Shown here one piece after another: positions 1-64,000 of a stretch of 64,000 nt of DNA (within the stretch, counting starts at the first letter, position 1; the number at the start of each line of letters is the position of its first letter). Position numbers and translations under genes: made by a program. Source of the stretch: Polytrichum commune (Eukaryota; Streptophyta; Polytrichopsida; Polytrichales; Polytrichaceae); NCBI GenBank assembly GCA_950295325.1, contig OX485805.1:7936501-8000500 (forward strand), read 5' to 3'. Under the pieces are notes generated by a model that made no database searches, had not been told where the DNA came from, and was given only the letters and a program-made list of their open reading frames with translations.

Positions 1-690
1 CACACAACTAGTACGAGATGGTTAGCAGTTCTAAGTCAAGGTTGTAGTCACTTTCCTTATGATTTTTGGAGTTCATATGAATATATCATTCATTATAAAG
101 AGTGAAGCTTCTCGTCATCATTAAACGGTCATATAGATCTCCCCAATCATGTTGACTATCGATCCTAGAATGGTTATCATATTTTGAGCACACTCTCCAA
201 TCTCTTTTAAACACATGTCTTTTTCAACACCGTTTTTGGAGCCACACCAAAGTGCATACCACTCAAATATAGGTGTTGATTAAGATGAGAAACCAAATTA
301 GGCATGACTTCCTTACCTTGATGTGCACTTCCCATGTGCAAGTTGTTTGAGCCAAGGAAATTTAGGGTAAGGTAAGCGGACCTAATTGGGACTTCTTTAA
401 ACTATTGCTTCTCTTAATCTCACACCTATAATTGACACCAAAAGACACGTGTTTGAAAGCAATTGGACTACGTGCTCTGAATTTTAGTCAACTATGATAT
501 GCTCAATAAATCAATTGGGGGACAATGTGGTGGACCTATATGATCATTTAAGAAGCAGACTAATCTCTCATTTTGACAAAGAACAACTATTCATGTATAT
601 GAGCTTTAAGAACTATGAGGAAAATAACTAGGCCTGTCATTTCGGATTGTTTTGACCATCTCTTACTAATGACATATTTAATATCCTAAG
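1..690. mobile_element. Fold-back element made of two inverted R1 arms
   Basis: Bases 1 to about 335 and the reverse complement of about 390 to 690 are clearly related, with a short palindromic centre near 340-390 (ACCTTGATGTGCAC reads back as GGTAAGGTAAGC-type sequence on the other side). Each arm carries the same landmarks: TTAGTACGAGATG, then TTTTGGAGTTCATATGAA, then a GAGCAC...CCAATCTCTTTTAAACACATG block, then a GGTGT...ACTCAAATATAGGTGT block. The same arm (R1) occurs singly at least six more times in the window. No coding sequence is visible. It is probably a non-autonomous fold-back or long-TIR DNA element. The left end may be cut by the window edge. Confidence 0.6.
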
Positions 691-1282
691 AGAAGTGAGT
701 TAGTCGGGGAAAAGTGTATGTTTTTAGACCCATTCACTCCATTGGCTCTATTGTGGTCACTTCCAACTACCACAAACATAAGTATCGGGTTGTCGAATCG
801 ACTCAAGAACTTTGTCTCTCGTTTGGCTACCAAATGTGTACTACAAAGATTTGTGTTTTCGAGGTTTTAGAATTGGAATTGTATTGCAATAGCTATAAAG
901 TCCAAAGTGAGATATTCAATTTCTTTAAGTGACCACATAGGACCATCTCCCAATGGTGTTCATTTTGATCCAAAGTTATAACTTACATGTAAGGATCCAC
1001 ATAGTCGAGTCTCATTGTAAACACATACTTTTATGGTGTTTGTACTTGATTACAAGCCGTGCTATATAGGTCCACTTGAATATAAGTGTACAATTATAAT
1101 GAGTGACCATCTAAGGTCCACATAAGATATGTGGCCTTGTCACGGCCACTTCCAACTTCACAAACGTTGATGATCATTGGATTGGATCATTTGGTTAGCA
1201 ATCACGGATCACAAAAGATGTGTTGATCAAAAATTAGAAATGAGTTGCAAAAATGATCAAAGGTCATACTGAAGATTCTCAT
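687..1282 (+). repeat. Dispersed repeat R2, copy 1
   Basis: About 595 bp that recur at 21605-22200 in the same orientation with roughly 90% identity by eye. Landmarks are TTCACTCCATTGGCTCTATT, ATCCACATAGTCGAGTCTCA and GGATTGGATCATTTGGTTAG. Internally it contains related sub-blocks (two CACTTCCAAC...CACAAAC blocks). The short open frame inside it (714-932) is shared by chance with the repeat and is not a gene. The copy ends where the LINE coding sequence begins at about 1283. Confidence 0.7.
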
Positions 1283-4200
1283 TTGAAAATAAAGAAAAAC
1301 ATTCATACACTATGGAAAAGCGATAATGTCTGGTCCCTTGAAGCTAGCCCAAGCAACGAAGTCGAAAATAGGCAAATTGGGGCAGGGAGAGGAGGTATTG
1401 CTTTATGCTTCCACCCTAGAATACAAGCTTTGATCCTTGATAAAGGATCTTTGGCTAGTAATAGGGTCCAATGGATTAGATTCAAAAGACTAGAAGGCGG
1501 ATATCTTGGCATCCTTAATGTTTTATGCATCTAACATGGCTGGTGAAAGATGCGCCACGTGGAATGAGATCATTTCTTCTAACAGATTGTAGATGGATCA
1601 TGACAGGGGATTTTTACATGGTTGAGAGCCCATTGGATAGGTCCACATCATCATGTAATCGGCTCATGGGGGTAAAGGAGGAATTGGCATGGGTGGACCT
1701 TAAAAACAAATATAATATCAAGGACTACTTTAGCATGAATGACGGCCCTCTATACTCATGGGACAACCTTAGGGAAGATGGCATTAGTCATGGCTAGACT
1801 AGATATATTTTACTCCTTCTCAACTTCAGTGCAAAATCCATCTTCTCATATTACACATTACAAGATTATGGGTGATTCTAACTTCTCTGACCACCATCCG
1901 GTCTCCTTTCAAATCAACCTTAGTAACAATGTCCAAAGAGGTTCCTCATGGAAAGCCAACGTGAGATTCTTTCAAGAGGCCAAGGAACCAATTGAAACAT
2001 TATTGGAAACCTCCCCTTTACAAATGTGTTTATTCACTAAGTTGAGGAAAATCGTAAGGTATTATAAACAATTATGCCTAGCTAGACTAAGGAAATATCT
2101 GGAGTTGTGGCAAGTTGTCTACCATTATGATATAACAAATGGAACAGCTAAGGCCAGGGTTAAGCTGCTTAGGGATCAACTACAAAGCTTAGCAGATAGG
2201 AAAGAGGATGGGCACACAATTTGGTCTCAAACTCGATGGATGCAATTTGAGGATAGAATGAATAAACATTTCTTTCTCCTTAGTAAAGGAACGGCGAGTG
2301 GGTGGGCTTATCATGGAACTCTATGATGAAGACAATACAATCGTCTCCTTGAGCGCATACTTAGCTAGATTATGTAATTCTTTTTACTCCAAACTGTATG
2401 CGTGCCCGATCTTGGATGAGCAACAAAAGGAGTACAAGGAAGAAATTTGCTAAGTTATGTACCAAGCAAATTCTCACTAACTACTCGAAGGATTATGGAA
2501 TCCCTGCTTGCCGAAGAAAAACTCACCAAAGCGGTCCAAATACTAGCAAAAGAAAAAAAAACCCAAGCCCATACGTATTGATGGCCGAGTTCTTCCAATC
2601 TTACTACTAGAGTTTCATAAATGGTGACTTCACAATGATGGTAAATGAGTTGCTAGCGAGTGATCAGTTTCCAAAAGGGGTAACAAGGGGACTTATTGCA
2701 CTCCTTTACAAAGAAGGGGAACATTTGAGACTAACCAACTGGAGACTACATGTTTGGAGTTGCTTTTGGATTAGAGATTAATTGGCATAAGAGTGTTGCA
2801 TATTGGTGAGGCCGAGGACGATTGTCAAGATGGGTGGGAAAATGCCAATGGAAGTGGGCCGCAAACATAGAATTGTCAAAACTACTAGACATGCCATTTG
2901 ATTTACAACTAGAATTGCAGGACATTGACCAATTTTTGGAGGAACATGATCAAGATCAAACTCCAACACTGGAGCTCCATGAACTTGTCGCTAGCAGGAC
3001 AAACTTTCATTATGAATCCAATTCTATTGTCATCCCTTCGGTACTTTATCGCATTTTGGACTAGATCTAAGAGAGTCCTCCGGAGAATTAAAGCTCTACT
3101 CCGCAATTACCTTTGGTCTGGATCAAATAATACAGCCAGAGCACGAGTGAGTTGGGACGATTGCACGTTGCCAAAAATAAAGGTGTCTTTAGTTTTATCT
3201 CATCAAAGGATGTTATGAAAGCCCTTATGAGCAAATGGATTATTCAAGCTCTACTTCCTGGCAAGTCGAGCCTTCAAATCATCTTGAAGTACCGCATTAT
3301 GCAGTTGCAACCTTCTTACCATGGTCTATAGGGTCCCTCTTCCTTGTAGTTGTTCTCCCCAAATTTCTCCACTAAGTGTAGGTCCAAAGTTTGACACCAC
3401 ATCACCCAATCGTGGAAGGTGATGGCAAATACGGCTACATTTCTCTCTCCATCAATTCCAAAGGATATTCTGCAACTCAATATGTGGTGAAGGGCGGAAT
3501 ACCAAGGTCTTTACTTTGGCATCACCACGAGCATGGCCCCCTACCTTGTATAGGAAAGGATTGAGGTACTTCCGGTATATATGGGACCCCATGTGATATG
3601 AATTCATGAACTGGAAGGTTGCCAAAGTTAGATTCTCTCTTGGAGAGATTTACCACAACTTTTGGATTAAAGTACTGGAATTCTACATACCATATATTAC
3701 ACCAACAAAACGCTCAACTCACTCCATAAGAATAGGTTGGCCTTAATAAGAGCATGGAGGACGTGTTTGCTGGACTGGGTTGTTAGCATTGGCTATCTCA
3801 AGGAATTTAGCCCTAGTCCAGTACAATTTACCTAGTACCTGAATTTATGAGCATTTTTCCAAAATCTACTGTTGGATCACAATACTTCACCTCTACGGAA
3901 GTGAAGCCAAAGACTGGAAATGTGTTACCAAGTATGGCCTTCTTAGGATGGATGGCAACTTAGGGTAGATAGCCTTACTAGAGGTAGTAGTCAAACCTAA
4001 TACAATCCGTTCTTTGGAAAACTCGATCAATTGTTCTTTAACCTTGCTCATTGGTGGTGGCCATGGGCTACTCCATTCTTTGCTTGTTTTTCCAAAGAGG
4101 GGAGGAAATGGATTACTAAGCAAAAGGCCTTCAAGAAGTTGATTCCACATAAATGGTGGAATGAAATTCCTCCCTCCACTTCCCCTAAGTGAAACATCAT

Positions 4201-4770
4201 CTGGCAAAAGGTAAGGCACAAAAAGAGGCTACCTTTCTCTAGTCGGTCATACATAAGGCCATGGCGGTGAATGAGTGGCATGGAAAATCTCGGTAGAGAT
4301 TGACAAAAGTTGTACTCATTGTGGCCAGCAATTAGTGGAAATGATGGAACACAAGGTCTTCAACTGTCCACTTGCTCAACAAGGGTGGTGATATGTTGCC
4401 AACATCATTTGGCAATTCTTGCCAAAAGAGGGAATCTTGGTCTGCGAAAATCTTTTTCTATGATGCAATGCCTCTTTGATCAACCTTTATCCAGCACACT
4501 TAAGCGATTCAATCACATCTGGTTCTTCTTGAGGAGCGGTCTTCTCTGGATAATCTGGCGCCAACAAAATGATTGGGTGTTTAATGATCTGCAATGGCCC
4601 ATTGAGAAAATATGTCAAGTCATTTGAAATGACTTGCATGGATATGGTAGGATTGAGTGGAAACGGACTATCTTGGATTTGGAAAAGGCCCCATAAGTGG
4701 CCTACTAGGATATTCTTACCAAATTTGACTCAACTTGGGGGGTCAAAGGTCTTATTATGACCTGGAGTAA
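1283..4770 (+). mobile_element. Degraded plant L1-type LINE (endonuclease plus reverse transcriptase remnants)
   Basis: Conceptual translation gives successive LINE signatures in one direction. At about 1290-1535 there is an endonuclease stretch with IWKSDNVW-like sequence and GAGRGGIALCFHP. At about 1740-1930 the endonuclease end carries the catalytic SDHHPV motif. At about 2230-2300 lies the linker W.QFEDRMNKHFF. At about 2610-2745 is the start of the reverse transcriptase (GVTRGLIALLYK, LTNWR). At about 2930-3220 is the thumb region (LLRNYLWSG, ARVSWDDCTLPK). Near 4530-4620 is the C-terminal zinc-ribbon region (IWRQQNDWVFN). It is 5'-truncated: no ORF1 is seen. The palm with its YADD box is missing between about 2745 and 2850, and several frame changes and stops interrupt the rest. 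It abuts repeat R2 on the left and is clearly inactive. Confidence 0.8.
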
Positions 4771-5700
4771 CTTAGTGGTCACGTGGAAGGTATAAGCCCC
4801 ATATGGGTATTATTTCTTGATTTCCCCTCGGTGGTGTTGTTTCTCCCGAGGTGGTTATATTATGGTCCATTTTTGCAATTGATTTTTTCAATTTGTGCCA
4901 AGAAATAAAAGTAAAAATTAAAATTAGTGACCTTTGTATGTCGTACATTTTCCATAAAGAGCCACAATTTGTGCCCCAATTTGACTCCATGTTGTGAAGT
5001 GTGTTGCTCTTCTTGAACCCCTTCTCTTCAAGTTAAAATGTTTAGTGTTTCTCTTTTAGAACATGTTCATGAGCACTTAAGGGGGCAGGGGTCACTCTCT
5101 TGTAAGGATTTGAACTACCTACAATAAAGGGGTATTTTCAAGGGGGCTATGAAATAATGCACATATTTATGGCATGCTTTGAATATTTGATGATTTTTGA
5201 AAAATGTGTGATACAATCTCAAAATTGAAAATCCAATATCCTAAAATTTCAAAAGATTTTTTTCTTAATTTTGGATATTTTAATGGGGTGTTAGCTAATA
5301 TCACACTGTGCTTTTTACTCGGCTTTTTAAATTGATAACTAGCGTTGCACTAGAAAACAAGGTGTGACGAAAGCTAGGTTTCTATTTAAACTTTCAAAGA
5401 AAAATCATAAGACTCTTGTGAAATTTACAGTAGATTGGAGATTGGACAATCAACGATTACAACACAATTAGGTTGGATACATTCCAATGGGCCAATTGGA
5501 CAGCTGATCCCATTATTGCATGTAAATGTATCTCACTTCATCTTTGTGATAATTTGTGTTGAAAAATTTCTAACAAGAATACACCAAGTAAAATTTGGAT
5601 GTGGTACTTTTATTATAACATGTCACATAGACCATTCAATGATGACTTGCAACTTTTTGAGAATAAATGTTAGAACAAAGAATCTTCGAATTTTGTTGTA
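4771..5700. other. AT-rich intergenic stretch, no gene seen
   Basis: The short open frames here match no family I recognise and have no splice or domain support. The sequence contains scattered low-complexity A/T runs only. Confidence 0.5.
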
Positions 5701-6620
5701 AAAGGGTCATAAAGTGTTGCAAGTAGAGACCATGACGTACAACCCAACTAAAGCATCCCAAATCTCATCAAAGAAAGCAACAATGGGAAGAAAACCCGTT
5801 GTACGGAGTGGACAAGGTATTTTGAAATAGGGGAATTTGGCCACCACATCCTGTGTAGAGTGTTGTTGGTCCCACCAATTGGTTTCAATGCACCTATGAT
5901 AGCCCCAACACCCACAAAGCTTGGGTAAAGGTGTATGGCACTATTGTGGGCACTTCCAACTCCACATGATGTTTCTTGATGTAGGATCAGCTCCGGAGTT
6001 GTCTCACCCAATCAACATTCGAGAACAAAGGTCGTTAGTACAATTTTCATAATTAGATTAAAGATCAACTAAACTTAATTATAAGAGGTCGAAATGAAGA
6101 TTTTCTTTTTGTTCAAATGATCACATAGACCTCCCTATTGTGCAAGTTATCAAACTGAAAATGATGTCAATTGTTGAGAATATTCTTCATGCAATGTCAT
6201 CGTGGCTTTTTGGTGTCCGCTTGTTAGTACAAGACTTGCCATATACCATTCAAATGTAGGCATTTGGTTGAGAAGAGTGTCTACAAAAGGCCCACGTACC
6301 TTATCAAATCATGCATATAGTGCAAAAGAAAGCCGATGAATTTGACTTAGTAAGGTGAACGATACTTTTAGATGTCCATACCCGAAATCGTAATGTATGA
6401 GCATGATTCTATCCAATGAGTGACACTAAATATGTTACTTAATGTGCCGTTAACATTAGTATGCCATGTCAATTAAAGTTGTCTTCATGTAGCACCAAGG
6501 GTCATATGATACCCAACCCAATTGGCCAACCAATGATTACAACCCGATTAATGTGGGTTGATGATGAATAATGTGGATAGTAAATGCGATACATACTGTA
6601 GTTAGGTATGGATTGGATCA
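5700..6620 (+). repeat. Diverged dispersed repeats related to R1 and R2
   Basis: At 6050-6310 a diverged R1 arm is recognisable (GATCACATAGACCTCCC, TTTTTGGTGTCCG, ATTCAAATGTAGG). At 5930-5960 there is the R2-like CACTTCCAACTCCACA block. Near 6485-6520 the string ATGTAGCACCAAGGGTCATA recurs almost identically at about 56834, so a further repeat family overlaps this stretch. No coding potential is visible. Confidence 0.45.
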
Positions 6621-9600
6621 ATGTCCTAAATTGGTGATCGAGAAATCGGAGGTGCATCTTTCTTTAAAACCATGAATCATGTACGATTGCAACGTACTCT
6701 AAAAACCCTATGTATAAAAGTTTTTGGTTGTAAAATTAAGCAATACACATATAATTTCAATGATGTAGTATAAGTGACAAAAATGTATGCATAAAATAAT
6801 ACATTCATATATAGTTATTAACAAAAGTATTAAGTTTTACTTTTGGATGATAATCAACCCCTATCATATGTATAGTCCAAAACCCTAGCATACATTTCAA
6901 ATTTTCATTGGGCTTCAAACAATGTATTTCTTTTTTCAATTGGGATTCATGAGGCATGAACTTTGATTAGAAATCATGGTCTAAAACTGTCACATTCAGG
7001 GTCACCTCGTCATTTATTGGTTATTCTAACCAAACGAAAAATACTTGGACAATTGAAACTTGTAGAAGTACAAGTCATCCACAAAGTTCTAAACATCCAT
7101 GTAGTGGGAGTTTCCATTTGCTTACCAAATGTGGAGAAATAAATCTTTAAAATAAATTGTGTCACAAAGGGACCTTCAAGGTCATTTGGACACCTCCAAT
7201 GAGTGGGTAAAACATGGTAGACCGGACAACTCCTTACCTTGCCTAGTGTTTAAGTGAAAGTAATTCAAAACTATACACTAGCTTTGAATTTTGTAAAGAA
7301 AAAATCATAGACATTCAAAAAACATATTGATTTGCAAAGCCAAACAATTTATGATGAAAAAAAAATCCAAGAAAAGTCTACATATTTTAGAAGATGGTGT
7401 GCAAGTAGGTGATATTAGACAAGTCATTGTCTAAAATTTGTTCAAAATACAATAAAACTACATTAAATTGATGGTTTTTTACAAAGATTTTTGATGATGC
7501 CCTCAAGTAGATGATGATTTCAAGGAATATGAAAAAAAATTCCAACTCCAAAAAATTTAAGGTCATAAAATCCACGTCCAACACCAAAATCAACCTCGGG
7601 GAGATCACACCCCCATTACATTTTGTAACCACGTGCGATAATGGGGTATTTAATGGGGGGATATTTATGCACCTTTCAATATTTTTCCCTCCCTATTTGT
7701 AGATATAAAACTACTTTGACTTATTTTTTAGCACCCTATATTTATTTGTAATTGTTTAGAGGTTAATTTTTGGCACCATATTTTTTTATAAATCGTACAA
7801 GTATCAAATAATGAACGGAATATTATAGCATTGCAAAATCAACTATGTGAGCAACAAACGTTCCATATCATCCATCTTATCATTTAATCGGTCTCAATTA
7901 GGTATACCAATGCTAAACCATTCAATGTGCCATTTAAGAGACAACCAATAGCACTTGGATACTAGTTAAAAGGTTACCAATCAACATGGAGATAACAAAA
8001 TGTACAAGCTAACATAAACAAATTGTAAACACGGATAGAAAATAATAAGAAATACAATCAATTGTCACAAGACATGACATTTTGCACAACTATTTACTCC
8101 AAAAATAAAAGATTGCATTCAATGAAAGAAAGCTAAATACAAAAATTGAAAACTTTTACATTAATTGTGTTCACAAACATATCAACCTTGCACCAAATAT
8201 TTACAATGTGAAGGTTAGGATATAACTATGCACCCTCCAATATATGTTAAGGTACATGTCAATATCCTCTACAATGTCATAATTAGACTAAAAAAATTCG
8301 AGAGATTTAAAACCAATGATGAGGAATAATTAAAATTAATTGTTGGCATGAGGCGGACAACCTTCAAAGTCTCCAACCACTCCATCACATCTTCCTCCAA
8401 GACAAAACGCAATCCTCTGAGTCTACCACGGTGAGGTTGCCAAATATTGTAGCACACCATCGATCATCTACAAAAGGTAGTTGTAGCAAAAAGACAATTA
8501 ATAGAATGATGACATATTGGACACTACTAGCAAGACAAGTAAAAGAACAACAAAAACTGATGAAGAATGAACCACAAGCCAATCTTAATTCTCATAATTT
8601 TATGGCTTGAAAACTAGGTTTTTAAATTTAGAGAATTAAACATGTTCATTAAAAAATCTATACAAGACCAAACAACAAGAAAATATGCAAATTCAAGATT
8701 TAGAAAAACATAGTACCTAGCTTCCTCCGAATTTGAATTGAAAGTTGACTCATTATCTTCATGCATTTGAAAAGTCTAATACATGCTTATCACTTCAATC
8801 ATCCAATGCTCATTAATAAACAACATCTTTGAATGAAGCAAGAAACTTCATAAATTAAATAACACCTACTAACTTAGAAAACATTTTCTACACCAATCAT
8901 TCATAATTTGTAGACTAGAAAGAGAATTAGTCATTTTGTGATATGGGTATGGGGTCACAACCAATATCCTACATCGCTATTAATTTCATGTAGGTTTTTC
9001 AACAAACTCATTCAAGGAGTTTCCATCAACCGGATCAAGCTCAAAGACATACCTCTCTACATCAAATGACATAGTCATTGTGCAAATTACGCTATCTACA
9101 TCAACCCAAATAGAATCCGAGTGGTCATATTTGAATTTGAAGTGTCCAAGGACTTTTCTAAAATAATTAAGGTAAAACATAAAACCGGATATGGCAATAC
9201 TTGTTTTTTTTTTTATCATTGTTCACCTTCCGATTAAGAAGGTCAATGTGGTGCCTGTAACTTCCCCACCTTGTATTATCTTTCGTCTCGTAATCTAAAC
9301 TTGTTATATATACCACGTGTCCTGATCAACTCCATTGAGGACACATGTAGTTTGCAAAATTTTGGAAGGTCTTCCCCTAGTCCTCATAACAATTGATTTA
9401 ACTGTAGATGAGATAATTGTCGTACTTTTATGCATAAAATACACTCCACAATCCATTTCAAGACCCAACAACATTCATTATGTAGAAAATGAAGCATTGA
9501 TGTTATCATCAACATCTCATCTTTCTACACTCACATTCAGGTCTTTTAATTTATCATTTTTCTATATCTCACATTTAGGATGGTGTCGGAAATCAATAGC

Positions 9601-9990
9601 ATGTCGTTGAAAAACGGTCAGTGGAAGGGGAAAATCAAGGAGTTGGAGTTTGAAATCAACTCTTCCCACATGAGAGCGGAGCAAGCCAAATCTTCGGCTC
9701 TCATGAAACACCATGTGTGAATGCTATGGAACAAAGAAGAAAGCTCCAAAAAATGTGTCTTACCTACCGCCTTTGTGCCGCTTCACTGTTTCACGCTTTA
9801 CCAACGCAAGACGTCCTACCTGAACGCTTCACCGCCTTCACGCTACTATGCTTGCCCAAACCCTAAGCAAGCCCAAGGGCTATTGAGAAGTCACAACATT
9901 CCTTCCCCCAATAAAATCCACAACATTTCCTACCATACTAACGCGTTTCATTCAAAATTGGATAGAATTTACACAATATTCATTTAAGTA
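6621..9990. other. Long AT-rich intergenic region, no gene seen
   Basis: Poly-A/poly-T rich sequence with many in-frame stops on both strands. The sequence at about 7595-7660 (CTCGGGGAGATCACAC and ACGTGCGATAATGGGGT) resembles the terminus of the small TIR element at 60778-61047. I recognise no protein domain in the short frames near 8270-8580, 8990-9220 or 9335-9990. Confidence 0.45.
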
Positions 9991-10159
9991 GTCAAACCCA
10001 TAATTATTTTATTGATCCTACTACACACATTTGGAGGGATCCAATATCTATGACCTTATTTTTTTTCTACTGGTTACTAAAATGAAGGAATTATTCAACA
10101 CCCTATTTTACATATAATCATGTAAGGGACATATTTCCAATACTATGGTAGATCTAACG

Positions 10160-10255
10160 AAATTATAAAATTTACCCTCAATGAATTAAATTGACCTTAT
10201 TTTTTTTATCTCACGTGGTTTCTAAAATTCCGATAGTCACCTCCCCGAGAATTCA
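10160..10255 (-). repeat. Partial relative of the 60.8-kb TIR element
   Basis: Read on the minus strand, CTCGGGGAGGTGAC is followed by AAACCACGTGAGATAAAAAA. This parallels the right terminus of the 270-bp element at 60778-61047. Only one end is recognisable. The element is otherwise decayed. Confidence 0.35.
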
Positions 10256-10384
10256 ACCATCTTCTTTTTAACTTTTAATGATAAGTTTCAAAGATTTCAA
10301 CTTGATATTCTACATTTGAGTATTTAACACAACAATAGAGGTCATCATGAAAAAAAAAACTAATTTAAACAACATTTTGCTACT

Positions 10385-10645
10385 ACCGTAGGGGTTGTAG
10401 AAGAAAGAGCATCATATTGCTCTTAGTCAATAAAATGTAATGAAGAGGCATGAGAAATAATAAGGTTAGAATAAAGTTACAATGCTAGTCCGAGGAGGGA
10501 TAAGAGTTATCCCATATTGTTTGTATGAACCAAGGCAAAGCAAGGGAGCATGAGATCATCTCACTCCAAGCATTGTTCATATGCCTTTGTGTATGTTTAT
10601 ATGCTTGTGCAATCTCATCTCTACTCTTATTGACTTCCAATAGGC
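10385..10645 (-). repeat. Dispersed repeat R4, isolated copy
   Basis: The reverse complement matches 19010-19290. Shared strings include ATCCCATATTGTTTGTATG, TTGTGTATGTTTATATGC and AGGCATGAGAAA. The copy at 19.0 kb lies directly upstream of the RNase H element in the opposite sense, so R4 is probably the leader or end of that element family. Confidence 0.6.
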
Positions 10646-11639
10646 CTTTGACCCAAGAAATTATAGTTTTAGTATCCTAGAGCATTTTTTTGTCCACATT
10701 ACCATGCTTGTAGCTGAATCAACATTTAAGGGTTAAGAAACTCACATAACAATTTTTTATGTACGTACATATGTATGTGAAGTAAAGGTATAAGGTGTAC
10801 ACAAAACTTTTTAATGAATGATCAATTGATGACAAAAGAAGTAAAGATAGTGACCAAAGTGGCTAAAAGTTGAGCTCTCCCCATTCACCGTACAAATATC
10901 AGCCACATTCATAAAGTGGAGTCTGGTGGAGTCCGTGCAGAGTGTACTGCTTTTCAAAGAATGAGAAGTAAAGTATTTGGGAGACCAACCTTAGGAGTAC
11001 CACCACCATCATGCTCTGGATCCCCCACAGCCAAAACTCTCTTCCTACTTGAAAGAGAATTTGAAATCCACATCGACACCCAAGATAAAACCTTCCATAT
11101 CCAACAAACTCCGTTTGAAATACAATGGCATTCCAACTCATAATATGCCTCTCTCCCTAGTGAGGAAAAAGAAAAATCCATAAAATACCTCAACAAACTA
11201 TACCAATATTGGATATCAGTATGTCAGCCACAAACCCCCACCCTTAAGCGTCGTAATCCGGGTGAGAGCATGTGGCTCACATATACTTACTAGAACTCCT
11301 GAGTCCTTGAAACCATCTTCCAATACTTCCACCGCTTGAACATTGAACATACCACTTTTATTCAAAGAACATAAGGCTAAAAACATTTATAAATACTCTC
11401 CTATTCCTCGTGGCAGTCCCCAAATGGTTCATGCCATGAGCAACTTCCTCCACACCCTAATCTCTACAAGCCCACATTATGAACTAGCCTAAACACTTGC
11501 CTCATAACATCAATGCCAGCCACTTGCACATTTGATGTGACAATGCCATTAATTAGCCCAACACTTCCTACCTAATTACTCTATTAAATTCCACCTAATA
11601 CTTCAATCCTTAATTACTGCTTACAGGGTCAAATTCTGT
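10646..11639. other. Intergenic region, no gene seen
   Basis: Open frames on both strands around 10900-11190 overlap each other antiparallel and show no family motif. No convincing splice-linked coding sequence was found. Confidence 0.4.
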
Positions 11640-12545
11640 TCAACTCTCCGCTAGCTGTAACGTTGCCTTGCCCCTGTCCAAGCTTCTACCACCTCCTTGG
11701 CCTTCGGGAGTTCGGTGACACTTCACCTCAGGGTAGCTGCCCCCTTCCCTTCCAGTCCTACCATAGACCCAATTGACTACTCGCTCCTTCTTCCTGTAGC
11801 CCCCGCCCCTGGGTAATCTTTCGGCTCCTGCCGAACCCAACACCTCATTCCTCCTCAGACCCAATTCAAGGCAGTTTGAACCGCACCTTAGCTAACCGAC
11901 TCCAGCTGCACGATGTCAACTCTCTCCTGTTTTACCAATGCGGCGCCATTGTGATGCACCAGAGAGGTCACTGCCAGCAATGCAGCTCAACTCAATGCAA
12001 TCTTCCCTTCTTGGCAGCAGCCTTGATGAGGAAAATGTCCTGCTTTAGGTAGACTGGCGTCTTGTCCTCAAATGCTTTGTGAATCTTCCCCCCCCCCCCC
12101 GCTCCCAATAGAATTCTCGAAACTAGTTTGACTGTTCTTAGCATAGTGGTTTTTAGAGTTGAAGAGAGCTTACGAATTCATTCATCAGTCGCTACTGTCT
12201 TCCCTTGATTCAACCAGCTGCCCACTTCTTATCTGCTCAATTTGGCCGAGAGTGAGTTGCGCCCAGAGACACCCCCTCCCCTCCTCAATTGAGCTTAGCC
12301 TCTCTATCACTGGACAACCATTCAATCTATTTCCCCACAGTCCCAGGCTTCCACCACCTAGGCCCTGGCCGCAGAGCTCCCAACGGTGGAGCTTCGTCGC
12401 TCTCCTCCGCCCCCTCTGTCCTAGTCGAGAGAGAGAGTTTGAATGCCGAAGGCAGCCACCTCAACTGCCCCCGATCCAGTGATCCGAAAATTGCTAGGGC
12501 GAACAGTGCCCCCTCCCCCATAATGGGCAGTAACAATCCCTACTT
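11640..12545. other. Locally GC-rich block with a poly-C run
   Basis: This block is visibly richer in G+C than its AT-rich neighbours and contains a run of about 13 C at 12088-12100. Overlapping open frames exist on both strands (for example 12159-12573 plus and 11640-11864 minus), but they are proline/serine-rich and match nothing I know. It could be an LTR or untranslated region of a mobile element, or a relic of a host gene. The sequence does not decide. Confidence 0.3.
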
Positions 12546-12759
12546 AAATCAAAATAGAACCCAACTTAACTAAACCTAAGCCCCTAAGCCTAATAACTCC
12601 ACTAAGCAACTCTTAAGTTAATCCTTCCATTCTACAATCACTAAGTGCTAACAACCTATCCTCAAATTCAACCCTAATGTAGTCTTAAGGACATAAACAT
12701 TTTTATGTTTTTGAATAATTGAATTTAAAACCAAAGTCCAAGTTTTTATGAACTTTTGA

Positions 12760-15700
12760 GATTAGGAACGCATGTGGGCACAATCTCCTGCCCAATCCGC
12801 ATCACAAAAATCTCTCAAGACAATACCCTTGCCTCTGAGGCATAATTTGAAGTCCAAAGTGCTCTTCAAATACCTCATGATGTGTTTTACGGCCATCCAA
12901 TGCGGTGGACCTGCCTTCGACATGAATTGGCTCACCGTACTCACCGCAAATGCAATATCGGCCCTCTTGGCCATCATTGCATACATGAGAGATCCTACCC
13001 TAGCTTTGTGTGGAACACCTTTCATTTCCCTTTGTACATTCCAATAAATTTTCATCCAAAAGTATTAACACTTTTGAATTTGCATCGAATGGAATTCCAA
13101 CTGGTTTGCATTTTTTCATGTTGAAAAACTTTTAGACCTCTTTGATGTAGCTCCTTTGGTTCATGATGATGGTACGGGCTTCTCTATTCCTCTTAAATTT
13201 CACTCCTAAACAATAATGTAATTCCCCAAGATCGCTCATCTCAAATTCATTCTCGAGCTCCGATTTGAACCACTTCAATTGGGTTACATTGCTTGTCAAT
13301 ATGATCAAATCATCCACGTAGAGTATTGCCATTAACAAATACTTACATGTTTGTTTGACGTACAGTGAATAATCTGCTTAGCTCTTACAAAAACCCTTGT
13401 TAATGAAAAACGAGTTGATACAGTGGTACCACGCCCTTGGCAATTGCTTGAGCCCGTACAAATATTTCTTAAGTTTGCACATAAGATGTTTCTTCCCCTT
13501 TTATACAAACCCCTCTAGTTGATATAGGTAGATCTCCACCTTCAATATTCTATTATAAAACGTTGTTTTTATGTTCATTTGGTGGATCTCCCAATCTATG
13601 GCCACCTTTATTACAAGAATGCATCTAATGATGATTAACTTGACCATGGGGACAAATGTCTCGTTAAAATTCACTATGGCCATTTAAGAATATCTCTTTG
13701 CTACTAACTGCGTTTTATACCTAATAATTTCACCCTATACATCTCTCTTGGTACGGAACACCCATATGCATCTTACATTCTTGCGATCGTTTTGAAGGTT
13801 GGTTATTTTTCATGTACCGTTGGCCATGAGTGAGTCGTATTCCTCTTACATTGCGGCCTCTCATTTGCTTGCATCTTTGGATCTCAACGCTTTACACAAA
13901 TTCAAATGATCATTTAAAAGTGTCATATTGGCATGTTCTTTGTTGTATTGGGGTAGAATGTGATTCTTCCATCACTTTCCGGACGGACACCGCTCCCTCT
14001 TAGGATGTCTTCCATCATTGCCAAATCATCTCAATAAGGCCGTCATTCTCTGCGGGTATTTCGATTGCTTCTTCATTTTCAACCAAGTGATTTTTCACTT
14101 GTTCCTCGGGTTCCTCATTGTCATTACAAAAAAGATGATTTGGAAGATTCATCCACAACAACCATCATAGGGCTTTCATTTCTTCCACTTGAACACATCT
14201 TCAAATCATTTCCAACACTCGTGCCATCTTCCATAAATATCATGTTTTTATTTTTTTTATTTTTTTTAGTTTGCAAATATATTAGCTTATAGGCCTTAGT
14301 TCCCTTATAATTATCCAAAAACAAACATTTTGTGCCCTTTGCATTGAGCTTACCCTTCTTTTCATCTGGTACCATTATGTTGGCAACGCATCCAAACACA
14401 TGTATGTGTACAATGCAAGGCCTTCTTTCGCTTCATGTTTTTTCACGCTTAATGAAATCCAACACCCTTATTGGACATCGGTTTCATGTGTAAACCGCAT
14501 TAACCACCGCTTCCGCCCAAAATAATTTATCGAGATTTTAAACATGAAACATGTTCTTTGCTATCTCAATGAGGGTGCGATTTGCATGCTCCGCCACTCC
14601 ATTTTGTTGAGACGTATACAAGGTAGATATTTGCTTCTTAATGCCATGATCCTTACAAAATTTGTTGAATATCTTGGAAATTAATTCCTTGCCATTGAGT
14701 GACCGAAACGCCTTGATTTTGTGTTCGAATTGTGTCTCAACAAAATTCTTTAAACTCTTTGAACTTCTCTAAGCACTCGTCTTTGAATTTCAACGCATAC
14801 AATCACATTTTTCTTAAGAAATCATCAATAAGGTATCTCTTACGAAATACCTTGCATTGCTCATAGATGTGGTCCGTATAAGGCTACACACATCGCAATG
14901 TACGATTTCTAAAGGTTTGGTCGTTCGCCTTTCCCCTCAATCGGAAATGCAGCCCTATATTGTTTACCTTCAATACACGATTCACAAAGTAACAAGGATG
15001 AATGACAAGAAATTTTGCCAAGGTTCATGCCACTCACCATGTTTTGGAGCATACGAACATCCTTCATTTTCAAATGGCCAAGGCGGTGGTGCCAAAACTC
15101 GAGCGTACCATCTCCCATTGGAAATTGCACTAAGTTGGCCATATTTGCTTCGTGCATATTTATAAATTTTATTTTATACAAGTCATCTTCCTGTAGCGCA
15201 ATCGCAATGGCTTCACAGCCATAAGATGTTACAATACATTCGTTTAGGTTGAATCGGACCTTCAATCCGTACGACATAAGTTTGCTCACCGAGAGCAAAT
15301 TGGAATGCAATTTGGACACATGGAGCGCATTTTTTATATGAATTCGGTTGATTTTACCTTTCACAATGATGGATCACATTTCAATGGCTTTGTTAACATG
15401 ATTATTATTCAAATATACATTTTGTGGAGCAATTACCTCTTATATATCGAATGCGACCCTGTACGAAGTCATGTATTTGGATGCTCCCTAATCCATGATC
15501 CACTTGCACACGCTCTTGGAATGTGCTTCATTACGCATTACAAATGCGTAGCTGTCATCGTCCTTTGCATTCTTTACAATTTCTCATTCAATGTTTGTTG
15601 CTTTATAGCAAAAACGCGCAATGTGGCCTAGTTTGCCACAATAAAAACACGATTTTGTGTCTTGGCGCGGAAATGAGTTGTCGCCTTTGCTTTGTAGCAA

Positions 15701-17090
15701 TACCATGGGGACATCCTCACCATGAGGCTCCTTGTCGCACACCTCTCCATGAGGAGTGCCCGCAACACCATGGGCACAAGGGGGACCCCAGAATGATACC
15801 CGGGCCTTGTGGCATCATTGGTGAGAGGGCCCAAGTGATCCCAGTGTGGGTGAGGGCCCCGGGCGTTGAGAACACCTCTCACCCACGGAGACTAGGAGTC
15901 ATGAGAATAAGGCCATGAATTATGAATAGATTATGCCGGCCAAATTCTAGAATGCTAAAGAACACCTCAATCGGAGGTGTAAGCTAGGAGATATGGCAAT
16001 TTGAGTGGGGCGTTGTCCCGGGACAGCAGTGACCCGGGATTGTCTAGGTTTAAACAACCTTAACATCTTCAATACTTGCCTGAATGGAGCAAGTGAGGGA
16101 TCCATTGGCATCTACGCAAAGACTAGATGACAATAGAGTAGTTGTTTGATAGCATCAAAAATCATATGTACAAGTTATGGTGGTCTGAAGTTGTTGGGGG
16201 GTCCTAGCCCCAACGGCTAAGGAAAAATGTCTTCTTGGCCCCAACCCTTGTAGAGAGAAAAAAAGATACTTGACGGCGGGGCAGGGGCCCTGCCCAAAGT
16301 CCTAGAGGCTTATATGGGTGAGGCAGCTTAGCCGACCGACCCCCCCGGAGCATACTTGGCAATTTGCTCCGGGTAGTTGTAGTAGTGTTGTTTTGGCAAC
16401 ACAATGATCAACTCAAGAGTGGACTTCCATGGATGGAAGTCCACCTTAGCCATTGGCTACCTACTAAGGGGAGAGTCGTGAATGCATGTGTAGGAGGGTT
16501 TGGTGACCAAGCCATGAGCTTGAAGGTCCGCGGTATTGGGAGCTAACCATGCATGTGCGTGGGATGTGCAGGTTAGCGCTCGTGGCACTTGCTAGAGTTG
16601 GAAGGCGGTCAAGCTAAGTTAAAGAAAATTAGCAAGGGTCGTGACACTCCTTCTCCTTGCACTTTGACATATTGTGCATCAAACACACCATCACCTTGTT
16701 TATTGTAAGTTTCTTCATTAGTGTCGTCTTTAAAGCGGTGATCAAGTATTCAAACGATGCCGGCTAGTTCTCAAGCAAGGTCATAAGAATGTCTTTGTCT
16801 TTTACTGGTACCTCCAAACAAGCAATTGATCCGCGAGTGTCTTCACCTTGTCAACACGGTCCAACAAATCATCGTCCTATTGCATCTTGCATGTGAAAAC
16901 TTTGCAGTGAATAAAGATAATGTTGGACAAATTCTTCATCTCGTGAATGTTGCAAAAAATCTTCTACGTTTCTGCGGGTGTTTTGTAATTTTTTATGTGC
17001 GCAAGTTTGTTGTCTGTCAAGTTGAGAACGATAATGGGCATGGCCTTCTTGATATGTCTTTGGTACTCGGGGCCATTCACGGTTAGGGTA
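12760..17090 (-). mobile_element. Ty1/Copia retrotransposon fossil
   Basis: Copia domains appear in order on the minus strand: gag UBN2-like segment at about 16660-17080, a gag CCHC zinc knuckle at about 15608-15655 (CFYCGKLGHIARFC), the gag-pre-integrase box HHRLGHL at about 15060-15110, an integrase C-terminal region at about 14124-14399, reverse transcriptase at about 13501-13683 (the NETF and WEIHQM boxes), the YVDD box region at about 13132-13338, and RNase H at about 12762-13055 (CDADWAGD). It is an old, inactive copy broken many times. No terminal repeats were identified. A solo LTR has inserted into its gag region. Confidence 0.85.
15733..16646 (-). mobile_element. Solo LTR nested in the Copia fossil
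   Basis: The block starts TGTCGCAC and ends CGTGACA on the plus strand (TGTCACG...GCGACA on the minus strand). It is flanked by perfect 5-bp direct repeats, CTCCT at 15728-15732 and at 16647-16651. Its length is 914 bp. A CATATAAG box on the minus strand near 16310 suggests minus orientation. No internal coding region is present, so it is a solo LTR, more G+C-rich than its surroundings and younger than the Copia element it interrupts. The family (Ty3-type or other) cannot be assigned from the LTR alone. Confidence 0.8.
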
Positions 17091-17633
17091 CTATTTTTGG
17101 CCGTCTAACGGAAAACGGACTTTTTTGGATAACTTCACATGCTTGGTATGCTTAGATTTGTATTGTGAAGCATATTTTGGATCATACCTACATTTCATAC
17201 TCCATATCGAGTACACTGACAAAGTTAATTTAGAAGGAATAGGGTCATCTAAGATATCCTTTTGATTCCTTAAAGGACATTCAGGAGTGTTGTCTTAATT
17301 GTTCACCTTAGGATCAAGGAATGAAAAGGACAACAAGAATCAATCGAAACAATCCCAAATTTTTCCCTCACACTCATCGTTCAAGTGTGTACCAATAGAA
17401 CCAAATATGTATTGAATAGCAATTGCCCAACTTTACATGATGTGGCACCAAACATGTCCAAATATACATATACTCACGGCCACACGTAAAAGGAACGTCT
17501 AGTATTAGAATTGGACAAAAAAAATTATATGAATGGACACATGACACTTTTACCAAGGTACCAAGATACATAATAGGAAATAATTGACCACCAATGCACA
17601 CCTAAATAGCAAAAAAATGCCACTGATGTGGCC

Positions 17634-17653
17634 TAGGGTTTAGGGTTTAGGGT
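17634..17653. repeat. Plant telomere-type repeat tract
   Basis: Nearly three units of TTTAGGG (TAGGGTTTAGGGTTTAGGGT). The tract is short, so it is an interstitial tract or telo-box rather than a telomere. Confidence 0.7.
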
Positions 17654-18150
17654 GATTATTAAATAATAATAAAAATATTTTCTTGATAAAGCTTATGAAC
17701 TATCTACTTGTTTATGTAAAATTTATTGATCAAATAATAATAAATCATGATAAAAACCAAGATTAATGCGACAAAGTCCTTAAGTCCTTTGTCCCGAAAG
17801 TAGTACCCTGATCGTGAATGGCCCCACTCCTTTAACACTTTGGGATCCACATTGAAAGGTAGCATTTCCTCATATCCGTCCACAATGCCAACAACATTTT
17901 GATTTTGAACTTCCCAAAGTTGAAGGTCCCTCCATTGAACTTGTGAATGATTCTAGTGACCTCGCTCTCAGATGATGTTATTGTATGTTCGGATATACTT
18001 TTAAAACACTCAAACGAGTCTTTCTTGGCCTACATTTCAACCCAACCTAAACCAAAAAATAAATTCTTATTCTTAAAGTATGTGTTTATATTTTAATATA
18101 GTGAAAATATACCTATATGCTTTTAAATGGGTCTATTGGTCTCTAAAATA

Positions 18151-18570
18151 TTAGATCTTCTATACCTCAAGTTAGATTTTCTACTCTTCAAGAGAGGCCT
18201 TAAGACACTCAAATCACTCAAAAATGTTTTTTCACCCCAAACGCCTTTCACTCTCAAGTATCTCAAATTAGACCTTTTACACCTCAAGAAAGCTCTTGCA
18301 ACACTCAAATCATATAAATAAAATCTCGTTCACTTCAAATGCCTTACAATCTCAAATCATTCAAATAAGATTTTCTACACCTCAAGAGAGTTTTAAAGAC
18401 ATTCAAATCATTCAAATATGATCTCCTTCACCTCAAATGCACCTTACACTTTCAAATACCTTAAGTTAGATTTTCTACACCTCAAGAGAGTTCTTAAGAC
18501 ACTCAAATCATTCAAATAAGTTATTCTTCAACTCAAATGCGTCTTACACTCTCAACACTCAGGCATCTCA
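18151..18570. repeat. Tandem array, period about 98 bp
   Basis: The landmark TTAGATTTTCTACACCTCAA recurs at about 18172, 18268, 18366 and 18466, giving periods of 96-100 bp and roughly four diverged copies. Units also share CACTCAAATCATTCAAATAA. No coding function is seen. Confidence 0.7.
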
Positions 18571-18830
18571 AGTCATGTGCTATTGGAGCCTAAACACCTT
18601 CAAAGTTGTCAAAAAAACCCTTGAACATTCAAAACACTAAAGTCAATGCTTTGAAGTTCAAACACCTCTCAAATAAGGTTGTCAACACTCAAGTCTCTAA
18701 AGTCATATGCTATTGGAGTCTAAATACCTTCAAAACTCTCAAAGAAACCTTTGAACGCTCAAAACACTAAAGTCAAATGCGTTGAGGTCTAAACACCTCC
18801 AAACCTCTCAGATAAGCCTCTCTTGCATCA
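18571..18830. repeat. Tandem dimer, period about 130 bp
   Basis: Two copies share AGTCAT.TGCTATTGGAG (18571 and 18701), AACACCTTCAAA-type blocks and CAAAACACTAAAGTCAA. The dimer directly follows the 98-bp array and has a related CTCAA-rich composition. Confidence 0.65.
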
Positions 18831-19009
18831 AAACTACATTCAAGCAAAAAAAGAAAAAGAAAAAACCAGACAAACTTACAACAACCAAATGCGCCTTAGA
18901 CACATCCAACACTCCGAAATTCTAAAGCATCAACCTTTCAAAATCCACTCCACAACCTCAAGGCAATAAAATCTCTAGGCACTTCATTTGCATGGTGGGC
19001 CTATAACCT

Positions 19010-19290
19010 ATTGGATATCAATGAATTTAGAGATAAGATTGCACAAGCATATAAACATACACAAAAGCATATGAACAATACTTGGAGTTAGATAATCTCA
19101 TGCTCTCCTTGCTTTGCCTTTTATCTCTTTTATTCTTTTCATTGGTTCATACAAACAATATGGGATAACTTTAATCCCTCTTGCTACGGTTCCCGTGGGT
19201 CGTTTAGGAATTAATCTAACCTTAATTTTTCTCATGCCTCTTCCATTACAATTCTATTGACTACGAGTAATCTAATGCTCTACCTTCTAC
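19010..19290 (+). repeat. Dispersed repeat R4 upstream of the RNase H element
   Basis: Inverted match of 10385-10645, with the same landmarks in reverse complement (GCATATAAACATACACAA, CATACAAACAATATGGGAT). It ends about 15 bp before the first long open frame of the RNase H element, which suggests it is that element's leader or terminal repeat. Confidence 0.6.
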
Positions 19291-19302
19291 AACCAATACA
19301 AC

Positions 19303-21470
19303 ATGACCACAATCCATGAAATCCAAAATCACACCCAAATCTCAATCATAGCCAAGGAAGAGTTCACACAAAAATACAAAGCACTCCCTGAAACAATTAA
19401 AGAAACCCTCCAACAAGCCAACATTATTTTCCCCACACAACATAGAATAGAGACCACCCCCCAAAACCAAAACCAAAACCACACGAACACACCTCAACCC
19501 ACCATTCACCCAATTACCAACAACACAAATGAAGGCCTCATCCACTCAATCACTAATGAAAGAATTAGGGAAAGAAAAGATCAATGGGGAGCCTAAGTTG
19601 TACACCAACAATTTTTGTGCCAATCACACATACTTGACGGACCCGTAGAAAAATGCACTAGTGAACAACACATCCAAAATACGGATAACCTAACCTATAA
19701 ACTTAACCTAGCACTAGCCAACATTTTCCTTAGGGACAAATCCAACAAAGACAAACTCCACCAATACCCCAACAATGTTCACATCCCACAAACCAGAGAT
19801 CCCCACTTTGTCCGCCCTCCAATTAAAACCCCACACCTCATCTTTATTACACAAGAATGTTACCCGAACAAAGACATGCTTGCAACAGACAATACAAGTA
19901 GAACAAGAAGAAGCAAGGATATTGGACCACACTGGAACATACATATCTACAATCCCCCTCGAACAACTCAAATGGCTATGGGAACGTCACATAGAAAACC
20001 AAACCAACTCACTATTGGCCACCTTACAACCTCCCCCACAAGATTTTTCCACTAAAACTGCATGGCTCCTCAATAGGTACGTCACCATACTACCAAGAAA
20101 TATGCCCATAAGCATCCTATCAATTAATCAACACCAAAGCATACACCCAACAATCACAACCCCCCTAATAACCACCTTCCAACTCAACCACTCATACTAC
20201 TCGTCATCCTTCACATGCCCACTTCTACTCAAAGTGTACAACTCACCAAATACTAGAGATATCATCTTTAGCTGACAAGGCTGTGCATTATCCTCAAAAT
20301 GGAACGGCACAGGCTATGCACACCCGACAAATCATCGCACAACAACATAATCCATACATTGGGCTAGAATGGTAGCCAAAGAAAACCCACACAATATCAC
20401 CATCATGACCCTAAACCATAAAGAATGGACCCCCCAACAACTAGACCTAGCAAAACACCAAGATTGTCATACCATAGCCACCATCCTGCCAAACGCCGTT
20501 CAATATCCCTCTGCACTCCAATGGCCCTCCTACTACAACCAATTTGAAACCTCACTCACAACAATCATATGCATACATAGCCAAGATTCCCCACCCACAC
20601 AATACACCTTCGCCCCACAACTCCAACAAATCATTCAAGAAGCTCACAACCTACACATACCCACACATAACCCCACACTTACCATTAAGCCATACAAACT
20701 TAACATATCGGACAAATAGACAATTCCCCAAAACATCTTACCCACTACCCACACCACCTCCAGCACAAATCCACTAGATACAACCTGAGCTCTATACCCC
20801 CCAATGAAAAAAATACAACCCATCCCAAAGCATCTACACGGATGGGGTCCTTAATCCCATCAGACGGTAAAGGAAATGGAAACCTCGCATGATCAAGAGT
20901 ATATAGCCAACTCAACAGCATACAAATAGCAAAAGGATTCCCATGATCTCAAAACATTCTTAGAGCAAAACTATATGCTATTTGGTTAGCACTTGCCAAC
21001 ACACAAGAAGTCAATCATGACATACATATCTTTACAGATAGCCTCAATAGCATCTACTTCATCAACAACCACATAAGACTCTCATCCTCCCAACATAATC
21101 ACCTGGACAAATTGAGTCTGGCATATATAGTTCAACACATAACATGGCTCTTACACAAAATAACAACATAAAAAAATTGGAGCTCACACATGAATAAAGG
21201 GAAATGACATGGCCGACTCACTGGCAAATGACAACACCTCAAAAGGCACCATGACACCCATACTGCGCATACATGTAGCACACACCATATCATATAGATT
21301 AGCTAAACCTCCCTCAAGCACCAACCTAACAAGCACGATAAAGAACCTACAAACATTCATTAAAATAGAACACAATATGCTCACAAAAGAAAGAGCCATA
21401 AAATTCACATATGTACCACAAGAATTCACCATGTAAGGTAGGCAAGAAACTCCATCATGTACCACAAGAA
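19303..21470 (+). mobile_element. Decayed retroelement-like unit with an RNase H domain
   Basis: A C/A-rich strand carries several stacked open frames: 19303-19596, 19615-20055, 19775-20275 and 20369-20719. Near the 3' end an RNase H1-like region is recognisable from about 20830 to 21260, with an IYTDG box, a LYAIWLALANTQE helix, an IFTDSLNSIYF box and GNDMADSLAN. I do not recognise the proteins upstream. No reverse transcriptase core is visible. It is broken in several places. It could be the 3' part of a LINE with an RNase H domain or a more unusual element. Confidence 0.5.
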
Positions 21471-21519
21471 TTCACCATGTAAGGTAGGCAAGAAACTCCA
21501 TCATGTATCACAAGAATTC
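21411..21519. repeat. 46-bp tandem repeat, about 2.4 copies
   Basis: ATGTA(C/T)CACAAGAATTC starts at 21411, 21457 and 21503, an exact 46-bp period. The first two units look identical. It lies at the 3' end of the RNase H element. Confidence 0.85.
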
Positions 21520-21573
21520 TTGAGCAGGGTAGGGCCAACGGACTCAAATTCACATCGGATTGCCAGACGTTGG

Positions 21574-21604
21574 TTTTTCCTTTCTTTTCTTTTCTTTCTT
21601 TTCC
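21574..21604. repeat. Pyrimidine (TTTTC)n tract
   Basis: A short, imperfect run of TTTCC/TTTTC lies between the RNase H element and repeat R2 copy 2. Confidence 0.8.
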
Positions 21605-22200
21605 TAAGAGAAATGAGTTAGCCGGGAAAAGCGTATGTTTTTGGACCCGTTCACTCCATTGGCTCTATTGCGGTCACTTCCAACCGCCACAAACATAAGT
21701 ACTGGGTTGTCGAATCGACTCAAGAATTTGTCTCTCATTTGGCTAGCAAATGTGTACTACAAAGATTTGTCCTTTTAAGGTTTTAAAATCGGAATTGAAT
21801 TGCAAAAGCTATAAAGTCGAAAGTGAGATATTCGATTTCTTGAAGTGAACACATAGGACCATCTCCCAATGGTGCTCAATTTGATCTAAAGCTATAACTT
21901 ACATGTGAGGATCCACATAGTCGAGTCTCATTGTAAACACATATTTTTATAATGTTTGTACTTGGTTACAAGCCATGCTATATAGGTTCACTTGAATATA
22001 AGTGTACGATTACAATGAGTGACCACCTAAGGTCCACATAAGGTATGTGGCCTTGTCATGGCCACTTCCAACCTCACAAACGTTTATGACTATTGGATTG
22101 GATCATTTGGTTAGCACTCATGGATCATAAAGATGTATTGATCAAAAAATTAGGAATGAGTTGTAAAAATAATCAGAGGTCACATTGAAGATTCTCATTT
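21605..22200 (+). repeat. Dispersed repeat R2, copy 2
   Basis: Direct-orientation partner of 687-1282, from CTAAGAGAAATGAGTTAG to GAAGATTCTCATTTT. It is followed at 22200-22400 by an R1-like arm (TTTTGAGCACATAGTCCAAT, TTCTTGGTGTTTGTTC). Copy 1 lacks this arm because the LINE begins there. Confidence 0.7.
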
Positions 22201-22400
22201 TCATAAAGAGATCACATAGGGTCCGGCTCCCATTTGGGTTCATTATTGAACCTATTCATATATTTTGAGCACATAGTCCAATTTCATCGTAGTATGTGCT
22301 TTCTTGGTGTTTGTTCACAACTACATGCCATGTCAAGAATTACTCAAATACACATGTGTTTGATTGAAGAGAGTGTCCGCATACTTTAGACTTCGTGCTG

Positions 22401-24287
22401 CACAGTTTGTCGACAATTGGATCTTTGTTGGTGGAGCACTTCTATGTGGTGTAGGATGTTTGTCAAGTGAATTGTTGATATGCGAGTTGGAATGTGGCCG
22501 TCTTCCCAATTATTCATGTTGAAGAATGTTGCTTGAGAGGGTTTGTTGACCTTGGTATCTTGGAGTTTTAATATATTTAAAGTAAACCCCCAAAAATATG
22601 ATAATGGTCGGGGAACAATGAGATGCTTAAAAAATGCGAGCATTTGAAAGTTCAATGCAATAATAGTAGATGAATCAATCCGACAATGTTGAAAGCCGAC
22701 CACATGCTAATGAGCATCAAAATTGGGATTGAAGATCCACCAAATGCAACAACAAATAAATTAGTTTATGAGTGTGAGGAATATTGTGGAGAAACAAATC
22801 TCTTCATTGTTATTGTCATTGCATTTTGAAACATGAGTGTTTTTGTTATTGCCTCGGTTCGAGGACATGCACCTGAATATCGGGTCCGGTTTAGATGGGA
22901 TGGACCAGGTGGGTTCTATATCTTTGGATACTATAGTAGAGGGCTCTCTATTCTAACGCAAAATAATTATTGCTCCCTAAAATTTTGCCATGTGTCATGC
23001 TCACATTCACTGAAACCCACTTGTACCCCACATGGAAACTACATTATGGCACAGGTAAAGACGAAATAGAGATATCTCTATGGTATACAACATCGAGAAT
23101 TCATGATGACATCTTTGTAGTGATTGATATTGTTTATTTAAAGGCTAAGTATAGACATCTTTCCGAACTTGGTTTAATCTTAGTGTTATAATAAATACAC
23201 AAATTTCTAAATCCAAAGAGAAATTAGAATCTCTTTTGCATACATGCATGGTTCCAAAGAAATATAATTTTTTTAATGGACCAATATCTATAGAAATTTG
23301 GTTTCAACCCCTAAGCATCTAAGAGGCCCAAACTGGACCTCTCCCAAACAAGACCTTGAGCTACAAAGCTTCATTTTTAACTAACCATGTCAAAAGTGAC
23401 CCTATTTAGAATCAACTTATTCTTCACATGCACTATTCGAAATAAGTCAAACACTTTGATCTTATTGAGGCTTCAAGTTAAATACGCAGCTTGCGTGCCC
23501 TTGGATGCAAACACATACATTATATTTCAATCATCAATGTCTAGTACGAGTATGTTCTTACTTTCTCTTGACATCAGATAATGTATATAAGAAGGGTTCA
23601 AACACATAAATATATAAAATATGGTTTATAAACTTGGTGAAGCCTGTTTAAATTGTGTATATGGCCATATATTGAGAACCGATGCCCTTTGAGGGTTAAA
23701 AGGTTGTTAGATTAGAGCCTTTTTAATCCATAACTTTCGAAATTCAACACTCTACATTGAGTGTCACTTGTTGTATATCAATTTCTACAAAATTAGGGTT
23801 TACTTCTTCATGCTTACCTTAGGTTCCTATAGCCACATAACTCCACTCCTAATGAAACAAACAATCTATCTCAAAGTCCGGGGGAGATTTTTGGGCATAA
23901 TCAACCAAAAACTCTAGTGTTTCCAAGTCCAACCGGATAAATGTTGTCATCTTTCATTTTTTCTTTATAAAATTGAGGTATATTCCATAGATTCCTCCAA
24001 AATGATCGGTAACTAGCACTTGGTTCTCCCCGTTCATTGAACCATCTCAAGCATACCTTCAATGTAGTTGGAAAAGAAGGAAAGATAGGATAAGCCTCAT
24101 GCCTTGCTTGGGCCTATGAACCTCGGATTGCCTAAGCCCAATTTCGCTCGAAACTTGTCTTAAAATTATAACTTCCATTTCAGCTTCTGTGGAGGAAGAT
24201 CTAACGGAATTCAGGTTGGTTTTTTTTTTTCAAGGTGTTTAGTTATGAATTCACTAATGTTATGAATTTCAATTGTTAAAGTGCTTC
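22401..24287. other. Intergenic region, no gene seen; contains a fragment of the 39/44-kb arm repeat
   Basis: At about 22976-23066 the strings ATGCTCACATT, CCACATGGAAACTACATT and AAATAGAG occur in the same order as in the distal part of the inverted-repeat arms at 40080-40170 and 44330-44420. The rest is AT-rich, with no recognisable protein. Confidence 0.4.
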
Positions 24288-24290
24288 TAT

Positions 24291-24625
24291 CACTAGTGGA
24301 GAACTATTCAAAAAAGAGCCGCAGTCGTTTTCCCATTGCGGTTCTTTTGATCAACCTGCTCTGCAGTTGCTAAACGACTATAGATTTTTATTTTTATTTT
24401 TTTACTATATTTTTAAATGTTTTTGGGGCGTGCAATCAACTATGGAAAAGATGTTTTCAAGACCTTTCCAACAATATATTACAAGTCCCCAAATTCCCCA
24501 AATTTCAGTTGATAAACCAAAAAATTAAAAAAATGTAGTCATTTAGTGACTGCAAATCAAGGTGGTCAAAAGAACCACAATGGGAAAACGACTGCAATTC
24601 ATTTTTGCGTAGTTTTCTACTAGTG
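24291..24625. mobile_element. Non-autonomous CACTA (En/Spm-type) MITE
   Basis: It begins CACTAGTGGAGAACT and its right end reads CACTAGTAGAAAACT in reverse complement. The TIRs extend about 60 bp and share CGCAGTCGTTTTCCCATTG-like sequence. Perfect 3-bp target duplications TAT flank it at 24288-24290 and 24626-24628, as expected for CACTA elements. Its length is 335 bp and no transposase is present. Confidence 0.85.
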
Positions 24626-24799
24626 TATGTGTGATATTATACCTCATTAGGTGTTAAATTCCACCAAATCAAAACCAAGTGTTTCTTCTCTTGTGAAAAC
24701 ACTTTACACTTCTCAAAGCATGGTCAAGGCCAAAGAAGTTTTCATGTATAGTATGAAGTTTCTTTTCACTATGTTGAATTTATTTTCTTTTAAAAAAAA

Positions 24800-25029
24800 A
24801 CTACACTAAATATGATATTTAGTGGCACTTACTATTCGGAGTTACATATTCCTATATATCTTTTTACTATTAATGTATTTTTTTACCAAGTAAAAAAATG
24901 TTGATGTTCTATATTGTCCAAACAACTGATTTGACATTTTTTTGGTAAAAAATGAGATGTACAATAAACAACTTTAGTGTTGTGTAATTTCAAGTAGTAA
25001 GTGACACTAAATATCATATTTAGTGTAGT
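24800..25029. mobile_element. Small TIR element (MITE)
   Basis: Left end ACTACACTAAATATGATATT. The right end has the same sequence in reverse complement, and the match extends through TAGTG.CACTTACTA, about 35-45 bp in all. It is AT-rich and non-coding, 230 bp. No unambiguous target duplication was found, so the superfamily is open. Confidence 0.7.
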
Positions 25030-26984
25030 ATGTACTCTATAGATAGAGTTAGAATATTGTGAACTTTTGTTGTAAAGCCATATTGCTTAGACACACGATC
25101 ACATGAAGTTTTGTAAGATTCCGGTTCAATTCCTTCAGGAGGAGTCACCTTGGAGTTGTATCAAGGGCTTGTTGTTAACTTGAATTACACCTTGAAGATG
25201 AATTTGATTGGGTTTGAGCTCCAATAATGAAATGAACACCTTGAAGTATATATATTTTTAAATTCATCTTTGCATTTAGTGTTCAATTTTCTTAGAATTT
25301 TTTCCACTGAAGATTTAGACATTTAAGGTACACGTTTGGGGGTTGGACTCTTGATTGGAAACCTAAATAACGTGCGTGGGTCAAACCCCCTTTATACATG
25401 AAGTTAACAGAGAAAAGCAAATGTATGCGTACTAACGGCACGCTAGAAAATGAACTCGTGTATCTATACTAAGCTTTTCAATTTAATGCGGTAAATGTCT
25501 TTGTTACATATACAAAATGTAAATCATGAGTTAAGTATGCCTTTATCATGTGTAAAATCCATGTTCACTTCCTAATGAGAAAGTTTTTGAACACATTTCC
25601 ATCCATAGCATGTGATTCAACGATTGCATCAAACAAACAAAGACAAGAGCACAATAACTTAGCCACAATCTAAAGAGCAAAATTCAAGGCAGCCCATGAG
25701 CACTCCATGAGCCTCTAGCTTATTGTACAACGCAAACACAAACCCTGACATAAATGAACAACAAAGTCATTAAGAATTATTACTGTATGACAACAATGGA
25801 TGGTTCTAATTGCATGGCATCCAAATCCAATGAAATAACTGGCATATATATATATATATATGTGTGTGTATATATCTATATATGTATCTATAATGAGCAC
25901 TCTAGTGCCAAGAATAGGTTTGACCACCTAAATGGAAACGGATCGCATGTTAGAGACCGATAAAAGGTTATGGTAATGTCCAAATATGTATTAATATTTC
26001 ACAATACACAATTTCCAAATTCACTATATTTATACATACATCACATTGTGGCCACTTGTGTATTTTTTGTTGCTTTTGTCTTAGGTAAATTGATGTTTAC
26101 ATCATGATCATAACTTCATCTTGCTCACCAAAACTTCACAAATGAATCCTCCCATTGGTGTTAGTTTAATTGGATAGAACCCCACTTAAGTTGGGAAATC
26201 TTGTCGATGGTGTTACTTTTGACACTTTTAGCTTATGTCAACAAGTGAAGTCACCTTAAAGCACCTCCATACCCCATCTTGAGGTCCATAATGGGTCTCT
26301 TGTAACCCTCGGGGGTGGACTCTTCATACCACGTACGAACTTTGACTTGTAGTATAATTTTGATACTCACCAGTGGGTTTTTTGATACCATTTTTATTGT
26401 TGATTATTGATGCCCATGAATTCACCTAAGGCAGGCATGTCTTCGATGGATACTTTTCTCTCTACACGGCTTCTCGTAGACTAAGCAATCCCTGGTAGAC
26501 AACACACGTTTTTTATACATGTGTCCTCGGCAATATGGATGCTTGTATTTTATAGATGCATTGTAGGGTAAAACTCTTTACATCCTATTGGGTTCGCTCA
26601 TTTTAAAAATAAAACATACCAAGATAAAAAAAAGTTCCAAAGAGCTACATCCATGTTTTATTTCAAGCAAAACTTTGATAGTTTTTCAATGTTGAGTACT
26701 TTCTAAGCGGAGTAAAACGTCTATTAAGGGTGCTAGAATTCAAACCTTGTAAATCAACCCTTTCCAAAAGTCGACTACCAAATAGAATTAGATTTTTTTT
26801 TCATATATAAAGCCCAAACATTTGGGTAGTTTCTTCAAGAGACATGTACTATAAACAAACCATGTATTGTAATTTTAAAACCAATTTGACTCATCTTATA
26901 GAAAGATTATTTTGGACCCTTATGTGCAAGGACTATAAGAATTTCATAAACTATGACAACTATAACACTTTAGGTATGAAACAC
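25030..26984. other. Intergenic region, no gene seen
   Basis: Apart from the microsatellite at 25844-25892, no coding sequence, RNA gene or clear mobile element was recognised in this AT-rich stretch. Confidence 0.4.
25844..25892. repeat. (AT)n/(GT)n microsatellite
   Basis: Runs of AT, then GTGTGTGT, then imperfect TATATCTATATATG. The open frames across it only encode alternating Tyr/Ile residues. Confidence 0.9.
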
Positions 26985-27255
26985 ACAATGAGTGCAAGTT
27001 GATTAGCAAATCCAAATGATGCTCATAGCCATTCGCCTCGTAATTTTTGGAGCATTCATATGAACATCTTATTTATAATCAAAGTGAAGATTCTCGTGCT
27101 CATTAAGTGATCATAAATGTCCCCCAATCAGCTGATTATTGAATCTAGAATGATTATCATCTTTTGAACATGCACTTCAGTCTCTTTTAAACACACTTCT
27201 TTTTGGTGCCAGTTCTTAAACCCACACCTAACCACATACCACTCAAATAGGCACG
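26985..27255 (+). repeat. Dispersed repeat R1, single arm
   Basis: Shares TTTTTGGAGCATTCATATGAA, GTGAAGATTCTCGTGCTCAT, CCAATCAGCTGATTATTGAA, TCTCTTTTAAACACA and ACCACTCAAATAGG in the same order as the arm at 1-335. Confidence 0.7.
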
Positions 27256-27554
27256 TCTACCTTATATACCGGTCCAACATTAGTGTAAACCCCACCAGAA
27301 ATTCATAAAGGGCAAGCCCCCCCCCCCCCAAAACCCTCCTCACCGGCTGTTCCGGTTTCCCACAGCGTGCACCGGCCCACTGGGGAGTAGTAGAGGGAGG
27401 TCGCAAGTGGTTGGTAGGTTTCAAGGAGCTTCCTGGGGGAGCCACGTCACTAGGTAGCAAGCTGCTGAGAAGGTCGCAAAACACTTGGGGAGGTCGCAGT
27501 TGAGTAAGCCAGCCCTAAACCCCTGGACGAACTTTTTGTGTAGAAATGATAATG

Positions 27555-27835
27555 ACTCTAAACCCCAGTGAGGATTTTGTGCAATGATGCTCTTAAGTAT
27601 GTGCGGCGAATTTCTGTTGAATTTTCAAAAGATGGCATTCACATGACTCGCCTATACATACGAAACCAAACGAGGTGAAAATCTCTGGAAAGCTTGTGGT
27701 CGTCACTAGAGAGAAAGAGAGAGAGAGAGAGAATTGTTTGCTAATGCCAGAATGTTGGTTGCTGTCAGCCCTAATTATCCAGAGATTGTTACGAAAAGAA
27801 TTCAAACAAATACAAGCCTTTTGAGAAGTGCTTTT
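27555..27835. repeat. Direct duplication, copy 1 (downstream of the CDC48C-like gene)
   Basis: Matches 28263-28515 in the same orientation (roughly 75-80%). Shared strings include CGAATTTCTGTTGAA, CACATGACTCGCCTA, TTTGCTAATGCCAGA and ACAAATACAAGCCTTTTGAG. This copy carries an expanded (GA)n tract at 27708-27732. The second copy lies in the presumed 3' UTR of the CDC48C-like gene, so this one is probably a duplicated 3' flank. Confidence 0.65.
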
Positions 27836-28262
27836 CAAGAAGCATTGTTTTTGGAGTTGTTTCCCGCATAATAAGCAATTTCATGACTGTAAATTACAAG
27901 AAATTTGATAATTTTTCTTTAAACTGATATTCGACACCTAAGGGATCTGGACGTTGAGCCCTGTATAAGAAGAAGAAGGGCCATTACTAAAATTAAAAAA
28001 CTGAAATAAAAAACCTTCTAATTGGTTCTGGAAATGACATTTGAAAGTGCAAATATTTTCTAATTAGACACTAAACGTATCAGTGGATTCCTCTCAAGGC
28101 CCTCTTTCCAAGCACGTTGCTCCTCGTGAAATAACAAATCATCAAATATAATAGAAGTATTAGAAGTAATTCAGACACATCTGTTTTGAAAGGGGAGAGA
28201 GTTGAGTTGCCACCCCGGGATGATTACAGTCGGTCCTCAGATCATACATGAGGAGCTGGTAC

Positions 28263-28515
28263 CTCCAAACCCATGTGAAAGTTTTGCGTGATGATTCTCT
28301 TAAGGATGTGCGACGAATTTCTGTTGAAATTTCAAAGATGGCATACACATGACTCGCCTACATATACTACCCAGTGAAACGTAGAGAAAATCTGTCACTG
28401 CACAGAAGAGAGGGAGAGAGATGTTTGCTAATGCCAGACTGTGGATTGCTGTCAACCCTAATTATCCCTAAATTCTTACCATACTTTTGTCCAACAAATA
28501 CAAGCCTTTTGAGAA
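28263..28515. repeat. Direct duplication, copy 2 (3' UTR side of the CDC48C-like gene)
   Basis: Partner of 27555-27835. It ends about 55 bp before the stop codon of the CDC48C-like gene, which reads towards it on the minus strand. Confidence 0.65.
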
Positions 28516-28570
28516 TAATGAAGGAATTTGATCTTTCAATCGCTTGTGTGCCTTTTGTCTTGTTTTATAT

Positions 28571-33536
<4,966 letters not shown>

Positions 33537-33551
33537 GCTCAATCTCCACAA

Positions 33552-33674
33552 CTAGTCTAGGTGGAGAGATTGACTCTTCCTTCTCCCATACTTGTATAAC
33601 TTATAATTGTCGCCTTCCTTTAATTCTCCATCCTCACCAAAATTGTATCCCGTCGCAATTGCAATAGCTTGCAT
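33552..33674 (-). promoter_or_regulatory. Upstream ORF (40 codons plus stop) in the leader of the CDC48C-like gene
   Basis: An ATG at 33674 opens a 40-residue frame ending with TAG at 33554-33552, just 15 nt before the main ATG and in the same frame. The peptide starts MQAIAIATGYNFGEDG and ends YGRRKSQSLHLD. If transcribed it would be a uORF whose stop lies almost at the main start, an arrangement that can reduce or condition translation of the main frame. The YGRRK run also recalls basic N-terminal sequence of animal NVL proteins, but this is only a faint similarity. Confidence 0.45.
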
Positions 33675-34860
33675 GGGCTTGAATCCGGGAACTGAGTGAA
33701 CAAAATCGTGTTACAATTCTCGAGCTCTCTACACTGCACTCTAGTTGACTGACTAATCTTGACATGTCTCAAGCCAATTTCATCCTATCATGAATATGGA
33801 ATGTTGTTAGTAAAAGTCCTTCAATAACATAAGTCATTGAGCACATTAAGGAATGAAAATAGAAACTTAAAACTTAAAAATAAAAGTAAACTATCTGCTT
33901 TTTCTTGAAGTTTGTATTATAAAATAGCCTCACCTCCCAATGGATTCGAATACCGTGAAACGGCAAGGTGCATCCTCATTGAGGGCTTCAAGCCAATGCC
34001 ACCAGGTCTCCCAATAGGGCTCCAGGTCCAAGAGATCTTGACTTAGACGCAGAAATTATATATGTACGGAGAAGTAAAGGTGAAAATCCACTCTACTTTA
34101 GTTTGTAATGTTGGAAGAGATAGATGAGTCAAGTCCACTTGAGCTTATAAAATTGGAAAAGAAGTGAGAAGTGGCAGCTTGTGAGATGTTTGTAGAGGAC
34201 AAATGCCTCGAATTTGTAAACTAATATCTCCCTCTAGATGTCATTCTAAAATATGTATGAGAATACAAATGACAAAACAGTTTCAAGATAAAATTTAGTT
34301 GAACTAATTTGGCATCAATTGTAGTCATCCTAGAGAAAAGATGGTTGTCAAGAAGTTGTACCTCTTTCCAACAACTATTGTTTTCAATGACTCTTTATAG
34401 ACTCAATTGCCGTTGTTTCAATTTAGGGTTGTAATTGAAAAGAATGTTTTATGAGTAATAGGACTTCATCATAGACAGTGTAGCTACACTAGATTGTTTG
34501 ATTCTTTAAGGTTGGGAACAATTGGTAAGTTGACTTAATGCATGATATGGCAGAGTGTTGTATGGTTCAACACTTTTGAGTGCCAAAGTTGATTTCAACA
34601 TTGATTGAACTAGGCCTTGACTAATGCAGATACAACATGTGGCAAAATCTTCCCCGAAATAGAAATTGTTTGTCAATTATGTCAAACGAGACAACACCCT
34701 ACCGCATTGAAGCACATGGCAAGTTTGGCGATTGGAGGCATGGCTCGTTAATGCGGATGGTAGATGACAAAATTTCTAATCCCCATCCCATCCCTATGGT
34801 GAACATGCCGAGCATCTGTGGCTAATAAGGCAACCGTGAGTCTTGTCATTGTTTTTTTCT
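33675..34860. other. Upstream flank of the CDC48C-like gene, no other gene seen
   Basis: Presumably contains the promoter (minus direction). No unambiguous TATA box or other gene was recognised. Confidence 0.35.
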
Positions 34861-34869
34861 AATCAGACA

Positions 34870-35000
34870 ACTATATGTGATTAGTGTGTGATTAGGTGTG
34901 GGATTGAAGAACAGACACCTAAAAACATGTGTTTAAAAGAGATTGGACTACCCATATGGAAAGAAATACAATCACGATCCTAGAACAACATTTCTAAGTA
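34870..35000 (-). repeat. Dispersed repeat R1, partial arm
   Basis: Reverse-strand fragment: AGGTGTGGGATTGAAGAACA, GACACCTAAAAACATG, TGTTTAAAAGAGATTGGACT. Only the distal half of the arm remains. Confidence 0.6.
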
Positions 35001-36088
35001 TTTCTTTTAAGAATATGTATTGAACAACGTTTAATTTCTTGGCACAAAAACGAACTACAAAAATCACCAGATGCAGCTCATTATTGTGCGTGTGATCATT
35101 TTCTGGCATAATAAATTAAGTGCAAATTGTGAAGACGTTGAATTAGAGGTCTCTAGAATTTAAATATTAGGAGAACCAAGCTAGTCACTTAACTTCTTAG
35201 TACAGTATGTGGTTTCTAAGTCAGAGAAACTCTGCTCACAATCTATAACACGAGACATACATATTAACATAACATGAAGTTGTTGCATGCCACCTGGAAG
35301 GTCTCAAATTCACAAATGAATTGGATATGAAACTGTACAGGGAATGTAAGAATGACTTGTAGAAATGAACAGCATATTCATTGATAATTACTGTACATTT
35401 CCTGTTATAGTGCTCCCTCATACTTTCTAAACTTTACAAGCAATTGGTTACACTAAAAGAGAGAGACTTTGTATAGTACAGAGATGCTAAAAAAGAGAAA
35501 TCCAGTGAAATTGCATCAACCACAAGAAGTAATAGTCAGCAGGAAAGGGCTGACCCTATCAGCCATAGAGATACAGTCCCCAGAATCAGTAATATGACAC
35601 TCTGCCTATGTTCAAGTCACATAGCTTGGACCAACTTTTCCAACACAAAGTTCTTATCAAAAAACTTCTAAGATGCTTACCAACTGGATCAGCAATGGCA
35701 GCAGAGGCAGGGAGAGAAATACAGGGCTTTGCTTCAAGCTTCACTAAAGTTTGTCGGATGATGTCTCGGATGTCTTGAGAACCTCAAAAGCTACAGGTAC
35801 AGAACCCCTTTGGATTGCCTCCATATGATGTCAGGATACAATCCAGACTGATTCACTTGCATTTCACTCTCCTCATCTACTGATCCTTATGTTCAACCAA
35901 CAATCAGAACCAGTTGAGGCACTCCAGGATGTTCCAACTTCTCATGGACTGTCTAGAGACTCCATTTCTCCAGCTGCATACTTGTTGCTCCTTCATAAAC
36001 AATGTCTTTGTCATAGATGCAGGTATGGCTTGATATATGCACTTTACCTCATCCACATAATAGGAGACTTGGGGCACCAACTGGCAAA
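35001..36088. other. 3' flank/3' UTR of the B3 gene
   Basis: No separate gene is seen. The nearer part of this stretch is presumably the 3' UTR of the B3 gene, which reads towards it. The large plus-strand frame starting at 35889 is mostly the antisense of the Glu/Asp/Ser-rich B3 tail. Confidence 0.4.
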
Positions 36089-37048
36089 TCAGTCTTCTTC
36101 ATCTGGTCTCCAGTTGTCATCATCATCCTCCTCCTCCTCTTCCTCACCTTCCTCCTCCGATGAACTTTCACCCCTCCAATCATCCCCACTTCCATCTTCA
36201 TTGTTCTCAACCCCAGAAGTTTCATCCGCGTCACCCACCTCTTCCCCATCGACCACCTTGGCCTTGACCTCTCTTTTCACTCTCTTTGCTGATGAGTTTC
36301 CTCCTGCAATTGCACCAGCATGCTCAGATGCTCTTACCAAGTGCACCTTGAGTTTCTTAGCAGAAAGGAGCTCAAACACACAAGCATCTCCTGCTTCAAG
36401 CTTATGCTCTTTCACAAACTTGGACCATCCATCCCCAAGCACACCACTGCTTGCCAGGAATGTAGACTCCCATTCTTTTTCATCTTCATCCTCTAAAGCA
36501 ACCTTCTCATCAACTTCAGGAAGGTTCCTCTTTCGGAATTTCTCTGGTACCTCCAAGAAATCTGTTGAGACGTGAGCATCCAGCAAAGACACTACAAAAC
36601 CAGGATTCTCGAGCTCCTTCTCGATATCTTCTGCAGCTTCAGTTGCCTCTAACCGCCCATCAGAAATTTCACGTGGAGGAGTTTTCCGATTCCTCCGCAG
36701 AGTGTACCGTGTCCGTACAACAGGTGATCCAGGTTCAGAGTCTGGATCAGATTCTGCCTCCGATTCATCAGATGATGCCACTGACTTGACTGATGCCTCC
36801 TTATCAGATTCATCTGATTCATCTGATTCTTGGGCTCTCCGAAGTTCTTCTTGGGCTTGAATGGCAGCTACACGTGTGGAACGACGTCTTTCCAGCCCCT
36901 GCTCCTCAAGCGTAAGCTTCTTTCTTTGCATCCGTGCAACTTTTGGTTTCTTCATGCTGGTGGATAACTGCATCAAGCCAAGTTCCTCCATACGTTTCTT
37001 GTTCTCTTCCATTCGTAGCTTCCGGGTTTCCTCATAAGTTGGCTCCAT
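36089..37048 (-). CDS. B3-domain nuclear protein (At3g19184/At5g42700-like)
   Basis: A single coding exon gives 319 aa from ATG 37048 to a stop at 36089. The N-terminus carries the family motif TYEETRKLRMEENKKRMEEL (4-23) and a basic patch (KKPKVARMQRKK, 33-44). A Ser/Asp/Glu-rich linker spans 74-107, followed by a basic RTRYTLRRNRK run (112-122). The B3 fold lies at about 149-240 (NPGFVVSLLDAHVSTDFLEV, then a KEWES...GDGWSKFV strand pair, then AGDACVFELL and KLKVHLVRA). The C-terminus is a long acidic tail (270-319). Plant B3 domains of this group bind DNA or chromatin in the nucleus. Targets are unknown. A splice acceptor (TCTATTGTAG, minus strand) just upstream at 37123 points to a non-coding first exon in the inverted-repeat arm near 39.7-39.9 kb. 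Confidence 0.9.
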   Translation of the reverse strand: MEPTYEETRKLRMEENKKRMEELGLMQLSTSMKKPKVARMQRKKLTLEEQGLERRRSTRVAAIQAQEELRRAQESDESDESDKEASVKSVASSDESEAESDPDSEPGSPVVRTRYTLRRNRKTPPREISDGRLEATEAAEDIEKELENPGFVVSLLDAHVSTDFLEVPEKFRKRNLPEVDEKVALEDEDEKEWESTFLASSGVLGDGWSKFVKEHKLEAGDACVFELLSAKKLKVHLVRASEHAGAIAGGNSSAKRVKREVKAKVVDGEEVGDADETSGVENNEDGSGDDWRGESSSEEEGEEEEEEDDDDNWRPDEED

Positions 37049-37122
37049 ATTTGCTCTCTTAGGCTACTCCTTTGCAATCTATTATGTCCCCCACTCACAG
37101 ATGTTCCTGGCCTCCCACTATC

Positions 37123-39688
37123 CTACAATAGAAGATTTGCCAATATTTGCAATTTTCAATATCACCAGCTGCATGAATGACCTACATCAAAGAAGAAACC
37201 TGCACAGGGTCATGCACAATGAGAAGGTATCACCGTCATTCTAGAGGGCTTCTATATGATAAAAGAAAATAACAATGGCAAGGAATATCTCAGCCACTAT
37301 TCCTCCGTCCAAGACACATTTCTCCACAGCACAACATCCATCTCACTGAAGGAAGCTAACACCAATTGTACAAAAAAATCTGCACAAAATCGTTATTACA
37401 TGACCAGGATGCACAACTGTCAACTGGCTATCAAGCAATGATACCTGACTGCAGATGGGTTTTCTAATTAATTCAGTCAAGCCTTTAGAACTGGCAATTT
37501 GTTAAAGCGTATTGATGAGATGACCAGAAAACCGTAGGTGCTTCCTGGTTCATCTTTTTTGATGCTGTGCTATAATAACCACATGGGATTTGAGTGGGTA
37601 TCAAGCACAATTAGACTGCCATGTGGAAAAATAAAATAAATAAATAAAATTAGTGAACCCAAAGAACGAAGCCCTCTACTGAAGTATCTTATAAAAACAG
37701 AGGTAAACCTGCTTTCCACATTAAGTTGATTGTAGTATTCTTGTATTTCTTCACAGATTAGCCAAAGCGCTCTAATATTAGAAGCATGAACACAAGATCA
37801 CCGAAGACTTTATTCTGACCCTTGTGCTGATAAAATCCCAGTATACTGAAGCATTAATTTTTGATCCACAAAGTACCATAAAGGCTCAAAAACCATCATG
37901 TAAACACCGACCATGTAATGTACTTCAGATTGCAATAGACTTCAGCACAGCAGATGTGTATGAGAGACTGCCATCGTCTTACAAGGGAATTTAAGCTCAT
38001 TTGAAGGTGCAACATCTTTTACAAAAAAAGGCATCTACCTGATTCTATGAGAACCATTCACTTTGTTAGTCAAATCCAGTTCCAAACACAGCCATCAGCA
38101 AGAATTATAATTTCTCCAAAGAACCAAGAGCCAAGATCGATCTCAAAGTACAAACAAGAGATTAAGGGAAGATCTTGACAAGGGAATAGTAATTGACCTT
38201 TACATTGGAGATCATATTTAACGGCCACTAGGCGTGTTCATCACATGGTGTGATTCAGAAGAGCTTGAGGAGTTCCCAAAAGCCTCAATCCTCTTTCTCT
38301 TTATCATTAACCACTTCGTTTGAAACCTGAAGCCACAGAAGAAATGAAAAAAATCAAGAGGTTACAATGAAGCTCAAGGGTGAGCTATGTTAAAAAATGA
38401 TTTCTATAAATACTAGAACAGTTGGATCCAGGGCAATCAATATGAAGCAACATATCAGTGACTAGAAGGAAGGCTACTAATAATAGGCATTAAGCTATTA
38501 AAGAAGATATACATGATGAGCTTGAATTTTCTTTGTGCATATAAACCCCTCTGGTCAAAGAAGGTATGGGCATTGTGCTATTCTGGCCAATTCGACATTA
38601 CCTAAGTAACAAACATGCCCGCAGGATCACCCCCTATGGGGACATGAAAGTAAACTTTCGCATATCAAAGTAAACTTGCCGCACTCCGCACTTTTGTACC
38701 TGGCTTCCAGAAGTGTAAACACCTCCCAACATGCCTCACGGAAGGAGGCAGCCATCTGCACAAACTGATAAAACAATCCAGGATGCAAAATAAGAGATAT
38801 CAGTTATCAAGTAGTTGACAAAAGTCATAAAGAGCCATATCTAAGTTAAGACACGCCAAGACATAAAAACTTAGAAGAGAAAAATTTGTGTCTTATTTTA
38901 TAAAACCTTGAACAGTCGTGTGTCAGCTTAAAAGTACATTACTTCCTAGCAGCCGGCTCAAAAGTTCCACATCCTCATATAGCACAAGGAGCAGAAACAG
39001 AAAGTATCTGCACATGCAAATATTCCCATGCAGTGCTCACATCACAAAGACCAAATAAGGTTACGCATTAAACCCCAAGACTTGTACTTAAACCAACTTG
39101 AAGATGAAGCAATACCATAATTCAGGCAGAGTCGCCTCTCTCTGCATTACCCTATTGTAGAGAGAATGGGACCGCTTGTTTTCAAACAACAAATCTTGGA
39201 ACCTAGGGGCTTGGCCTTGGGAGAGATACGAAGCCCCTTGGGAAAGACAGGTGCGGGCGGGCTTGTCCGGGTGTTCAAGGTGTTCAGCATTCTTCAGGGA
39301 GCTCTAATTCTCGTCATGTCTTTCCAGGATTACATATACACTTAGACCAACTCAAAGATGAACCAACACCATAATTCACGCCCATGCCAACATCGGAGTC
39401 ATCTCTCTCTATATATATATAACCTCGTTCCAGAAGGACTAGGACCCGAACACATAATCAACCGCTGGACTGAGGGTCCGACATCAAGCTGCCCTATACC
39501 AAGCTCCCAGAGACTACTCCAACCACATGAGAAGCCACTAAATAAACTAAATGCACAACAACCAAAACCCTCAACAAGCTAAATCCTCTCGTCGGAATTC
39601 ATATCCGCGAGCTAACCCTAACGCTCCTCAAAACACATCAACCAGAACAAATAACAGGCCGTAGAAAGCTCAAATGCAACCAAAATAC
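37123..39688 (-). other. Predicted 5' UTR intron of the B3 gene
   Basis: The acceptor is TCTATTGTAG (minus strand), with exon 2 starting at 37122. The donor CAG|GTATTTTGG at 39689/39688 is the counterpart of the FAM32A donor in the other arm. The 37150-39094 part is unique sequence without recognised genes. Additional small leader exons cannot be excluded. Confidence 0.45.
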
Positions 39689-40404
39689 CTGAATTTTTTG
39701 CAGAGAAGGACCGAAATGGCGGGCGAGAGAGATCCACAGCGGCTGAAGAATCTCAGTGATGATTCTCGATAAGTAGTGAAGAAGGCCCGTGAAGTGGCCT
39801 GGCCGATGCTCCGAGTGAAGGAGTGCCCGAGACTCCGAGAGGCAGTGAGAAACACAAGAGACGATGGATGGATGAGAAAGTCCTGGAGAGAGAGAATTTA
39901 CTGCATGCGAGGGTACCTCTCATCCATCCAATACAAAACCTTGACCCCTTATAGAATAGCATTTTTGTGTGCATTTTCAAGTGTTAGAAGATATGTAAAA
40001 GAATAGTATGTCACAGTCAATCAAGAATTAGTTTGTGTGTATAAAAATTTAACTATCACAGAGGACGCTCTATTTTATCTATACTAGGTGTTGGAATGTA
40101 GTTTCCATGTGGGATACAAGTGGCTTCGGCCAATGTGAGCATAACACATGTGAAAATTTGAAGGGATTTAAAAATAAAATAAAAATGTCATTATAGAGAA
40201 CCTTTACAGTGTGAGGGACATGTTGGATGTATGGAGGTGGATACAAATGGTTATAAATTAAGACATTTGAGTGTCTCCAACACCATTGTGGGTAATGCGA
40301 AGCTGCTCTTTCTTCGAAAGCCAACATCAATGTTCTATCAATGAAAGTAGACGTTTGCTCCGAGGTTAATATGCAACTTTGTCTAGAATGGCCTAATCAC
40401 TTCT
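39095..40404 (-). repeat. Left arm of a 1.3-kb inverted repeat: promoter and leader exon of the B3 gene
   Basis: The reverse complement of 39095-40404 aligns end to end with 44077-45388, with only about 30-40 differences by eye (about 97%). On the minus strand it holds a TATA-like CTATAAGG at about 39954-39947, a C/T-rich leader with no ATG, and a donor CAG|GTATTTTGG at 39688. The gene-proximal third contains two copies of a short unit, AAGATGAA(G/C)CAA.ACCATAATT. The distal part has relatives at 22976-23066. Confidence 0.9.
39689..39890 (-). promoter_or_regulatory. Predicted non-coding first exon of the B3 gene
   Basis: Mirror image of the FAM32A leader exon in the right arm. The leader is pyrimidine-rich (GATCTCTCTCGCCCGCC) and ends CAAAAAATTCAG before GT. 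The transcription start is not determined. Confidence 0.45.
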
Positions 40405-40542
40405 TACATTCATAAGATCATAATATGACCATTGCATGCCAATTGATATAACTTCATTTTCATTGACATATTCAATTTGAAGTGATCTACAATGACCTAT
40501 AGGGGGCTAGAGGGCCTATTAATCTACGAGTTGATTGGTTAG

Positions 40543-40565
40543 AATATATATATATATATATATAT
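40543..40565. repeat. (AT)n microsatellite
   Basis: About 11 TA units. Confidence 0.9.
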
Positions 40566-41021
40566 CAACAACAAATTAACAAGTCAATAAACAAATTAGT
40601 AGAGACTTTTCTTCCATCACAAGGTTCTATGGTCCTTACCTTAGGTGGTATTTGGTGTGTCTCATACAAAAATGTAGAAATGTCATTATCACTTTGATGT
40701 TACACCCTCCATAATTTGAACATTGCATTGCTTAGCAATGTGCTTTTGTATTTTGTTGGCCATGAGAATATAACCATGGGATGTTGAGAGCCCAATCTGG
40801 ATTTGAATCATCCCACAAGTTATGTTTTCATGGCTCACATAATGAAAGCACAGTGTTGAGTAATTCTATGACAAGTCAACCTTTAAGTCCCCCAATTGGG
40901 TATTACTTGGTTGGTGGTGACATGTCTTGTCAAATTGTTAACTCTTAAGGCATGGTCACATACAAAACAACATGGGGACACAAGAAACCCCGTATGCCTA
41001 ATTTATACCCATAAATCATAA

Positions 41022-41042
41022 CCCCTAAACCCTAAACCCTAG
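41022..41042. repeat. CCCTAAA telomere-type tract
   Basis: Nearly three units of CCCTAAA. Interstitial and short. Confidence 0.7.
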
Positions 41043-41563
41043 ATTTACAAAAGGGGGCCCTAAGGTTTAGAGAAAACTTTTACAATAACTACATTAGTTT
41101 TATCCAATCCACATTCATCCATTAATGTGATATGGTAAAAGTCCTCAATCACTCTCCTGTCCATTATTGTTAAGGTTCGCATTTGGGTTCTAGGACAAGC
41201 TCGAGGCTCTTGGAGTGCTCACAGGCTCCCTTGGGTTGTGCTCTCCATATTGTAACTAAGTTATTGTAATCTTGTAGTTGTTTGTTTCATGCAATCATTG
41301 AGCTACATGCTACGAATGAAAAAATGCTCAATGATTTTCTCATTAGACTTATGTTTTTGTGTATGTAGTGGAGGCATTTATCACATTACATTGAAAACCT
41401 CAGTATAATTACATGAGCCCATTAGAGCTTGCCATTAGTATGTATACATTTGTTTTTTCTTTATAGAATTCTCATATGTAGGGGATTTAATTTCATAGTT
41501 AACCATGCACGTCATTTAGGTTCCAATGAAGAGTCCACCTCTTGGGACAACTAGACTTCATTC

Positions 41564-41620
41564 ATATATATATATATATATAAGTGTAAGAGTGTACTTC
41601 ACACACACACACACACACAC
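41564..41620. repeat. (AT)n and (AC)n microsatellites
   Basis: (AT)n at 41564-41582 and (AC)n at 41599-41620, separated by 16 bp. Confidence 0.9.
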
Positions 41621-42448
41621 TTAGGGCCACTTCACACACGAGACTAAGAGCTTGTGACCAATACACTTCAAGCACTCTCATTGGTGGAAAAGGCGGAGTT
41701 GGTCCAAGTTCGCTTCACACTATGCTTGAAAGACCAACAGAGTATGTGATATGCAAGATGGATGTAAAGTCTACATGGATTCTTACATGGCAACAAATGG
41801 ATCATGTTTTATGGTCACTTGGACTATTTTCAAAAACCACCTCTTGGAGGTAGGCCTAACATAGAACCGGGAGCCATGGCACTCCGAAGACTCACAACTG
41901 TTGATTTATTCTACTATATCATGTGTGAGGACCCACATGAATAAAAATTCATTGAAATAGCATTCGGTTGAGGGCCCAAACACATATATGGCTTCACACT
42001 ACACTTGAGGGTCCATGACCACACTACATGATTTTGGAGGTGTCTTGGGATGGCATTTGGACACTTTTCTTGGGCTCTCACAATTTCATGGTCACGGCAA
42101 TTCCTATTGTTTGAAATGGCTCTAAAGTACACCAAGTACATAAATTCCTTTCGATTTGGCACTCATAATGGGATTAGGTGATGAAAGAACAAGTACACAC
42201 TTAGTACTCATTGTGAAGGTCATATAATTCAAATAACCACTCATTACTTAGATCCGTCTTGCGAAACACTATATGAATATGCGTATTTGTTGTACAAAGT
42301 GTGAGGGAAAGAATGTGCATGCCAATTTCCACTCGTGACTCTTGAAGTGACGTAACTTAATATACTTATGACTTTGAATTATGGAAAATTATATTTGATT
42401 ACGGTAGAAGTGCACATACTCCGTCATAGGATAACATGGACACCTATA

Positions 42449-42735
42449 TTTGAGTGATATGTGGTTAGGTGTGGAGCTAAGAACAGACACCACAAAGACA
42501 CATGTTTAAAAGAGATCAGACTACGTGGCAACTCAAAATATGCTAACTATTTTAGGGTTCATAGTCAATGTTATTGGTGGGTTGTATGACCACTTAATGA
42601 GCACGAGAATCTTCACTTCAATATTGAACAAGTTACTCATATGAGCTTCAAAAACGATGAGGCAAATGGCTTAACGACGCGATTTAAATTTGTTGATCAT
42701 CTCACACTAATGATGTGCTTCATATCTTCCTAGAC
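42449..42735 (-). repeat. Dispersed repeat R1, reverse arm
   Basis: Reverse orientation: ACACCTATATTTGAGTGATA, CATGTTTAAAAGAGATCAG, GAGCACGAGAATCTTCACTT, CATATGAGCTTCAAAAAC, CATCTCACACTAATGATG. It covers nearly the full arm. Confidence 0.75.
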
Positions 42736-43667
42736 GTGGGTGCATGAAGAAACGTATATGAATCAGACACATCTACCTTACCATACACCACCAACCATAC
42801 GTTTCAAACTTTATGCTAGACAATCCCAAAGAGAGACAGAGAGGGAATTATTGTATACAATCGTACCTCTCATCCATCCAACATAAAAACTTGACCCCTA
42901 TATATCTGTTGTTGATTCATGTCAAGTGACATTGAGTACACTAATCCAAGGTCTTTGAAGCAAATTCCAATGCCAAATCAACTAAAAACAAACCTCAAGC
43001 TACATACTATTTAAAGGATGTTATGTTGGATGAATGTAGCCAACCTTAGTATGGCATTGACAAAAATGTTGAGTAGACTATTATGTTCTCTCTTAAATTT
43101 GTAAAATATTAAATTCAATAATTCAGAACTCAATGCAGTTCCTGTGTCATTTTGAAAGCGAAGGTATTCTTTATTTATTTTAAATAAGTAATATTAATAA
43201 GAAAAAATATTTTTACATGCTTCCCTCAATAAGGTGACCCATAACCCCATTTTGTCATTTTGTTGAGGATATGACATACTCGATATTAGCAAGATGCTTC
43301 TTCCCAACCCTATCTAGAATCAACTCATCAAAGCCCCTTCATGAAACGCACGATTTAAACCGTTTGAGTATCTCAACGTAATTAAACATCCGGGGTTCAT
43401 CCATCCATCCATCCTATCTATCTATATATGCTCTTAGATGCAAGTACACAATTATCATTGTATATTTTATCATTGATGTCATATATGATTATTGTTTTGA
43501 TTTTTTCTTGTAAGACTAATATGCATCATATGAAGTTTCACATTCATAGATATAAAAACATAGGGTTTCAATTCTTGGTGAGGACTTGTAGAGATTGTGT
43601 ATGTAGGTCCGACATGGAGCCTCTTAGACATTTTAAAAGACAAAAGAGGGAGAAGGAACAAGTACAC

Positions 43668-43946
43668 TTAATTGTCCTATTAGTGTGGGTGGAACATTAA
43701 TGTGGGTCACTTTGATTGTCTTGTCAGGGTGGAAATAATGTGGGCCCAAGACCTCGGGTCATCGCTGAAGTCAACTTGGAGACTTAGTTAGATTAAAATA
43801 AAGTAGTCACCTACATCAATTTCCTACAAAAACGATTAATGTTTTCCACACTATTTCTAAAATGGAGGTTTGGCATGAGTTGAAAAATGATGTGGGTTCC
43901 ACGGAATTATTGTGGCCCACACTAATAGGATAATATAGTCTACCTA
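43668..43946. mobile_element. Small TIR element (MITE-like)
   Basis: Left end TTGTCCTATTAGTGTGGG. The right end is CCCACACTAATAGGATAA, giving terminal inverted repeats of about 15-20 bp. The interior is non-coding. Target duplications are unclear. Confidence 0.55.
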
Positions 43947-44076
43947 CTTGAGCGTGCTATTTCGGAATTAGTGTGTGTCCCTCCAAAAAGTTAAGATTCA
44001 TTTTACTTTCATCCACCATGGATTTTCTCATCCATCTACTGTGTCTTCTCGCCCTTCGCAAAGTTTCTTTGCGATT

Positions 44077-45388
44077 AGAAGTGATTAGGCCATTCTAGAC
44101 AAAGTTGCATATTAACCTCGGAGCAAACGTCCACTTTCATTCATGGAACATTGATGTTGGCTTTCGAAGAAAGAGCAGCTTCGCATTACCCACAATGATG
44201 TTGGAGACACTCAAATGTCTTAATTTATAACCATTTGTATCCACCTCCATACATCCAACATGTACCTCACACTGTAAAGGTTCTCTATAATGACAATTTT
44301 TTTATTTGTTTTTCAAATCCCTTCAAATTTTCACATGTGTTATGCTCACATTGGCCGAAGCCACTTGTATCCCACATGGAAACTACATTCCAACACCTAG
44401 TATCGATAAAATAGAGCGTCCTCTATGACAATTAAATTTTTATACACACAAACCAATTCTTGATTGAATGTGGCATACTTTTCTTTTACATGTCTTCTAA
44501 CACTTGAAAATGCACACAAAAATGCTATTCTATAAGGGGTCAAAGGTTTTGTGTTGGATGGATGAGAGGTACCCTCGCATGCAATAAATTCTCTCTCTCC
44601 AGGACTTTCTCATCCATCCATCGTCTCTTGTATTTCTCTCTGCCTCTCGGAGTCTCGGGCACTCCTTCACTCGGAGCATCGGCCAGGCCACTTCACGGGC
44701 GGTTTTCACTACTTATCGAGAATCATCACTGAGAATCTTCAGCCGCCGTGGATCTCTCTCGCCCGCCATTTCGGTCCTTCTCTGCAAAAATTTCAGGTGT
44801 TTTGGTTGCATCTGAGCTTTGTACGGCCTGTTATTTGTTCTGGTTGATGTGTTTTGAGGAGCGTTAGGGTTAGCTCGCGGATATGAATTCCGATGAGAGA
44901 ATTTAGCTTGTTGAGGGTTTTGGTTGTTGTGCATTTAGTTTATTTAGTGGCTTCTCATGTGGTTGGAGTAGTCTCTGGGAGCTTGGTATAGGGCAGCTTG
45001 ATGTCGGACGCTCAGTCCAGCGGTTGATTATGTGTTCGGGTCTTAGTCCTTCTGGAATGAGGTTATATATATAGAGAGAGATGACTCCGATGTTGGCATG
45101 GGCGTGAATTATGGTGTTGGTTCATCTTTGAGTTGGTCTAAGTGTATATGTAATCCTGGAAAGACATGACGAGAATTAGAGCTCCCTGAAGAATGCTGAA
45201 CACCTTGAACACCCGGACAAGCCCGCCCGCACCTGTCTTTCCCAAGGGGCTTCGTATCTCTCCCAAGGCCAAGCCCCTAGGTTCCAAGATTTGTTGGTTG
45301 AAGACAAGCGGTCCCATTCTCTCTACAATAGGGTAATGCAGAGAGAGGCGACTCTGCCTGAATTATGGTGTTGCTTCATCTTCAAGTT
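44077..45388 (+). repeat. Right arm of the 1.3-kb inverted repeat: promoter and leader exon of the FAM32A-like gene
   Basis: Inverted partner of 39095-40404. It holds a TATA-like CTATAAGG at 44530-44537, a C/T-rich leader, a donor TTTCAG|GTGTTTTGG at 44796/44797, and the first part of intron 1. The sequence from about 45100 has relatives at 59303-59385 (AATGGTGTTGCTTCAT, then TTGGTCTAAGTTTATATG). Confidence 0.9.
44600..44796 (+). promoter_or_regulatory. Predicted non-coding first exon of the FAM32A-like gene
   Basis: A leader without ATG, ending CAAAAATTTCAG before a GTGTTT donor. The matching acceptor is AATTTGCAG at about 45984, twenty bases before the start codon. The 5' end is not determined. 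Confidence 0.45.
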
Positions 45389-46003
45389 AATTTGAAGAGC
45401 AATGTCGAGGTTGCGTTATATTTAGGTTTCTATACTTTTTCTGAGCTCCTTGAAATTAGAAGTACGTTGAGTGTTGGAGAGTTAAATTATTTGAAATTGT
45501 GTATCGATCTTGCGGGATATCTTGGTTGTAATTACGGAGATGTACGGTTTAACCTAATTCGTATTTGCAACATGAACAGAGCATGGGTTGATTTACTGTT
45601 GCAAGTATGGTATATGATGAACTGTATGGAGGTCCCTAAGGAGTTGAAACAAGTAGGATATGAATGCAATAGCACTCATTGTGCTTTAATAGGATGTGCA
45701 AAAACTGTATTTTTCCTTCCAAGTAGGTGAATAATAGAGGCAAACCCTGAAAATCTGGTCTCTATCACCAATGATTCTACGGTTCCAGAGGGCTTATCAA
45801 GTGATGTGAAATTTCCTTTCCAAAGTAGTTTATTTAACAAGTTAATAAATGTTCCAGTAGAGCATATTTGAGAAATTACATGACGATGGGTTATCAACGT
45901 GCTTACATAGATTCCAGATACATTGTGGCAGCAACTAAGTGGCAAACAAGCACTCATACTTCCGTTCAACACTCAATTTGCAGGTTACACTTGACAAGCA
46001 CAA

Positions 46004-46414
46004 ATGTCTTTCTCTAATGTGGTTGGAGGGAAGCTCAAGCTCAAAGGGAAGGCATTGGATGTGAAGGCAGGTGGAATGAAGAAAAAGAAGAAGAGAGAAC
46101 AAACGCAACAACAGCTTCGCTTGCTCACAGAACATGGTGGTACAGAAGAGCTTCCCAGCAGCCTTGAAGAACAGGAAGGGTCTCAAGGAGGTCGAGGACA
46201 TGAGGGGGAAGAAGGTAGAGAGGGGCAGCAAGCTCCAGTCGAGGATCACAGGACTCCAGCAGAGAAGAGATACCATGAGCAGAAGATTAAACTGGAAGCA
46301 AAACGCCTGGCTAAAGTGGAAAGCAAGAGTCATCGCCAAAGAGTCGAAGAATTCAATCAGTATTTAGCAAATCTTAGTGAGCACTATGATATTCCAAAAG
46401 TGGGGCCTGGTTAA
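46004..46414 (+). CDS. FAM32A-like protein (DUF1754)
   Basis: A single coding exon of 136 aa. Family features in order: KLKLKGKALDV (10-20), a lysine tract (26-30), an acidic Gly/Glu-rich middle (45-78), RTPAEKRYHEQK (83-94), and the hallmark C-terminus SHRQRVEEFNQYLANLSEHY (109-128), ending DIPKVGPG. Human FAM32A has the same order, about 112 aa, and ends EHYDIPKVSWTK. The family is small and nuclear, and animal FAM32A associates with the spliceosome. A role here is inferred only from the family. The acceptor AATTTGCAG immediately upstream joins the leader exon in the inverted-repeat arm. The gene diverges from the B3 gene. Confidence 0.92.
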   Translation: MSFSNVVGGKLKLKGKALDVKAGGMKKKKKREQTQQQLRLLTEHGGTEELPSSLEEQEGSQGGRGHEGEEGREGQQAPVEDHRTPAEKRYHEQKIKLEAKRLAKVESKSHRQRVEEFNQYLANLSEHYDIPKVGPG

Positions 46415-46570
46415 GAGGAAGTATCTCATGCAAATGGGCATCACAGGCTTTGCTTATCAATGGCTTCAAATCCCAAATCTGGAGGTACTTCAATGAGTGG
46501 ATACAAAACAGTGTCTTCATAAAACTGCTGCAGTTGCTTGGGCTAGATTGAAATTGTCAATAGCGTATGC

Positions 46571-47320
46571 TCCGATTAGATTGTGTTGAACTGCCCCGCA
46601 CTGCACAGACTATCTTTGTATTGGAAAGGGACCTTCTGCTGTGAGGTTTATAGTTGCAATGCAATCATTTTTGGTCATAGGAGCTAGAGTTGTGAAATTG
46701 TAGGTAAGAACACTTTGCACGAGCATCAGTTGCAAGCTCAGTGTCCAAATTGCGTAAGAATGGAGGTTGTCTAGGTTTTCTTCTAAGACACTTTTATGCT
46801 GACTTTAGGCTTTCGATTCAATTCATAATGGTGACAAATCCATGTAATTCCTTCTGTACAGGGCCACGGTTGGTTGCTGAAGTTGATGCATCTTGCAGTC
46901 CTGATTCTTATGTTTAATGAAAGAGACCACAATTGCAGGCATTTCAATATTTGGCCCCTTTGCATGTGGTTCAGACTTCTTTTTTTCATTTTTTAATTAA
47001 AAAATGGCACAGCCACATATATACCATCCAAGTTCCAACACAATGCCATACAATACTCACACACTGACTGTACCAAATCATACTCAGAAGATTCAGTTTC
47101 AGAATTCTTGTGAATTTTGGAGCTTGTGTGTTTTATGATAGTAGGAAGTTTTGTGACTTTACTGCTTTTCGACTTTTGTTATATATCATATGACAAGACA
47201 AGAATCCTGTCACTATTAAATACAACCAATGAATGTTACTATTTTTGCATTAAAAATGATCCGGATAAAAGCACTTTTGTATTAAGCAGCGTCAAACATT
47301 CTTGACTTGTCCAAGCAGTC
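46571..47320. repeat. 3' flank of the FAM32A-like gene, duplicated (copy 1)
   Basis: Contains GTGTTGAACTGCCCCGCACT and CAATGCCATACAATACTC, which recur in the same order at about 47960-48260 (GTGTTCAACTGCCCTGCACT, CAATGCCATACAATACTC). A diverged direct duplication, shifted by 1.2-1.4 kb. No gene is seen between 46415 and 48730 other than this flank and its duplicate. Confidence 0.5.
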
Positions 47321-47939
47321 CACGAATAATGTAGAATTTGCAGGAGTTTGATTATATTACATGGGACATCATTGGAAAGGAGTGAACTCAAAAATATTTC
47401 TACTATCTCAAACTTTATAGTGCTATTTTGTCTTTATTATGTGAGCTCCAATTTTCACATGCATTCTGAAATCGATTCACACTGTTCAAGAATATTTTGG
47501 ACATATTGCATGTGACAGCGTTGGCAAGAATTGAACCCATAAATACTCCTACCTATGATAATCCAGTCCAATGCTACTTTATTATGTGAGCTCCAATCAT
47601 CTTCGCATGTATTCCAAGACTGATTTCCTAAGTTGAATGTGAAAGATTTGATGTAGAGTGTTTGAGAATATTGCAATGAATGGTGCATGATTGTGGTTGC
47701 ATTCCACTCAATGTAGTGTATTTGAGCAATGTAACACAATCTAATTTGGAACATACAGTGTGGCAAATGTCAATGTAGCACAAACAAATTGGTGTGACAC
47801 AAACTACTCCAGCTAATCACTAAGCGTGTTTATGCAGTTAGGTACCAAAACAACTTGATTTCCATGTCATCAATACTGTGCAACGTTCGAGCTTTAGGGC
47901 AAGCTTCAAAGCAAGGACACTTTCAAAAAAAACAGCTGG

Positions 47940-48440
47940 TGAATTGTGTGTGCTCCAATTTGGATCGTGTTCAACTGCCCTGCACTCCATAGACTTCCTT
48001 TGAGTCCGAAAAGCCAAAAGGCTTATGGGACTAAAAAGCACATCAACTGGCTAACGCCCTAGAGTGGAATGCAGTAGCCTCCACAAGGTAGAGGTTAATA
48101 TCAACTAGATGGTCCGATTGAAAAGAAGACTTGAGACTCCGTAATACTACATTCTCAAATAGTAATAGACTTATCTCAAACATTCATTTCAATATCTCGT
48201 ATGCAAACTTCCTACTCTTATGACACAACCCCATCATGCACCATCCAATGCAATGCCATACAATACTCTTGAACTCTATCCATACCAAATCATATACTAA
48301 AAAATAGACAGTTTCAGAACAGATACCAAGAACAGTATGATTTTTTTGTGAGCTCATTGCTTTCCAGCTTTTCCACATATATATGCCAAGACAAGAAGGC
48401 TGTTACTGTTTATTACCAAAGGAATTTTCTTGTTGAAAGG
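47940..48440. repeat. 3' flank duplication, copy 2
   Basis: Partner of 46571-47320, also sharing CAAGACAAGAA and TCAGTTTCAGAA-type strings. It runs up to the 3' end of the V-ATPase gene. Confidence 0.5.
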
Positions 48441-48739
48441 TTTGATAACCTAATAGTACTACAAACTACATACTCCATCGACATGAAATCCTGACACTGG
48501 AAGTCCTGGAGGCATGTATACAAGGACCTGAAGTCTCACCCACCAAAGAATGGATCCAACAGCTGCCAAAAGAATATGCACTTACTGACATGGCACCTAA
48601 AATCCATTTCAGTGTACTCACTCATGTAACAGCAAGTGTGCTCATCGGCAACCTACTGTTACTACACTGTAAACACAGAAGCTAAATACAAAATAAGGCT
48701 ATACCTGACAGATGGAAGAATGTCACAACTGGAAATCAA

Positions 48740-53728
<4,989 letters not shown>

Positions 53729-54790
53729 TTTATTGATTTAAATCAGACCTTGCACAGAGAACGCTGAAAAAGAAATAAACTTGGATCAAGCAATCAGTAA
53801 CACTTCATATTTCTAGAAACAGTAACATTTTAACATTGCACGTCTGCTCCTCATATGATCTTCTGAAATTCTTATCAGTTAATGACTCTCGGGACTGCAA
53901 TTTGCCACAGGAAAGAAAAAATTCAGAAATATAAAACATGAAAATCCTGAGCTCTCCATCCCTAATATGGTGACCCCCTCCATAATAGTGTTCAACCACA
54001 ATCACTACACTAATTCCACCTTCGCCTTTGAAGATTCAAGTTTTATACTGATAAAGCAGTTCCCACATGTATTCTTCCAGCAGAGTAAGTGACCACCAAT
54101 CTTTTGGATTCATAACCTCGTTGCAGTAGTCGAATCACTCACACAAACCTACAAGTGGTTCACTGTTGCCCTAATTGTAACAATCTGACCCCAAATCATG
54201 TTGGATTACACACACGACTTAGAGCAATCATTTTACATCAAAACTGCCATGCCATAATCCCAGATGCTCTGCCAATCTTGCAGTAAACACCCCACATTCA
54301 AATGACCCCAACCTCCAACACTCCACTCCACAGCAGTCCACTGGATGTACTGTTAAACACGATACTAAGCTCGGACAAAAGCACGCACACATAAACAAAT
54401 TAATCGAAAATACCAATCACGAATCCTATCATTCCAAATCTCTCACATTCACTTCTGCAAAGATCTCTCGGGTTCTCTGCCTCGCACACAAGAAGCTCCC
54501 CAAAAGCCCTAATCACCAACACGGAAACCATATCCCGCAAACAAAAACACATCCATTCATCCTTCCATCCATCCATCTCTCTCTCTCTCTCTCTCTCTCT
54601 CCCTTCTCTCTCTCTCTCCCTTCTCTCTTTCTCTCCCCCTCTCACTCGCTCATAATTTCATTGTGATGTTTTCCTTTCCTCTCACAACATTCCCTCAACA
54701 GAATCTCCTCCTGGAACCAACCAAGCGCACAAACGGTAAGGAAAAGGGATCTAAGAAGACCGTAGGGGGCTCAAATGAAGCAGGAAGCAC
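53729..54790 (-). other. Predicted 5' UTR intron region of VHA-B
   Basis: An acceptor-like TGTGCAAG at 53749 lies 20 nt before the start codon, and a donor-like CTGAG|GTGCTT at 54791/54790 follows a G+C-richer block (54791 to about 55000) that would be the leader exon. The interior contains a (CT)n tract at 54575-54655. This is inference from splice-site look-alikes. No other gene is seen here. Confidence 0.35.
54575..54655. repeat. (CT)n microsatellite near the VHA-B leader
   Basis: A CATC run, then about 15 CT units and imperfect CCCTTCTCTC extensions. (GA)n on the coding strand. Confidence 0.9.
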
Positions 54791-55030
54791 CTCAGATCGT
54801 TGTGGAAGCTAGTGATGGTGGAGAGTGGGGCTCTTGAGCGGCGATCTCCTCCGGAGGAGAGATCGAAGAGAAGGGCGAGAGTGGCAAGGGAGGGTGCATT
54901 CCGAAGGCAACAGAAGCAGACATACGAGAGGAGAGCACCGCAGCCCTGGAGAAGGGGAGAGAGATGGTGACCGGGGAAACCGCCACGTTGGCCCGGTGAC
55001 CGGTCTGTCTGGGACCCCGGCGTAGAGTCT
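54791..55030 (-). promoter_or_regulatory. Probable leader exon/promoter-proximal region of VHA-B
   Basis: A G+C-rich island in AT-rich surroundings, directly upstream of VHA-B. The open frame 54751-55107 on the minus strand shows no family motif and is more likely leader sequence. A separate small gene cannot be excluded. Confidence 0.35.
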
Positions 55031-55394
55031 AGGTGGCTAACTAAGAAAGGGGCCCTTTCACGCCACCAAGGACCTTTGATTTTCGGATGGTCCAAGATGT
55101 ACTCCACATGTTAAATTCAATAAGTAAGGGTGGGCCCAAGATCAAAGAAACTCCAAAATCAACCGATCTTATTGGTCGAGAGCAAAATTTTGGACCCAAG
55201 GAGTTTACATTAAGGTTTGGTCCAAAGTACAAGAATATGAAATGGGTGTTACTGTGGCGACACTTTCCTTCTAAATGTTGACAGTCCCAACTTAAGAAAG
55301 TTTTCCTCTTCGTTTGAGAAACCAACATTCCAAATTGAATCCAATCTTGAGTCTCATAGTAAGGTTCATTAAAGGACCATTTTTGGACCCCCGA

Positions 55395-56164
55395 TGTGAT
55401 ACAGTTGGATTGAAATGTTTAATGTTGGTTTGATTATGCAAAGAAAGAAAGACTAATCATATTGTGTCGTACTTAGCATGTAAGCGGATGGTGCTTAGAG
55501 TTAGACAACTCCAAAGAAATAATTGGGTCAGACAACCCAAGAAAGAATGGTGCACAAGGGCTAGACAGCCCATGAAGGAATTATGCACGGGAGTTAGAAA
55601 ACCTCAACTAAGAGTTAAACACCTCATTCTGGAAAGATCTTTGTGTTGACGCTAGACACATCCTTTTGGAAGATCTTTGTATTGGAGTTGGACACCTCCA
55701 ACTGGAGGATATGGATCATAGATAGACAACTCCCAGCATATAGGTGTTATTCATTGGAGCTAGGCAACTCTCAATGAACAAATGAATCTAGTTGGAATTA
55801 GATAGTTCCAACTAGAAGAGTAGATGAACGCATCATTGGAATTAGACAATTCTAACTAGTAAATTGTGATCGAGCCTAAAGATAGAAGATTCATAGTAGA
55901 ACCAAAGATGGAGTTATAAGTAGAGACTTTTACTTTATGAGAATTAGAAAGTAAAATTAGTGCTTTGGCATAAAAGGGAGCTTGGGGGAGAAGAGAAGAT
56001 CTTTTGTCCCTCTCCTATGGTGTGGTGGTTTGAGCTCATAGGCAGTCACAATCTTGTGATTAAGTTGTAAAGCTTTTGTAATATACAAAGTTGGAAGTTC
56101 ATAATCTAGCATTTTATGTGCATTTTTTAGTGTATTATTGTTGTGGAGAAAGAGGAACGTGACA
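55395..56164 (+). mobile_element. Solo-LTR-like element A with hairpin array
   Basis: Starts TGTGATACAG and ends GAACGTGACA, so the ends are TG...CA with a short inverted TGT(G/C)A. The flanks CCCGA and CCCAA may be a worn target duplication. About 55493-55858 holds a quasi-periodic array of small hairpins. A TATA-like CATAAAAGGG at about 55968 and a downstream AT-rich tail resemble a U3-R-U5 order. No internal coding region. An inverted relative lies at 58330-59190. It looks old. The family is not assignable. Confidence 0.5.
55493..55858. repeat. Array of about ten small hairpins with AGAC loops
   Basis: Units spaced about 30-40 bp share an AGACA/AGATA core between inverted stems whose sequences differ: GAGTT-AGAC-AACTC, TTGGGT-CAGACA-ACCCAA, GGGCT-AGAC-AGCCC, TTGGAG...CTCCAA, and a perfect 10-bp stem CTAGTTGGAA/TTCCAACTAG at 55788-55815. 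Both sides of a stem often change together. A few units are weak or lack one side. Confidence 0.7.
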
Positions 56165-56463
56165 CCCAAGTTTTTTGGACATGGAACCTAATATCACTAG
56201 GGTCCAGGACCAAAGACACTCCAAATTGGGCAATCAAATATTTTTAGCCCAAAAGCCTTAACACATCACTTAAGGGTCTTTGACCTCAACGCCATGTGCC
56301 AATTCGTTGATAGCCAAAAAAAATAAACCCAAGGAGGGTCCAAGTCCCAGGTCTATAAAGGATCGTGTGTTATGAATTAGAGAATGCAGATCCCGAAGGC
56401 ATCGATAGACAAGAACAGTCTTCTGCATGCATGAGCAACACCGCAAGCAAGCAGATAGACAAG

Positions 56464-56515
56464 CAGACAGACAGACAGACAACAGAGGAGGAAGGCCTTA
56501 ACCCTAACCCTAACC
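56464..56515. repeat. (CAGA)n microsatellite and TTAGGG-type tract
   Basis: ACAG units at 56464-56482 are followed at 56498-56515 by TTAACCCTAACCCTAACC, which is six-base TTAGGG-type rather than the seven-base plant type. Confidence 0.75.
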
Positions 56516-58329
56516 TCTCAGGCGACGTGGCCGCCTGAGAGGGCTTCATTTCGGGAAAGGGCTATAGGCCCTCCTCCTCGAAAAAATGAAATGTGGTTAA
56601 TGTGACATCAGTTTCTAGTCAAATTTTGGCGGTCCTCACTCAAGAATATACTCCTCCTAGTTTGAAAACCCAATCTTTAAGCTTGGTACTTGTCTTGAGT
56701 CCAAAAGTTCAGTGATTATATCTCACATGAAATGTTCAATATTATTTTTTGGGAACTACTCTGAACATTTATTTTTATTCGACATTCAAAATTGATAAGT
56801 CACGTTCACTAAAGATGGTCTTTATGGCTTGCCATGTAGCACCAAGTGTCATATGATACCCTTTTCACTCGTCATATAATGATTGCACGTTTTATGTGGA
56901 CCAATAATGAATAGTGTGAGCTCCGCCAAAGTAGATGTGTAGTGTATGTCTAATATCTGAACTTTCATACCAACCTTGCACGCGTTTCATGTGATCATGT
57001 GTCCATGCAATGTGCCTCCAAAACAAAAAGTCCACACTAATTAATGAAACTATACGGTGTGTGCCATGCAGAGTTTGGGAAGTTTTTGAAGCCTTAGTGG
57101 CTAATTGCCGGTAGTTGCTACGAAGGGTCGGATTTTTTCCAATTTACATTGGCAAGAGCCGGTCTTTTGTAGAATCAATCGGCCAATTGCCTATATTTTC
57201 ATATTTTCATTGGCCAATATCCGATTAAATGGAATTCATATCGGCACTAATTGTTTAAAAAATGTATGAAAAGTTATTAGAAATCATTTCTTAGTACAAA
57301 ATCTTGAATAAGTGAAAAGAAAGGCATGTTCAAAACTTTAAATTTGAAGAGTTAATATCCTTGCCAGGAATTGAACCTAGCAATGCCTTCACCGCGTGAA
57401 GGCCAAGGGTCCCCCAATTCTTCATAGAAGCAATTGGATTTGGTCATGGAAAGGTTGCATAATTCAAAAAGTTTAAGGTTTAGGGTACTTCCTCAACTAC
57501 ATCATCATATGCCCCAGACAAATAGCGCTCTGGATTGCTATACAAATAGCGAAACTTAGCAGCATCCTTCCAAAGATCTAGAGCACTTGTTAGAATGTCA
57601 TCAAAATCATTGTTTGGGCCTTCTATAGCAACACACATCATACTTTCTAAGTTAGATGTAGACATTTCCGGGACATTTTCTGGTCCATTGGCTAATTGCC
57701 GGAGGATTGAAGTTACAGTCGGATTGCCATCCGATGGTTGGAAATTCGGACCGGCCATGAGGGGAAATCCATCGGCTAATAATGAACTAGCCGTCGGTTT
57801 TCCCCGACCATTGGTGCCATGGTTTAATTTCACTATGCATGTTAAGCTTAACTTTTCTTTTAAAATTTGTATGGAAACACCCATAATTTTGTGTAAAAGC
57901 AAAATCTGATCCAATAAGATCATTGGTGATGGGGACTCAAATAGAAAATGATTGATCCAAGGAGTTCTTCAACACATTAAATATTCTTAAACCCTGGGGT
58001 ATGGCTATGGATGTCCTACGAACAAACACTTTATTCACTCCGGCCCTTAGTCGGGACCGGAGCTCTTCTTCTTCTTCTTCTTAAACCCATGTGCATTTAA
58101 AACGTGGTCTAGCTTTGCATGCATATCTCTATACCGATTTGTGCCTCCATATTTGAGGCTAGTTCTCCATAATGTTGTTAAACAAAGTCAATACTTACAT
58201 CTACATAAGTATTTGCAACCCACAACTCGCTTATGAGAAAACTACTAGGTTTTTACTCGAAAAAGGTGGCAAATAGAAATAGTGTGCCTAGTGCAAGCAA
58301 AATCATGGAGAGAGAACATTTGTGACGTT
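56516..58329. other. Intergenic region between the two hairpin elements
   Basis: Holds a repeat fragment (ATGTAGCACCAAGTGTCATA at about 56834, matching about 6488), a weak tRNA-like fold at 57358-57415, and one open frame at 57480-57923 on the minus strand. That 147-codon frame ends in an acidic GAYDDVVEEVP tail and matches no family I recognise. It may be the relic of a transposon protein. No splice partners are seen. Confidence 0.35.
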
Positions 58330-59190
58330 CTTTTTTTACATTGGAATAATACAAGCATGAATGCACACGTGACACCAATATTGAGAACTTTCAAACTTTG
58401 TATATTACGAATGCTTTACAACTCCATCACAATATTGTGATTGCTATGAGCTTGAACCACCCAACCGCATGAGAGATCAAAGGTGATCCTCACTCCTCCC
58501 CTGAGTCTTTTTTTAATACCCAAAGGCAATCCTAGTCTATCCATCTTTATCCATATTATATAAGATATATATTTTAGAAGTATGGAATCTTATTAAATTT
58601 AGAGTGAAGTTTCCTTAACTATATACATAGATCATTTCACCGCATGGTATTTTTCTTATCTTTTGGCTCAATCACAATCATCTAGTTGGAACTATCTAAT
58701 TCCAACTTGATGCATTTATCATTCTTCTAATTCGAATTGTTTAAGTGCGACGTGATCCAACCATCCATTCTTCTAGTTGGAGATGTTTAACTACAACTTG
58801 GTTCATTCATTCATCCATTCTTAGACAATTCCAACTATATTTATTTATTGAGAGTTGTCTAGCTCCAATGAATAAAATCCATTCGTTGGGAGTTGTCTAA
58901 CTCCAATACAAAGATCTCCCAGAGGAGGGTGTCTAATTCCTAGTTGGAGTTATCTAACTTCAACACAAAGATCTTGGATAAGGAGGTGTCCAACTCCCAT
59001 GCATAATTCTTTCATGGGTTGTCTAGCCCTTGTGCACCATTCTCTCTTGAGTTGTCTGTCCCAATTATTTCATTGGAGTTGTCTGACTCCAAACACCATA
59101 TGCTTGCATGCTAAGTACATCAAAGTGTGGTCAGTCTTTCTTCCTTGCATCATCCAACATTAGATATTTTAATCCAGGTTTATCACAACA
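58330..59190 (-). mobile_element. Solo-LTR-like element B, inverted relative of element A
   Basis: The reverse complement aligns with 55395-56164 throughout: AAGAAAGACT, TACTTAGCATG, AATGGTGCACAAGGGCTAGA, AAGATCTTTGT, TAATATACAAAGTT and GAACGT.ACA. The two copies are clearly diverged (perhaps 75-80% by eye), so they are not a recent pair. They face opposite directions and so are not the two LTRs of one element. Confidence 0.55.
58683..59096. repeat. Hairpin array in element B
   Basis: Same units as 55493-55858 on the other strand with GTCT loops: AGTTGGAA...TTCCAACT, TTGGAGT-TGTCTG-ACTCCAA, GAGTT-GTCT-AACTC. Some units differ from copy A in both arms of the stem. Confidence 0.65.
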
Positions 59191-60769
59191 TTCAATTCCA
59201 ATTGATGTATGAGCACTTGGACAACCACAAGGAGCTCATAAAACCCCATGTACACAATGAATTGATTACAAAGAAAGAAAAGACAACTATGATGTTGCCA
59301 CTAGCATGAATAATGGTGTTGCTTCATTTTTAAAGTTGGTCTAAGTTTATATGTAATCCCAAAACGGGGTTTACAAGAATGAGAGGGTCGCCAACGACTA
59401 CACTAAATATTGTCTATGGTGTCACCAACACTAAATGTAAACCTTACATTGTTTGTCATTTTTTTGGATACTATAGATTTACAATGTTGAAATTTCCATC
59501 ACTTAATAAGTGATGGAAACATCAAAATTTCAATCATTCATGACATTAATTCATTACAAGATTGTTAGGATGCAAAATATATCAAAAGTGCATGAACTAT
59601 GTAAAATTGAATTGGGATCACGATATTTGTAAACTTATTCATAAGAAGTGTCATTAGAAAAGTCATCAAAGTGACGTAAAATATCATATGACATTATACA
59701 CTATCTAGTGTATTACCTCCTTTCGAAGGTGAACACATTGAATGGGTACTAACAAGTTGGCTGCACCTATTACCCCCAAGAGTAAGCCCTTATGTTCCCA
59801 TATGGTTAGTTGAAAATATTTGGTTCACCCAAACACCCTCCCACTCTGATTGGGTGGATCATAGGTGCTAGGATGCACCATAAATCAAGCACTGAGAAGG
59901 TCACTCATTCACGTGCTATTCTAACTTTAGGCAACTTAATGCCAAGTATTCCCATGAGGTCCGGGTTAAGACCTTGGGTTTAAGCCGCCCCTCGTTGATT
60001 GCAAATTTTCTTCCACCTACAAACTTGTTACGTGACCTCAAACACATGAAAAATTAAATGCATTTGTCCTCGCAAATGTTCAACCAATTAGAGAAGTGAA
60101 CCAAAATGGATTGGTGACCATAGGTGTCCATGCTTATAGAGTCTTGTAAGGGCCTCTCTTTAGTTGTTAGTTGTCATAAATTCTTACCTATCTTTCCCGT
60201 TTGCCATACACTTCTTATTGCATGTATCACTTAAGACTTAGGCCAGACCACTACCTTTCTTGCACTCCAAAAATCCAATTTCTCGATATTTGAAGCTTAA
60301 AGCAAACAACATCCTATTTAGACATTGTGACTATCCAAATTGGGGGCATGCCATTGGATATATGAAATGGATGAATGTTGGACCCTTTTGAAAAGCATTT
60401 CATCCGTGGGTTGATGGCCTCCAAACCCCCTTAGCACCAGTTGGAGGTCATCTTTGAGAAGTGAAATAATATTTCGGGGGATTGTTCAAGGCTTATTTCA
60501 TAGAGATGTTTTTGAAAAGTGGATTTAGGTAAACCACATTATTTGTGGTTTCTCCACTAAGCTTATCGTCACGCTCCCAACTAATGAACAACTTTTGGAA
60601 CAAAATTGCCATATTCATAATCAACAACTTTTTTGCACTCACATTATTTGAAGACATGCAAATATATGCGGAGAACACACAAACAAGTAGTGACAAAATT
60701 TGGAGTTCCTAAGCTTTTTTTTTGTGATATTCCAAACACCAAATTCTCTTACTCAGTGAATGATCGTGT
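59191..60769. other. Intergenic region, no gene seen
   Basis: At 59303-59385 there is a fragment of the promoter-arm repeat (compare 45110-45190). Otherwise AT-rich, with no recognised coding sequence. Confidence 0.4.
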
Positions 60770-60777
60770 AGTCCCAT

Positions 60778-61047
60778 CTCGGGGGGTTCACTCCCTCTTG
60801 TATTTTGCATACACGTGCATTCGGGACCTATTTATTGGGGGGCTATTTACCTTGCAGAAAAGATTATAAGGTATGGTATTTTTCAAAATAAAGGTGTGAC
60901 GGTATTTTACATGTAGTCCTTTTTCACTATTTTAAAACCCCCTATAGTATATGTAAGTTTTTTACAAAATTTATCTACAATGAATATATTAGACCCTATT
61001 TTTTTATCGCACGTTGTTCTACGATTTTCGTCAGTGAACCCCCCGAG
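60778..61047. mobile_element. Non-autonomous TIR element with 8-bp target duplication (hAT-like)
   Basis: Perfect 15-bp terminal inverted repeats: CTCGGGGGGTTCACT at 60778 and AGTGAACCCCCCGAG ending at 61047. They are flanked by identical 8-bp direct repeats AGTCCCAT at 60770-60777 and 61048-61055. The element is 270 bp and has no transposase. An 8-bp duplication is typical of hAT elements, although the CTCGGGG terminus is not the usual CAGGG. Decayed relatives appear near 7595 and 10160-10255. Confidence 0.85.
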
Positions 61048-61389
61048 AGTCCCATCCTGCCAATATAAAACAATAAGGTTATCCAAATGTGATGCCTTGC
61101 GATTCTTATGCTGAACTACATGTTTCACAATACAGACAATTGTTCATCTTAGATAAAACATTTGTAGAACATGTAAATTGAACATTTAGACTTTATAATG
61201 TGACATCGTCGAGATTGGATTGAGAGTGGTATGCGGAGTAAAACAATTCTTCAACTTATTTGGGTGCATAGAGTTTCAATACCAATAGGATGGCTCAATT
61301 TTGGAGTTACTTCAATGGTCTTGAACCTTAGGTAAATGTTCATCCATCCACAAGCCAGCCATTGAAAGCAGTTAAGTTTAGCCCTAATT

Positions 61390-63702
61390 TATTTGCAGGA
61401 AACCTCTGGCTATGGCGATGGAGATGGCGTCAGCAGGCGGGGACTGAAGTACTGACCTGCTCCCGGCCTGCCACCTCCTTCAGCCCCCCCTCTACGACAT
61501 CGATTCTCGCACTCTTCATCCACCCGAGTCAACATTCATAGGTCAAAAAAGAGAAAAATCGAGGAAAATTTTATATTCTATGTCGTGCAGGTTTCGCAAT
61601 CTTTTCGGAATCTGGGACACCGAATTTTTGGCGAATTTCTCTGCGAATTTGTTCGAGTTTTCGATTGCTTTAGCGATGCTGTTTCGGCCCTACCTAACGT
61701 GTCGGTTTCCCGGTTACCGTCTCTCTCCCAGTTGCATTTCACTCCCAAGCTCTTCGGCTTCCGCTCCAGTTCTGCTCTCTGGATTGCGCCATTGCCAAGG
61801 TTAACTTATTATTGTGTTGTTCTTGTCTTCCCTTGATCTCTTTCGTGGAGATCACCGCTGCGTAGGAAGCTACCTCCATTCATATAGCCCCCTGAAGAAT
61901 CTTGAGGTATGTCTTGTCTTCATTTCATACCGAGTTTCTGTAAGCTTTCGTTCTTCGTTTTGGGTGCTTTGCTTGAAAGACTTCGTTGATGAATTGCTTC
62001 AATCTGGATTGCGAAACTCGAAGTTCTGATGTGTTTGATGCAACTTGTCTTTGAGCTTGGGTTTGGTCACTTGGGAGGTTTTGGTGGTTTCAGTTGGTCG
62101 CGGATTGGGTCTTGGTTGTTGCGGGAGGGTGTGTTAAGGATTGCATTTTGGAGGATGTGAAATTGACAGGGAAGTTGCATTGTTGTGTATGTGTGTATAT
62201 GTGTAGCTATCCCAAGGCAGGAGCAGTGAATCATTAACCCAAAGTTGACAGTTGGTATTAGGTTAATGGAAAAAGAGAAAGTGCCAGGATGGCACTTGGA
62301 GACTATTGAACGAAGTTTAGCTCAGTGACCCTTGGGCAGTGGTGTTTGAAGGAGTTCTCTCAACATCATTGTATCCTGGAACTTGATGAGACTTTGTGAA
62401 GCTCATGTTTGTTCTTAATTACTGAATCCATACTGTATTATGTGTTATGTTATGTGGGAGACCAGTTGCAAGGGAGAATATGGATTGCGCAGCCATGGAT
62501 GACCAGTTATTCCAAGTATAATGACTGGGACGAGGAGCTGTTGAGTAAAATCATGTAGTGCTGAGCTCAATAGCCATGAGCACTACCAAAGCTGTTGGGT
62601 CTTGTATTGAGCATGAAGTGCAAAGAGGAGACTGGCTGTATGATATTGGTCGGCGGCATAATGTGGACTTGAGGTACTTTGGCTCTGTTACCCTGGAAGG
62701 GTTGTCTTTCTGGTTTAATGTAGTTCTCAGGACTTGAGCAAGGTAATCTGGCCTTAAATAGACCGATTTTAGATGTGCATCCATTTCTCATAGGATATGA
62801 AACATGCAACTACTGCAAGATGATTAACTTACCCAAATTGTCCCCGGAACCATGTTCCTCATAATTTTTGGTGGTCATATGAATGTCTTATTCATTGTCA
62901 AAGTGAAGATTCTCTATCTTATCAAATTATCATAGATGTCCCCCCAACTATATTGACTATTGAGCCTAGAATGGTGAATTGATTTTGAGCACGTAGTTCA
63001 ATCTCTTGTAAACACATGTCTTTCAGGTGTCCGTTCTTAGACCCACATCTAACCACTCACCACTCAAATATAGGTGTCTGTGTAAGATGAAGTAACCAAA
63101 TTAGGCCTGCTTACCTCAGTAGATCAGTTTAATATTTTGGATTGTTTTCATCCATGGCTTGGAAGTAATTCAGGGGCCTAGTGAATGCAAGGAACACTTG
63201 AAAAGGGTCCTGATGTTGTCTTGAAATGTTAGGTGCTTCTCATTAATGACCCTTTTGTTTCTGCATTCTAATTGTTCGTTTTTCATCTACAAGCTAGAAA
63301 GTGACGGTGACTTTTCTTTGGTTGAATTTGCAGGACTCTGTTGATTGCAAATCCCAATTTAAGGAACCCAGATAGTCTACGAGTTGGTAGCCGAATAACA
63401 ATTCCACGTGACAACAACTACATCCCTTCAACAAAGAGTTGGCCATCACCCACACGGATTAAATTAAACCCTGTTTGCAAGGAGCCTTCAAGGACACAGG
63501 CATTTGTCTCATTTTTGAGGCCTGAAATGATAATTCTTAGTAAAACCTTTGTCCTTCTGGGACAGTTCTTGTCTAATAAGAATCGGGAGCACAAAGTGTT
63601 AGAGGGGGACTCACTTGAGTGGTTGGCAGCAAAGTATGGCACCACAGTAAAAGCATTGAAGAAGTTGAATAATATGAAAGATGACATTATCTACTCTGGC
63701 AG
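61390..63702 (+). CDS. LysM-domain protein, 5' part of a gene that runs off the window
   Basis: The one firm exon is 63334-63702, with acceptor AATTTGCAG and donor GGCAG|GTACTT. It encodes the second half of one LysM module (LLIANPNLRNPDSLRVGSRI, then TIPRD) and, after a linker of about 60 residues, most of another (EHKVLEGDSLEWLAAKYGTT, then VKALKKLNNMKDDIIYSG), reading on into an exon beyond the window. LysM modules bind N-acetylglucosamine polymers, but many plant single-chain LysM proteins are of unknown role. The first half of module one must lie on an upstream exon I could not find. A promoter/leader is likely around 61390-61810, where ATG 61580 opens a 74-codon frame with a hydrophobic, Ser-rich sequence and a possible donor CAAG|GTTAAC near 61799. 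This link is tentative. Confidence 0.6.
62812..63115 (+). repeat. Dispersed repeat R1 in an intron of the LysM gene
   Basis: Shares AGATGATTAACTTA, CATAATTTTTGG, CATATGAATGTCTTATTCAT, GTGAAGATTCTC, CTCTTGTAAACACATGTCTT and CACTCAAATATAGGTGTC with the arm at 1-335. It ends about 220 bp before the LysM exon acceptor. Confidence 0.75.
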
Positions 63703-64000
63703 GTACTTTTCTTGTATCTTTCTCTGGGTGTGCTCATTCATTTATTTGCATGTTCATATTGGAAAGCTCCATTTAAAAGCTCACTGATACAGCTTTTGAT
63801 TGAAACTGTTGGACAATGTTAGTGACTACACTCCATTTTGAACTGCGAACTCCAATGTTCTTGTCCTTTTGTATTTTTATCAGCAAGGAATGCCTGAAGT
63901 TCTTTTAGGACCTAGGAGGACCCAAATGGGATTGCTCTCTTTTGGATTAGGTTCAAGCGCTCATTAGAGATTTTGAGTAATGTATATTGTTGGCACTGAA

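Follow-up and report, generated by a model that had tools for sequence, protein, structure and literature searches.

Near-identical inverted copies of a putative promoter and leader exon in front of two unrelated genes of Polytrichum commune

Introduction

How do two unrelated genes that point away from each other come to be preceded by near-identical copies of what looks like the same promoter and first exon? The question is raised by a stretch of 64,000 nt (64 kb) of Polytrichum commune DNA (GCA_950295325.1, contig OX485805.1, forward-strand positions 7,936,501 to 8,000,500), here called the window, whose own numbering is used throughout. An initial annotation of the window suggested that an inverted duplication had provided a second gene with a ready-made promoter and first exon, and that the two genes could consequently be co-regulated. 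We have re-examined the locus and asked how the two copies could have arisen.

Results

The identities given to the genes on either side are borne out by their domains: a B3-domain protein of 319 aa is encoded on the minus strand at 36089-37048 (PF02362, E 1.1e-16), and a FAM32A protein of 136 aa, with a single match in the genome, on the plus strand at 46004-46414 (PF08555, E 2.6e-13). Between them lie a left arm on the minus strand (39095-40404, the B3 side) and a right arm on the plus strand (44077-45388, the FAM32A side). These had been described as inverted copies about 97% identical and 3.67 kb apart, and our realignment agrees, giving 96.7% identity over 1314 columns (37 mismatches, five gap openings) with 3672 nt between the inner ends. 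Aligned globally, the arms differ at 38 of 1308 aligned sites with three gap events, corresponding to a K2P distance of 0.030. An identity this high is in keeping with the young event that had been proposed. The ends of the arm-to-arm alignment are sharp, and the pair is far beyond chance; in an ungapped scan of the window for inverted pairs (minimum 60 nt, seed 16) the next-longest pair, four pieces of the 39095/44077 repeat aside, measures 158 nt at 86%. Searches of the genome gave only two full-length arm matches, each arm being found once, and the same is true of the arm core. Divergence is unevenly spread along the arms, from 3 of 324 sites to 9 of 134, the latter in the promoter segment, which shows the highest divergence within the arm and not the strongest conservation. 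One run of 223 nt is identical between the arms (probability 0.029 under uniform placement). Scans of the window for Rfam families and tRNAs gave no match.

Both arms contain CTATAAGGGG, with TATAAG beginning at 44531 in the right arm and at 39953 in the left, and both contain a TTCAG|GT splice donor, with the last exon base at 44796 and 39689, respectively; the claim that each arm holds the same TATA-like box and donor therefore stands. If transcription starts about 32 nt below the TATA box, the putative leader exon would occupy 44563-44796 on the plus strand of the right arm (donor TTCAG|GTGTTT) and 39689-39921 on the minus strand of the left arm (donor TTCAG|GTATTT). The leader had also been called ATG-less, which is incorrect, as it holds an ATG-CAR-TAA at 44579 and 39906 and two further ATGs beside the expected start site. 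In the right arm this is a two-codon upstream ORF, ATG CAA TAA (44579-44587, plus strand), whose left-arm counterpart lies at 39906-39898. The TATA box is shared beyond the leader: it belongs to a dispersed 70-nt repeat (39884-39954, minus strand), of which the spacer holds a third copy (42838-42904) and which has 39 further matches among the 40 scored of 223 candidates. Taken together, the sequence signals support the view that the arm block carries promoter-like and first-exon-like elements, placed as inverted copies before two unrelated genes.

The connection from leader to gene is closer on one side than on the other. An acceptor just before each ATG had been reported; for FAM32A this holds, as the exon would start at 45984 with the ATG at 46004, whereas for B3 there is only a candidate acceptor about 75 nt ahead of the ATG. 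The left arm does not lead straight to B3, because a candidate exon that begins with ATG and has acceptor and donor consensus sequences lies in between (38705-38760, minus strand). This candidate exon has no Pfam match. It does have a counterpart at a locus on C7, where 39 of 44 aligned sites match with one 12-nt gap; the surrounding sequence matches at 104 of 143 sites upstream and 62 of 77 downstream.

That C7 locus is related to the sequence outside both arms. The right outer flank (45408-45642, plus strand) is an old relative of C7:40733762-40734019, at 67% over 261 columns, and so is the left outer flank (38626-38913, minus strand), at 67% over 300 columns. The two matches overlap on C7 in a 57-nt stretch, which on the left lies at 39016-39072 (minus strand, 79% to C7 over 57) and is also present in the right flank. 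For this common part, none of 1000 shuffles reached the observed score in the left-C7, the right-C7 or the left-right comparison. Matched directly to each other, the flanks align over only 55 columns (67%, E 0.012), a weak likeness that was reached by 2 of 1000 shuffles when the whole right flank was searched. Among the candidates in the genome, the C7 locus has only three relatives, itself included. On the right side the order from the arm to 45408 is collinear with C7, and the left side is without that part. An ORF downstream of the flank-related stretch on C7 has no Pfam match. Judged by location, the idea that paralogues of B3 carry the leader was also rejected; the best-matching B3 relatives are found at C7:6.62M and C3:12.27M, not at the flank-like locus at C7:40.73M.

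The dispersed repeats in and around the arms allow the edges to be compared. A repeat about 230-250 nt long that frequently occurs as tandem copies (39086-39410, minus strand) extends beyond the outer edge of the left arm, and there are two others, one within the arm with a length of about 105 nt (40054-40166) and one spanning the left arm's inner edge (40322-40438). At the inner edge all five dispersed copies extend 18-42 nt past the left arm and 0-3 nt past the right. At the outer edge 12 of 14 copies extend at least 7 nt beyond the left arm, and 10 of the 14 end where the right arm ends. The exceptions are L007, which extends further on the right; L016, which scores higher on the right; L024, which passes both edges with nearly equal scores; and L023, which runs 3 nt past the right edge. 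Next to the right arm, an upstream block, P2 (43464-44072, plus strand), is 92% identical to a block before a dCMP-deaminase-like gene on C2 and is truncated at the arm. P2 ends at 44072, and all three relatives that reach this point run on through it, for which reason we rejected the idea that P2 is a transposon whose end coincides with the arm. As the dispersed repeats cross the left edges and largely end at the right ones, and as P2 is truncated at the right arm, the arm on the B3 side (left) appears to be the native one and that on the FAM32A side (right) the copy. Elsewhere in the genome, two pieces of 47-48 nt are 96% identical to the right arm and 91-92% to the left.

In the spacer, a high-copy repeat occupies 41619-42124 (plus strand, 81-90% to its best copies), and the sole stop-to-stop ORF of at least 90 aa, the size from which ORFs were scanned, has no Pfam match. 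When the left inner flank (40405-41609) was compared with the reverse complement of the right (42130-44076), no residual likeness was found below E 0.1.

Discussion

On balance we favor a recent replacement of about 1.3 kb, by ectopic conversion or repair copying, from left to right between regions that were already distantly related. The left arm would have been in its own context, upstream on the B3 side. From there a block comprising distal upstream sequence, TATA box, putative leader exon, donor and the start of the first intron would have been copied in inverted orientation before FAM32A, replacing or displacing earlier sequence, as P2 is truncated where the arm starts and the FAM32A intron resumes where it ends. 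An active leader would mean that FAM32A transcription now begins at a close copy of the left promoter and that the transcript is spliced from 44796 to 45984. We infer ectopic conversion or repair-templated copying, and not transposition, since the flanks outside the arms are old, diverged relatives. The polarity of the edges (all five copies at the inner edge, 12 of 14 at the outer one, and the truncated P2) favors a one-way transfer with the left arm as identifiable donor. Several observations speak against this reading: L007, L016, L024 and L023 depart from the outer-edge pattern, the two short pieces elsewhere are closer to the right arm, divergence peaks in the promoter segment (9/134), and the collinearity with C7 as far as 45408 would by itself favor the right side as the older arrangement there. 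The weak direct match between the flanks also counts against it.

That weak match is one reason to consider a simpler origin, in which the left block was recently duplicated beside FAM32A in a single inverted step and the likeness of the flanks to C7 reflects scattered old repeats. In its favor, it is the arms alone that reach 96.7% identity, and the right arm comes out as the later arrival in both edge tests. We nevertheless regard it as a less probable alternative, perhaps one chance in a few, and the earlier proposal of an inverted duplication stands as to the inverted, signal-bearing copies and not as to a one-step origin, which is insufficient because the outer flanks on both sides share an old kinship with one C7 locus and overlap there in the 57-nt stretch, and because that locus has no other relatives among the candidates found. 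The contrast between arms at 97% and flanks at about 67%, known through C7 and from a short overlap, could also be read as old flanks beside arms kept young. Kin leaders may long have been present at unrelated, divergent B3 and FAM32A genes, with recurrent conversion maintaining near-identity and the regulatory link evolving in concert; the uneven divergence (3/324 to 9/134) and the 223-nt identical run (0.029 under uniform placement) would suit this. We find it rather improbable, as a single young tract is seen and both edge tests fit one one-way event.

Far less probable still is a transposable element bounded by long terminal inverted repeats, whether it comprises all 6.3 kb of the structure or no more than the right arm. 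The arms are indeed long inverted repeats that contain dispersed repeats, but no target-site duplication abuts the whole structure, the right arm or the left arm, only two full arm copies were found, and repeats cross the left edges. The sole spacer ORF of at least 90 aa lacks a Pfam match, although non-autonomous transposons are without transposase anyway. A transposon with the arms as terminal repeats was accordingly rejected for want of target-site duplications, further copies and a Pfam match in that ORF. Inverted repeats can go wrong in assembly, and a false fold-back could produce such a pair; this is equally hard to credit and unlikely, as the arms differ at 38 sites, their flanks differ, each arm was found once, and the right arm has P2 on one side and the C7-related flank on the other.

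Gene pairs with a bidirectional promoter likewise consist of two genes that diverge from one interval and may be regulated together. The arrangement described here differs in having two separate leader copies 3.7 kb apart and not one common promoter; the two genes may share regulation. For rice, a review describes how short stretches from ectopic donors are duplicated at break sites (PMC7407515). The likeness to ectopic gene conversion and repair-templated duplication lies in sequence copied over or beside a related one with sharp tract ends; what differs is that the tract here would have brought the presumed promoter and first exon of one gene, inverted, to a gene unrelated to it. A second parallel is human HYDIN2, in which a duplicated segment provides another gene with a promoter and first exon, the new promoter being proven by 5′ RACE and long cDNAs and the blocks measuring tens to hundreds of kilobases (PMC5345166). 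In both, a duplicated segment is the source or presumed source of a promoter, and there are at least two layers of duplication, of which one is inverted, but the present block is 1.3 kb long, involves adjacent divergent genes and is a candidate for such a transfer. Among the papers listed by our literature searches, none deals with an inverted repeat that gives unrelated plant genes a common leader.

If transcripts confirm the proposed leaders, the locus would offer a datable example, on a small scale, in which copying has given a gene the promoter and first exon of its unrelated neighbor, with donor and recipient inferable from the edges. It would then permit the direct question of whether a common leader brings common expression, and it would ask whether conversion within inverted repeats can keep the regulatory sequences of different genes alike.

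Results

The inverted repeat reported in the initial annotation is confirmed: its arms lie at 39095-40404 (-; left, B3 side) and 44077-45388 (+; right, FAM32A side), with 96.7% identity over 1314 aligned columns, and differ at 38 of 1308 sites (K2P 0.030). The next-best inverted pair in the window (C3:7936501-8000500) is 158 nt long and 86% identical (55441-55598 / 58989-59146). We searched the genome at 407.8 Mb in 64 contigs, ~406 Mb of which is on contigs C1-C7. The two genes also hold, as a B3-domain gene (PF02362, E 1.1e-16) and a FAM32A-like gene (PF08555, E 2.6e-13), the latter with one match in the genome; the source is treated as a plant on the strength of the B3 domain.

Both arms carry the same TATA-like box (TATAAG at 44531 / 39953) and a splice donor (44796 / 39689), and acceptor signals precede FAM32A and B3, all as described. 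The leader is not ATG-less, as had been claimed, since ATG-CAR-TAA is present at 44579 / 39906; further ATGs, at 44558/44562 and 39927/39923, coincide with where transcription is expected to start. Going by such signals, the arms are putative promoters and first exons. They differ at 3/324 sites in the outer repeat, 8/272 in the intron part, 9/233 in the putative leader exon (39689-39921 / 44563-44796), 9/134 in the putative promoter, 1/106 in the 105-nt repeat and 8/239 in the distal part, so that the putative promoter is not the conserved part of the arms.

A large share of each arm is dispersed repeat. The left arm holds an outer repeat of ~230-250 nt (39086-39410), a 70-nt repeat containing the TATA box (39884-39954), a repeat of ~105 nt (40054-40166) and one spanning the inner edge, toward the spacer (40322-40438); match counts for these are lower bounds, as 40 candidates were scored per search. 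The TATA-bearing repeat has at least 39 matches besides the arms (40 scored of 223 first candidates), and among eight dispersed copies inspected TATAAG is kept in three, variant in four and missing with that end in one. A third copy stands in the spacer (42838-42904) in left-arm orientation and reads TATATAGGGG. The arm middle (39425-39880), which includes the donor and the putative leader exon, is full-length in the two arms only (4/4 candidates scored), and is otherwise matched by two short pieces of 47-48 nt, located on C4 and C3. Piece 44630-44677 of the putative leader exon recurs at 96% over 47-48 nt in two loci, L089 and L090, which are 93% alike over 379 columns.

Discussion

Where one arm derives from the other, repeats are expected to cross the boundaries of the source arm and to break off at those of the copy. 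At the inner edge, all five listed dispersed copies that overlap the arm end extend 18-42 nt beyond the left edge, 13-32 of them matching, and 0-3 nt beyond the right. At the outer edge we compared 14 loci of the outer repeat, a subset of at least 49 further matches: 12 extend at least 7 nt beyond the left edge, typically matching at 7-8 of 9 sites; on the right, 10 halt precisely at the edge. This pattern is broken by L007 (3 nt beyond left, 7 nt beyond right), L016, the dCMP-deaminase-like locus on C2 (6 and 1 nt, scoring higher on the right), L023 (9 and 3 nt) and L024 (42 and 9 nt, with nearly equal scores). The block adjoining the start of the right arm, P2 (43464-44072), shares 92% identity with a C2 sequence; all three relatives of P2 that reach the arm's start point run on beyond it, together, and more distant matches stop short of it. 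Going by both edges and P2, the right arm appears to be the newcomer. The 92% of P2 versus 97% for the arms is weakly consistent with a younger arm, and the true source of P2 may not be C2.

P2 with leader-like sequence after it also precedes differing sequences on C2, C1 and C3:21.5M (L016, L060, L061); on C1 it is followed, by eye, by candidate segments similar to exons of methyltransferase and isocitrate dehydrogenase. Two pieces left of the arms match L016: 38788-38869 (8458-8539; 82 nt, 95%), within a C7-like stretch of the left flank, and 37348-37399 (8969-9020; 52 nt, 92%), the latter recurring at C7:13981484 (96%). Exchange may therefore have been two-way.

A possible alternative is a single inverted duplication whose sides have no older kinship, and the short direct match between the flanks (55 columns, 67%, E 0.012) counts against such kinship. 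On the other side, C7:40733328-40734019 is matched at 67-79% by both outer flanks, at 45408-45642 on the right and at 39016-39072 and 38626-38913 on the left, which overlap on C7 over 57 nt, and a genome search with this stretch gave three candidates only, C7 itself and both flanks. The observed scores were attained by 0/1000 shuffles for left-C7, right-C7 and left-right, and by 2/1000 for the left piece against the whole right flank. The two sides thus look like old relatives, far more diverged than the arms. One part of the C7 order is kept on the right but missing on the left, which, taken alone, would favor the right at the outer edge. No abutting target-site duplication was seen in three comparisons. 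Given that the 1.3-kb tract is young, its edges one-way and its flanks older relatives, and given this absence, ectopic gene conversion or repair-templated copying of ~1.3 kb from left to right would fit better than transposition. PMC5345166 includes a promoter acquired by a gene via layered duplications, one of them inverted, and the review PMC7407515 includes short duplications made by repair from ectopic donors, with a rice study. At the level of search results, we found no report of an inverted repeat in which two plant genes unrelated to each other share a leader.

The initial interpretation, an inverted duplication supplying a second gene with promoter and first exon, is partly supported; its functional core would be a shared first exon and co-regulation of the two genes. 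The first exon-like feature beyond the left arm is 38705-38760, which starts with ATG and is not that of B3. It matches C7 (locus L059, near 3950-3900) at 39/44 sites with a 12-nt gap that preserves the reading frame, and had no Pfam match in the two versions scanned. We regard it as a candidate small exon, possibly an upstream ORF or a small peptide. Since it comes before B3, the left arm may serve another transcript or give B3 an upstream ORF.
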